Notes under the pieces: generated by a model | What the model was told of the DNA's origin: nothing | Database searches by the model: none | What the model saw: only the letters and a program-made list of their open reading frames with translations | From: Bacteroidota bacterium | GTDB lineage: Bacteria > Bacteroidota > Bacteroidia > Flavobacteriales > JADGDT01 | Assembly: GCA_039714315.1 (NCBI GenBank) | Contig: JBDLJM010000008.1 | Coordinates: 1 to 49,490 of the forward strand | Direction of reading: 5' to 3' | DNA length: 49,490 nucleotides | Part shown: positions 1 to 49,490 of the stretch, one piece after another | Layout of the letters: every line of letters begins with the position of its first letter | Numbering within the stretch: position 1 is the stretch's first letter | Program-made: the position numbers and the translations under genes

Positions 1-98
1 AGCAACCAGTAACCAGTAACCAGTAACCAGTAACCAGTAACCAGTAACCAGTAACCAGTAACCAGTAACCAGTAACCAGTAACCAGCAACCAGCAACC
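1..98. repeat. 7-bp tandem repeat array (14 units)
   Basis: Fourteen head-to-tail copies of a 7-bp unit AGTAACC fill the first 98 bases. The first and last two units carry AGCAACC instead. The array may begin upstream of the window. It lies downstream of the M48 protease gene, which reads leftward, so it is outside coding sequence. It could vary in copy number by slippage. Confidence 0.95.
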
Positions 99-102
99 CT
101 TG

Positions 103-122
103 CCCTGAGCGGAGTCGAAGGG
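103..122. repeat. Palindromic intergenic element CCCTGAGCGGAGTCGAAGGG
   Basis: A 20-bp imperfect palindrome with CCCT and AGGG ends sits between the 7-bp array and the stop codon of the M48 gene. Elements of this form are, from memory, frequent between genes in flavobacterial genomes. Here it may help end transcription of the M48 gene. Only one copy was seen in the window. Confidence 0.5.
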
Positions 123-134
123 AGCAACCTGCAA

Positions 135-1367
135 TTAATTTTTCCTAAGATTCTCTATCCTTTCCTTAATAGGAGGGTGGGAGTAGTTGGCAAATACATA
201 CCACGGATGTGGTGTAAGGTTAGAATATGAGTTTTTAGATAAGTTTTTCAACCCGTTTATAAGACCATCGCTAAGTCCGTATCCTTTTGCAAAATTATCG
301 GCCTGATATTCAAATTTTCGTGAAATAACATTCATAAAAATACCGATAAACTCAGAAATTGGAGAATATAGTATTCCAAAAGCAATTATGGCCAGATGAA
401 ACTTATTATCATTTCCTCCCAATGCTAAACTCAGTTCATTACTGTTTAAAAATAAAGATAATATAAAGAGCATTACCCCTGTTTGAACAACTCCCATAAG
501 CATATTAGCAATAGTGTGTTTATGCTTGTAGTGTCCTATTTCGTGTGCCAATACAGCTACTATTTCTTCTGTGCTCAGCTGCTTAATAAGTGTATCGTAA
601 AGAACAATGCGTTTTTTCTTTCCAAACCCTGCAAAATATGCATTGGCCTTGCTCGATCTTTTCGACCCGTCTATCACATATATATTATCTATTTCAAATC
701 CAGCTGTTTTTCCGAAATTATCAATTGCCTGCTTCAGCTCACCGTCTTCCAAAGGTGTTTGTTTATTGAAAATAGGTACTATTACTGTTGAGTAGAAGAA
801 GTTTAACCCCAGCGAAAATACACTGACAACTATCCATGTAATCCACCAAAAATCTTCTTGAATATAATTGTATATCCAAACAATAATACTCAATATCAGA
901 CCTCCTAAAACGGCTCCCAGTAATAATGATTTTAAAATATCAGTCCAAAAAGTAAGTTTATTGCTTTTATTAAAACCAAAACTATCTTCGATTGTAAAAG
1001 TTTGATAATAAGAAAAAGGTATAGAAATAATTGTACTCAAAATACCAACAATCGCAAAAAAAGCAAGTGTCTGTAATAATGGAGAAGTTGTGTATTGAGA
1101 AATATAAATATCCAGCTTTCCAAAACCGCCAATTATTAACACCAAAGAAGTTATGATAAAGCTGAATAATCCTGAGAGTTTCGAAAAATTATAATTAGCT
1201 ACTTTATAATCCTGCTGCTTTAGGTATTCTTCTTCGTTGTAAATATCATTTACCAGCGGATTGGGCTTTTTGTGAAACCATTTCGCATTTGAGAAGTCCA
1301 GAAAACTTTCGAAAATATATGATAGAATATATATTGCAATTATTGAGATATAAACAGTATGAACCAT
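135..1367 (-). CDS. M48 family zinc metalloprotease (Ste24/CAAX prenyl protease type)
   Basis: This 410-residue integral membrane protease belongs to peptidase family M48A. The HEIGH zinc-binding motif is at residues 275-279 and the likely third zinc ligand is the Glu in FEYQAD near residue 357. Hydrophobic segments flank the motif on both sides (about 1-20, 65-120, 145-200 and 290-350), as in Ste24. Bacterial members act in membrane protein quality control; prenylated substrates are not expected in bacteria. The gene is followed by the palindrome and 7-bp array at the window start. A TAATTTTG -7-like sequence on the minus strand lies at 1389-1396, just before the start codon. Family assignment is firm, physiological substrate unknown. 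Confidence 0.92.
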   Translation of the reverse strand: MVHTVYISIIAIYILSYIFESFLDFSNAKWFHKKPNPLVNDIYNEEEYLKQQDYKVANYNFSKLSGLFSFIITSLVLIIGGFGKLDIYISQYTTSPLLQTLAFFAIVGILSTIISIPFSYYQTFTIEDSFGFNKSNKLTFWTDILKSLLLGAVLGGLILSIIVWIYNYIQEDFWWITWIVVSVFSLGLNFFYSTVIVPIFNKQTPLEDGELKQAIDNFGKTAGFEIDNIYVIDGSKRSSKANAYFAGFGKKKRIVLYDTLIKQLSTEEIVAVLAHEIGHYKHKHTIANMLMGVVQTGVMLFILSLFLNSNELSLALGGNDNKFHLAIIAFGILYSPISEFIGIFMNVISRKFEYQADNFAKGYGLSDGLINGLKNLSKNSYSNLTPHPWYVFANYSHPPIKERIENLRKN

Positions 1368-1458
1368 TGTTTTATTTTAGATTTTGTGCAAAATTAACAA
1401 AATCATAATTAAAACCGAGGTCAAAATCATTCTATTAATTAGTGATAAGATTTAAATT

Positions 1459-2289
1459 TTACTTAGATAAAGTAAGCAGAGGTAATTTTGCCTCTTTTAC
1501 CAGACATTTAGTAATACTTTTTCTGAAAATATAATCAATTAAACTACGCGATTTCTTTATCATAACCAGGAGATCAGCATCATTGTTTTGGTAAGCTTTA
1601 TTTATTCCCTCTGCTATATCGTTTTCTAGTATATAATGATATTCGTAGTCTATACCTTTTAACTGATCTTTACATATATTAAAGAATTTATCAGCGTTGT
1701 CTCTTGTCTTTTTAAAGTTAGTATTGTCTGTTTGGATATTTACCAAAGTCAGTTTTGCTCCCAGATTTTTCGTCAACTCAAAAATGACAGGCAGGTTATC
1801 GTTTTCACATTTTAAATCGAAATCTGTGGCAAAAATGATATTTTTTATTCTTTTGAATTTTGCCTTTGGAGGAATAGCCATCACAGGATAATCAGTTTTA
1901 CTTATTACATCAAAAGCATTAGAGCCTAAAAATATATCTTTCAAGCCTGAAGCCCCTGTAGACCCCATTATGATTAATCCTATATCTCTTCTTTTTACCT
2001 CATACTTTACCCCGCTGTATATTGATCCGTGTAAATGCTTATATTCTATTTCAACTTCTTTGTCCAGTTCTTTTTCTCTGATAGCCCTCTGAAGACTAAA
2101 TAGTTCATCATCGGCTAAAGATTCCATTTTGTCAACAATTCTCATCATAGAACTTGACCCTGAAGCTGGTTTTTCAAAGGTGTTTAAAACCAATACTTTA
2201 CTTTTAAATACTTTAGCCACTTCAATAGCGTATTCTAAAGCATTAAATGCGGATTTTGAAAAATCGGTAGGTACGAGTATATATTCCAT
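1459..2289 (-). CDS. Universal stress protein, two tandem UspA domains
   Basis: The 276-residue protein has two Usp domains (about 1-141 and 147-276). The first carries the ATP-binding pattern G-2X-G-9X-G-(S/T), seen as G109, G112 and G122-S123. The second lacks that pattern (MIKKSRSL in its place), so it probably does not bind ATP in the same way. Such tandem Usp proteins are common in Bacteroidota and are thought to help survival under stress or energy limitation. The protein has no signal peptide and is expected in the cytoplasm. It reads in the same direction as its neighbours but is separated from both by about 85-90 bp, so it may be transcribed alone. Confidence 0.9.
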   Translation of the reverse strand: MEYILVPTDFSKSAFNALEYAIEVAKVFKSKVLVLNTFEKPASGSSSMMRIVDKMESLADDELFSLQRAIREKELDKEVEIEYKHLHGSIYSGVKYEVKRRDIGLIIMGSTGASGLKDIFLGSNAFDVISKTDYPVMAIPPKAKFKRIKNIIFATDFDLKCENDNLPVIFELTKNLGAKLTLVNIQTDNTNFKKTRDNADKFFNICKDQLKGIDYEYHYILENDIAEGINKAYQNNDADLLVMIKKSRSLIDYIFRKSITKCLVKEAKLPLLTLSK

Positions 2290-2373
2290 AATTTTAAGTG
2301 CTTAACATGTTTAAACGAACAAAATACCGAGGGCACTTTATAAAGTTACGGAATTGTTTTTTTATTTCCTTAC

Positions 2374-3267
2374 CTAATCCAGATTTTCTATAGTCAATTC
2401 GTTATTTCGAAAACCTATACTTATTTTCTGTTTTAATGCTTCCTTTTTTTCGAAAAACCAGTTTACGGCAACAATACTTAAAGCCAGAAGTACTGTAGTT
2501 ATAACTGAACCTTCAAAACCAAATATACCTCCTGTGATTAAATCGTTATTGCTGATATTCTGCGAAATAAATGAATTAATATCATGTCCGCTAACTTCAA
2601 AACCTAATATTGGTCCCTGGAAAAAGTTCCATGAAAAGTGAAATGCAAGAGGAAACCAAAGGTTTTTACTGTGTATATATGAACTTCCCAGCAATAGTCC
2701 GGCCAAAACAATATTTATAAAAGAAACAGTACTTATTCCCGGATTCATAAGGTGTAATGCCGAAAATATTAATGAAGACAATAATAATGCAAAATATTTA
2801 TTGGAAACACTCATCAAAGAATTTAACAGATATCCACGAACAAGAACTTCTTCATGTAATGAAACCAGTATAAAAAACACAGTGTACCCCAATAACCATT
2901 CAGGTTTAAACTCGATCGAAGTAACTTCTGTGTTTCCTGATACGATCAGGATGAAAAATCCAATAAACAATAGAAATATACCTAATGAAAATCCTAGAAA
3001 AAAGTCAAACATCCTGTCCTTTATAGAAAAACCCATTGAGAAAAAGTCTTTCTTGTCGATAAATTTTCTGTAAATACCAATCAGAATAAATGCTGAAATC
3101 ATACTAACGGTTAAATATACAATAGAGTTAACCGGAATTTGTTCGTTGGTATTGTATGGGTAAAACAGATTTAATAATTTCTGTGAACCAAATTCTGTAG
3201 CAAGAATAGAAGGGATTAATATTAATACAAGTACAAGGATGTATAAAATCGGATGCTTTTTTTTCAT
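2374..3267 (-). CDS. CPBP family intramembrane glutamic endopeptidase
   Basis: This 297-residue membrane protein has the three CPBP (CAAX amino-terminal protease / Abi) motifs. They are EEVLVRG at 139-145 (catalytic Glu pair and Arg), FSALH at 168-172, and HFSWN at 210-214. It has about eight hydrophobic segments. The family includes Rce1 and bacterial proteins linked to immunity or peptide processing; the substrate here is unknown. It starts 4 bp after the trmD stop and is almost certainly co-transcribed with trmD. Confidence 0.9.
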   Translation of the reverse strand: MKKKHPILYILVLVLILIPSILATEFGSQKLLNLFYPYNTNEQIPVNSIVYLTVSMISAFILIGIYRKFIDKKDFFSMGFSIKDRMFDFFLGFSLGIFLLFIGFFILIVSGNTEVTSIEFKPEWLLGYTVFFILVSLHEEVLVRGYLLNSLMSVSNKYFALLLSSLIFSALHLMNPGISTVSFINIVLAGLLLGSSYIHSKNLWFPLAFHFSWNFFQGPILGFEVSGHDINSFISQNISNNDLITGGIFGFEGSVITTVLLALSIVAVNWFFEKKEALKQKISIGFRNNELTIENLD

Positions 3268-3271
3268 TATT

Positions 3272-3952
3272 TTAATGATCGTTTAATAAATCAGGCCTTC
3301 TGTCTTTTGTTCTTTTTATGGCTTCTTCATGACGCCAGTCTTCAATATTATCGTGATGTCCGCTCATTAATATTTCAGGAACCTTCCTTCCCCTGAAGTC
3401 GGCCGGCCGTGTATATACCGGTGGGGCCAGCAGTTTATCCTGAAAAGAATCGGATAGGGCAGAAGTTTCATCCCCCAATACCCCCGGAATTAGTCTGATA
3501 ATTGAATCTGCAATAATTGCTGCGGGCATTTCTCCACCCGAAAGCACAAAATCGCCAATAGAAATCTCTTTTGTAACGTAAAGATCTCTTACCCTTTGAT
3601 CAACACCTTTATAATGTCCTGCCAATATTATTAAATTTTCCTTTAGAGAAAGCGTATTTGCTTCTTGCTGATTGTATGTTTTACCGTCGGGAGTAACGTA
3701 AATAATTTCTTCGTAAGCCCTTTCAGACTGAAGCTTATCAATACATTTAGATATTGGTTCTATCATCATAACCATTCCTGCACCTCCTCCAAACTGATAA
3801 TCGTCAATTTGTCTATACTTGTTTGTAGAGTAGTCTCTAAGATCGTGTATTACAATTTCTACAAAACCTTTGTCTATAGCTCTTTTTACAATAGAAGCAC
3901 TCATTGGTCCATCAAATAAGCTTGGAACGGCTGTTATAATGTCAATTCTCAT
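3272..3952 (-). CDS. trmD: tRNA (guanine-N1-)-methyltransferase TrmD
   Basis: TrmD methylates G37 of tRNAs with a G at position 36, using S-adenosylmethionine, which prevents +1 frameshifting. The 226-residue length is typical. The trefoil-knot SAM-binding segments are clear: [12 protein letters not shown], then [13 protein letters not shown]. The start [13 protein letters not shown] matches the family. A minus-strand -7 box (CAAATATA on the plus strand, 3969-3976) lies 17 bp before the start codon, so the leader is very short. CPBP protease follows in the same operon. Cytoplasmic and essential in most bacteria. Confidence 0.97.
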
Positions 3953-3968
3953 TATAGAATGTTTTTTG

Positions 3969-3976
3969 CAAATATA
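3969..3976 (-). promoter_or_regulatory. -7 box of trmD promoter (TATATTTG)
   Basis: The minus strand reads TATATTTG, an exact match to the Bacteroidota -7 consensus TAnnTTTG. It sits between the tRNA terminator and the trmD start codon. No convincing -33 TTG was assigned because the terminator occupies that position. Confidence 0.6.
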
Positions 3977-3982
3977 TTAAAC

Positions 3983-4024
3983 AAAAAAAATCCTCAAAAA
4001 CAATGTTAATGAGGATTTTTGTTT
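3983..4024 (-). terminator. Terminator after the tRNA-Met pair
   Basis: A hairpin with stem AATCCTC / GAGGATT is flanked by A- and T-runs on both sides. It can end the leftward tRNA transcript and separates it from the trmD promoter. Confidence 0.8.
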
Positions 4025-4026
4025 AG

Positions 4027-4100
4027 TAGCGAGAGTGAGACTTGAACTCACGGCCTCCGGGTTATGAATCCGACGCTCTAACCAGCTGAGCTACCTCGCC
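4027..4100 (-). tRNA. tRNA-Met (CAT)
   Basis: A 74-nt tRNA on the minus strand begins GGCGAGGTAGCTCAG and has anticodon CAT at plus-strand 4064-4066 within the loop TTCATAA. The acceptor stem closes with G-U pairs at both ends and the discriminator is A. The 3' CCA is not encoded. It is identical in sequence to the second copy at 4181-4254. It looks like an elongator tRNA-Met; a lysidine-modified tRNA-Ile2 with the same anticodon is less likely but not excluded. Confidence 0.95.
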
Positions 4101-4122
4101 TAAATATGATTGATGTTAAAGT

Positions 4123-4150
4123 GTTTGTTGTTCGAGGTTCAACGACAAAC
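4123..4150. repeat. Hairpin between the two tRNA-Met genes
   Basis: A 10-bp inverted repeat (GTTTGTTGTT at 4123-4132, AACGACAAAC at 4141-4150, one G-U pair) has an 8-nt loop. It fills the middle of the 80-bp spacer between the tRNAs. It has no U-run, so it is more likely a processing or spacing element in a shared precursor than a terminator. Confidence 0.55.
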
Positions 4151-4180
4151 ATCAAACCTAATAACTTCAAACAATAAATG

Positions 4181-4254
4181 TAGCGAGAGTGAGACTTGAA
4201 CTCACGGCCTCCGGGTTATGAATCCGACGCTCTAACCAGCTGAGCTACCTCGCC
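4181..4254 (-). tRNA. tRNA-Met (CAT), second identical copy
   Basis: The sequence is identical over 74 nt to the tRNA at 4027-4100, with anticodon CAT at plus-strand 4218-4220. It lies first in the leftward transcript, directly below a strong-looking promoter, with an 80-nt spacer to the next copy. The pair probably arose by tandem duplication and is processed from one precursor. Confidence 0.95.
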
Positions 4255-4272
4255 TTTTTGCTTTTGCGGGTG

Positions 4273-4303
4273 CAAATATATAAACAATATCTGTTGCTGC
4301 AAA
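4273..4303 (-). promoter_or_regulatory. Promoter of the tRNA-Met operon
   Basis: On the minus strand a TTTG -33 element (plus CAAA, 4300-4303), a 19-bp spacer and an exact TATATTTG -7 box (plus CAAATATA, 4273-4280) precede the tRNA by about 18 bp. This fits the Bacteroidota housekeeping promoter consensus. Confidence 0.8.
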
Positions 4304-4505
4304 TAAATTTTACACAAAAAATATATATTTTTCTGGTGTTTATTTTTCACTAAAAACATAGGTATTATAACACTTTGTGTAATAATTCGATAGGTAAAAG
4401 TAATTATGTTTGTTTTCTTTTTATAAAGAATTATTTTTCATTTAAATTTTGATTACATATATTGCGGTCAGAGAAAAAACTATTGAAAAAAATACTTAAC
4501 TTAAT

Positions 4506-4886
4506 ATGAGTGATACTAAGTTCCAAATAGAGTTTGTGATTAACTCTTCCCCAAGTTTGTTATATAACTATATATCAACTCCAAGTGGTCTTGCCGAGTG
4601 GTTTGCTGATAATGTTAATTCCAGATCAGACAAATATAGCTTTATTTGGGAAGGATCAGAAGAAATAGCATTCCTTATAGCTAAAAAACAAGATCGTTTA
4701 GTACGTTTTCGTTGGGATGAAAGAGATAATGATACATTTTGGGAAATGAAGATTCAGGTTGACGAGCTAACGAAGGATGTTTCGTTAATAGTAACTGATT
4801 TTGCCGAAGATGAAGATGAAGTAGAAGAGTCAAAAATGTTTTGGGATAACCAGATTGGTGAATTAAAGCATGTTATAGGTTCATAA
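4506..4886 (+). CDS. START-like / SRPBCC domain protein
   Basis: The 126-residue protein resembles the AHSA1/START-like fold: an N-terminal strand FQIEFVINSS, a helix, the phrase TPSGLAEWFADNV typical of AHSA1 relatives, and a C-terminal helix. Small acidic proteins of this kind are widespread in Bacteroidota. The fold forms a hydrophobic ligand pocket, but no ligand is known for this one. It is probably cytoplasmic, as no signal is seen. It is divergent from the tRNA operon and may lead the following PAP2/GT39 genes, though a 52-bp gap allows a separate promoter. Confidence 0.75.
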   Translation: MSDTKFQIEFVINSSPSLLYNYISTPSGLAEWFADNVNSRSDKYSFIWEGSEEIAFLIAKKQDRLVRFRWDERDNDTFWEMKIQVDELTKDVSLIVTDFAEDEDEVEESKMFWDNQIGELKHVIGS

Positions 4887-4938
4887 TAATATGTTTAATT
4901 AGATATTAATTGGTCTATATTTGCACAAAAAATTCACT

Positions 4939-5601
4939 ATGACGATTAAGCAGATTTTAGACAATAATAAAATATTTGTAATGCCGTTCCTGATTTTTAT
5001 TTTGGGAGGGGCATTTTTTTTGGCTATTTATCCCCTTGAAGAGGGGCATTTGTTATTAAACAAATACCATAATGATTTTTTTGATTCATTTTTTAAATAT
5101 GCCACTTACCTGGGAGATGGAATAGTGTTTGGTATTGCTATAGTACTGGGGCTTTTTATCAGGTATAGAATTTCGTTATATGCTGCAATTACCGGTTTAC
5201 TTACTCTGTTTTTGATAAGCTATATAAGTAAGGAGTTGTTATTTCATGATTATCCGCGTCCTGCCAATGTCTTCCGAAATTTAGATATTCAATTACACTA
5301 TGTAAAAGGAGTAAAGATGCACATGATTTCTTCTTTCCCTTCAGGACATACTACAACTGCTTTTGCTTTATATACTTTATTGGCCTTATTTTGTAAACGT
5401 AATGTTGCTAAATTAAGTTTGTTCTTTCTGGCTGTAATTGCTGGTTTGTCAAGAGTGTATTTAAGTCAACACTTTGTTAAAGATATTGAAGCCGGTGCAA
5501 TTGTAGGTTTTATTACGGCATTGTTAGTTTATTATTATATGAATAAAAAAACCGGAAAAAATAAAAAGCTGGATAAGTCATTGCTAAATCCGGTGAATTA
5601 A
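4939..5601 (+). CDS. PAP2 superfamily membrane phosphatase
   Basis: The ATG at 4939 (MTIKQILDNN) is preferred over the upstream TTG at 4921, giving 220 residues. About six hydrophobic segments are visible. The phosphatase motifs are present: a YPRP segment, FPSGHTT, and SRVYLSQHFVKD with the catalytic His. PAP2 enzymes of this size dephosphorylate undecaprenyl pyrophosphate or lipid phosphates at the outer face of the inner membrane. The next gene, a GT39-type transferase that uses undecaprenyl-phosphate sugars, begins 2 bp later. The pair therefore probably works on lipid-linked sugars, recycling the carrier or preparing an acceptor such as lipid A. Confidence 0.85.
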   Translation: MTIKQILDNNKIFVMPFLIFILGGAFFLAIYPLEEGHLLLNKYHNDFFDSFFKYATYLGDGIVFGIAIVLGLFIRYRISLYAAITGLLTLFLISYISKELLFHDYPRPANVFRNLDIQLHYVKGVKMHMISSFPSGHTTTAFALYTLLALFCKRNVAKLSLFFLAVIAGLSRVYLSQHFVKDIEAGAIVGFITALLVYYYMNKKTGKNKKLDKSLLNPVN

Positions 5602-5603
5602 AG

Positions 5604-7241
5604 ATGTTAAGCAAAGATAATAGAATACGTTTGGGGATAATAATTGTATCTCTCTTGCTTTTTACTCCATATTTGGGGCAGGTTCATCTCTTCGACTGGG
5701 ATGAAATTAATTTTGCTGAGGCTACTCGCGAAATGCTCATTACCGGCAACTATTCTATTGTTCAAATCGACTATCAGCCATTTTTCGAAAAACCTCCTTT
5801 ATTCTTTTGGATACAGGCTGTTTCGATGCATATTTTTGGTATTAATGAGTTTGCAGCAAGGTTTCCTAATGCACTGGTCGGTGTTTTTTCACTTCTTCTA
5901 ATCTTCAATATAGGAAAGAAATATTACGATTCAAGGTTTGCTTTAATATGGGTATTAAGCTATGCCGGATCAATATTACCATTTTTTTATTTCAAATCAG
6001 GAGTAATTGATCCATGGTTTAATTTCTTTATTTTTTCAGGTCTTTATTATGCTGTTAAATATCTGGATGAGAGTGCTTACCGAAATAAATGGAACCTTGT
6101 TATATCAGGCGCAGCAATTGGCTTGGGGATTCTTACGAAAGGTCCGGTGGCTTTGATGATTTTGCTGCTGACACTTGGAGTTTATTTCCTGATTAAAATG
6201 TTTAAAGGCTTTCCTTCAATCCTCGATTTTTTGATATTCTTTGGTGTTATGTTCATTTTTGGAGGATCGTGGTTTATAGTTGAATTCTTTAGAGGGAATG
6301 AAAAGGTAATATATGAATTTGTACACGTACAAATTGAACTTCTTTCTAAGAATGTAGCAGATCATGAAGAGCCTTGGTATTATCATTCAATAGTATTATT
6401 GATAGGTGTTTTTCCAGCTTCCATTTTGGCATTGAAATCACTCGGAAGAAATGAGGCGGATAATTTAAGGCAAAAGCACTTAAGCTTATTTATGAAAATA
6501 TTGTTTTGGGTGGTTCTGGCAGTTTTTTCAATGGTGAAAACCAAAATTGTTCACTATTCATCGATGGCATACTTTCCTTTAACTTTTCTGGCTGCTCATA
6601 CTATTTTCTATTTAATGAGCGAAAGGATAAGATGGAGCAGGTGGATGTCCTTGATATTGGGTAGTGTCGGATTGTTTTGGAGTTTATTAATGATATTCCT
6701 TCCAGTTATTGGTATTAATATCGATAAGCTGAAGAATTCAGCATTGATTAGCGATGAATTTGCGAAAGCTAATATGGATGCTGTTGTAAACTGGACCGGA
6801 TATGAAGGTGTTATTGGAGTATTCCTCTTAAGTGGTGTACTGTTTTCACTTTTTAATAAATCATATAATTCAGGAGTAAGGATGATAGCATTAAACGTGA
6901 CCGTTATAATTACAATGTTTTTGTTTACTTCGGTCAACATTCCCAAGGTAGAAGAGTATTCTCAGGGTGCAGCTATTGAGTTTTTTAAAAAATTTAAAGA
7001 CGATTCTGCATATGTTGCTCCTGTGATGTATAAATCGTATGCTCACTTGTTTTATACAGAGAAAAAAGCTCAAAAAAATCCTAATCACAATAACGTAAGC
7101 TGGCTGTTGAATGGAGAAATAGATAAACCGGCATATTTTGTGTCGAGAATTACACAAAAAGATAAAGTATTAATCAAATACTCAAATCTCAAAATTATCG
7201 GAGAGAAAAATGGTTTTGTTTTTTATAAAAGAGTTAGGTAG
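5604..7241 (+). CDS. GT39/ArnT-like membrane glycosyltransferase
   Basis: The 545-residue GT-C fold protein has a large N-terminal set of membrane helices and a C-terminal soluble part from about residue 460. The catalytic Asp-Glu pair is in the first extracytoplasmic loop (FDWDEINFAEATREM), and FEKPPLFFW matches the PMT_2/ArnT signature. Relatives transfer a sugar from a polyprenyl-phosphate donor to lipid A, protein or glycan outside the inner membrane. It follows the PAP2 gene by 2 bp and precedes the sugar-phosphate transferase by 7 bp, so the three are one operon. The acceptor and sugar cannot be told from sequence. Confidence 0.85.
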   Translation: MLSKDNRIRLGIIIVSLLLFTPYLGQVHLFDWDEINFAEATREMLITGNYSIVQIDYQPFFEKPPLFFWIQAVSMHIFGINEFAARFPNALVGVFSLLLIFNIGKKYYDSRFALIWVLSYAGSILPFFYFKSGVIDPWFNFFIFSGLYYAVKYLDESAYRNKWNLVISGAAIGLGILTKGPVALMILLLTLGVYFLIKMFKGFPSILDFLIFFGVMFIFGGSWFIVEFFRGNEKVIYEFVHVQIELLSKNVADHEEPWYYHSIVLLIGVFPASILALKSLGRNEADNLRQKHLSLFMKILFWVVLAVFSMVKTKIVHYSSMAYFPLTFLAAHTIFYLMSERIRWSRWMSLILGSVGLFWSLLMIFLPVIGINIDKLKNSALISDEFAKANMDAVVNWTGYEGVIGVFLLSGVLFSLFNKSYNSGVRMIALNVTVIITMFLFTSVNIPKVEEYSQGAAIEFFKKFKDDSAYVAPVMYKSYAHLFYTEKKAQKNPNHNNVSWLLNGEIDKPAYFVSRITQKDKVLIKYSNLKIIGEKNGFVFYKRVR

Positions 7242-7248
7242 CAGTTTT

Positions 7249-7827
7249 ATGGAGAGAATGATTAAAAGAATATTCGACTACCTCACAGCGTTAATTTTGT
7301 TGCTGTTTGTATTTCCTGTGCTTATAGTTCTAATTATTGTGGCAACAGTATCTACAGGGAAATTTGGTATTTTTTCGCAGTTGAGGGTAGGTAAACACGG
7401 ACGTCTTTTCAATATATATAAAATTAGGTCGATGGTTGTTCAAAGAGGAGATGTAATCACCGCCGAAAACGACCCCCGAATAACGAATTTTGGACATTTT
7501 ATCAGAAAAACAAAGCTTGATGAGTTAACCCAGTTAATAAATATATTAAAGGGTGATATGTCTTTTGTTGGTCCGAGGCCTGATGTTCCGGGTTATGCCG
7601 ATCAGCTTAAAGGTAAAGATGAAATTATATTATCTGTAAAGCCCGGAATTACCGGACCGGCTACTTTAATATTTCGCGATGAAGAACATTTACTTATGCT
7701 TCAGGAGGATAAAAAGAAGTATAACGATGAAATTATCTGGCCCGAAAAAGTAAGGGTAAACAGAGAGTATTTAGAGAATTGGTCGCTGGTAAATGATATA
7801 GAAATTCTTTTGAAAACATTTATTTGA
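7249..7827 (+). CDS. Bacterial sugar transferase (polyprenyl-phosphate phosphoglycosyl transferase)
   Basis: I chose the ATG at 7249 (MERMIKRIFD), 7 bp after the preceding stop, because the frame upstream overlaps the GT39 gene. The resulting 192-residue protein has the small monotopic form of PglC. It has one N-terminal membrane segment (about 10-35), the conserved QLRVGKHGRLFNIYKIRSM, RKTKLDELTQLINILKGDMS with the catalytic Asp-Glu, and FVGPRP. Such enzymes move a sugar-1-phosphate from UDP-sugar to undecaprenyl phosphate at the cytoplasmic face. It would supply the lipid-linked sugar used by the GT39 partner. Confidence 0.9.
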   Translation: MERMIKRIFDYLTALILLLFVFPVLIVLIIVATVSTGKFGIFSQLRVGKHGRLFNIYKIRSMVVQRGDVITAENDPRITNFGHFIRKTKLDELTQLINILKGDMSFVGPRPDVPGYADQLKGKDEIILSVKPGITGPATLIFRDEEHLLMLQEDKKKYNDEIIWPEKVRVNREYLENWSLVNDIEILLKTFI

Positions 7828-8030
7828 TTATAAAATAAAGTAGGAAGCTATGATTTATAAAACTGGTGTTAACCAGTTATGAAATTGCATGGTTAGTGAC
7901 TCGATTATTGTTGTATATATAATTGACATGAAGTAAGTAATTTTTGCCTGTCATCTATAAATACCTGCAATATTTGATGTTCCAAACGATAACTTAAAGC
8001 AATGATTTAAGCTATGTGATTACTTGTACT

Positions 8031-8783
8031 TCAAAAATCATATGCAAAATAAACCCCGTATTTATCTCCTTTTATCTGTGGTATTAGGCTGATATTTTCC
8101 TTGTTCTTAAAGGGGTTAAAACTTTTAAGAGGCTCAAAATAATACACTAGATTAGTCACTAATATTCCAATTCCTGCTCCGACCAAAACATCAGAGAACC
8201 AGTGTTTGTTATTAATCATTCTGAAAACACCCGTTGTTGTGGCAAAAGCATATCCGCTATATGCCAAAAGGGGAGATGTACTGCTAAATTCATTGTACAG
8301 AACAGTTGCATTGGTAAAGGCAAATGACGTATGTCCCGAAGGAAATGAATTATCGGCAGACCCATTTGGTCTTACTTTTGAAATAGAGTGTTTTAAGCCA
8401 TGTGTAATAGCTGCTGTAATTGTATTTGAAATCAGAAGGTATTTAGTTTGATCGAACCAGTGATTTTTGGCTTCGATTTTTAAAGCATCAGCAAGGTACA
8501 ATTCTACTATTGGTATGTACTGGGTTACATCATCAATATGGTATTCGAATTCATTACCAACTTTATTTCTCAATTTTGTTTGAAGGTTTTTCTCAAAATG
8601 GCTATTATTTATAAGTAATCCTGCTCCGATAAGAGTTGTTGGTAATATGCTTTTCTTTAAAAGGTTACCGGACAAAATACTGTCTTTTTTATATTTATAT
8701 TGTGCATTTACATCAAACACGGTTGTAATTAACAGTATGAGAACAAGGAATCCTGAAGTTTTAATTTGTATAAATTTTGTCAT
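8031..8783 (-). CDS. Exported PAP2-family phosphatase
   Basis: The frame is open to 8903, but the Met at 8783 (MTKFIQIKT) is followed at once by a good signal peptide ending VFDVNAQ, so I start there (250 residues). PAP2 motifs are KHSISKVRPNG, FPSGHTS and NNKHWFSDVLVG. It ends with a short beta-like tail, YGVYFAYDF, that resembles an outer-membrane strand. It probably acts in the periplasm or outer membrane on lipid phosphates. It has no close relation in sequence to the PAP2 protein at 4939 beyond the motifs. Confidence 0.85.
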   Translation of the reverse strand: MTKFIQIKTSGFLVLILLITTVFDVNAQYKYKKDSILSGNLLKKSILPTTLIGAGLLINNSHFEKNLQTKLRNKVGNEFEYHIDDVTQYIPIVELYLADALKIEAKNHWFDQTKYLLISNTITAAITHGLKHSISKVRPNGSADNSFPSGHTSFAFTNATVLYNEFSSTSPLLAYSGYAFATTTGVFRMINNKHWFSDVLVGAGIGILVTNLVYYFEPLKSFNPFKNKENISLIPQIKGDKYGVYFAYDF

Positions 8784-8936
8784 GTCAGTTTTATGAAACA
8801 CAATGATAGCATTAAATTTCGAAAATAAATGAAAGGATAAAGATATTACAGTGCACTTTGCTTGCGACATTATAAAAACAGAGCAATAATTAAACAAATA
8901 CAAATTTTATTTAACAAAATTCCTGTTATCTTTGCT

Positions 8937-8944
8937 AGATTTCA
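8937..8944 (+). promoter_or_regulatory. -7 box of tgt promoter (TATCTTTG)
   Basis: An exact TAnnTTTG match lies 71 bp before the tgt start codon. No clear -33 element was found at the usual distance. Confidence 0.45.
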
Positions 8945-9015
8945 AAAATCAAGTAGACAATAATGATTATTTTTAATATTGTCACTGATTTATTTGATAA
9001 AATACGTTAAGGAAT

Positions 9016-10146
9016 ATGAAGTTTACATTAGAGGTAAAAGATAAATTATCGAAGGCACGTACGGGAGTGGTTGAAACTGCACATGGAAAGATTGAAACAC
9101 CAATTTTCATGCCTGTAGGTACTGTAGGTACAGTTAAAGCTGTACATCAACGTGAGTTGAAAGAGGATATTGAAGCTCAAATAATACTAGGGAATACATA
9201 TCATTTATATTTACGTCCCGGAATGGAAATTATGGAAAAAGCCGGAGGCTTACATAAATTCATGAACTGGGATAAGCCTATTCTAACCGATTCAGGAGGG
9301 TTTCAGGTGTATTCGCTGGCTGATAACCGAAAAATTACAGAAGAAGGAGTTAAATTTAAATCTCATATTGACGGTTCTTCTCATTTCTTTTCGCCTGAAA
9401 GTGTAATGGAAGTACAGAGAACAATTGGAGCTGATATTATAATGGCATTTGATGAATGTACTCCATATCCTGCAGATTATGCCTATGCTAAACGTTCAAT
9501 GGAAATGACCCACCGTTGGTTAGGAAGATGTTTTACACACCTTGAAAAGGTTCCTCCAATGCATGGATTCGAACAAAGCCTTTTTCCTATTGTTCAGGGT
9601 AGTACTTATAAAGATCTTCGAACGCAGTCGGCCGAAACTATAGCTTCATTTGAGGCAGATGGTAATGCTATCGGAGGCTTATCGGTAGGAGAGCCTGCTG
9701 AGGAAATGTATAAAACTACTGAAATTGTATGTGGAATTTTACCTGAAGATAAACCAAGATATCTTATGGGGGTTGGAACCCCGATTAATATATTGGAAAA
9801 TATAGCTTTAGGTGTTGATATGTTCGACTGTGTGATGCCTACCAGAAATGCACGAAATGGAATGTTGTTTACTTCAGAGGGTACTATCAACATAAAAAAC
9901 AGAAAATGGGCTGATGATTTTTCACCTTTAGATCCCGCGGGCAACACTTATGTTGATACGTTTTACACAAAGGCATATGTACGACATTTGTTTGCAGCCA
10001 ATGAATTCCTGGCGAAACAAATTGCCTCTATTCATAACTTAGGATTTTATTTATGGCTTGTAAAAGAGGCTAGAAAACATATTCAGGCAGGAGATTTTAC
10101 GGAGTGGAAAAACATCATGGTCAAAAAGTTAGGTCAAAGATTATAG
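9016..10146 (+). CDS. tgt: Queuine/preQ1 tRNA-ribosyltransferase
   Basis: Tgt exchanges G34 for preQ1 in tRNAs with GUN anticodons, the first tRNA step in queuosine synthesis. The 376-residue protein has the TDSGGFQVYSL active-site segment, AFDECTPYP, GGLSVGE and the MPTRNARNG segment. The family's zinc site (C-x-C-x-x-C ... H) would fall after SPLDPAG, but the residues there are NTYVDTFYTKAYVRH, without Cys. So the usual structural zinc appears to be lost, which may be common in Bacteroidota. It starts an operon with an LptF/G permease, an EamA permease and an S4 protein. Confidence 0.95.
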   Translation: MKFTLEVKDKLSKARTGVVETAHGKIETPIFMPVGTVGTVKAVHQRELKEDIEAQIILGNTYHLYLRPGMEIMEKAGGLHKFMNWDKPILTDSGGFQVYSLADNRKITEEGVKFKSHIDGSSHFFSPESVMEVQRTIGADIIMAFDECTPYPADYAYAKRSMEMTHRWLGRCFTHLEKVPPMHGFEQSLFPIVQGSTYKDLRTQSAETIASFEADGNAIGGLSVGEPAEEMYKTTEIVCGILPEDKPRYLMGVGTPINILENIALGVDMFDCVMPTRNARNGMLFTSEGTINIKNRKWADDFSPLDPAGNTYVDTFYTKAYVRHLFAANEFLAKQIASIHNLGFYLWLVKEARKHIQAGDFTEWKNIMVKKLGQRL

Positions 10147-10206
10147 TAAAGAGTATTTTTTTTAATTTTTGTACTGATAATTCATTATATCACCAATTTA
10201 CAGTAA

Positions 10207-11283
10207 ATGAAGAAACTCGATTTATACATAATTAATAAGTTTTTAGGAACATTTTTATTTACAATAATCATGTTGCTGGCAATAGCAATAGTTATTGATA
10301 TTTCAGAGAAAGTAGATGATTTTATAAAAGCAGGGGTATCTACATCCGAAATAATTTCTGATTATTATGTAAACTTCGCATTGTTCTATGGTAATATGTT
10401 TATGCCATTGGTAGTTTTTTTGGCCGCAATTCTGTTTACATCTAAAATGGCTGAGCAGACTGAAATTGTAGCATATTTAGCCGGAGGAATAAGTTTTAAT
10501 CGTTTGCTTTTTCCATATTTTGTCAGTGCTACTATATTGGCATTTTTATCACTTGTACTAAATCATCAGGTATTGCCAAAGGCCAATCTGGTGCGAAAGG
10601 AATTCGAATCGAAGTATATTGAAAAGAAAAAAAGCAAGAGGTTCGAAAATATCCACCGACAAATAAAACCTAATGAATATATATATATAAAATCTTTTAA
10701 TACAGACCGTAATCAGGGCTTTAACTTTTCATTAGAGAAGTTTGAAGGTACTATGCTCCAATATAAGCTCTCAAGCGATTATATTAATTTTAATCCTGAA
10801 GACTCGATATATAAATTACGTAACTGGAAAGTTAGAGTTTTATCCGGAACCAATGATGAAATATCCAGTGGCTATCAAATGGATACTACATTTACTTTTC
10901 TTCCAAAAGATTTAACACCAAAGGAATATATAGCTGAGACTATGACTTATCACCAGCTGAATGATTTTATTGAAGAACAGGAGTTTAGAGGGTCTGAAAA
11001 TTTAAGTGCTTATCTGGTTGAAAATCACAGGAGAACCTCTATGCCCGCATCAACTTACATTTTGACTCTGATTGCTGTTTCGCTAGCATATAGGAAAAAG
11101 AGGGGAGGAATGGGGATGAACATTGCCGTAGGTCTGTTGCTTATGGTTCTCTATATTTTCTTTATGCGAATAGCAGATACTTTTGCAATAAAAGATGATT
11201 TTCCTCCATTACTGGCAGTTTGGATACCAAATATAATTTTCGGTTTATTATCATTAGTCTTATACAATAATGCCAAAAAGTAA
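10207..11283 (+). CDS. LptF/LptG (YjgP/YjgQ) family permease
   Basis: This 358-residue inner-membrane protein of the LPS transport ABC system extracts lipopolysaccharide towards the LptA bridge. Membrane helices lie near residues 15-35, 55-75 and 95-120, then a periplasmic beta-rich domain (about 125-260), then three C-terminal helices (275-355). The N-terminal LYIINKFLGTF is typical. Whether it is the F or the G subunit is not clear from sequence alone. It sits 60 bp after tgt and overlaps the EamA gene by 14 bp. Confidence 0.9.
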   Translation: MKKLDLYIINKFLGTFLFTIIMLLAIAIVIDISEKVDDFIKAGVSTSEIISDYYVNFALFYGNMFMPLVVFLAAILFTSKMAEQTEIVAYLAGGISFNRLLFPYFVSATILAFLSLVLNHQVLPKANLVRKEFESKYIEKKKSKRFENIHRQIKPNEYIYIKSFNTDRNQGFNFSLEKFEGTMLQYKLSSDYINFNPEDSIYKLRNWKVRVLSGTNDEISSGYQMDTTFTFLPKDLTPKEYIAETMTYHQLNDFIEEQEFRGSENLSAYLVENHRRTSMPASTYILTLIAVSLAYRKKRGGMGMNIAVGLLLMVLYIFFMRIADTFAIKDDFPPLLAVWIPNIIFGLLSLVLYNNAKK

Positions 11284-12160
11284 AAATGAATATTTGCACC
11301 TGCATTTAATAGTGTTTATATGGGGATTTACAGCTATTTTAGGAAAGCTTATTTCTCTGGATGCTGTTACTTTAGTTTGGTACAGGATATTTTTTACTGT
11401 AATATCTATTTTCGCTTTTATAAAAATTGCTAAAATTGATATTAGACTGCCCAAAAAGGCAATACTGCAATTATTGGGAATAGGTGTAATAATAGCATTC
11501 CATTGGACTACCTTCTACTATGCTATTAAAATTGCAAATGTATCGGTTACCTTAGCCGGCTTATCAACAGGAGCTTTTTTTGTTTCTATTCTTGAGCCAA
11601 TAATATACAGGAAAAGACCTGTTATACACGAGATGTTGTTGGGTATTGTTGTAGTTGGCGGAATTTTATTAATACTAGATGTAGAGGGCGATCTAAAAGT
11701 TGGAGTTCTAATAGCTTTACTTTCTGCGGCTTTAGCTTCTCTTTTTTCTGTTTTTAACGCAAGGTTAGCCCATAAGTGGGATCCTACTGTAATTACATTC
11801 TATCAGATGATAGGGGGGGTGCTGACATTGAGTTTAGTTATTCCATTTATGAGTAAGGATATGGTGGATTTTTCAATTCCAACGGGAATGGATTTGGTGT
11901 ATCTTATTATATTAGCTACTGTTTGTACTGCATACACCTTTATAGCTGCCGTTAGGATTATGAGAACACTTTCGGCATTTACAGTTGTATTAACAGTTAA
12001 TCTGGAACCTGTTTACGGGATAATAATGGCTTATTTTATTTTTGGAGAATCTGAAACCATGTCTCCCAAATTCTATATTGGTACCTTTGTTATTATTTCA
12101 ACAGTATTGATAAATTCGTGGATAAAGAGTAAGAGCATAAAAGAAAAAAACTCATTATAA
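11270..12160 (+). CDS. EamA/DMT family transporter
   Basis: The 296-residue protein has ten predicted membrane segments in two EamA repeats, beginning HLIVFIWGFTAILGKL. Family members export metabolites such as amino acids; the substrate is unknown here. Translation is probably coupled to the upstream permease because the two overlap by 14 bp. A second EamA protein at 32994 belongs to the carbohydrate locus and has the same general layout. Confidence 0.88.
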   Translation: MPKSKNEYLHLHLIVFIWGFTAILGKLISLDAVTLVWYRIFFTVISIFAFIKIAKIDIRLPKKAILQLLGIGVIIAFHWTTFYYAIKIANVSVTLAGLSTGAFFVSILEPIIYRKRPVIHEMLLGIVVVGGILLILDVEGDLKVGVLIALLSAALASLFSVFNARLAHKWDPTVITFYQMIGGVLTLSLVIPFMSKDMVDFSIPTGMDLVYLIILATVCTAYTFIAAVRIMRTLSAFTVVLTVNLEPVYGIIMAYFIFGESETMSPKFYIGTFVIISTVLINSWIKSKSIKEKNSL

Positions 12161-12161
12161 G

Positions 12162-12389
12162 ATGGAAAAGTTAACGTTTACACTGAGTAGCGAGTACATT
12201 GAACTCATTAAGTTATTGAAGATGATGAAACTGGTGGGGTCCGGTGGCGAAGCGAAAATAAGAATTGAAGATGGTGAAGCTTTCCGAAATGGAGAAGTAG
12301 AAACCAGAAAACGTGCTAAAATTAAAGCAGGGGAAGTTATTGTTTTTGATGAATTCGAAATAAAAGTATTGGCTGCTGAAGCTGATTAA
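12162..12389 (+). CDS. Small S4-domain RNA-binding protein (YbcJ-like)
   Basis: The 75-residue protein is nearly all one S4-like fold: IELIKLLKMMKLVGSGGEAK, then EDGEAFRNGEVETRKRAKIKAGE. It matches the YbcJ family of free-standing S4 proteins that probably bind structured RNA or ribosomes. It begins 1 bp after the EamA stop and is the last gene of the tgt operon. A perfect palindromic terminator follows. Confidence 0.88.
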   Translation: MEKLTFTLSSEYIELIKLLKMMKLVGSGGEAKIRIEDGEAFRNGEVETRKRAKIKAGEVIVFDEFEIKVLAAEAD

Positions 12390-12403
12390 CTATTAATAGA
12401 ATT

Positions 12404-12443
12404 AAAAAGAATCGTCATCCTGGCCAGGATGACGATTCTTTTT
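12404..12443. terminator. Perfect palindromic bidirectional terminator
   Basis: A 40-bp perfect palindrome with 20-bp arms (AAAAAGAATCGTCATCCTGG and its complement) has A- and T-runs at the two ends. It serves both the rightward tgt operon and the leftward TlpA-like gene, which ends at 12451. Confidence 0.93.
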
Positions 12444-12450
12444 TGCTAAT

Positions 12451-13836
12451 TTATTTACTCAACAATTCGTCAAAATATGCATTAATCCCTTCCGATGACG
12501 GTCTCGGAGCATTCACAGAGATTATTTTTCCCTCTTTGTCTACCATCATAAATCTCGGAATACCTCTAATTTCATTTTGCTGTATTATTTCTGACTTCCA
12601 CGCTTTTTCAGCGTGAAGTTGTATCCATTCAAAGTTTTCTTTTTCCAGCATTTTTTTCCATGCAGATCTGTTATCATCAACCGATACACTCACGAATACA
12701 ATATCTTTTCCTTCATATTCTTTTGAAAGTTTTGCCAGTGATGGAATTTCCTGTTTACACGGTCCACACCAGGTAGCCCAAACATCTATATATACTAATT
12801 TCCCTTTATAATCTGATAAAGAATGTGTTTTACCATCAATATCAGGGTAAGACCATTGTACTGCAGTTTTTCCGGCTCTAAGCTTTTCGAACGAAGCATA
12901 TGTATCATCTATACTCTTTTGATATTCAATATCAGTATTTACTTTTGAATAGATACTATATAAGGTATCCCTTTCTTTCTCGCCTGCATAAGTGATATTG
13001 TATTTAGTGGCTTCATAAAATAACTCATTTTTTAGTTTTGGAGAGTTTAAGTCGCCATCAAGCCATTCTAAATATTTAGCAATATTTATATCATTCTTTT
13101 CTTCATCATTTAGATACTCTCTGTATTTTTCTTTTTTCACCTCCGACATGAATTTTATAAACTTCGAAGAGTATACAAAATCATCAGTGTCAACAATGGC
13201 TTTATCTATCTCATTAGATATACCTTCACCCAATTCCAGTTTTTCTTTCATGAAATAGTTGTGGTAAGGAGTATATATAGTATAGAAATAAAACTGCTCG
13301 TATTTAACGTCTGCATTAAAGCTTGTTAAAAATAAAGAATCAACTTCAGGTCCCTTAGAATATTCTTTTAACAGCTTTTTATATACTTCTTTTACAGAAT
13401 CGCTTTTCGCAATAAATTTTTCGGGATTTAACTTAAATATGTCCGGATAGTAGGCTAAATCTTTAGCAAGTCTTTCTTTTTCCGATAATAAGTTATTTTC
13501 CTTCGATCCTATACCTTCAAATTTTGTATCCCTGATAAAATTTTCTTTGCTGGTAATTAAATTTAAATCAAATCCGTCTTTTAAATATAAAGAGATACTT
13601 TTTCTTCCTAGAACTAATTTTGAAAAAGTAGGTAAACCCGCTTTTTGTTCTAAACGAAAGTTTCCAAGGGAATCAGTTTGTAAAGTGTCTGTTTTTGTTT
13701 TTGACACAAGTAATACACTTTTATCTCCGATATTTTCTATTTTACCACTAACAACAGCAGCAGGTTCGTGTTTCTTTTCGATTGAACATGCAATAAATAC
13801 TGATGCTGCAACTAAACTTATTAATATTTTACGCAT
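12451..13836 (-). CDS. Thioredoxin-like (TlpA/ResA-type) lipoprotein with DUF4369-like N-terminus
   Basis: The 461-residue protein starts with a lipoprotein signal (lipobox VFIACS, Cys17). A DUF4369-like beta domain covers about 28-115, a helical middle about 115-310, and a TlpA-type thioredoxin domain about 320-461. The redox motif is WCGPCK in WATWCGPCKQEIPS. Bacteroidota encode many such proteins. They are thought to reduce disulfides in periplasmic or membrane proteins. It is convergent with the S4 gene across the shared terminator and divergent from the YhhN gene. Confidence 0.88.
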   Translation of the reverse strand: MRKILISLVAASVFIACSIEKKHEPAAVVSGKIENIGDKSVLLVSKTKTDTLQTDSLGNFRLEQKAGLPTFSKLVLGRKSISLYLKDGFDLNLITSKENFIRDTKFEGIGSKENNLLSEKERLAKDLAYYPDIFKLNPEKFIAKSDSVKEVYKKLLKEYSKGPEVDSLFLTSFNADVKYEQFYFYTIYTPYHNYFMKEKLELGEGISNEIDKAIVDTDDFVYSSKFIKFMSEVKKEKYREYLNDEEKNDINIAKYLEWLDGDLNSPKLKNELFYEATKYNITYAGEKERDTLYSIYSKVNTDIEYQKSIDDTYASFEKLRAGKTAVQWSYPDIDGKTHSLSDYKGKLVYIDVWATWCGPCKQEIPSLAKLSKEYEGKDIVFVSVSVDDNRSAWKKMLEKENFEWIQLHAEKAWKSEIIQQNEIRGIPRFMMVDKEGKIISVNAPRPSSEGINAYFDELLSK

Positions 13837-13929
13837 TTGATAAAGCTTTGATTGTTTTTCTTAATTTGCTAATATATATTTTCTGCTATATCGAAATATA
13901 TAAATAAATGTTAAACTAACTGCAGATAT

Positions 13930-14640
13930 ATGAATGCGCCAAATAAAACCCCAAAAACACTTAATCTTCTTTCTACTCTGTTTCTTCTTATTTCAATAAT
14001 CACAATTTCGGTTCGACTAACAGGTAATGATGAGTTGGAAAATATTTTTAAACCAATGTTAATGCCGGTTTTGATGATTATTTTATATACTCATAGCAAT
14101 AAGTTATCTTCAATATATTCCAGGTTAATTTTTATGGCACTGGGTTTTTCACTCCTTGGAGATATTTTCTTAATGCCACTTTTCGACAATTTCATTTTCG
14201 GACTGGCAAGTTTTTTGCTTGCCCATGTGTTATATATTATAGCGTTTGCAAAAATGAATAGTAGTTTTGTACTTGGATTGATAAAAGGTAAACTGTATTC
14301 ATCAATAATATTTCTGGCATATGTGTTTTTAGTAGCTTTTCTGGTAAATAAAATGATTGATTCCAATACCGAAACATTTCTCTTAGTTGCAGTTGTTATT
14401 TATGCTTCAGTGATAACATTAATGGTGTTATTTTCAATATCGCTATCTAATAATGTTGAGGGTATTGCTACAAAAATGATTATGGTTGGAGCAATACTGT
14501 TTATGCTGTCTGACTCAATTATAGCAATAAATAAATTTGCATTTGAAGTAGATTTGTCCGGTTTATGGATAATGAGTACTTACACTTTAGGTCAATGGAT
14601 GATAGCTGTTGGTAGCGTAAAAGCAGAGAGGATGCTATAA
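13930..14640 (+). CDS. YhhN/TMEM86 family (lysoplasmalogenase-like) membrane protein
   Basis: The 236-residue protein has about eight hydrophobic segments. Its conserved acidic residues include the SLLGDIFLM segment and LSDSIIAINKF, typical of YhhN. Eukaryotic TMEM86 members hydrolyse lysoplasmalogens, but the bacterial role is not established. It stands alone between two divergent or convergent neighbours. Confidence 0.82.
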   Translation: MNAPNKTPKTLNLLSTLFLLISIITISVRLTGNDELENIFKPMLMPVLMIILYTHSNKLSSIYSRLIFMALGFSLLGDIFLMPLFDNFIFGLASFLLAHVLYIIAFAKMNSSFVLGLIKGKLYSSIIFLAYVFLVAFLVNKMIDSNTETFLLVAVVIYASVITLMVLFSISLSNNVEGIATKMIMVGAILFMLSDSIIAINKFAFEVDLSGLWIMSTYTLGQWMIAVGSVKAERML

Positions 14641-14680
14641 AAAAACACCCTTTCTTTATTCTTAATTACGATACCTAATC

Positions 14681-16057
14681 CTAATAGTTGCCTCTGACAA
14701 TAGGTGCTTCAGTTGCTTCAATATCATAAAATTCATTATTGGCTATGTATGATTCGCCGTGCTGACTAATATCCAAGCCTAGTTTTTCTTCCTCTTCATT
14801 AACTCTTAACGGAGAAATAAAGTCTGTTATTTTATATAAAACATAAGCCCCGCCAAATGTAAATATGCTAACGCCTACAAGTGCTCCCATGTGAATAAAG
14901 AATGAATGATAGTCTCCATATATTAAGCCTATATCTTTGGCAAACACAGCAGTAAAGATCATACCCGAAATACCTCCGATGCCATGACACGGGAAGACAT
15001 CAAGAGTATCATCAAGCTCTTTTTTGTTTTTATAATACAATGCAATATTACTAATCATCGAACTGGCAAAACCAATAAATATACTTTGACCAAGTGTAAC
15101 GAAAGCAGCTCCCGGAGTAATAGCCACCAATCCAACAACTGCACCGATAGCAGCCCCTAAAGCAGAAGTTTTTCTACCCATTATTCTGTCGTATAAAACC
15201 CAGGAAATCATTGCTGCAGCAGAGGCTAAGGCAGTTGTTCCAAATGCAAGTGCTGCATCTTTGTTTGCCCCTAGTGCCGATCCGGCATTAAAACCAAACC
15301 AACCAAACCATAACATTCCTGTTCCCAGTAATACAAAAGGAATATTAACAGGCTTGTGTTCTTCGTTATTACTTTTTACAGAACTTCTTTTACCTAATAT
15401 AATTGCTCCCGCCAGTGCGGCAAAACCAGCCGACATATGTACAACAGTTCCACCCGCAAAATCTAATACTCCTAATTTTCTTAGAATTCCTTCGGGATGC
15501 CATGTCATGTGGGCCAGTGGAGTGTATATGAATATTGAGAATAATACAATGAATATTAAATAACTGTCAAACTTGATCCTTTCTGCAAAACTACCGGTAA
15601 TAATAGCCGGTGTAATAATTGCAAATTTCAATTGAAACAATGCAAATAGTAAAAACGGAAAAGTAGGTGCAAAATCTAAATTCGGAGAAAGCCCAACATT
15701 TTTAAACATGAAATAAGTAAATGGGTTTCCGATTATTCCTCCTATATCTTCTCCAAATGAAAGACTAAATCCAACTATTACCCAAATTATACTTACAACT
15801 CCAAGAGAAATAAAACTCTGGAGCATAGTTGAAATAATGTTTTCTTTTGATACCATTCCTCCATAAAAAAATGATAGTCCCGGAGTCATAAAAAATACAA
15901 GTCCGGTGGCAGTTAACATCCAGACAGTATCAGCAGCATTAATCGGTAATTCATTTTCGGCAACATTTGTTGGAAATAAAAACAGGCTCATCGTAAGTAA
16001 TGATAATACCAGTAGAATGATTTTTTTAGTTTTACTCATAAAATTATTTTTTTTCAT
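14681..16057 (-). CDS. amtB: Ammonium transporter
   Basis: This 458-residue Amt family protein has an N-terminal signal-like segment, then eleven membrane helices. Family signatures include ADTVWMLTATGLVFFMTPGLSFFYGGMV, here given as two parts (ADTVWMLTATG and PGLSFFYGGMV), LDFAGGTVVHMSAGFAAL and PCHGIGGISGMIFTA, with the paired pore histidines in the last two. It moves ammonium across the inner membrane. No glnK is adjacent. Upstream are a clear promoter and four TAGGGGGG motifs, so expression is probably regulated. Confidence 0.95.
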   Translation of the reverse strand: MKKNNFMSKTKKIILLVLSLLTMSLFLFPTNVAENELPINAADTVWMLTATGLVFFMTPGLSFFYGGMVSKENIISTMLQSFISLGVVSIIWVIVGFSLSFGEDIGGIIGNPFTYFMFKNVGLSPNLDFAPTFPFLLFALFQLKFAIITPAIITGSFAERIKFDSYLIFIVLFSIFIYTPLAHMTWHPEGILRKLGVLDFAGGTVVHMSAGFAALAGAIILGKRSSVKSNNEEHKPVNIPFVLLGTGMLWFGWFGFNAGSALGANKDAALAFGTTALASAAAMISWVLYDRIMGRKTSALGAAIGAVVGLVAITPGAAFVTLGQSIFIGFASSMISNIALYYKNKKELDDTLDVFPCHGIGGISGMIFTAVFAKDIGLIYGDYHSFFIHMGALVGVSIFTFGGAYVLYKITDFISPLRVNEEEEKLGLDISQHGESYIANNEFYDIEATEAPIVRGNY

Positions 16058-16083
16058 AATTATTGACTAAGCTCACCAATAAT

Positions 16084-16266
16084 TAGGGGGGTGTTGTTAA
16101 AATTTAACTGTTTCGACAAATATATCTTAAAAAATAGGGGGGATGCAAGTAAAAAAACACAAATAAACAATTATTTATGTGAAATATAAATATTTGCACT
16201 AAAAAATAGGGGGGCAGTTAAAAAATAGATGTTTTTTTAAGAATTGTTCATTAAAAAATAGGGGGG
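16084..16266. promoter_or_regulatory. Four phased TAGGGGGG motifs
   Basis: TAGGGGGG occurs at 16084-16091, 16135-16142, 16207-16214 and 16259-16266. The last three are extended on the left as AAAAAATAGGGGGG. Start-to-start distances are 51, 72 and 52 bp, close to 5, 7 and 5 helical turns, so all four would face the same side of the DNA. The second lies in the spacer between the -33 and -7 boxes of the amtB promoter, where a bound protein would block or remodel transcription. The regulator is not known. Confidence 0.7.
16117..16148 (-). promoter_or_regulatory. amtB promoter
   Basis: The minus strand has a TTG -33 element (plus CAA, 16146-16148), a 21-bp spacer and an exact TATATTTG -7 box (plus 16117-16124). 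Transcription would start near 16110, leaving a leader of about 50 nt that includes the first TAGGGGGG motif. Confidence 0.7.
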
Positions 16267-16453
16267 TAGCTAATCCAAACTATAATTGTATTAAAAATCA
16301 ACTAATGCCATTAATTCACTTTTTTTATTTAAAGTGTTAATAGAATTAAATTATGAAAACCGAGAATATATTGTTTTTCTTCGTGAAAAAGGAATAATTT
16401 ATGTAAATTACGCAACAAATCAAATAAAATATCGGTAATTTGATAATATCTTA

Positions 16454-16461
16454 TATATTTG
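16454..16461 (+). promoter_or_regulatory. -7 box of the AsnC-type regulator gene (TATATTTG)
   Basis: An exact TAnnTTTG match lies 43 bp before the start codon at 16505. The nearest upstream TTG (16440-16442) is only 11 bp away, too close for a standard -33 element. Confidence 0.5.
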
Positions 16462-16504
16462 CATTAAACAAAGTGTACTATTTACACTTAAAAAGAAATA
16501 AATT

Positions 16505-16981
16505 ATGGCTTCAACATATCAATTAGACGAAATAGATAATCAAATTTTAGAGTTATTGATCGAAAATACAAGAATGCCTTACACAGAAATTGCAAAGAAA
16601 TTAATAATTTCTGCGGGGACAGTACATGTTAGAGTGAAAAAGATGGAAGACGCCGGTATTATAAAAGGAACGTCCCTGAGCATAGATTATGGAAAAATGG
16701 GATATTCTTTTATTGCCTATGTAGGTCTGTATCTGTCAAGAACATCTGAAACTCAAACAGTCATTGAGAAACTTAAGGCAATTCCATATATAACAGTAGC
16801 GCATATAACAACAGGTAAGTTTAATATTTTCTGTAAAGTTAGAGCAAAAGACACATCTCATGCAAAAGACATCATCTTTCAAATTGACGACATTGATGGA
16901 GTTGCAAGAACCGAGAGCATGATCAGTATGGAGGAATCTATCAACGATAAAAACAGATTGATGCATTCAATTTTTAGATAA
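16505..16981 (+). CDS. Lrp/AsnC family transcriptional regulator
   Basis: The 158-residue protein has an N-terminal winged helix (LDEIDNQILELLIENTRMP, then IAKKLIISAGTVHVRVKKME) and a C-terminal RAM/AsnC_trans_reg ligand domain (about 70-150). Members form octamers and respond to amino acids. It is divergent from amtB across a region with four repeated G-rich motifs, so regulation of amtB or of itself is plausible. Its own binding sites cannot be told from sequence. Confidence 0.92.
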   Translation: MASTYQLDEIDNQILELLIENTRMPYTEIAKKLIISAGTVHVRVKKMEDAGIIKGTSLSIDYGKMGYSFIAYVGLYLSRTSETQTVIEKLKAIPYITVAHITTGKFNIFCKVRAKDTSHAKDIIFQIDDIDGVARTESMISMEESINDKNRLMHSIFR

Positions 16982-16992
16982 AGTACAATTAG

Positions 16993-17024
16993 TGTCCGAT
17001 TAAAATTTAAGATCGGACATTTTT
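16993..17024. terminator. Shared terminator between convergent regulator genes
   Basis: The hairpin TGTCCGAT ... ATCGGACA with a 11-nt loop is followed by ATTTTTC. It lies between the AsnC-type gene (rightward) and the AraC gene (leftward). Confidence 0.75.
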
Positions 17025-17045
17025 CTTCTAATTTCTTTCTAATTA

Positions 17046-17933
17046 TTATTGAGGTTCAACAAAATGTTTATGTTCTTTAAAGTGCGCAGGTGTAACGCCT
17101 ATTTTTTGTTTAAACATTCTAGAAAAGTATGAAGATGATTGAAACCCTAGTTCAAAACATATTTCTTTTACACTTTTATCAGAAGTAAGCAATAATTCTT
17201 TTGCTCTAATAACTTTTAACTGCAAGTGGTATTGCTTAGGAGACATTCCCGTATATTTTTTAAACATTTTTCTAAAATAAGAATATCCAATATTGTATTC
17301 ATCAGCAAGATCCTGCATATTCAGGTCTTTATCTATATTTTCTCTTAGCGAATATCGAATTTTATTTATAGCCTCTGACAACCTGTTGTTGTTAAAGTCA
17401 TCATTTTTAATATTTGCATTAATATGGCCTATAAGTTTTATAATAATAGCAGTTGAAATAGACTGGTAACTATGAGATTCTTTTTTAATTATCTCGAAAA
17501 TTTTATCGTAACATTCCAAAAACTGCTCATTAATTCCTACATGAACAACAGGTTTGTTTTTGTTTACAAGAAGTTGAGAAATAAAATGATCAGCAATATT
17601 ACCCTTAAAACCGATGTAATTAGTCATCCACCCGGTTTCTTCCGAGGGTTTGTATCTGTGCCATTGTCCAGGATAAACAATAACAAAACTACCCTCATCT
17701 ATTTCTAAAGTAGCAAATTTATTTTCAAATATGCCTTTTCCCTTAGTTATGTATATAATCTGATATTCATCAAGAATACGACCTTCTTCCCAGCTAAAAT
17801 AGTATTCTGTAGGATGGTCTTTCGAAGGGTAAATTTCGTGAGGTTTAACATGCGACTTTCCTATTGAGTCGATGTATATTCCCCATTTTTTTTCCTCTTC
17901 ACTGATGGTAAGATATTTCTTAAAATTATTCAT
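17046..17933 (-). CDS. AraC family transcriptional regulator (likely activator of the adjacent locus)
   Basis: The 295-residue protein has an N-terminal AraC-type cupin sensor (about 20-160; DEYQIIYITKGKGIFE and VYPGQWHRYKP). The C-terminal AraC DNA-binding domain (about 190-290) has two helix-turn-helix units, LNMQDLADEYNIGYSYFRKM and KEICFELGFQSSSYFSRMFK. Sugar-sensing activators of this class bind direct repeats about 21 bp apart that overlap the -35 region. Eight such sites are found between here and 46539, each upstream of a gene of the carbohydrate locus, with the first only 67 bp upstream of this gene's start. It is therefore the best candidate for the locus activator; this is inference. 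No SusR-like, HTCS or ECF/anti-sigma regulator is present. Confidence 0.92.
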   Translation of the reverse strand: MNNFKKYLTISEEEKKWGIYIDSIGKSHVKPHEIYPSKDHPTEYYFSWEEGRILDEYQIIYITKGKGIFENKFATLEIDEGSFVIVYPGQWHRYKPSEETGWMTNYIGFKGNIADHFISQLLVNKNKPVVHVGINEQFLECYDKIFEIIKKESHSYQSISTAIIIKLIGHINANIKNDDFNNNRLSEAINKIRYSLRENIDKDLNMQDLADEYNIGYSYFRKMFKKYTGMSPKQYHLQLKVIRAKELLLTSDKSVKEICFELGFQSSSYFSRMFKQKIGVTPAHFKEHKHFVEPQ

Positions 17934-17999
17934 GGACTATGTTGTTAGTAGTTTTATTGAATAAGTTTTCGTTCAACATCCAAAAATCCCCTACTTTAT

Positions 18000-18065
18000 T
18001 ATCATAAAGTATCCTATTATTGTCAATATGTGCATTGAAATTAGTTAATATTAATACAATATTTG
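18000..18065 (+). promoter_or_regulatory. Regulon site 1: AraC-type operator and promoter of the FGGY gene
   Basis: Distal half-site TATCATAAAGTATCCTA (18000-18016) and proximal half-site TGTCAATATGTGCATTG (18021-18037) start 21 bp apart. The final TTG (18035-18037) acts as -33, followed by 20 bp and the -7-like box AATATTTG (18058-18065). It lies between the divergent AraC and FGGY genes and points at the FGGY gene, but could also autoregulate araC. Confidence 0.8.
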
Positions 18066-18206
18066 TAATATGGATACGACAGTAAATTCGATGCTAAAAT
18101 ATAAATATTAATCGATTTTACCAGTTAAAATTAAATTGATTATTCTGGTTTAAGAATGTTATCCTCACAAATATAGATAGTTGTAGATGTAAATTTTGTA
18201 GTGTAT

Positions 18207-19589
18207 ATGGATATTATTGTTGTTTTTGATATAGGCAAGGTTAAACGAAAGGTGTTATTTTTTAATAATAGCCTTGAGGTTGTGTATAAGGATGAAATAA
18301 AGATTAAAGAAAAGTTAAACGAAAACGGAATCTTAATTGATGATGTTGAAGGTGTTGTAGATTGGGTTTATAATGTAATTGATTCAACAATATCAAAAAA
18401 TGTTTATACTATAAAAGGAGTTAACTTTTCTACTTACGGAGCTTCTTTGATATATCTAAACGATGAAGGAAAAAAGCTTGGTTATTTGTATAATAATATG
18501 ATGTCATTACCTTATAGCTTTGGTAGAGAGTTATACGACAAACACGGAGGAGTATTTGAGTTTGCCAGAAAAACGTCTTCTTCTCTACTGGGGTTTCAAA
18601 ATTCAGGCTTGCAGTTGAAATGGCTAAAGGAGGAGCGCCCCGATACATATAAGCAAGCTAAACATGTATTGCATTTTCCACAGTATCTGAGCTATTTATT
18701 TACAGGTAAAATTGTAAGTGAGTTTACAACGATAGGTTGTCATACCGCAATGTGGGATTTTGAAGAAAACAAATATCATAATTGGCTAAATGATATTGAT
18801 ATAAATATACCTGAGCCCGTAGAAACTAAACAAAATCACACTGTAAATTATAAGGGGCATGAATTTAAGGTAGGTGTTGGTATTATGGATGCTATGGCCG
18901 ACTTACTCCCATATTTAAGTACTGATACGGATGAGTTTTTGATGTTATACACTAAGAGATGGTGTGTGGCAATGAACCCTTTTAACCGTGAACCGCTTAC
19001 ACCAAAAGAAGTGGAAAATGAGTGTTCATGCTACCTTAGCTATAATAATGATCAGGTAAAATCATCACGGTTTTATTTAGCACATATTCATGATGTACAT
19101 GTTGAGAAAATTGCAGAACAGTTTAATGTTTCAGTTGATGAAATTGAAAAAGTTAACCTAAATGAAGACGTTTTAGAAGAACTGGCCGATAATGTTAGTG
19201 AAGAAAGAATGTTTTTTGTTGATGGTATTCCCGAAAATTACATAGATACATATGTTGATATATCTCTTTTTAAGAATTATAAAGAAGCATATCATCAGTT
19301 AATGATCGATTTAACACGTATTAATATTGAGTCTATCGAATTGGTGATTCCTGAGAGTGATCACTCAAATAAAATATATGTTACAGGACGATTCTCGTAT
19401 AATGATATTTATATGAAACTTTTGTCGGGGTATTTTATGGATAAAAGGGTTTTTACATCCGAAATTGACAGCCCCGAAGCTTTGGGAGCGGCATTGATGT
19501 TATATGATGAAATATTTCCGGGTAATGAAGTTAAGATTGATCTGGGGTTAAAAGAATGGAAGTCGGAAGTAAATTTGGAGGAATATTAA
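18207..19589 (+). CDS. FGGY-family carbohydrate kinase homologue with degenerate nucleotide-binding motifs
   Basis: The ATG at 18207 is preferred over a GTG at 18201, giving 460 residues. The fold follows FGGY kinases: FDIGKVKRKVLFF at the start, an alpha-helical middle, GIMDAMADLLPYL with the presumed catalytic Asp at 228, and YVTGRFSYNDIYMKLL near 391. Relatives known to me have a phosphate-binding STGTW where this protein reads YTKRW (248-252), and a GG where this one has GR (394-395). These changes would weaken ATP binding. It may be a weak kinase or a sugar sensor. It has the first operator of the regulon and stands next to the AraC gene. Confidence 0.75.
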   Translation: MDIIVVFDIGKVKRKVLFFNNSLEVVYKDEIKIKEKLNENGILIDDVEGVVDWVYNVIDSTISKNVYTIKGVNFSTYGASLIYLNDEGKKLGYLYNNMMSLPYSFGRELYDKHGGVFEFARKTSSSLLGFQNSGLQLKWLKEERPDTYKQAKHVLHFPQYLSYLFTGKIVSEFTTIGCHTAMWDFEENKYHNWLNDIDINIPEPVETKQNHTVNYKGHEFKVGVGIMDAMADLLPYLSTDTDEFLMLYTKRWCVAMNPFNREPLTPKEVENECSCYLSYNNDQVKSSRFYLAHIHDVHVEKIAEQFNVSVDEIEKVNLNEDVLEELADNVSEERMFFVDGIPENYIDTYVDISLFKNYKEAYHQLMIDLTRINIESIELVIPESDHSNKIYVTGRFSYNDIYMKLLSGYFMDKRVFTSEIDSPEALGAALMLYDEIFPGNEVKIDLGLKEWKSEVNLEEY

Positions 19590-19620
19590 GAGCCAGTGAA
19601 TTGTATTTTGTTATAAATAA

Positions 19621-19668
19621 AAAAAGTCTGATAAAACGTAACAACAGTTTTATCAGGCTTTTTTTTGC
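19621..19668 (+). terminator. Terminator after the FGGY gene
   Basis: GTCTGATAAAAC ... GTTTTATCAGGC forms a 12-bp stem with one G-U pair, flanked by an A-run and followed by TTTTTTTT. Confidence 0.88.
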
Positions 19669-19693
19669 GAAATTATTGTGGTTTCCCTCTTTT

Positions 19694-19759
19694 TGCCAGA
19701 TAGTTAATGACTAGTGCCATTTAGTGCATTGCCTCTAAAAAGAAATCACCATAATATTG
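19694..19759 (+). promoter_or_regulatory. Regulon site 2: operator and promoter of the 1067-residue surface protein
   Basis: Half-sites TGCCAGATAGTTAATGA (19694) and TGCCATTTAGTGCATTG (19715) are 21 bp apart. TTG at 19729-19731 is followed by 20 bp and TAATATTG at 19752-19759. The predicted leader is about 65 nt. Confidence 0.85.
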
Positions 19760-19830
19760 ACTTTTGATATTTGATACATATGTGTATTGGCGTACTGTAT
19801 GTAGTTGAACTAAACTTAAAATAATTTCTT

Positions 19831-22800
19831 ATGAAAAAAAGATTTTTACAAAAAACACTTAGCAAGTTTGCTTTTGCAGCAATGCTTCTGGCAGGTGGGG
19901 CTGCTTTTGCAGATGCTCCAGTGATAGAGACTGTCGCTGATATAAGCCTATATACCGGACATGGGCGTACGTTTATGACACCGGGAAGTGATGCGGATGG
20001 TGACGCTCTTACTTGGAGTGTTATTGATAAAACCGGTACAGGTGTTGCAGATGGCCAGATTTTGGTTGATACTCAGTTTTGGGTAGATGGAGATCCTGCA
20101 TTTATTCAGGTGTTGAATACTTGTCCTGCGGGAACTTATGCAGTAACTATTCAGTTAGAAGCAGGTGGAGAGACTACAACGCAGGATGTAAATATTGTTG
20201 TTGCAGACGGAACAGTAGCAAACGAAGTTACAGCTCCTGCTAATGGTGCGATAATTGAATCAGGAATCGAATTTACTATTGAAGGACAGTTATTTGCTTA
20301 TGACCAACCAACAGTTGCAGCTACTGTTTATATGGAAGAGGTTGATGTTGATGGAAACTTGGTTGATGCCGATGGTAATGGATCTGTTTCTAAAGATGAG
20401 TTTAGCTTGAGTATTTCAGGTTTGCTAACTGGCACTCAGATTTCTGCACCCTACACTATTAACGTAGGTGATGTTTTTACTAATAGAAAAGGTTTAGAAG
20501 TAACAATTAAAGAAGATTCATATTATAGAATATTTTTTAAAGGTTGGGATGGTGCATCTGCGTGGTACACTGATGCCAGAATTGGAAATATTGCTTCTAA
20601 GTTAATACAGTTCTCTCCTGCGGTTGGTATTCCTACTATACCGGATGTAGTATTTGAAGGTGAGGATGATAACACTATCGAAATTGATGGTGGAGAGTCT
20701 GTAACGTTGAAAGCATATGCAGTTGATACAGATTATATAGTTGGAGAAAATGGTGTTACAAATGGACAGTATCCTGATCACGTTGTGTTTACTGTTGAAA
20801 ATGATGCAAGTGGCATAGTTGAAGGAGTTAATAAAGATGGTGGACCTTGGGCGGTTGCTGCTTATGACAACGCCTTGTACACTGGATTTTATGTTATAAA
20901 TACTAAAGGTCTTGCTGTTGGAACATATACATTTGATGTAGTTGCAACAGATGAAAAAGGGTCTAAGGATTCTGAAACTATTACAGTTAATGTTAATGAG
21001 GTTGCCGGTAATAACGCTCCTACACTTAATGACCCTTTATTCGTTGACAAGCCTAATGATAAAGCAGAATATACAGATTTCGAAATTGCTGTAGGTGAAT
21101 CATTAAGTTTAACTGCTTTGGCTTGGGATGAAGATGCGGTGTTGGATTATGATGAAAATAATGGTTATGCATGGCTTGGAAATCTTACTTTCTCTGTAGA
21201 AAATGATATAGCAGGACTTGTAAAGAGTGTTGCTACAGAAGGAGGTCCTTGGGCAGTTAATGATCCTGTTTATGGTAGTACACTATATACCGGATTATAT
21301 ACAATAGAAGCTTCAGGTGTTGATGCGGGTGTTTATATGTTCGATGTTGTTTTTATTGATGATAAAGGTGCTAAAGTTACTCAAACAGTTGAGGTTACAG
21401 TTACTGGAGGTGTTGCAGGTAATACAGCTCCTATTTTAGAAACACCTGTTTTCCCTGGAGTTGCACAGTCTGTAGTTGACGGTGTAGGTGTAGATGGAAA
21501 TACTATTTATGTAAAAGCCGGAACTAAAATTGAAGAATTAAAGGCTTGGGCTTGGGATACTGATGAGGTTGCTGAGGCTTTAGCTTGGTCTAGTAATGTT
21601 GATGCAACTACAGGTTTAGTTATTACATCTGTTGTTGATGGTACTGGACAGCCTTGGGCAATTGGTGATCCTGTATATGGTAATGCATTGTACACTGGAT
21701 TATATACTATTGATGCATCTGCTGCACAACCTGGTACATATACTTTCGATTTGATTGTTACTGATGAGCAAGGTGTTTTCGATAGAGAAATTATGACTGT
21801 TGTTGTAACTGGTGCTCCGGTTATTGGAGATTTACCTGAAATACATGTTGCTCCTCACGCAGTAGAGTCATATGTTGGAGTTCCTGCAAAATATACTGTT
21901 GCTGTTTTCGAATGGCAAATTGATGATGATATTACTGTTACTCTTGAAGGAGCTCCTGCAGGTGTTACTGTTGAAGATTCTGGTGAATTAACTGATTTAG
22001 GAGAAGAGATTTGGTATATCAATGTAGCTGCTGATGCTGCTGTTGTTGATGCCGGTCAGTTTAATATTTCTGTTTCTGATGGAGTTAACGATCCAGTTAT
22101 ACATAGTGTAGAACTTGATATTCGCGAATATTCAGGAGTTGTATTAGCTAGTAGAGAAGATGTTGCTGTGACACTTAATGCTCCAGCAGGTAGTTTTGCT
22201 GCTTTCTATACCGTAGGTGATGGTTATATACATGGTACACCTGAAGAATCTTTTAGTGGATTTATTGGTCATGCAGCTGAAACAAATTTAGTTGGTGCAA
22301 ATGTAATTCCTTTCCAAATACCTTCTAGTGGTTCTGTTGAAAGTGCTTCATTTAATATTACTGCATTCAGAAAAGTAGCAAATGCTACTACTATACCTGA
22401 TGCTTCTCTTTATGGTGTTGACGGTTTCCGTTCTACTCCTGAAGTTCTTGAATCTGATGTTGAAAATATGACTTTGTTAGTTGAAGAGTTTATAGCTGAC
22501 GAAGTATACGGTAATGGATTGGAAGAAGCATACTCTAGTAACGATGCTAGTATTGCAGCCTTTATTAATCAGCAAATTGCTGCTGGTGCAAAACCTGGTG
22601 ATTACGTTTTCTTTAGTGTTGTATCAGGACCGAATATGGTAGCTGAGCCTGCAGCATGGTTATTTATTAAATATTACACAGCTGATGGTTTAGTAGCTAC
22701 AGATGGTGGACATATTGCAGACGGAAGAGTTGAGGTTGCAGATAACCTTAAACCTTATTTGATAACTGAATTTACTCTTGGATTAGATGATCTTGCTACA

Positions 22801-23034
22801 ATAAACTTCGATGTTTATCCAAACCCTGTTGTTAACGGAGAGTTTACAGTTAGACTACCTGAGGCTTCTAAAAATGTATTAGTAGAAGTTATTGATATTA
22901 ATGGTAGAATGATTAGTTCTTCTATCGAAAATGGTAAAGAGTTTAAATCAAATGTAAATTTAAGTACAGGAGTTTATATTGTGAAAATTTCAAACTCTGA
23001 GTTTAGAGCTCAAAGAAAATTAATTGTTCGATAA
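19831..23034 (+). CDS. Large T9SS-secreted surface protein with Ig/cadherin-like repeats
   Basis: The 1067-residue protein has a signal peptide ending AAFAD, then an Ig-like domain starting APVIETVADISLYTGHG (28-125). An EF-hand-like loop DADGNGSVSKDE lies at 179-190. Three tandem repeats follow at about 270-393, 396-527 and 533-661, each with a PWA(V/I) ... LYTGxY signature, then an Ig-like part (about 662-765), a domain at about 770-985, and a T9SS type A sorting domain (YPNPVVNGEFTVRL to the end). The 770-985 domain resembles the N-terminal domain of the protein at 43449. No catalytic motif is recognised. It probably binds glycan or calcium at the cell surface, inferred from architecture and from regulon site 2. 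Confidence 0.85.
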   Translation: MKKRFLQKTLSKFAFAAMLLAGGAAFADAPVIETVADISLYTGHGRTFMTPGSDADGDALTWSVIDKTGTGVADGQILVDTQFWVDGDPAFIQVLNTCPAGTYAVTIQLEAGGETTTQDVNIVVADGTVANEVTAPANGAIIESGIEFTIEGQLFAYDQPTVAATVYMEEVDVDGNLVDADGNGSVSKDEFSLSISGLLTGTQISAPYTINVGDVFTNRKGLEVTIKEDSYYRIFFKGWDGASAWYTDARIGNIASKLIQFSPAVGIPTIPDVVFEGEDDNTIEIDGGESVTLKAYAVDTDYIVGENGVTNGQYPDHVVFTVENDASGIVEGVNKDGGPWAVAAYDNALYTGFYVINTKGLAVGTYTFDVVATDEKGSKDSETITVNVNEVAGNNAPTLNDPLFVDKPNDKAEYTDFEIAVGESLSLTALAWDEDAVLDYDENNGYAWLGNLTFSVENDIAGLVKSVATEGGPWAVNDPVYGSTLYTGLYTIEASGVDAGVYMFDVVFIDDKGAKVTQTVEVTVTGGVAGNTAPILETPVFPGVAQSVVDGVGVDGNTIYVKAGTKIEELKAWAWDTDEVAEALAWSSNVDATTGLVITSVVDGTGQPWAIGDPVYGNALYTGLYTIDASAAQPGTYTFDLIVTDEQGVFDREIMTVVVTGAPVIGDLPEIHVAPHAVESYVGVPAKYTVAVFEWQIDDDITVTLEGAPAGVTVEDSGELTDLGEEIWYINVAADAAVVDAGQFNISVSDGVNDPVIHSVELDIREYSGVVLASREDVAVTLNAPAGSFAAFYTVGDGYIHGTPEESFSGFIGHAAETNLVGANVIPFQIPSSGSVESASFNITAFRKVANATTIPDASLYGVDGFRSTPEVLESDVENMTLLVEEFIADEVYGNGLEEAYSSNDASIAAFINQQIAAGAKPGDYVFFSVVSGPNMVAEPAAWLFIKYYTADGLVATDGGHIADGRVEVADNLKPYLITEFTLGLDDLATINFDVYPNPVVNGEFTVRLPEASKNVLVEVIDINGRMISSSIENGKEFKSNVNLSTGVYIVKISNSEFRAQRKLIVR
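20638..21814 (+). repeat. Three tandem in-frame domain repeats of about 130 codons
   Basis: Within the gene at 19831, three successive coding repeats encode GGPWAVAAYDNALYTGFY, GGPWAVNDPVYGSTLYTGLY and GQPWAIGDPVYGNALYTGLY. They share a preceding acidic loop (DTD, DED and DTDE) and a final FDV(V/I) strand. The second and third are closest, consistent with a recent duplication. Confidence 0.85.
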
Positions 23035-23056
23035 GAATAATTATTTATAAAATAGC

Positions 23057-23088
23057 AAAAGGCTGTCTTTAATTAGACAGCCTTTTTT
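23057..23088 (+). terminator. Terminator after the Ig-repeat gene
   Basis: The perfect 12-bp stem AAAAGGCTGTCT / AGACAGCCTTTT with a 6-nt loop is followed by a T-run. Confidence 0.9.
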
Positions 23089-23121
23089 GCATTTAGATGA
23101 TATCGTTAAGTGAATTTGAAA

Positions 23122-23187
23122 TGTCAAAAAGTGATTAAATTATGCCAAATAGTGTATTGTTTACATTGCTTTATAAGTTAATATTTG
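23122..23187 (+). promoter_or_regulatory. Regulon site 3: operator and promoter of the beta-helix/TonB receptor genes
   Basis: Half-sites TGTCAAAAAGTGATTAA (23122) and TGCCAAATAGTGTATTG (23143) are 21 bp apart. TTG at 23157-23159, 20 bp, then AATATTTG at 23180-23187, identical to the -7 box of site 1. The leader is about 110 nt. Confidence 0.85.
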
Positions 23188-23304
23188 TAATGTTGTTTTA
23201 ATGGATGAATAGTTTAGATAGTAGAAGTTTATTGATATAAACTCAAACATATAACAATCTAAGCAACAATGATATGATTAATTAAAATTTTAAAGTTATA
23301 AATT

Positions 23305-25062
23305 ATGAAAGTGAAATCTTTACTATTGATGGCCTTTCTTTGGAGTAGTATAACTGCTTATTCTCAGGATGAGCATGTTTTAGTAGTTGCCCCATACGAT
23401 GGTACAAACATTACATTAGATAAAGTTATTTCGGGTGATACTACCAGTACCGGTGAGCGAAAAGATCTCAATAGGATTTATCAATTACAGCGGGGTGGTA
23501 TTTATTTAATGGATGCTATTGTTACGGCAAATTACTCATTAAAAATAATAGCCAGCCCTGGTACTGAGCGTCCGCCAATAGTATATAAAGGATATGATGC
23601 TAATGGTATAGCTCTTAATAAATTTTTCTCTTTTGTAGGTCATGGAAATAGCTATGCTTTTCAGGATATAATTTTTAATGCAGTTAATGATAAAGGTGAA
23701 TATGATAAATACTATCATTCAGGTTTATCTTTCGCAGGTGATAATACTCGCTTAGAAGTAAAAGCTTGTGTATTTAATGGTTTTCAGTCCGGTGCTATAA
23801 GGATGACAGGAAAAGATAATACAGTTTACTTAAGCGATAATGTTTGGCGAAACGGAAATGCAAAGTATCATCCTTTTGTAGGTCAGCAAGGTACTTATGG
23901 AGTATTTCCAATGGATACTTTGGTCGTTACAAATAATACTTTCTTTAATAATCATGGATATAGCTTATTGCATGGTACAGGGTCAGGGTTGATTGATTAT
24001 GCAGTTGTTGAGCATAATACATTCTATACATCTTTGGTTCCGGTATTGGAATTACGCGAGATGATTAATCTTAAAATCAGAAGTAATATATTTTACGGTA
24101 TTGCTGCTTATGGGGATACTGAATTATCGAGAAGTGGTAACTGGTATGTTAATGATGGAGAATCGGCACTGAGTACAATGTATTTTACAGAGGTATCCGG
24201 TAACCAATTGTTTTCGTTAAAGCGAATGAGAGAAAAAGATAGGAAAATTTCAGTGACAAACAATGCCTATTTTACTCCTCAGGCTATAGAAGACTATAAT
24301 GGTAAATCTTATACCGATGCAACAGGTGGTGTTACAGAAGTTACAGGAACTGTTTGGATGAACGAAAAGGTACAGGCAATGTTTGACAATAGTACAGCTT
24401 ATCCTTATTTTGATGATAGTGATAATTATAATGCCGATCCGGGATTTAAGTCAGTGATGGCCGGAGGTAAGGATGTTAATGATTGGGTTGTTGATGAACT
24501 TGCTTATGCCTGTGTAGAATATCGTGAAACTATGGACGATCCAACAAAGGGATGGGGAGCATGTTCGTCTCGAAGAAATATAGATGAAGATCTTGTAGGC
24601 GAATATGATATTCTTAGAATTCAATGGCCATTGGTTGAAGGAAATCATGAAATAACAAACCCTAACTTACTATCTGCTGGACATGATGGACTTCCGGTAG
24701 GAAATCTTAATTGGGATTCAGCTTTGCGTAAAGAATACGTACTGCCTGATGGAATTGGAGGTATGCAAGGATTAGGTATAGGTGATTTTGTAAAAACTGC
24801 TGAGCAGTATAGCCTTTCTAATTATCCAAACCCTGCTAATAATTTTACTACAATATCGTTTAATCTTCCTACAAAACGAGAGGTTAAAATATCTATTTAT
24901 AATTTGTTGGGACAAGAAGTGGAAGTAGTTGCTCAGGATGAGTTAAGTAAAGGGCACCATGAATTAAATATCGACTTAAGCTCATATTCTGTAGGCTTGT
25001 ATTTATATGTTCTGGAAACAGAAAACGGTACTCAGGTTAATAGAATGATAATCCAAAAGTAA
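23305..25062 (+). CDS. T9SS-secreted right-handed beta-helix protein
   Basis: The 585-residue protein has a signal peptide (to about 20, AYSQ) and a right-handed parallel beta-helix (about 70-300). Helix rungs include NTRLEVKACVFNGFQSGAI, LVVTNNTFFNNHG and LKIRSNIFYG. A T9SS type A sorting domain covers about 510-585 (LSNYPNPANNFTTISF to IIQK). The fold is shared by pectate lyase-like enzymes, chondroitinase B-type PL6 lyases and glycan-binding proteins. I see no secure catalytic set, so a lyase or epimerase role is only possible. It is the first gene of a unit with the TonB receptor, 63 bp downstream, under regulon site 3. Confidence 0.82.
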   Translation: MKVKSLLLMAFLWSSITAYSQDEHVLVVAPYDGTNITLDKVISGDTTSTGERKDLNRIYQLQRGGIYLMDAIVTANYSLKIIASPGTERPPIVYKGYDANGIALNKFFSFVGHGNSYAFQDIIFNAVNDKGEYDKYYHSGLSFAGDNTRLEVKACVFNGFQSGAIRMTGKDNTVYLSDNVWRNGNAKYHPFVGQQGTYGVFPMDTLVVTNNTFFNNHGYSLLHGTGSGLIDYAVVEHNTFYTSLVPVLELREMINLKIRSNIFYGIAAYGDTELSRSGNWYVNDGESALSTMYFTEVSGNQLFSLKRMREKDRKISVTNNAYFTPQAIEDYNGKSYTDATGGVTEVTGTVWMNEKVQAMFDNSTAYPYFDDSDNYNADPGFKSVMAGGKDVNDWVVDELAYACVEYRETMDDPTKGWGACSSRRNIDEDLVGEYDILRIQWPLVEGNHEITNPNLLSAGHDGLPVGNLNWDSALRKEYVLPDGIGGMQGLGIGDFVKTAEQYSLSNYPNPANNFTTISFNLPTKREVKISIYNLLGQEVEVVAQDELSKGHHELNIDLSSYSVGLYLYVLETENGTQVNRMIIQK

Positions 25063-25125
25063 CTTTAATAATAAGTTTATTAGTTGTTTTAATGACGGTA
25101 ATAATCTTATTTAAAAATATATATT

Positions 25126-28104
25126 ATGAAATTAATAAAACTCAGAAGTTTATTTACATTCCTCCTGTTCTTGTTATCATTCTTATTTACTGATTTACAT
25201 GCTCAGGATGCGTACATAAGTGGTGTGATTACTGATAAAGCAACCGGAGAGACCCTAATTGGTGCTAACGTAGTTGTAGAGGGAACATCTATAGGTGTAG
25301 CTGCCGATTTAGATGGAAGCTATACTATAACTGGTGTTACTCCGGGTGATTATATATTATGGGTGTCTTACATTGGTTATGCAGATGCTAAAATTCCTAT
25401 TTCTGTTGCGGCTGGTGAAAAGCTAAAAAAGGATGTTTCACTTTCGTATGGTGGCGCAGTTGGTCTGGATGAGGTAGTTATTACTGCTCAGGCCAAAGGT
25501 CAGGTTAATGCCATAAATCGTCAGTTGAATTCAAAGTCTATCAAGAATGTTGTTTCTGCCGAGAAAATTCAGGAATTACCGGATGCAAACGCAGCCGAAA
25601 CTCTTGGTCGTTTACCCGGGGTTTCAGTAAATCGTTCGGGAGGTGAAGGTAGTAAAGTTGTTGTACGTGGATTATCTCCTAAATATAACAAAGTAACGAT
25701 GGAAGGTGTATCTATGGCAGCTTCCGGAGATGATCGTAGTGCAGATATTTCTATGATATCGCCATATTCTCTTGATGGTATTGAGGTTTATAAAGCTGCA
25801 ACTGCCGATAAAGACGGAGAATTTGTAGGTGGTATGATCGAGTTTAAATTAAGAGAAGCCCGTTCAGGTTTTAACGCTGATGTTGTTGGACAAATGGGCT
25901 ACAATGACTTAAAAGGAACTTATGATGATTACTTGGTAAATGCAAGTATTAGTAACAGGTTTTTTGATGATAAATTTGGAGTGTATTTTCAGGGTAATAT
26001 TGAAAAACGTAATCGTAGTGCCAACACAATGAAAGGTGATTACGATGTTTGGACTACTGCTGCAGGAGGAGAATATAATAAGGTTAGAACAAAAGGAGCT
26101 TCTCTTTCTGATGTTATCAGAGAAAAGAAACGTCAGGGAGCTACTATGGTTTTGGATTATAGAATAAATGAAGGTTCTATTAAGTTTATGAACTTTTTCA
26201 GTAATAGTAATACAAGTAAAGATACTTATACTGATAATGTATCTTCTGATTTAGAAGGTAGTAATTTATATAATATTATTTCCGGTCAAAGGGAATCTTC
26301 TGAATTAATGAACTATAGTAATATTTTGGCTTACGAACAGCAATTCAATAAGTTGAAAGTTGAGTCTAAGCTATCTCATTCTTACTCAGAGAATATAACT
26401 CCTTTTCAATTAGAAGGACGTTATTTTCAAGGAAATGGAGTGTTTGATAATCCAGATTTCTTATATGACCAAGTTGCTCCAGCAGTAGTTTTGGATAGTG
26501 CAATAATTGATCCAAAGACGGCTTATTTAACTGATGTAGTTTCTAAGGATGTTACAACAAACGAGCGTCAGTTAGCCGGGACATTAGATTTAACTTATGA
26601 TTTCAAAATTAATGATCAGATAAATGGATTAATTAAATTTGGAGGTAAGTATCGTACAAAACAACGTTCAAAAGATAAGAATGGTTGGGGTGCTAATACG
26701 TCAATATCCTCAGCCGTTGCAACTGCACCAATCTGGGATGTAAATAACTCTGAATTTGATGAGTTAAGAGCTAGATATATGGCAGAGAATCCTGATGCTG
26801 ATATAAATAATTTAGATGGATTAATTTTTTATTATTTAGCTGATAACCCTGATTTTGATCATGAAAATTATATGAACGGGGATTATACTATGGGGTCAGT
26901 AGTTGATTTGGATTTATTAGCTGATATGCACTCTGCTATGTATGATTACGAGAAAGAAGGAGCGAGTACTTTTACTTATGCAAAGACTTCTCAATCGTGG
27001 GATTATCACGGTACTGAAGAGTATAAGGCTGGTTATGTTATGGCAGAGGTGAATTTGGGTAGTAAAATTAAAGTTATTCCCGGTGTTCGTTACGAAAATA
27101 ATACTACCGAATATACAGGTGTTTATGGTGAGACAGATATAGCATTTAGAGAGAAAGTTTATAATAATGTTAGAGATACTACTGTAGTACGAAATAATGC
27201 ATATTTTTTACCGAGTATTCATCTACGTGTAAAACCTATCGATTGGTTTGATGTACGTGTTGCATATACACATACTTTATCTCGTCCGAGTTATTACCAA
27301 ATTGCTCCTCGAATGGATGTGGATGATATTAATGTTAGTTTCAACAACAATCAATTAGTACCGGAGTATTCTAAAAACTGGGATGTTTATTTCTCTTTCC
27401 ACTCAAATAACTTAGGATTGTTGACAGTAGGTGGTTTTACAAAGGCAATCGAGAACATGATTTTCGATCCGGGATATCAAACACTAAGCGATCCTTCAGT
27501 TTATGGTCTGCCGGCTTCGTATGAAGGTAAGATTATTAGAACAACTATTAATAGCGATAAAATAGCATATCTGTCAGGTTTAGAGTTCGATTGGCAATCT
27601 AACTTCTACTTTTTACCAGGAGCTTTAAAGGGACTGGTTATGAATATTAACTATACTTTCATTAGCTCGTCAGCACAATATCCGTTTACCGAACTGAAGG
27701 AGAACGGTGAGTATGAGGAAAATCCTTTTACAGGAATTTTAACACCTTTAAAAGAATATTTTGTTGATTATTATGAGGCGCCATTAGTTGATCAACCTGA
27801 ACATATTGTTAACATTGGTTTAGGGTACGACTATAAAGGCTTCTCTGCCCGTGTATCTATGCTTTATCAGTCTAGAATATTTAAAGGTTCTAATCAATGG
27901 AGGGAGCTGTCTTCTTATAATAAGGAGTATTTACGTTGGGATTTTACTGCTCGTCAAAAACTGGGACATGGATTTGAAATATTTACAAACGTGAATAACA
28001 TTACAAGTGCGAAAGATGTTACGGTTATTAGAGCTACCGGTTATGATAAAGCTATCTCAAACTACGGTATGACTGTAGATTTAGGTCTTAGATGGAGACT
28101 ATAA
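25126..28104 (+). CDS. TonB-dependent outer-membrane receptor with carboxypeptidase-D-like N-terminus
   Basis: The 992-residue receptor has a signal peptide (to about 26, LHAQ), a carboxypeptidase regulatory-like domain (about 28-112) and a plug (about 115-240). The plug contains ELPDANAAETLGRLPGVSVN and VVVRGLSPKYNKVTMEGV, and the C-terminal barrel ends GLRWRL. It should import oligosaccharide across the outer membrane with TonB energy. The plug resembles TonB receptors of the oligosaccharide group more than classical SusC, and no SusD gene is present anywhere in the window. It is transcribed with the beta-helix gene and is followed by a terminator. Confidence 0.93.
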   Translation: MKLIKLRSLFTFLLFLLSFLFTDLHAQDAYISGVITDKATGETLIGANVVVEGTSIGVAADLDGSYTITGVTPGDYILWVSYIGYADAKIPISVAAGEKLKKDVSLSYGGAVGLDEVVITAQAKGQVNAINRQLNSKSIKNVVSAEKIQELPDANAAETLGRLPGVSVNRSGGEGSKVVVRGLSPKYNKVTMEGVSMAASGDDRSADISMISPYSLDGIEVYKAATADKDGEFVGGMIEFKLREARSGFNADVVGQMGYNDLKGTYDDYLVNASISNRFFDDKFGVYFQGNIEKRNRSANTMKGDYDVWTTAAGGEYNKVRTKGASLSDVIREKKRQGATMVLDYRINEGSIKFMNFFSNSNTSKDTYTDNVSSDLEGSNLYNIISGQRESSELMNYSNILAYEQQFNKLKVESKLSHSYSENITPFQLEGRYFQGNGVFDNPDFLYDQVAPAVVLDSAIIDPKTAYLTDVVSKDVTTNERQLAGTLDLTYDFKINDQINGLIKFGGKYRTKQRSKDKNGWGANTSISSAVATAPIWDVNNSEFDELRARYMAENPDADINNLDGLIFYYLADNPDFDHENYMNGDYTMGSVVDLDLLADMHSAMYDYEKEGASTFTYAKTSQSWDYHGTEEYKAGYVMAEVNLGSKIKVIPGVRYENNTTEYTGVYGETDIAFREKVYNNVRDTTVVRNNAYFLPSIHLRVKPIDWFDVRVAYTHTLSRPSYYQIAPRMDVDDINVSFNNNQLVPEYSKNWDVYFSFHSNNLGLLTVGGFTKAIENMIFDPGYQTLSDPSVYGLPASYEGKIIRTTINSDKIAYLSGLEFDWQSNFYFLPGALKGLVMNINYTFISSSAQYPFTELKENGEYEENPFTGILTPLKEYFVDYYEAPLVDQPEHIVNIGLGYDYKGFSARVSMLYQSRIFKGSNQWRELSSYNKEYLRWDFTARQKLGHGFEIFTNVNNITSAKDVTVIRATGYDKAISNYGMTVDLGLRWRL

Positions 28105-28129
28105 CTTTATAGAACTTAATATATACATT

Positions 28130-28160
28130 AAAGGGAGGCCAATGGTCTTCCCTTTTTTTT
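28130..28160 (+). terminator. Terminator after the TonB receptor gene
   Basis: A stem GGGA-GGCC / GGTC-TTCCC with one bulge and a 3-nt loop is followed by TTTTTTTT. Its last T is also the first base of regulon site 4. Confidence 0.82.
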
Positions 28161-28225
28161 GCCAATTTGTTAATTACTATTATCATTTAGTGTATTCTGA
28201 GGAACTTTAATTCTGAGTATTATTG
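28160..28225 (+). promoter_or_regulatory. Regulon site 4: operator and promoter of the lipoprotein/hydrolase genes
   Basis: Half-sites TGCCAATTTGTTAATTA (28160) and TATCATTTAGTGTATTC (28181) are 21 bp apart. The -33 position has TTC rather than TTG, then 20 bp and TATTATTG at 28218-28225. The distal half touches the preceding terminator's T-run. Confidence 0.8.
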
Positions 28226-28279
28226 TATTAGTAAAAAGCGAAAGGTAATTACCCTTAATAACAAGCAACTAATAGTTGT

Positions 28280-28963
28280 ATGAATTTAATTTTAAAACTA
28301 ATTTCCTTAATATTATTTTCACTGATAATAGTGTCGTGTAATAGCAAGACTGAAGAAGAAGTATATTCTAATTCTTTGGAGGTGAATTTTGAAGAGCAGA
28401 ATGCATTGTCAAAATGGTTGACAAACGATGATGCCAACTGGAAGATTACAGAAGAAAATGGAGTAAGAGAATTGAGTTTATTGCGAAAAGGAGAATTTGG
28501 GAAAGTACGTAAACCATCTTCTTTTGCTGCTATTAAAGGACTTGATGTAACAGATTTTGAACTTACTCTCGACGCAAAAGTATTATCCGATTCTACTATA
28601 GTTGGACGTGATGCTATAATCTATTTTGCTTTTCAGGATCCGATGCATTTTTACTATGTTCACCTTTCTAACGATAATCACAAGTATCATAATATAATCG
28701 GAATAGTTGATGGAAAAGATCGTTTGCCTATTACCGAAAAGTTTAATGATGATAGTAAAAAGCGTTTCTTCGATTACAACTGGCATAAAGTAAAAGTTGT
28801 ACGTAACCTAGCTAAAGGTTCAATTAAGGTTTATGTAGACGATATGAAAAATCCAATTCAGAATATAATTGACAAAACATTAACTCATGGAAGTGTTGGA
28901 GTTGGGTCGTTTGATGATTTTGGGAAATTTCGCAACATAAAACTTAAGTACAATAGAAAATAA
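28280..28963 (+). CDS. LamG/DUF1080-like lipoprotein
   Basis: The 227-residue protein has a lipoprotein signal (IIVSC, Cys20) and a single concanavalin-like beta-sandwich (about 33-224). The sequence FELTLDAKV, IIYFAFQDPMHFYYVHLS, WHKVKVVRN and VYVDDMKNP follows the pattern of DUF1080 / 3-keto-disaccharide hydrolase-like or LamG domains. In some families these bind or cleave sugars; here catalysis is not evident. It opens the transcription unit under regulon site 4, with a hydrolase-like lipoprotein gene 35 bp downstream. Confidence 0.75.
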   Translation: MNLILKLISLILFSLIIVSCNSKTEEEVYSNSLEVNFEEQNALSKWLTNDDANWKITEENGVRELSLLRKGEFGKVRKPSSFAAIKGLDVTDFELTLDAKVLSDSTIVGRDAIIYFAFQDPMHFYYVHLSNDNHKYHNIIGIVDGKDRLPITEKFNDDSKKRFFDYNWHKVKVVRNLAKGSIKVYVDDMKNPIQNIIDKTLTHGSVGVGSFDDFGKFRNIKLKYNRK

Positions 28964-28998
28964 TAAGTAGTAAATAAATATCTATTAAGTAATTCAAA

Positions 28999-30297
28999 AT
29001 GAATATAAAATCTATCAAAGAAATAGCGTTAAAGTTTGCTTTAATGTTTGCAATTTTAGGAGGAGCTTCATGTTCTCAACAAGCAGATAAAAAACAAGAG
29101 ATTGTTAAGGTTGCTGCTGAGGCTAATGGAAATTACGATGTAATTTCGGCTAAGGAAGAAAAAGAAATTAGAGATGCTCATAAATCAGAATCTGCAAAAT
29201 GGAAAAACGGATTGTCTCAAGATCCAAATTATTTTCCATTAGCAGTATGGCTACAGGATGCTAAGTATGCAAAGCAATACAAAGAAATAGGGATTAATCT
29301 TTATGTTGCTAAGTGGGGTCCTGTGACCGAGGATTACCTTGCGAAATTAAAAGAAGCAGATATGAAAACTATTTGTGGATTAGATGAGGTAACTAAAAAA
29401 CATATAGATAATCCAACAATTGTCGGGTGGCATATGTTACCTGATGAGCCGGATAATGCCCAGCCTGCAAAAGAAGGACACGGGTATGGACCTTGCCAGG
29501 GACCGGATGAAACAAAAATGACTTATGATGCTATAAAAGCAATTGATGATACTCGTCCTGTATATTTAGGATTAGGAGTAGGTATTGCTTACCACCCATA
29601 CCGTGGTAGAGGTAGTGAGTGTGGCGGTGATACAACTTCTTACCCTCACTACACAAAAGCAGGAGATATTTTTGGATGGGATGTATATCCTGTTGCAGGA
29701 CCACCACAGCCACGTGCAGCCGGTGACTTCGGATACATAGGCTACGGTATGGATAACATGGGGCGTTGGGCTCACGGTAAAGATACCTGGATGGCTATTG
29801 GTACTACTCGTATTCGTAAAACAGGATTAATGCCAACAGGTGACGATGTACAGGCAGCAGTTTGGATGGCATTAATTCATGGAGCAAAAGGTATTGTTTA
29901 TTTTTCTCACGGTTTTTATCCAAAATTAAATGAGATTGGATTACTTACAAACACTCCTGTAACCGAAGCTGTAAAAGTAATGAATGGTCAGATTATGTCA
30001 TTGGCACCGGTATTAAACTCTCCAACTGTAAAGGGTTTGGTTAAAGTACAAGATATGCCATACGATATGCAGGTTGATACTATGGTAAAGGAGTATGATG
30101 GTTACTACTATATTTTTGCAATCGAAAATAATGGAGAGCAATTATCGGCAGTTTTCGAACTTGATAAATCGATAAGAGGAAAGAAAGCTGAGGTTCTTTT
30201 TGAAGATAGAACTATTGAAATTGGAGGTGGTATTTTTGTTGATAACTTTACTCAGAAAACTGGATTCCAACATCATATCTATAAAATTAAGAAGTAG
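28999..30297 (+). CDS. Lipoprotein with (beta/alpha)8 glycosidase-like domain, apparently lacking the nucleophile
   Basis: The 432-residue lipoprotein (lipobox GGASC, Cys25) has a TIM-barrel-like domain of about 75-350 that starts PNYFPLAVWLQ. WHMLPDEPDNA puts a Glu at 150 in the place of the clan GH-A acid/base (DEP instead of NEP). The paralogue at 37745 has AIEAS at the predicted beta-7 nucleophile position; here the same place reads AIGTT (Gly268). HGAKGIVYFSH is the likely beta-8 strand and matches the paralogue closely. A C-terminal beta domain (about 350-432) follows. It may bind without cleaving, or use another residue. No family is assigned with certainty. Confidence 0.7.
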   Translation: MNIKSIKEIALKFALMFAILGGASCSQQADKKQEIVKVAAEANGNYDVISAKEEKEIRDAHKSESAKWKNGLSQDPNYFPLAVWLQDAKYAKQYKEIGINLYVAKWGPVTEDYLAKLKEADMKTICGLDEVTKKHIDNPTIVGWHMLPDEPDNAQPAKEGHGYGPCQGPDETKMTYDAIKAIDDTRPVYLGLGVGIAYHPYRGRGSECGGDTTSYPHYTKAGDIFGWDVYPVAGPPQPRAAGDFGYIGYGMDNMGRWAHGKDTWMAIGTTRIRKTGLMPTGDDVQAAVWMALIHGAKGIVYFSHGFYPKLNEIGLLTNTPVTEAVKVMNGQIMSLAPVLNSPTVKGLVKVQDMPYDMQVDTMVKEYDGYYYIFAIENNGEQLSAVFELDKSIRGKKAEVLFEDRTIEIGGGIFVDNFTQKTGFQHHIYKIKK

Positions 30298-30498
30298 GTC
30301 ATTGTTGTTATTCTGCAGAGACAATTTATGAATCGTCTTTACGGATGGCGGATGATTCATTAATTGTCTCATGTTCGGAGCTACAAGCAAAAGATTCTTA
30401 TATTAGGCTAAAGCTCCGCTCGGAATGACGGAAAATTAGATTAACCGGCTTACAGCTTTAGGTAATATACCTAAGCCAAAAGCCAAAAGCATATAAAA
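30298..30498. repeat. Intergenic inverted-repeat element upstream of the mannonate oxidoreductase gene
   Basis: A 17-bp inverted repeat with one mismatch (GAGACAATTTATGAATC at 30318-30334, GATTCATTAATTGTCTC at 30354-30370) is followed by CGGAGCT ... AGCTCCG (about 30375-30420) and CTCGGAATGACGG. The last part is of a kind frequent between genes in flavobacteria. No regulon half-site is seen here, so the next two genes may depend on read-through or another promoter. Confidence 0.6.
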
Positions 30499-31320
30499 AT
30501 GTCATATTTAGATAAATTATTCAACCTCGAAGGTAGAGTAGCTGTAATTACAGGTGGTGGTGGTGCCATTGCTAGTAATATGGCCGAAGGATTTGTGAAA
30601 TCAGGTGCAAAAGTTGTACTTCTTGACCTTAGAAAAGAAGCTACTGACGAAGTAGTTGCTAAACTTTCAGAATTTGGAACTGTAGTAGGAAAAGCAGTTA
30701 ACGTACTTGAAGAGGGGGTGTTAAAATCAGTTTTAGCTGAAATTATCGAAGAGTTCGGAAAGGTTGATGTACTTATTAATGCCGCCGGAGGAAATATGCC
30801 TGGAGCAACTATTGGTCCTGATCAAACTATTTTTGATTTAGATATGGAAGCTTTCTCAAAAGTTACTACACTAAACCTTGATGGTTCTGTACTTCCATCT
30901 TTGATATTTGGAGAACAAATGGCTAAACAAGGAACAGGTAACATTATAAATATTTCATCGATGGCTGCCGATAGAGTACTTACTCGTGTAGTTGGATATT
31001 CTGCTTCAAAAGCTGCAATAACAAACTTTACAAAATGGATGTCGGTTGAAATGGCTCAGAAATTCGAAGGAAATATCAGAGTTAACGCTATAGCACCCGG
31101 ATTTTTTGTAGGAGAGCAAAACCGTGCTTTAATGCTAAACGAAGATGGTTCGTTAACCGAAAGAGGAAATCAAATTATTTCGAATACCCCAATGGGACGT
31201 TTCGGTGATTTGAGCGAAACTGTAGGAGCAGCATTATTTTTAGTATCAGATGCAGCTAAGTTTATTACAGGTACTGTAGTTCCTGTTGATGGTGGATTTA
31301 GCGCATATAGCGGGGTGTAA
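30499..31320 (+). CDS. SDR-type D-mannonate oxidoreductase (fructuronate reductase)
   Basis: The 273-residue short-chain dehydrogenase has a Rossmann motif VITGGGGAIASNMAEGF, NAAGGN, and the catalytic Ser-Tyr-Lys set (ISSMAADR, then YSASKAA). The sequence closely resembles SDR proteins that act as D-mannonate oxidoreductases beside uxuA, interconverting fructuronate and D-mannonate. Assignment rests on this resemblance and on the uxuA gene 69 bp downstream. It is cytoplasmic and feeds hexuronate into the KDG route. Confidence 0.82.
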   Translation: MSYLDKLFNLEGRVAVITGGGGAIASNMAEGFVKSGAKVVLLDLRKEATDEVVAKLSEFGTVVGKAVNVLEEGVLKSVLAEIIEEFGKVDVLINAAGGNMPGATIGPDQTIFDLDMEAFSKVTTLNLDGSVLPSLIFGEQMAKQGTGNIINISSMAADRVLTRVVGYSASKAAITNFTKWMSVEMAQKFEGNIRVNAIAPGFFVGEQNRALMLNEDGSLTERGNQIISNTPMGRFGDLSETVGAALFLVSDAAKFITGTVVPVDGGFSAYSGV

Positions 31321-31334
31321 CAGATACAGATATA

Positions 31335-31374
31335 GACGCACAGCCGTGCGTCTCAACAATATAGACGGCATGTC
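31335..31374. repeat. Palindromic repeat element between the oxidoreductase and uxuA genes
   Basis: A perfect 7-bp hairpin GACGCAC-AGCC-GTGCGTC (31335-31352) is followed by AGAC-GGCAT-GTCT (31362-31374). Both stand in a spacer of only 69 bp within a probable operon. The form resembles REP-like elements common in Bacteroidota genomes. Confidence 0.65.
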
Positions 31375-31389
31375 TAAACAAGAAAAAAA

Positions 31390-32583
31390 ATGGCATTAGA
31401 ACAAACATGGAGATGGTACGGCCCGAACGACCCTATCACTTTAGCAGAGGTAAAGCAAACAGGAGCAACAGGTATTGTTTCTGCTTTATCGCATATTCCT
31501 AACGGGGAAGTTTGGACGTTTGAAGAAATAAAAAAACGTCAGGAAATTATTGCGGAGGCAGGTTTAACTTGGTCGGTAATTGAAAGTATTCCTGTATCGG
31601 AAGATATTAAAAAGCAAAGTGGCGATTATAAGCAGCACATCGAAAACTACAAGCAATCGTTAATCAACGTTGGTAAATGTGGTATAGAAACGGTTTGTTA
31701 TAACTTCATGCCTGTGTTGGATTGGTCGCGTACAGATTTAATGCACCAATTCGAAGATGGTTCTTTCGCTTTGATGTTTAACCCAACGGCTTTTGCTGCT
31801 TTCGAATTGCATATTCTTAAGCGTAAAGGTGTAGAGGCAGAGTATTCAGAAGAAGAGAAGAAAGCTGCTAAAGACTATTACGAAAAACTTGACGATTCGG
31901 CTAAATTCGAACTTACTAAATCAATTCTAGGAGGTTTACCCGGATCGGAAGAGTCGTTCAGTATAGAGGATTTCCAAACTGTACTTGATGCTTATGCCCA
32001 TATTGATGCTGATAAACTTCGCGAGCACCTTTATTATTTCTTGAGAGAAGTAATTCCGGTTGCTGAAAGTGCAGGAGTTCGTATGGCTATTCACCCTGAT
32101 GATCCTCCAAAACCATTGTTAGGTTTGCCACGTATTGTAAGTAATATCAACGATGCAAAAGCACTTTGTGCTGCTGTTGATTCGCCTTCAAACGGAGTTA
32201 CTTTATGTACAGGTTCGTACGGTGTTGGTGTTGAAAACGACTTGGTAGAAATGACTCGTGAGTTAGCCGACAAAATTCACTTTATACACCTGCGTAACGT
32301 ATCGCGTGATGAAAGCGGATATTTTATGGAAGATAACCACATGGTAGGTGATGTTGATATGTACGGTGTAATGAAAGAGTTGCTTATTGAAGAGCGACGA
32401 AGAAAATCCGAAGGAAGAGCTGATTGGCAAATGCCTGTTCGTCCTGATCATGGACACCTTATGTTCGACGATATTAAAAAACAGAAAACAAATCCGGGTT
32501 ATTCTTTATACGGACGAATGAGAGGCTTAGCTGAAATTCGCGGGCTGGAAATTGGTGTTGAGCGTTCGTTAGACGAAAAATAA
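31390..32583 (+). CDS. uxuA: Mannonate dehydratase
   Basis: UxuA dehydrates D-mannonate to 2-keto-3-deoxy-D-gluconate (KDG). The 397-residue length is typical and the start EQTWRWYGPNDPITLAEV matches the enzyme family nearly end to end. Conserved TIM-barrel segments include VCYNFMPVLDWSRTDL, MAIHPDDPPKPLLGLPRI, GSYGVGVENDL and RPDHGHLMFDD. It lies in an operon with the mannonate oxidoreductase. KDG kinase and aldolase are not in the window. Its presence indicates that the locus yields glucuronate, or a related uronate that enters at fructuronate. Confidence 0.96.
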   Translation: MALEQTWRWYGPNDPITLAEVKQTGATGIVSALSHIPNGEVWTFEEIKKRQEIIAEAGLTWSVIESIPVSEDIKKQSGDYKQHIENYKQSLINVGKCGIETVCYNFMPVLDWSRTDLMHQFEDGSFALMFNPTAFAAFELHILKRKGVEAEYSEEEKKAAKDYYEKLDDSAKFELTKSILGGLPGSEESFSIEDFQTVLDAYAHIDADKLREHLYYFLREVIPVAESAGVRMAIHPDDPPKPLLGLPRIVSNINDAKALCAAVDSPSNGVTLCTGSYGVGVENDLVEMTRELADKIHFIHLRNVSRDESGYFMEDNHMVGDVDMYGVMKELLIEERRRKSEGRADWQMPVRPDHGHLMFDDIKKQKTNPGYSLYGRMRGLAEIRGLEIGVERSLDEK

Positions 32584-32993
32584 AAAGATGCTCACCTTTA
32601 TTTGTTATGCATTGTGATAGAGATTAAAAAATATACTAATACTATTTACAGTTTTAACTGTATGTTTATTATACCAAATGAATTTCAGAATGCACTACTC
32701 AAACGTTTGCTTGTGATAATTTGAGCCTTATTACTATCGTCAAACTTCCTAAACTGGTTTACAATTGATAAAACAGATCTTTTTGTATCTGTAGGATGTT
32801 ACTATGTTGATTTGGTTTATTATATATCTGAGCTTAAGCCAATCGAAGTTTTCGAAGAAGCTGTTGATGAGGTTTTAGGATAACGCAAATAGTAGGGGTG
32901 CAACTCAAAGTCGCACTCCAACTATATTTTGTACACACATTTAGTCACGGTGTCGCTTTGGGAGATGTCGTGATTTTTTTTAAATAGAAAAGA
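32584..32993. other. 410-bp non-coding stretch with a gene remnant and hairpins
   Basis: An interrupted frame (32662-32883) occupies the middle. A hairpin GGGGTGC ... GCACTCC follows at about 32896-32919. TCACG ... CGTGA plus a T-run (about 32945-32981) lies just before the EamA gene and could act as a leader or terminator. A lone CATTTAGT at 32938-32945 resembles part of a regulon half-site, but the paired half is missing. Confidence 0.5.
32662..32883 (+). pseudogene. Possible decayed gene fragment with in-frame stop
   Basis: An ATG at 32662 opens 20 codons, then an in-frame TGA (32722-32724) and 52 further sense codons to TAA at 32881-32883. The second part reads like real protein (LFVSVGCYYVDLVYYISELK then PIEVFEEAVDEVLG). 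I do not recognise the family. Chance cannot be ruled out. Confidence 0.3.
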
Positions 32994-33875
32994 ATGAAAG
33001 AAAAGAGTTTATCAGGAGGTTTAATAGAGCTTAATTTAGCAATGTTGTTTATGAGCACCTCCGGTATGCTTGGACGTTATATAGATATGCCAACTCCTGT
33101 AACAATAGGGTTAAGGGCTTTATTTGCAGGTATTATTCTTTTGTTTTTTATTAAACTGAAAAAATACAATCTGAAAATAAAATCAGAAGACCGAGGAAGA
33201 GTTGTATTTGGTGGATTACTACTTGGTTTACATTGGGTAACTTACTTTTATGCATTACAATTGTCGAATGTGGCTATAGGTATGTTGTCGTTATTTACAT
33301 ATCCTGCTATTACTTCTATTCTGGAAGGGCTTGTTATGAAAACCAGAATATTGAAGACTCATATTGTACTTAGTTTAATAGTTTTGGTTGGTATTTATTT
33401 TCTAGTACCTGAGTTCGATATTCAGAGTGATAATTTAAAAGCAGTTGCTTTTGGGGTGTTTTCGGCATTTAGTTACTCTTTGCGAAATATCTTGATGAAA
33501 ACTAAGGTCAATAAATACAATGGTTCGGTATTGATGACCTATCAAATGTTTGTAATAGCAATTGTGTTATTGCCATTTTTCTTTGTTTTAGATACTTCAA
33601 AAATTGTAGAATTTATTCCGGCAACAATTGTTCTAGCATTGTTAACTACATCAATCGGACATACATTATTTGTTTCCAGTCTAAAATATTTTTCAACATC
33701 AACAGCTAGTATAATAAGTAGCACACAGCCTGTATATGGAATTGTTTTGGGAATGATTTTTCTGCATGAATTTCCAAAGTCAACCACAATTATAGGTGGT
33801 GTTATTATTATATCTACAGTATTAGTCGAAAATTTACGTTTATATTTTTCCAACAAAAAACTTAAAAAAGTATGA
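32994..33875 (+). CDS. EamA/DMT family transporter
   Basis: The 293-residue protein has ten membrane segments and two EamA repeats, starting GGLIELNLAMLFMSTSGMLG. It could export or import a small metabolite; the substrate is unknown. The upstream gap of 410 bp holds no full regulon site. Its place between uxuA and a CE2-like esterase suggests a role tied to the locus, but this is only context. Confidence 0.85.
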   Translation: MKEKSLSGGLIELNLAMLFMSTSGMLGRYIDMPTPVTIGLRALFAGIILLFFIKLKKYNLKIKSEDRGRVVFGGLLLGLHWVTYFYALQLSNVAIGMLSLFTYPAITSILEGLVMKTRILKTHIVLSLIVLVGIYFLVPEFDIQSDNLKAVAFGVFSAFSYSLRNILMKTKVNKYNGSVLMTYQMFVIAIVLLPFFFVLDTSKIVEFIPATIVLALLTTSIGHTLFVSSLKYFSTSTASIISSTQPVYGIVLGMIFLHEFPKSTTIIGGVIIISTVLVENLRLYFSNKKLKKV

Positions 33876-34033
33876 GTAGTTTAGATGTAGAGGAGCCTGC
33901 ATATACAAAGCATATTGTATGTATCTTACGACTTTCTAGAAAATAATCCAGAAAAAAATGAAAGGTAATCTATTTTTAAAATTAAACTAACACACTGTGG
34001 GCTTGCTACGGGGATTATTTACTGAAAATTATT

Positions 34034-35113
34034 ATGAAAAACCATATTACTGTATTGGGGATATTTTTTTTAACATTTATTGGATGTGATACTGATTTAG
34101 TTACAAAAGTAAATCACGATAATGCAAAACTCCAATTTATGGGGCGTATTGCTCAAAGCGATTCTACTTCCGAATTGTATTGGTCCGGAACATCAGTTGA
34201 AATAGTATTTGAAGGAACAGAACTTTCTGCAACACTTAAGGACGGTGGTAAAAATTACTACAATGTTATTATTGATAACGACAGTATCTACACTCTCGAT
34301 TTAGAAAAAGGGAAAAAGAAATATAAGCTTGTCGAAAGTTTAGGTGAAGGAAAACATTCTGTTAAGTTATTCCGCCGTACAGAATGGACTTATGGTAAAA
34401 CAAGTTTTTATGGTTTTAGTTTCGATGAAGCCACAGAAGTTTTGGCGATAGCTAAAAAACAAAAAAACATCGAATTTTACGGGAATTCTATTACAAGTGG
34501 TTGGGCTGTTGAAGACTATTCAGGAAAAGATAATGCTAAAGGAACAAACACAAATAATTGGTATAGCTATGCAGCAGTAACGGCTCGTCATTTCGATGCT
34601 GATTATACATGTATATCTCGTGGAGGAATTGGTGTTACAGTAAGTTGGTACCCTATGAGAATGTCCGAAATGTACGATAGATTAAATCCGGATGATGCTA
34701 ATAGTAAATGGGATTTCACAAAATCAACTCCCGATGTAGTGGTGGTTAACCTTCTTCAAAATGATGCTTTTTTAGTTGTAAAACCAAACAATAACCAGTT
34801 TAAAGAGCGTTTTGGTGAAACAGCTCCAACAGATGAATTTTTGTCGAATGCTTATGCCGATTTTATTTCAACAATACGAGGCAAGTACCCTAATGCCGAA
34901 ATTGTTTGTTTGTTGGGGAATATGACAATAACTCAAGAAGGATCTAAATGGCCGACAATTGTTGCTAAGGCAGTAAACTCTTTGAAGGACGAAAAAATCA
35001 GCACTGTTTTTGTGCCGTATAAAAATACGCCGGGACATCCACGAATTGAAGAGCAGCAGATTATTGCTGATAGTTTGATATCAAATATTAATAAAAATAT
35101 AAACTGGAACTAA
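34034..35113 (+). CDS. CE2-like acetyl esterase lipoprotein (jelly roll plus SGNH hydrolase)
   Basis: The 359-residue lipoprotein (lipobox LTFIGC, Cys18) has an N-terminal beta-sandwich (about 28-140) and an SGNH hydrolase domain (about 145-355), the arrangement of carbohydrate esterase family 2. The nucleophile Ser is in FYGNSITSGWA, the oxyanion residues are near ISRGGIG and LLQND, and the catalytic His is in TPGHPRIEEQQ. CE2 enzymes often rely on a Ser-His dyad, consistent with no Asp at the usual DxxH position here. It should deacetylate a polysaccharide in the periplasm or at the outer membrane. Confidence 0.85.
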   Translation: MKNHITVLGIFFLTFIGCDTDLVTKVNHDNAKLQFMGRIAQSDSTSELYWSGTSVEIVFEGTELSATLKDGGKNYYNVIIDNDSIYTLDLEKGKKKYKLVESLGEGKHSVKLFRRTEWTYGKTSFYGFSFDEATEVLAIAKKQKNIEFYGNSITSGWAVEDYSGKDNAKGTNTNNWYSYAAVTARHFDADYTCISRGGIGVTVSWYPMRMSEMYDRLNPDDANSKWDFTKSTPDVVVVNLLQNDAFLVVKPNNNQFKERFGETAPTDEFLSNAYADFISTIRGKYPNAEIVCLLGNMTITQEGSKWPTIVAKAVNSLKDEKISTVFVPYKNTPGHPRIEEQQIIADSLISNINKNINWN

Positions 35114-35179
35114 CCACACGATGTAAATTGCACGATATCAAGGCTATTATACTTAACGACATAGCCTACTACCACAAAT

Positions 35180-35245
35180 TGACAAATAGTTATACGTAAT
35201 TGTCAATTTGTGTATTGTAGCCTAATTAAGATAAATTGTACTTTG
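35180..35245 (+). promoter_or_regulatory. Regulon site 5: operator and promoter of the GH9 gene
   Basis: Half-sites TGACAAATAGTTATACG (35180) and TGTCAATTTGTGTATTG (35201) are 21 bp apart. TTG at 35215-35217 is followed by 20-21 bp and TACTTTG (35239-35245). The leader would be only about 15-20 nt. Confidence 0.82.
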
Positions 35246-35267
35246 GAATAAAAATTTAATGTAAGCT

Positions 35268-37649
35268 ATGTACACTAATCTTAAGGTGTTTAAACTCCAA
35301 AAAGTAGTTGCTTTTGCTGTTGTTTTTGTAATGACAACTACTGCATTTGCACAACAAAACAATAAGTATTTACAAGCCGATTATTCAAAGTCGCTCGAGG
35401 CTATTTGGGATAAAAAAGAAGTGAAAGATTCTAAAATTATCGATGATTGTGAATCATTGGAAGGATGGGATTATGGAGCTTTGGGAAAGGCAGAATTATC
35501 AAGTAGATATTTTAAAAGTGGAAAAACATCAATAAAACTTACTTCGCCTGCTGAGTATAAAGACGGTTCGGAATATCCTATAGCCTATATGGAGCGATTT
35601 ATGAATGGCGCTAATATAGAAAAGTACAATCGTATTGCTGTTTGGATTTATGCCGAACATAAAAATGCTGATTTCTTTTATGTGTCTATAGAGTTTAAAA
35701 ACGATGGAAAAGAAAAAGTTCCGCAAAGAGTTCGTAAAGCCGGTAAAAATTATGTAAAACTAGAAACGGGAAAATGGAATAGAGTTTATTGGGAAATACC
35801 TTCTATGCCCCGCGATAAAGTAAAAGCAATAGCATTTGTATATACTATAAAAGGGAAGTCATTTAGAGGAGTAGGAGATGAAGTTTCTATTTATGTAGAT
35901 GATTTTGAACTTCAAAAAGTAGATGCTGATATAGATGAGAGCTGGAAGGTTGCACCCGGAAAAATTGCCTATAGCCACAATGGATATCTACCTGAATTCG
36001 AAAAAACAGCACTTGTAAATAATGTAAAAGCAAAGGAGTTTTCGATTGTTGACGTAAAAAGCCATAAAGTGGTTCTTAGCAAAAAAATAACTGCAAAAAA
36101 CACCCGTTTTGGAAAGTTTCAACTATTAGATTTTTCGGAATTAAAAAAAGAAGGAAGATATAAGATTGTGGTTGGAGGTTTAGAGAGTAAATCTTTTGCA
36201 ATTGGAAAAAATATTTGGGAACAAAGTATTTGGAATAACCTTAATTTTTGGAAAGCCGAACGCTGTGGTCAAACTGTAGATGGTATTCACGGTAATTGTC
36301 ACGCCGATGTGGTTTGTGAACATAACGGAAATAAGATTGTTGTAAATGGAGGTTGGCACGATGCCGGCGATTTAACTCAGATGATTTACAATACTGGCGA
36401 TGCAGTTGTAGCAATGTTGGAGTTGGCATCAAAGGTAGAAAAGTTGAATCCTAAAATGTATAATGCTTTTGTAGATGAAGCAAAATGGGGATTAGACTGG
36501 ATGTTGAAAACCCGTTTTGAAGATGGTTATCGTCATACTTTCGGAGGAATGTCGAAATATACTGATGGAGTTATGGGTACAAGTGACGATATTGTTTTTG
36601 AAGCTAAAAACCTTCCTTACGATAATTTTTTAAGTGCAATGGTATTGTCAAATTCAGCATTGTTTTTTCAAGAAAGTAATCCGGTTTTAGCACAGCGATG
36701 CAAAGAAGCTGCAATTGAAGACTGGAAATTTGCTACAGAAGGAATTACAGAGCTAAATGTAGAGCTTTGTGGAAATGCAACAATAGCCTCTATTAACTTA
36801 TTCAATCTTACTAATAACGGTAAGTATAAAGCAAAAGCAATAGAGTGGGGTGATGTATTGGTTGAAAGTCAACAAAAAGAGAAAACAAACTGGAGTGTTC
36901 CTTTATCAGGATTCTTTTATAAGTCGCCAAAACACGAGCAAATTTTACGATATAATCCAATAGGGATGGATCAGGCTCCGATTATTGCATTAAATAATTT
37001 ATATAAAGCTTTTCCTGAAAATCATGATGCAAAAAAATGGTATAACTCCCTAAAACTTTATGTGGAGTATATTAAAGAAACTTCGAAATTGTCTAATCCA
37101 TTTGAGATGATTCCTCAATCGATATACAATGTAAATGAAGTTCATAAACCTAGTGTTTACGGATTTAACCAGTCAACTTTGGCAAAATATAAAAAGTACG
37201 AGGATAAAGAGCCAATGTATGTAAAACAGGTAGAAAATGGATTAATACTCGGGGATGGGAATTATTTAAAAACCTTTCCGGTTTGGTATTCGCACCGTGG
37301 AAGTGCAGGAATTCAGCTTTCTCAGGCAAAAGGACTTTCTGTGGCATCGAAGCTAGTAGGCGATAAAGCCGGGCAGGAATTAGCAGTAAAACAGTTGCAG
37401 TGGATAGTGGGGCGTAACCCATTTGCGCAGAGTACTGTTTATGGCGAAGGATATGATTTTCCTCCAATGTATTTTGCATCATCTGGTCCTTTAGTAGGAG
37501 CTTTAGCCTGCGGTATTCAAACTTTTGCTAATAGAGATATCCCTAATTGGCCTGCAGCAGCTTGTTATAATTATAAGGAAATTTGGACTCATACCACATC
37601 GAGATATTTGTGGTTGATTAGTGAATTTATCGATGTTGATTTGCAGTAG
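35268..37649 (+). CDS. Glycoside hydrolase family 9 (endo-beta-glucanase type)
   Basis: The 793-residue protein has a signal peptide (to about 29, TTAFAQ), a carbohydrate-binding-like beta domain (about 58-215; CESLEGWDYG and IYVDDFELQ), a CelD-type Ig domain (about 225-315) and an alpha/alpha-barrel GH9 domain (about 318-790). Catalytic Asp residues lie in GGWHDAGDLTQM, WYSHRGSAG supplies the conserved His, and the acid Glu is probably in YKEIWTH. GH9 enzymes invert beta-1,4-glucosidic linkages. It has no T9SS sorting domain, so it probably works in the periplasm on imported oligosaccharides. It has its own regulon site. Confidence 0.92.
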   Translation: MYTNLKVFKLQKVVAFAVVFVMTTTAFAQQNNKYLQADYSKSLEAIWDKKEVKDSKIIDDCESLEGWDYGALGKAELSSRYFKSGKTSIKLTSPAEYKDGSEYPIAYMERFMNGANIEKYNRIAVWIYAEHKNADFFYVSIEFKNDGKEKVPQRVRKAGKNYVKLETGKWNRVYWEIPSMPRDKVKAIAFVYTIKGKSFRGVGDEVSIYVDDFELQKVDADIDESWKVAPGKIAYSHNGYLPEFEKTALVNNVKAKEFSIVDVKSHKVVLSKKITAKNTRFGKFQLLDFSELKKEGRYKIVVGGLESKSFAIGKNIWEQSIWNNLNFWKAERCGQTVDGIHGNCHADVVCEHNGNKIVVNGGWHDAGDLTQMIYNTGDAVVAMLELASKVEKLNPKMYNAFVDEAKWGLDWMLKTRFEDGYRHTFGGMSKYTDGVMGTSDDIVFEAKNLPYDNFLSAMVLSNSALFFQESNPVLAQRCKEAAIEDWKFATEGITELNVELCGNATIASINLFNLTNNGKYKAKAIEWGDVLVESQQKEKTNWSVPLSGFFYKSPKHEQILRYNPIGMDQAPIIALNNLYKAFPENHDAKKWYNSLKLYVEYIKETSKLSNPFEMIPQSIYNVNEVHKPSVYGFNQSTLAKYKKYEDKEPMYVKQVENGLILGDGNYLKTFPVWYSHRGSAGIQLSQAKGLSVASKLVGDKAGQELAVKQLQWIVGRNPFAQSTVYGEGYDFPPMYFASSGPLVGALACGIQTFANRDIPNWPAAACYNYKEIWTHTTSRYLWLISEFIDVDLQ

Positions 37650-37655
37650 TAAATG

Positions 37656-37721
37656 GATCATTTAATTGTGTAGGATTGTCATTTAGTGCATTGCTATTGT
37701 GATTTGATCTTTGTTATATTG
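37656..37721 (+). promoter_or_regulatory. Regulon site 6: operator and promoter of the T9SS hydrolase-like gene
   Basis: Half-sites GATCATTTAATTGTGTA (37656) and TGTCATTTAGTGCATTG (37677) are 21 bp apart. TTG at 37691-37693, 20 bp, then TTATATTG at 37714-37721. The proximal half is the exact regulon consensus. Confidence 0.85.
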
Positions 37722-37744
37722 CATAATAAATTTTTATAGAGAAT

Positions 37745-39283
37745 ATGAATAAGCGAATTAAAATAATAACAGTTTTTGTGTTAGTGTTCAATTTTGTGAA
37801 TGCACAAAATTATGATGTTGCTCCTATGCAACCAACAAGTGCAGATATGGCTTTTGATGGTGAACAAGATTATTTTCCTCTAGGTGTTTGGATGCAACAA
37901 ACTAGTAAAGTAGAAGATTATAAAGCAATTGGAATAAATAATTATACTGCTTTGTGGGAAGGTTTAACAGCTCAAAAAGAAGCTGATTTAAAAGCAGCAG
38001 GAATGCCTTTAATAGTTGATCCTGTTGGATATATACATAGTACAGGAGAAACAAATGATTATGCATTAACTTTGTCGGAAGAAGATAGAAAGTTTATTAA
38101 AGCTTGGCTTAGCCCAACTGATGAACCTGATAATCCAAAGAAAAATCCTGAAACAGGAAAATATGATATTTATGTTTCTCCCGATTCAACTTATGCAATG
38201 TACGAGCATATAAAGGAAATAACTAATGATGGAAAACCAGTGTATTTAGGTATAGGACGTGGAGTTTCTGATATAAACTGGGTAGGAAGAGGCGCAAATA
38301 CCGGAAAATGGGAAATGTATGCTGAAGAAACATATGGTTATGTAACCGAAAGTGGTTCATGGATAAATGATGAAAGTACACCTGCAATAGGATTCTGTAA
38401 AGGAGGAGATATAGTTCATTATGATATATATCCTGCAAATTATATGGATAGAAAATTGGAGTGGGTACCAAAAGGTGTTGATAGTCTGGTAAGCTGGTCA
38501 AAGCCAGGAAAACCGATTTTTGTAGCGATTGAAGCTTCACAGATAAAGGATGAATATGGAGAACCAACACCAAGTGAAATTCGTACAGAAATATGGATGT
38601 CTATTATTCATGGAGCAAGAGGAGTAGTTTATTTTTCACATAGTTGGGTAGGAGGAACAACTAATGAGGATGCTTTATTGGATAATACTGAAATAGCAAA
38701 TGGAATTAAAGATATAAATGCCGAAATTACTTCTTTGGCTTCTGTGATTAATAGCCCTAACGAGTCGTTTGTTCAAGCTAAGCTTGTTTATAATCCCGAT
38801 TTTTATGGAACTATTGATTATGTATGTAAGTCGTTTGAAGACGATCACTACGTATTTGCGGTTGAAATGAGTAATAAAAAGAAAAAAGTAGAATTCTTTG
38901 TTCCTTCAGGAGTAACTTCTGTAGAAGTTATAAATGAAGATAGAACAATTGAAGTAGTTGACGGTAAGTTTAAAGATACTTTTGAAGCATATGATACTCA
39001 TTTATATAAATTATTGCCGAGTGGAGTAAACTTGTCGGAGAACGATAAGGTAATCGAGAGAAATATAGAAATATATCCTAACCCAACTACAGGACAAGTT
39101 TATGTAGGAGAAGATACTTCGGATAATGTTAATAAAATTGAAGTTTACTCTATGCAGGGGCAACTTATAAAGGTAGTAAGTAATCAGGATAATATAGATC
39201 TTTCTTTTGCAAGAAATCAGATGTTACTGTTAAAGATATATAGTAACAAAGGTGTTAAAACAGCAAAAGTTAGTGTGAAATAA
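37745..39283 (+). CDS. T9SS-secreted (beta/alpha)8 glycosidase-like protein
   Basis: The 512-residue protein has a signal peptide (to about 20, FVNAQ), a TIM-barrel-like domain (about 40-345), a small beta domain (about 345-430) and a T9SS type A sorting domain (YPNPTTGQVYVGE, about 438-512). Clan GH-A features are visible: an acid/base candidate Glu127 in SPTDEPDN and a nucleophile candidate Glu263 in FVAIEASQI, just before the beta-8 strand HGARGVVYFSHS. It is a paralogue of the lipoprotein at 28999, which keeps the first Glu but not the second. It is probably the surface enzyme that makes the first cuts. I cannot name a GH family. Confidence 0.75.
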   Translation: MNKRIKIITVFVLVFNFVNAQNYDVAPMQPTSADMAFDGEQDYFPLGVWMQQTSKVEDYKAIGINNYTALWEGLTAQKEADLKAAGMPLIVDPVGYIHSTGETNDYALTLSEEDRKFIKAWLSPTDEPDNPKKNPETGKYDIYVSPDSTYAMYEHIKEITNDGKPVYLGIGRGVSDINWVGRGANTGKWEMYAEETYGYVTESGSWINDESTPAIGFCKGGDIVHYDIYPANYMDRKLEWVPKGVDSLVSWSKPGKPIFVAIEASQIKDEYGEPTPSEIRTEIWMSIIHGARGVVYFSHSWVGGTTNEDALLDNTEIANGIKDINAEITSLASVINSPNESFVQAKLVYNPDFYGTIDYVCKSFEDDHYVFAVEMSNKKKKVEFFVPSGVTSVEVINEDRTIEVVDGKFKDTFEAYDTHLYKLLPSGVNLSENDKVIERNIEIYPNPTTGQVYVGEDTSDNVNKIEVYSMQGQLIKVVSNQDNIDLSFARNQMLLLKIYSNKGVKTAKVSVK

Positions 39284-39307
39284 ATATCATTTAAAAATGA
39301 ATTATAG

Positions 39308-39353
39308 ACCCCACTTGATAAAAAGATAAAGCTTTGTTAAGTGGGGTTTGTTT
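39308..39353 (+). terminator. Terminator between two T9SS protein genes
   Basis: The perfect 9-bp stem ACCCCACTT / AAGTGGGGT has a loop of about 22 nt and is followed by TTGTTTT. It lies 20 bp before the next start codon, so the next gene needs read-through or a promoter inside this region. Confidence 0.75.
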
Positions 39354-39373
39354 TACCAAATAAATTCTTATAT

Positions 39374-41023
39374 ATGGTTAAAAAAATACTTTATATTTTA
39401 GTACTACTCCCAATGGTTTCATTCTCTCAGGAATATTCTGAATACATGGAAAAGATTGGAGAATCATCTCGTACCAGCTATGTAATGTATACAGCCAATA
39501 ATGGAGATTTGTACTATGTAGATATTGATGAAGCCGATTATCTTGATATGTTGAAGTACGAAAAAAGTTCAGGAGAAACTGTAGTTATCGCAGAGAATTT
39601 TGCCTACAGGTTTAATGATCAGGGTATAGAAAGAAATGAAGGAATCGGTTCAATTGCTCCTACAGCCGATGGAAATACAGTTTATTGTATGACAACTGAC
39701 GGCCGTAATCCCGAGATATTTAAATTGGATGTATTAAGTGATACTTATGTTTCTGTTGTAAAAGTATTTGTAGAAGATCCTTTTATGGGGTTTCCTGCAG
39801 GATGGAGAATATTTAATATGACTTTAAGCGAAGATGAGAAGTCGATATTTATAGTTAATAATAATGCAAGTTACGATAATAAAGGAGTTTACAAGGTTGA
39901 TATAGAAACAGGTATAACAAATAAAGTGTTGTCTTTGAGTGAGTTGTTAGGATCCGAAAATCTGTGTTTTGGAGGTGTAAATGTTTGGGATAACGATCAC
40001 AACTTCTATGTTCCGGTTTGGCGATATGCTAACCCTGAATGGCCGGATTATATACCTGAAAATGATAATACTTTAAAAGTTCTTAAAGTACATGTTGAGG
40101 GAGACACCTATAGTGCAGAAAAAATTTACTTTACCGATAACGGACAAGAGGATGGAGCTCCTTTGTTACCGGGTTTTAGAAATCACTCCTGTTGGTCGGG
40201 GATTGGGGCTTCTTCACTTGGAAATATTTATATAGCTTCGAGTAACCATTATCAAACTTCGGATGGAAATGGAATTCACGGAAATGTTGCAATTTATAAG
40301 TACGATCCGGTTGCAGATAAAATGAGTTTTATAAATGATATTAAATCTGTTTCAGAATCTGTTAACAACTGGATAGGCGACGAGAGTCAGCATAAAGTAC
40401 ATACTTTCCTTCTGGAAAACAGTGATGGTAAAATATATTTTGCATCAGACGATTATGAACCCAGTAGTACTACTAGAGGCGGTCATGTTTATACTTTGGA
40501 TATAAATACAGATGAAATAGTCGATTACAGTAAAACTCAGGATTATGTTATGTTGGAGGATTTTGCTGTTATAGATAATGGAACAGAACCAAGTGCTACA
40601 AGTGGTGTGTTCATTGAACGTTACGGGATTAAAGGGCTTTCTTTAAACTCAAATTCACCGAACGATCTATACGCTATGACTTTTTCTTATAATGATTATA
40701 ATCCTTCTGATGAAAAACATGAGTTTAATTCCGGTTATGTTATTAAGCATGCAATTGATGGAGTATTAGGTATTGGTGATGAATTAACAGTAGAGCTAAG
40801 TATGTATCCAAATCCTGTTAGTAATGGTCGTTTCGAAATTAAATTTGCTCATAGTAACTTCAGCGTGCAGATATTAAATCTAAACGGACAAATTGTTTAT
40901 GCTAACGATATGCAAAACGATGTGTCCGTAATTTCAACATTAAACTTGAATGCAGGTATGTATTTGGTTAAAGTTTCGACTGATGATTATAAAACGTTTA
41001 CGAAGAAGCTTATTGTGAGGTAA
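39374..41023 (+). CDS. T9SS-secreted beta-propeller-like protein of unknown activity
   Basis: I start at the ATG at 39374 (MVKKILYILV), because the 11 codons upstream lie in the terminator. The 549-residue protein has a signal peptide (ending SFSQ), a repeating four-strand pattern (about 25-455) and a T9SS domain (YPNPVSNGRFEIKF to the end). Blade-like units include GSIAPTADGNTVYCM, MTLSEDEKSIFIVN, GASSLGNIYIASSN and ENSDGKIYFASDD. Some polysaccharide lyases (PL22, PL24, PL25) are propellers, so a lyase is possible. Candidate residues are the His in FRNHSCW and in SQHKVHTFL. No family is assigned. Confidence 0.7.
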   Translation: MVKKILYILVLLPMVSFSQEYSEYMEKIGESSRTSYVMYTANNGDLYYVDIDEADYLDMLKYEKSSGETVVIAENFAYRFNDQGIERNEGIGSIAPTADGNTVYCMTTDGRNPEIFKLDVLSDTYVSVVKVFVEDPFMGFPAGWRIFNMTLSEDEKSIFIVNNNASYDNKGVYKVDIETGITNKVLSLSELLGSENLCFGGVNVWDNDHNFYVPVWRYANPEWPDYIPENDNTLKVLKVHVEGDTYSAEKIYFTDNGQEDGAPLLPGFRNHSCWSGIGASSLGNIYIASSNHYQTSDGNGIHGNVAIYKYDPVADKMSFINDIKSVSESVNNWIGDESQHKVHTFLLENSDGKIYFASDDYEPSSTTRGGHVYTLDINTDEIVDYSKTQDYVMLEDFAVIDNGTEPSATSGVFIERYGIKGLSLNSNSPNDLYAMTFSYNDYNPSDEKHEFNSGYVIKHAIDGVLGIGDELTVELSMYPNPVSNGRFEIKFAHSNFSVQILNLNGQIVYANDMQNDVSVISTLNLNAGMYLVKVSTDDYKTFTKKLIVR

Positions 41024-41132
41024 TATTTTAATTTTGATCCTAGAGTTGATGATAATAAATTATTTCTCCTAAAGTAGCCAATAATAAACTTTGTTTCTTA
41101 GAGCCTTAGCGAGAGGTGAAAAACGAACAGTA

Positions 41133-43277
41133 ATGGAAAGCGTATCTAAAAACATAATAAATTACATCTTAAATTTCCGCAAAGGAGATTATTTGTTGGG
41201 ACTGCAGGGCGTGATTAGTATTATGGGGGCATACTTTGTTGCACTGTATTTCCTTGGCACACATGAAGAAGCTCTGATGGCTGCATCGGTATCGGTATTT
41301 ATGTTTATGGAGCATAAGCGATTCGGATTCAGACGTAGAATAGCCCAGTCGCTGGCAATAGTTGGTTTTCAAATTATATTGTTGGTAATAGTCTCAGTAT
41401 TTTTCAGTCAACATATCTTTTTAGCTATTCCATTTCACTTCATACTTTTTTTCTCACTCAATTATTATAATTATTTTGATAGCCCCAATGCGGTTACTTT
41501 AGTTTCGATACAGTTTTTTTATCTGTTGTCTTTAACTGCTCCAATCGAATATGAATTCTTGCCTTATCGAATATTATCTATTATTATAGGTATAGCTGTG
41601 GCAGGTTTTGGTTTGCTTGTGCTTTGGCCAACAAAAACACATAAAATTATAGAGGGGAAATTAAGTAGTTACCTTCGGATAACCCGGCAAATACTGGAGT
41701 GTGAAACTGAAGAGTATATTCAAAAATCGGATGTGATTAAAGTAGATCGCGAAAAGCTTTTTGCCGAAATTATGGATTTGCTTTACGGTTTGAAATATGG
41801 CGATGTCTTTTCTACAACCAAAGGGAAGTTCTTGTTTAAAATAGCTGTAAATATCCAGATATTAAACAGCTCTTTGCATGGTTTAATAAAATCGGGCGAC
41901 TATGAACTAAGCCATAGTGTCGATTCTAAATATCCGGGATTAACAGATGAGTGGAGGTTGGGGTTTATCGAATTAATAAAACTGTTCGAGAAAGCAGTTA
42001 AGGAAGATAAACACGCATTACTTGAGTTAGAAGATAAGTTTCGTGCATTTATAGAGATGACAAATAAGATAATTGGGTGGAGCGAGGAAAATGATGTCGA
42101 TAAATTGAGAGTGAGATTGTCTGAAATAAAATATCAGGTAATAACTCTTATCGATTTTGCTAAGCGATTGATTTTGTTCAATCATGAGTCTGAATATAAA
42201 TCGGAAGATAAATTAGATTTTCTTTTTAGATTCGATAATTTTAGAAATAATATTGTTAAAAGTTTAAGTTTTAGTCAGCCTTCGGTACGCTTTGCTTTTC
42301 ACATGAGTTTATTATTGACTTTAAGTTTAGTTCTTATAGGATATTTCGATGTGTTCGAAGGTTTTTGGGTTCCTATGACCATTTTGCTTATTCTGAAACC
42401 AAATCACGGAGGTACACAAACATTGGCAGTAAAAAGAATTGCCGGAACTGTATTGGGATTGATTTTATCGTTAGGAATAATAGTATATGCTCCACAGGAG
42501 GTAATTGCACCAATAGTAATTCTTGCTGTATTTATCTCTATTTCGGTAATTAAAACAGAGTATAGTTTCGCCGTAATATTTATTACTATGAGTGCCGTAT
42601 TATTGATGGCAATCGATTTTGATGCTACTGATGTATTCTTGTCGCGTTTGATAACCACGAGTTCTGCCGGAGCAGTAGTGTTACTTTCAAATTATTTCTT
42701 ACTACCTAATTGGAGTAAATTCGAGATTAAGAATAAGATGGTTGCTGTATTGAAAAACGATTTGAATGCTCTTAATATGATTATTGATAAAGCTAATCGA
42801 AAACCGGTATCAAAGAACGATATCCGCTTAAGTATGCTTAACTCTTATCAGGGACGAAAACAGATAAAAGAGCTGTACACAGTAATGCGATCAGAGCCTA
42901 AATCGAAGCAGTTAAATAGCTCGATGGGTACTCAGTTTTTGGTAGCTCACGAAAGGTTTAGTTTAAATTATAGTAGGTTTATTTATGCCGTACTAACAAA
43001 GAAAGCTGGTGTAAAACTACCCTTTAATTTTGTTAAGGAAGCATTTAACCAGGCAATCGAAAATATAATTGGTCATATCGAAGGTGATAGCAATATAAGC
43101 GATGATGCACGCGAGTCGATATATAAGTTACATGCCTTCTTGATAGATTTCGAAATGAATGATTCTCTAAACAGAGAAAACCAATCATATATAAGCGATT
43201 TACGCCGAACTACTAAAAGGCTGATAGAGTTGCGCAATTTGGCAGAGAAGAAAGACTTGGTTTTTATTCAGAATTAA
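41133..43277 (+). CDS. FUSC family (YccS/aromatic acid exporter-like) membrane protein
   Basis: The ATG at 41133 (MESVSKNIIN) is chosen over the upstream frame, giving 714 residues. Two blocks of membrane helices (about 20-165 and 385-520) flank a cytoplasmic helical region, and a C-terminal helical part follows. GFWVPMTILLILKPNHGGT is the FUSC/FUSC_2 signature. Relatives (AaeB) export aromatic carboxylic acids, but many have no known role. No regulon site precedes it and its presence within the locus may be incidental. Confidence 0.85.
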   Translation: MESVSKNIINYILNFRKGDYLLGLQGVISIMGAYFVALYFLGTHEEALMAASVSVFMFMEHKRFGFRRRIAQSLAIVGFQIILLVIVSVFFSQHIFLAIPFHFILFFSLNYYNYFDSPNAVTLVSIQFFYLLSLTAPIEYEFLPYRILSIIIGIAVAGFGLLVLWPTKTHKIIEGKLSSYLRITRQILECETEEYIQKSDVIKVDREKLFAEIMDLLYGLKYGDVFSTTKGKFLFKIAVNIQILNSSLHGLIKSGDYELSHSVDSKYPGLTDEWRLGFIELIKLFEKAVKEDKHALLELEDKFRAFIEMTNKIIGWSEENDVDKLRVRLSEIKYQVITLIDFAKRLILFNHESEYKSEDKLDFLFRFDNFRNNIVKSLSFSQPSVRFAFHMSLLLTLSLVLIGYFDVFEGFWVPMTILLILKPNHGGTQTLAVKRIAGTVLGLILSLGIIVYAPQEVIAPIVILAVFISISVIKTEYSFAVIFITMSAVLLMAIDFDATDVFLSRLITTSSAGAVVLLSNYFLLPNWSKFEIKNKMVAVLKNDLNALNMIIDKANRKPVSKNDIRLSMLNSYQGRKQIKELYTVMRSEPKSKQLNSSMGTQFLVAHERFSLNYSRFIYAVLTKKAGVKLPFNFVKEAFNQAIENIIGHIEGDSNISDDARESIYKLHAFLIDFEMNDSLNRENQSYISDLRRTTKRLIELRNLAEKKDLVFIQN

Positions 43278-43337
43278 GTTGTAGACGGTATTATTAACCT
43301 CAATCCTATCTTCGAACTGAGCTTATTAAACCAAAAG

Positions 43338-43404
43338 TATCATTTAGTGTCATAAGTATGCCATTTCATTTATTGCTTTTATAATTACTTAGGTTGTACA
43401 TTCG
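43338..43404 (+). promoter_or_regulatory. Regulon site 7: operator and promoter of the 986-residue protein
   Basis: Half-sites TATCATTTAGTGTCATA (43338) and TGCCATTTCATTTATTG (43359) are 21 bp apart. TTG at 43373-43375 is followed by 21 bp and TACATTCG (43397-43404). Here the distal half matches the consensus better than the proximal one does. Confidence 0.8.
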
Positions 43405-43448
43405 TACAAACGATTGTATTTTGTAAAATCAATAAAAAATATAGTGCT

Positions 43449-46409
43449 ATGAATCTGAAAAACTCTGTAATAAATTTCAAGTCTAAAATTGTTAATTCAA
43501 TTTTTGTTTTAACAATGTTTTTATTTGCTTCGGGGCAGATGATGGCACAAACCATTATTAATACTTCTCATTTTAAGGCATATGATGATGCCGGAGTAAC
43601 AGCAAATACTACTTTTGGACGTTTAAATAATGTTGAAACATCGCTGATATTAGCATTTCAGCTTCCTGCTATTTCGGCAGAAGAATCAATATTAGATGCG
43701 CGATTACAATTAGAGATAACTACGGGTAGTCAGGCTACTTCATTCAGAGCTTTGGATATTGATGTTTTACCAAATAAAACAACTACAATTAGCAGTGCAG
43801 ATATGGGTACTGGAGCTAATGCTCAAACTCATTTTATTGATGGACATGGAGTAAGTATATCTGAAGATATTTCGCTTGCAATATCACAACAAATTGCAAG
43901 TGGTAATGTTGTAGAAGGCGATTATATTGTTTTGGAGTTAAAGTTAGGTGATTATGCACCTGCCGATAAGTATGTAAAGATATATGCAACGGGAACACCA
44001 ACATTGACTTTAACAGTAGGTACACCTCCCGACCCTACAGCACCAGTTATTGAGACTATCGACGATGCAACAGTATTTACCGGTTATGGAAAGAAAATTA
44101 TGGTAACTGCATCTGATGTTAATAAAGAAGACCATATAGCGTTTAGCTTAGATGCAGGAAGTGCTTCGGGATTTGTAACATTATCAGATAATGGAGATGG
44201 TACTGCCCAAATATCTATAGCAAATACAACAGTACCGGCAGATGAAGATTCTTATAATATTATAGTTACTGCTACTGATAATAGTGCAGACGTATTGTCT
44301 TCGACTGAAAGTTTTGTATTAGAAGTATCGCCCGTAGGTACTGTAACAGAAATAGAGCAAAATGGAATTACCTGGACTTTGCTTGGCGATGTTGAGCAAG
44401 GTACTTATGCAAATGGCGATAACTGGGTTGTTGGACCGGTAACAGTTATTAATATTTCGCCTGAGTCGTTTAAATACGAAATGACAACCAGTGCAAGTGG
44501 TGTAGAACTTCCTGCAATTGGTTACGATTTTGGAGATGATCCTTATACATATCAACCTACTCCGGGAGAATATAGAATAGTACACGGATCGATGCTGAAT
44601 CCTGTTGCTGACAGAGCGCTGAATCACGGTTGGGAAAGTGAGTTTACCGTGTGGAAAAAAGGACAAAGAGTTTATCCTGGCAATTCAGATAATTATAAAG
44701 AGGAGCTAAATGTAGCCCGTGCCGATAGAGGAGATGGTGTTTATGAGCCAATTAATCCGGGGAAACCTTTAGTTATTGAAGCGAACAATTCGTTGATGTC
44801 AACTGAGTCGTTAGATTTACCTGCTCGTCCAAATCTTAAAGCTGCGGCAGTATTAACTATTGTTTCCGAAGATAATCGTCCAAATGTTGGAGATTTTCGC
44901 CCTGCTTATTCTAGTGCCGATAAAAAATCTTATTTCAATATTTCTGATTTAGATTATTCTTCACTGGGAAATATGTCTCGTTCCGATTCATTAATGCCAT
45001 TGACAAGTATTGAGGGTTATTTTGAAAGAGTGTGGTTAGACTATATTCCTGAGTGGAGTGGTGAGTTTTCTCATCCTGTTGATAATATGCAAGGTTCATA
45101 CGGTGCAGCCGTAGCATCGATGATTGGAGCGGGAGCTATTGCTTTAAATACCGATTTTACTACATCATACAATGGAGGGACTCCTGCCGATGGAGAAACA
45201 TACAACGATAAATCGAAGTTGCTAATGCGTATGGTACAGCTTGGTATTGATTATTACGGAGTAGTAACCGGACCTGATAATCCGGCTACAGATTTACACG
45301 ATTCTCAAACAGTATTCCGCGAAAATGGAGGACACCTTACCGGACGTAAATTTCCAATATTACTTGCAGGTAAAACACTTTTGAATAATACTACAGGCGA
45401 GGCTGCTGTTATTGCCAATAAAATGTTGAATATCGCAACTGAGCACCCATCAATAGTGTTTAGTGAAGATGGACAAACAAGGTATGTTAATCAGTATGAT
45501 ACTGAATACTCGGCAGAACCTAAAACAGAAGGACCTAGTTCTACATCGCCAAGCGGTTGGAATTACGATTATAGAGACTGGAGTTATGATTGGGAGCCTT
45601 ATGCAGTGTCAAAAGGATTGCCACTGGGGGGAGAGTATTATGGGATGCCATATACTCAGGAGGATATAGGTTTACCTGAGTATGGAATTACGTACACATT
45701 CAAACCTTTTGTATCGCACAAATATTGGAATACAGCTTATCGTAGATGTTGTACACATTCATCGATGCAGGGTATAGTATTAGCTGTACACGCTATGGGT
45801 CTGAAAGAAGTATGGGGGCACCAGGCATTGTTTGATTACGTAGACAGATTTATGTCAGTAGAGCTTCAGATTGCAGAGGTAACAGAAGCAAAAGGTTCTT
45901 TTTCTATGGCGGATGATAATAGTGTGGAATACACCGAATATCATCCTGATCTTAAATCGGAGCTGAAGATTGATAATGTAAAAGGACGTCTTCCTTTACG
46001 ACCGGAAAATCCTGAATTCAAATGGAGCTATAGTCTGTATAAATCATGGAAGCATCACAGAGAAAGTTTTGGAGATGTATGGAGAAGATATGATGAGGGT
46101 GATATTTATAGTAATGGAAAAAGAAATACACTCGGATTACCTAAAAACAATATAAAACCTGAAGGTGTTAAAGTATATCCTCAACCTGTAAAAGGTAATA
46201 GTTTCACGGTTTCATTGTCATCTTCTGATGAAAAAGAACTTTCTGTAGAGATTTATAGTTTAACTGGATCATTAGTTTACTCAAGAATAGTAAATGTTGC
46301 TTCTAAGTCAATCGAAGTATCAGGAATGGGTAAATTACCTCAGGGGGTTTATGTTCTTAAAGTAAAAGGAAATGATATAAATATCAGTCAACGATTGTTG
46401 GTAGAGTAG
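43449..46409 (+). CDS. Large T9SS-secreted protein with putative alpha-toroid catalytic core
   Basis: The 986-residue protein has a signal peptide (to about 34, MMAQ), a beta domain (about 36-190), an Ig/cadherin-like domain (about 198-295), a beta region starting NGITWTLLGD with GDNWVVGPVTV (about 303-440), a helical core (about 450-905) and a T9SS sorting domain (about 912-986). The core has NGGHLTGRKFP (626-636) and RRCCTHSSMQG (765-775), with His, Arg and Cys in conserved-looking settings. The layout suggests an alpha/alpha-toroid hydrolase or lyase. The first two domains resemble parts of the protein at 19831. No CAZy family is assigned. Confidence 0.75.
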   Translation: MNLKNSVINFKSKIVNSIFVLTMFLFASGQMMAQTIINTSHFKAYDDAGVTANTTFGRLNNVETSLILAFQLPAISAEESILDARLQLEITTGSQATSFRALDIDVLPNKTTTISSADMGTGANAQTHFIDGHGVSISEDISLAISQQIASGNVVEGDYIVLELKLGDYAPADKYVKIYATGTPTLTLTVGTPPDPTAPVIETIDDATVFTGYGKKIMVTASDVNKEDHIAFSLDAGSASGFVTLSDNGDGTAQISIANTTVPADEDSYNIIVTATDNSADVLSSTESFVLEVSPVGTVTEIEQNGITWTLLGDVEQGTYANGDNWVVGPVTVINISPESFKYEMTTSASGVELPAIGYDFGDDPYTYQPTPGEYRIVHGSMLNPVADRALNHGWESEFTVWKKGQRVYPGNSDNYKEELNVARADRGDGVYEPINPGKPLVIEANNSLMSTESLDLPARPNLKAAAVLTIVSEDNRPNVGDFRPAYSSADKKSYFNISDLDYSSLGNMSRSDSLMPLTSIEGYFERVWLDYIPEWSGEFSHPVDNMQGSYGAAVASMIGAGAIALNTDFTTSYNGGTPADGETYNDKSKLLMRMVQLGIDYYGVVTGPDNPATDLHDSQTVFRENGGHLTGRKFPILLAGKTLLNNTTGEAAVIANKMLNIATEHPSIVFSEDGQTRYVNQYDTEYSAEPKTEGPSSTSPSGWNYDYRDWSYDWEPYAVSKGLPLGGEYYGMPYTQEDIGLPEYGITYTFKPFVSHKYWNTAYRRCCTHSSMQGIVLAVHAMGLKEVWGHQALFDYVDRFMSVELQIAEVTEAKGSFSMADDNSVEYTEYHPDLKSELKIDNVKGRLPLRPENPEFKWSYSLYKSWKHHRESFGDVWRRYDEGDIYSNGKRNTLGLPKNNIKPEGVKVYPQPVKGNSFTVSLSSSDEKELSVEIYSLTGSLVYSRIVNVASKSIEVSGMGKLPQGVYVLKVKGNDINISQRLLVE

Positions 46410-46433
46410 TATTTAAGAAAATATTTGATCATA

Positions 46434-46465
46434 AAAAAACTCAAGATATCTCTTGAGTTTTTTTT
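46434..46465 (+). terminator. Terminator after the 986-residue protein gene
   Basis: AAAAAACTCAAGA-TATC-TCTTGAGTTTTTT is a perfect 13-bp stem with a 4-nt loop and a T-run. Regulon site 8 begins 9 bp further on. Confidence 0.92.
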
Positions 46466-46473
46466 ATTTGAAG

Positions 46474-46539
46474 TGTCAAATAATATAGCTTATGTGTCAT
46501 TTAGTTCATTGATTCTCCCCCTGTTTATCGTTATAATTG
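46474..46539 (+). promoter_or_regulatory. Regulon site 8: operator and promoter of the symporter/M20 operon
   Basis: Half-sites TGTCAAATAATATAGCT (46474) and TGTCATTTAGTTCATTG (46495) are 21 bp apart. TTG at 46509-46511, 20 bp, then TATAATTG at 46532-46539. It joins the symporter operon to the same regulon as the glycan genes. Confidence 0.85.
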
Positions 46540-46571
46540 TTGTTCTAATTTAATTTTAGAATAAAATTGTA

Positions 46572-46793
46572 ATGATGAATAAAAAAATATGGATTGTTAT
46601 CCAGCTGACTGTTGTTTTGGTAACGGCCTTAGTGTTTTCGCCCTTGGTGATACCTGCAAATGTTAGTTCGCCCGAGCTATTTGGAATGCCATACACTTTA
46701 TGGACCGGAATTATAGCTTATTTGTTTCTGGTAGCTTTAAATTTTATTGGAGCATTTATTCACTCAAAAGTATATAGCGATGGGAATGATTAG
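46572..46793 (+). CDS. Small two-helix membrane protein, partner of the SSS symporter
   Basis: The 73-residue protein has two membrane helices (about 7-27 and 44-66) separated by an outer loop with SPELFGMPYTLWTG. Small proteins of the DUF3311/YhdT type often precede SSS symporter genes. It overlaps the next gene by 14 bp, which implies translational coupling and a shared role. It would otherwise be easy to miss. Confidence 0.8.
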   Translation: MMNKKIWIVIQLTVVLVTALVFSPLVIPANVSSPELFGMPYTLWTGIIAYLFLVALNFIGAFIHSKVYSDGND

Positions 46794-48192
46794 TTGGTTT
46801 TGGATACTGAGTGCAGTATTTATTGGAGTGTTAGTACTTGTTTCTACTAAGGCTATAAAAACCAGTAAAGATGTTGACGATTTTATGTTGGCAGGATCGA
46901 GTGTTGGTGGTTTGTTGGGAACACTGACTTATGCCGCCGCTCTTTTTAGTGCATTTATATTTATTGGAGTGCCCGATTTTTTCAGGGTTCATGGAGTAGG
47001 AGCATGGATATTTTTGCCCGTAGCCGATGGTATTATGTTTTTTATGATATTTTGGTTCGGCTATCACTTACGAAAGAAAGTAAAAGAAATTGGATATAAA
47101 GGTACCGCCGGAATGATGTCGGATATCTTCGGAAATAAATGGGCGGGATATGTTGTATTTGCAGCAGCATTTTTATTTCTGATTCCTTATGTGTCGATTC
47201 AGATTAGAGGTATATCGATGTTCTTTATAGCGATATTCCCGAATGCACTTCCTCTATGGGGGTGGGCTTTGATAATAATTTCCATGATGCTTGTTTATAG
47301 TCAGGTTGGAGGATTAAAATCGATTGTATACAGTGATGCTATTCAGGCAGTGTTGTTATTGACTGTTTTGGTAATTATTGGATACAATTCTGTTCAACAT
47401 TTTGGTGATATAAAAGAAATGTTTGTTCAGGTAAAGCAAACAGACCCTAAGTTATTGTCGGCCCCTGGCCCTAAGGGTTTGTTTACTCCTCAGTTTTTGT
47501 TTACATCGTTTTTAGCTATCGTTTTACTGCCGGTATCACAGCCTCAGTTTTCATCGCGAATAGCAATTATGAAAAACATGACCGAAACTTATAAAATGGC
47601 AACAGGAGTTGGAATTGTAGCGTTTTTTGTTTTCGCATCTACAGCATTAATTGGAATGTATGGTAGTGTTGTTTACCCCGATTCGTCAACACAGGAATTT
47701 GTACAGAATGCCTTATTGTTCGATCAAAGTAATTTCCTTGCTGCACTTGCAGTAGTAGGATTATTTGCTGCAGTATTATCTACATCAAATGCTCAGGTAT
47801 TTGCTCTTGGATCGGAGTTTAGATCACTTTTACACGATACTGAGCTGGCAAACTTTAGATTGGCAAAAATAGCAATGATATTTTTTGGAGTAATTGTATT
47901 TGTAACATCAATTTCTATTGGTGATGAGCTTGTTTTACTTGCTCGAATGAGTTTTGCAGGTACAGCTATGATAACGCCAATAGTTTTGGTAGGTGTATTT
48001 TCGAAACAAAAGCCCGGTGTAGAAATCATTATTCTTTCGGCAATAGCTTTAGTATTATTTACTTTATCTCTAGTGAATGTAGTTCCCGAGAAAATGTTTG
48101 GTTTACGCCTTGACATTGTACTAATGGCAGTTTTGTTTGTTACATCGGTAATTTCGGTTGTATTGAGAAAAACCATGGTAAAAGTATCATAA
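46780..48192 (+). CDS. Sodium:solute symporter (SSS family)
   Basis: The start is at ATG 46780 (MGMISWFWIL), overlapping the preceding gene by 14 bp; ATG 46786 is an alternative, with 8 bp overlap. The result is 470 residues with about thirteen membrane helices. Conserved SSS segments include DDFMLAGSSVGG near the start, YSQVGGLKSIVYSDAIQAV and the central helices FSSRIAIMK. It imports an organic solute with sodium. Being under regulon site 8 and next to an M20 hydrolase, it probably takes up a product of the locus, perhaps a uronate or an amide-linked compound. Confidence 0.9.
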   Translation: MGMISWFWILSAVFIGVLVLVSTKAIKTSKDVDDFMLAGSSVGGLLGTLTYAAALFSAFIFIGVPDFFRVHGVGAWIFLPVADGIMFFMIFWFGYHLRKKVKEIGYKGTAGMMSDIFGNKWAGYVVFAAAFLFLIPYVSIQIRGISMFFIAIFPNALPLWGWALIIISMMLVYSQVGGLKSIVYSDAIQAVLLLTVLVIIGYNSVQHFGDIKEMFVQVKQTDPKLLSAPGPKGLFTPQFLFTSFLAIVLLPVSQPQFSSRIAIMKNMTETYKMATGVGIVAFFVFASTALIGMYGSVVYPDSSTQEFVQNALLFDQSNFLAALAVVGLFAAVLSTSNAQVFALGSEFRSLLHDTELANFRLAKIAMIFFGVIVFVTSISIGDELVLLARMSFAGTAMITPIVLVGVFSKQKPGVEIIILSAIALVLFTLSLVNVVPEKMFGLRLDIVLMAVLFVTSVISVVLRKTMVKVS

Positions 48193-48196
48193 GATA

Positions 48197-49402
48197 ATGG
48201 TTGATGTTGTAAAATTAACGCAAGAACTTGTTGCTATAAACACTGTAAATGGAAACGAAGCCGAAACAGCTAAGTTTGTAGGCAAAATTCTAATGGATAA
48301 TGGCTTTGATGTAAAGTATGTCCCGTTTAATAATGACGAGACTAGACTTAATATTATTGCAGAAAAAGGGTTGAAACCCGGCAAAGCACCTATAGTATTT
48401 ACCGGACATTTCGATACTGTTCCCATTGGGAAGGAAGAGTGGTCGGTAAATCCTTTGGAAGCCACTATTATAGGCGATAAACTTTATGGACGAGGTTCAA
48501 CCGATATGAAAGCTGGAATAGCGGCATTTATTGGAGCTGCAATTGAGGCTTTTGAAGAAGATAATAATGCTTATGGAGTAAAATTTGTTCTTACAGCAAA
48601 CGAAGAGCCCGGATGCGTTGGAGCTAACGATTTAGTAGCTTCAGAATATGCCGAATTATTGGGAGATGCCTGTGCTATAATTGTAGCAGAACCAACATCT
48701 AATATTCCGGCAATAGCTCATAAATCGGCATTGTACATTACAGCAATAGCGAAAGGTAAAACAGCACATTCGTCTATGCCACATCTTGGCGATAATGCTA
48801 TTTATAAAGTAGCGAGAGCAATTTCGAAGATAGAAAATCTGGAATTTAATGCCGAGGAAGATAAACTGTTAGGATATCCAAGCATTAATGTAGGTGTTGT
48901 TGAAGGAGGAATGAACCTGAACTCAGTTCCAGATAGAGCGAGTTTTACTATCGATGTGCGATCAACGTCTAAACTTGAAAATGACGCTGTTTTAGAATTA
49001 TTACAAAAAACTCTAGGCGATGAAACGAGCATGAGCAAAAAGTTTCTCACACAGGGGGATGATAATATGCGAGTTCCATCTGACCAAAACATAAAATTAT
49101 TAACAGATGAAATTGAACTTAATGTTATGGTTAATAATAGTAGTGTTTATAATGAAGTAGAATCTGATTTCGAAAAGCTTGTTTATAAAGTTTGTGGAAT
49201 TAATGCCGATGATGCAGATCGACGAAAAGCACTTCCATATATGACCGACGGTTCGGTATTGCAAAAATATTACAAAGGAGTTCCTACAATTATATTAGGC
49301 CCTGGAGAGGCTTCAATGGCACACAAAATAGATGAGTATTGTTTTGTTGATAATATAGTTGAGGCAAAAGAGATTTATAAGAAGATATTAGGTGGGTATT
49401 AG
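48197..49402 (+). CDS. M20 family zinc peptidase/deacylase (ArgE/DapE type)
   Basis: The 401-residue cytoplasmic protein has the M20 zinc site: FTGHFDTVP, GRGSTDMKAG and ANEEPGCVG with the catalytic Glu. The dimerisation domain is about residues 175-290. Family members remove N-acyl groups from amino acids or cleave peptide and amide bonds. It starts 5 bp after the symporter stop, the last gene of an operon under regulon site 8. In a glycan locus it might act on an amide-linked sugar or amino acid, but the substrate is not known. Confidence 0.9.
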   Translation: MVDVVKLTQELVAINTVNGNEAETAKFVGKILMDNGFDVKYVPFNNDETRLNIIAEKGLKPGKAPIVFTGHFDTVPIGKEEWSVNPLEATIIGDKLYGRGSTDMKAGIAAFIGAAIEAFEEDNNAYGVKFVLTANEEPGCVGANDLVASEYAELLGDACAIIVAEPTSNIPAIAHKSALYITAIAKGKTAHSSMPHLGDNAIYKVARAISKIENLEFNAEEDKLLGYPSINVGVVEGGMNLNSVPDRASFTIDVRSTSKLENDAVLELLQKTLGDETSMSKKFLTQGDDNMRVPSDQNIKLLTDEIELNVMVNNSSVYNEVESDFEKLVYKVCGINADDADRRKALPYMTDGSVLQKYYKGVPTIILGPGEASMAHKIDEYCFVDNIVEAKEIYKKILGGY

Positions 49403-49480
49403 GTAGATATTAAGTGGTATTAGATGGATATTAAGTGGATATTAAATGGGGATTAGATAGATATTAAGTAGGTATTATTA
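49394..49480. repeat. Imperfect tandem repeat of an 11-bp unit at the window end
   Basis: About eight diverged copies of GGATATTAAGT (10-12 bp each) run from the last codons of the M20 gene to near the window end. No coding role is seen past the stop at 49402. It resembles the 7-bp array at the window start in being a short tandem array directly after a gene. Confidence 0.75.
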
Positions 49481-49490
49481 GAAATAGAAC

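Follow-up and report, generated by a model that had tools for sequence, protein, structure and literature searches.

The window studied here, a 49,490-nucleotide stretch of DNA from a Bacteroidota bacterium, holds a sugar-use locus in which a gene at 43449-46409 (+ strand) encodes a predicted secreted protein of 986 residues, and the question that it raises is what the central part of this protein does. A first-pass annotation had seen there a candidate new enzyme-like domain, and our results support such a putative domain. The further suggestion that the protein may be the missing depolymerase of the locus stands in part: relatives in phage tails and exopolysaccharide (EPS) clusters make a depolymerase role likely, while the word "missing" goes too far, a GH9 protein being already present in the locus. 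Most probably the protein is secreted and depolymerises polysaccharides, as a member of a family that is so far undescribed.

The open reading frame, 986 residues from an ATG, is present as originally called, and it has paralogues in the same genome. All of its parts lie on the + strand. A signal peptide, judged by eye (KSKIVNSIFVLTMFLFASGQMMAQ), covers residues 1-34 (43449-43550) and is followed by an N-terminal accessory beta module (residues 36-190; 43554-44018), which has no Pfam match and varies between paralogues, and by an Ig/cadherin-like linker module (residues 195-297; 44031-44339), recognised by eye and with nothing over cut-off in Pfam. The family core, our candidate catalytic unit, occupies residues 299-892 (44343-46124) according to alignments A2, A5 and A6 and an AlphaFold model, and is rich in aromatic residues (W 2.4%, Y 6.7%, F 3.0%), as had been remarked. 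A T9SS type A sorting domain (residues 909-985; 46173-46403) was found over cut-off both in Pfam (PF18962, E 2.9e-10, 40.7 bits, cut-off 27) and in NCBIfam (TIGR04183, 41.6 bits, cut-off 23), and the export by T9SS that had been proposed is thereby predicted here as well. A likely intrinsic terminator, with a ACTCAAGA/TCTTGAGT stem and a T run, was seen by eye at 46439-46467 (+).

The locus extends from about 17046 to 48192. It encodes an AraC-type regulator (17046-17933, - strand; PF12833, PF02311) and, on the + strand, a TonB-dependent receptor (25126-28104; TIGR01782, 387 bits), a D-mannonate oxidoreductase (30499-31320; NF006132, 349 bits, cut-off 281), the mannonate dehydratase UxuA (31390-32583; TIGR00695, 560 bits), a CE2-like acetyl esterase (34034-35113; PF17996, E 1.7e-28) and the GH9 protein (35268-37649; PF00759, E 3.2e-24); an EamA permease, several T9SS proteins and an SSF symporter also belong to it. 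Two related proteins (28999-30297 and 37745-39283; 32% identity, E 1e-52), one of them with a T9SS tail, have no Pfam match outside that tail and look, by eye, like TIM-barrel glycosidases.

The motif TGYCATTTAGTGYATTGY matches eight times in the window against 0.49 expected, a count reached in none of 100 shuffles, and seven of these matches are intergenic and upstream of a gene of the sugar-use locus. The regulon site that had been ascribed to the 986-residue gene is indeed there: TGCCATTTCATTTATTGC (43359-43376, +), an operator-like site, lies 73-90 bp upstream of the start codon and, with three mismatches, ranks weakest among the eight. The AraC-type regulator may be the reader of these sites. 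Four matches (0.27 expected) also occur on contig C58, which carries a tandem pair of paralogues, some of them upstream of the paralogues. Contig C172 (L130) has three matches (0.07 expected) near genes for a 1156-residue secreted protein and a nitrilase-like protein, and is possibly another part of the regulon. A palindrome, TTGTACNNNNGTACAA, was rejected as a regulon site, its exact copy being unique and its looser count at chance level.

The paralogue pair adjoins GH3 genes. Contigs C108 (L126) and C58 (L009) have a GH3 reading frame end in common (ARLGGGGSASVSACRTVSPLKGL...) and therefore probably adjoin, which would bring close to the pair the C108 genes for a KDG kinase, a KDPG aldolase and a protein that combines polysaccharide-deacetylase with glucuronoyl-esterase domains. 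Elsewhere the source genome holds UxaC with a TRAP transporter, and KduI-KduD occur with KDG kinase and KDPG aldolase (TRAP, KduD, KDG kinase and KDPG aldolase were named by eye from translations). GH88 and GH105, the usual next enzymes acting on unsaturated uronides, gave no match in the whole source genome despite KduI, KduD, UxaC and UxuA. Because UxaC/UxuA and KduI-KduD are present and GH88/GH105 absent, use of saturated uronates by the organism is well supported by its predicted gene content, and use of unsaturated ones is possible.

Pfam and NCBIfam searches of the whole protein returned the T9SS sorting domain as sole match, and the core (residues 299-892) matched no enzyme family of either collection over curated cut-off. 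Searching the PDB sequences with phmmer likewise gave a sorting-domain match only, the profile of alignment A6 (94 members) picked up no PDB chain even with the E limit set at 10, and literature searches found the family of the core described nowhere. A weak GH28 profile match in four of the 94 members (best E 6e-5) was given no weight. The one family that does cover the core is phrog_34846 of PHROGs v4, whose function has no name and which matches the core of the window protein (E 2.9e-32) and 94/94 members of A6 (best E 1.6e-114). The earlier statement that the central part matches no family thus stands for Pfam, NCBIfam and PDB sequences and falls with phrog_34846 and with three paralogues in the same genome, namely the tandem pair (identities of 42 and 51%) and, on contig C191, a more remote and shorter copy (31%). 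Judged against Pfam, NCBIfam, PDB sequences and the literature, the core family is undescribed, and phrog_34846 alone covers it.

The core is no orphan. The family that we gathered exceeds 100 members, drawn from Planctomycetota, Verrucomicrobiota, Pseudomonadota and Bacteroidota, among others. A scan of genome contigs with the single protein as query found nothing, and an alignment-based scan found 34 loci, spread over Planctomycetota, Verrucomicrobiota, Kiritimatiellota, Gammaproteobacteria, Spirochaetes, Bdellovibrionota, Myxococcota and Tenacibaculum. Within its own phylum the core is rare, since only two of 396 sampled genomes have it, one being the source genome itself; it occurs in 12/289 genomes sampled from the phylum of Verrucomicrobiae DG1235 and in 16/294 from that of a Planctomycetota MAG, phylum labels that rest on the seed loci L029 and L041, respectively. 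Two Planctomycetota genomes (L019 and L021) each have three consecutive copies. No plasmid homologue was found by tblastn. Many members are stand-alone secreted cores.

Members also occur in phages. Two viral models matched the core in Foldseek, both at about 1e-23, and tblastn found homologues in phages of Mycobacterium (some 20) and of Microcystis (two). Those of the Mycobacterium phages are tail-region genes. In Halley the homologue, gp45, is annotated as a minor tail protein (26% identity over 85% of the core, E 7e-30); it has an N-terminal ConA-like lectin domain, and its gene sits amid minor tail genes with lysin A downstream. For the cluster J phages, host preference has been noted as a possible reason for the variability of minor tail genes (PMC3706429). 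Gene 43 of phage Redno2 (NC_022066) is labelled "lysin A", yet it is a family member, and the lysin A annotation in Halley belongs to the gene two downstream of the family member. A further 18 loci with the core were found in IMG/VR, where neighbours include portal, head-tail adaptor, major head and minor tail proteins. In a tree built by a quick method, whose deep forks are weak, the viral members are scattered at several places among the bacterial ones, and for this reason transfer probably happened more than once.

A third setting is that of polysaccharide biosynthesis. Three kinds of gene recur around bacterial members: GT2 at seven loci, and a Wzy-like polymerase homologue and an Alg14/GT28-type transferase at six each. 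In an unselected set of neighbour genes GT2 accounts for 7/126, against at most 1/103 control genes of the same genomes. In clusters picked for this recurrence, which are selected and serve for description only, 21 of 96 genes are GT2, alongside Bac_transf, flippase-like and pyruvyl-transferase families. A search of six EPS-type clusters turned up no UDP-sugar dehydrogenase motif. Gene calling is rough in high-GC loci.

An AlphaFold model of the core built from 94 sequences (pLDDT 82.4, pTM 0.89; an earlier one from six sequences was poor, at pLDDT 54) predicts a beta domain first (residues 299-475; 44343-44873, +; pLDDT mostly 90-98) and then a helical domain (residues 505-880; 44961-46088, +), for which an alpha/alpha toroid is a plausible candidate fold. 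Counted along the core itself, strands run over residues 1-175 and helices over 220-576. All 73 rows that Foldseek returned for this model against the PDB had E above 0.001, and none was a significant match to the solved toroid lyases and hydrolases PL15, GH116, GH92 and GH154; the best row, the PL15 exo-alginate lyase Atu3025 (3afl), is not significant (E 0.73, probability 0.04, TM 0.11).

The two motifs singled out earlier, NGGHLTGRKFP and RRCCTHSSMQG, are found at residues 626-636 and 765-775, and the residues picked from them fared unequally across A6. The histidine given as His630 is H629, which is His in 70/94, and there is no strictly conserved His among the 94 members. The Cys pair (45747-45752, +), once proposed as catalytic, is rejected as such, C767 and C768 being kept in 37/94 and 40/94 members, or about 40%. 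Only Arg633 holds up (87/94). The strictest residues, R484, Q597, D601 and Y764, were absent from that list. F483-R484-P485 (44895-44903, +) is invariant in 94/94 members, and R484 occurs in every phage member; Q597 and D601 of a QxGID motif (45237-45251, +) are likewise invariant in A6 and retained in phages, except for one member with A597. Y764-R765 (45738-45743, +), a candidate acid/base tyrosine and its arginine, are kept in 93/94 and 90/94, Y764 being present in all full-length phage members (one viral row of the comparison was aligned over its first part only). R633-K634 (45345-45350, +; K634 in 91/94) and E673-D674 (45465-45470, +; 86/94 and 85/94) belong, with R765, D799 and R800, to a set in which each residue is kept in 85-91 of 94. 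E673 is lost in some phage members, where it is Ala. Over A6 and the phage members, D601 is the sole universally conserved acid, and there is no universal Asp/Glu pair.

The family thus has three genomic settings, a uronate-type sugar-use locus, polysaccharide-biosynthesis clusters and phage virion or structural modules, and what they share is a long cell-surface glycan; the depolymerase reading is preferred because it fits all three. The lack of a significant fold match to a solved lyase or hydrolase, and the solitary position of some members among housekeeping genes, count against it. In the sequence of events that we propose, the 986-residue protein would be made alongside a uronate-catabolic sugar-use locus, the type IX system would carry it out of the cell, and its core would cut glycan chains. 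R484, Q597, D601 and Y764 may line the active site, where an acidic sugar would be bound, Gln597, the arginines R484, R633 and R765 and Lys634 would offset its carboxylate, and Tyr764 would serve as acid/base in a beta-elimination. Such lyase chemistry is put forward tentatively, and it is slightly favoured over hydrolysis since D601 is the only invariant acid, while Tyr, Gln and Arg are invariant. It is a serious possibility, though one short of probable, that the core represents a novel family of polysaccharide lyases (or hydrolases) whose domain arrangement is as yet unsolved and whose active site lacks a conserved His (Arg484, Gln597, Asp601, Tyr764), put to three uses: feeding, trimming of the bacteria's own exopolysaccharides, and depolymerisation from the phage tail.

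We consider it rather unlikely that the core is a glycoside hydrolase of the inverting type, with D601 and either E673 or D674 (or D799) as acid and base. Such an enzyme would act beside GH9 on one polymer, and the saturated uronate released would enter UxaC-UxuB-UxuA, in keeping with the UxuA and mannonate oxidoreductase of the locus and with UxaC and its TRAP transporter elsewhere in the genome; GH116, GH92 and GH154 are among the weak Foldseek rows, which are not significant. A hydrolase is also spoken for by the missing GH88/GH105, by the EPS clusters that lack the UDP-sugar dehydrogenase motif, and by the mycobacterial hosts. M. smegmatis is not known for a uronate polymer, so that a lyase in its phages is awkward. 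However, in some members E673 gives way to Ala, Thr, Lys or Met, and D674 and D799 vary too, which leaves no strict two-acid pair, and Y764, Q597 and R484 form the stricter set.

It is unlikely that the core has no catalytic role and only binds a glycan, or serves as structure, at the cell surface or on the phage tail. Binding would also account for the three settings, and accessory modules such as CBM96 or the ConA-like lectin domain are fused to some members, yet those members then already carry separate lectin or CBM modules of their own. A core of about 450 residues with a constant R, Q, D, K, Y set across at least five phyla and phages counts against a binder, and binding fits the settings less well than cutting does because that polar set is constant in the many stand-alone secreted cores. 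An esterase or other enzyme removing acyl or methyl groups from the polymer is very improbable: it is suggested by the "carbohydrate esterase" annotation of a Microcystis phage member, the CE2 of the locus and the glucuronoyl-esterase-type gene next to the paralogues, but no conserved Ser-His pair is apparent in the helical domain, and the phage annotation spans 1171 residues, many of them beyond the core, in a protein where Pfam finds no esterase.

If the depolymerase reading is right, a single unnamed family would connect feeding on polysaccharides with the making of exopolysaccharides and with phage entry. It would likely be an additional CAZy family, with a ready set of proteins and residues to examine, and would supply candidate depolymerases, including some for the phages of Mycobacterium and Microcystis, about whose receptor-layer enzymes little is known.

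Among known systems, the neighbouring GH9 shares the locus, likely the substrate, and a helical enzyme class with the core, with no sequence or fold match between the two. PL15 Atu3025 and other toroid lyases resemble the core in general terms, having a helical and a beta domain, but the fold match to Atu3025 is not significant and there is no sequence match. The PL40 ulvan lyases (Uly1040, 9VTK) are likewise secreted marine PUL enzymes with helical and beta domains; in PL40 the toroid precedes the beta domain, and the site uses His/Tyr with Mn (PMC12915356). The reversed domain order predicted for the core and its lack of a strictly conserved His set it apart from this description, and PL40 was rejected as its identity on the different order and catalytic set. 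By contrast, phrog_34846 is the same family viewed from the phage side, as all 94 members match it, although it bears no functional name and leaves the secreted bacterial members undescribed. Halley gp45 and its relatives have a homologous core that keeps R484, Q597, D601, R633, K634, E673, Y764 and R765; they differ from the window protein in being encoded in the virion region, in having a ConA-like lectin domain and no T9SS tail, and in their changed positions 797 and 800.
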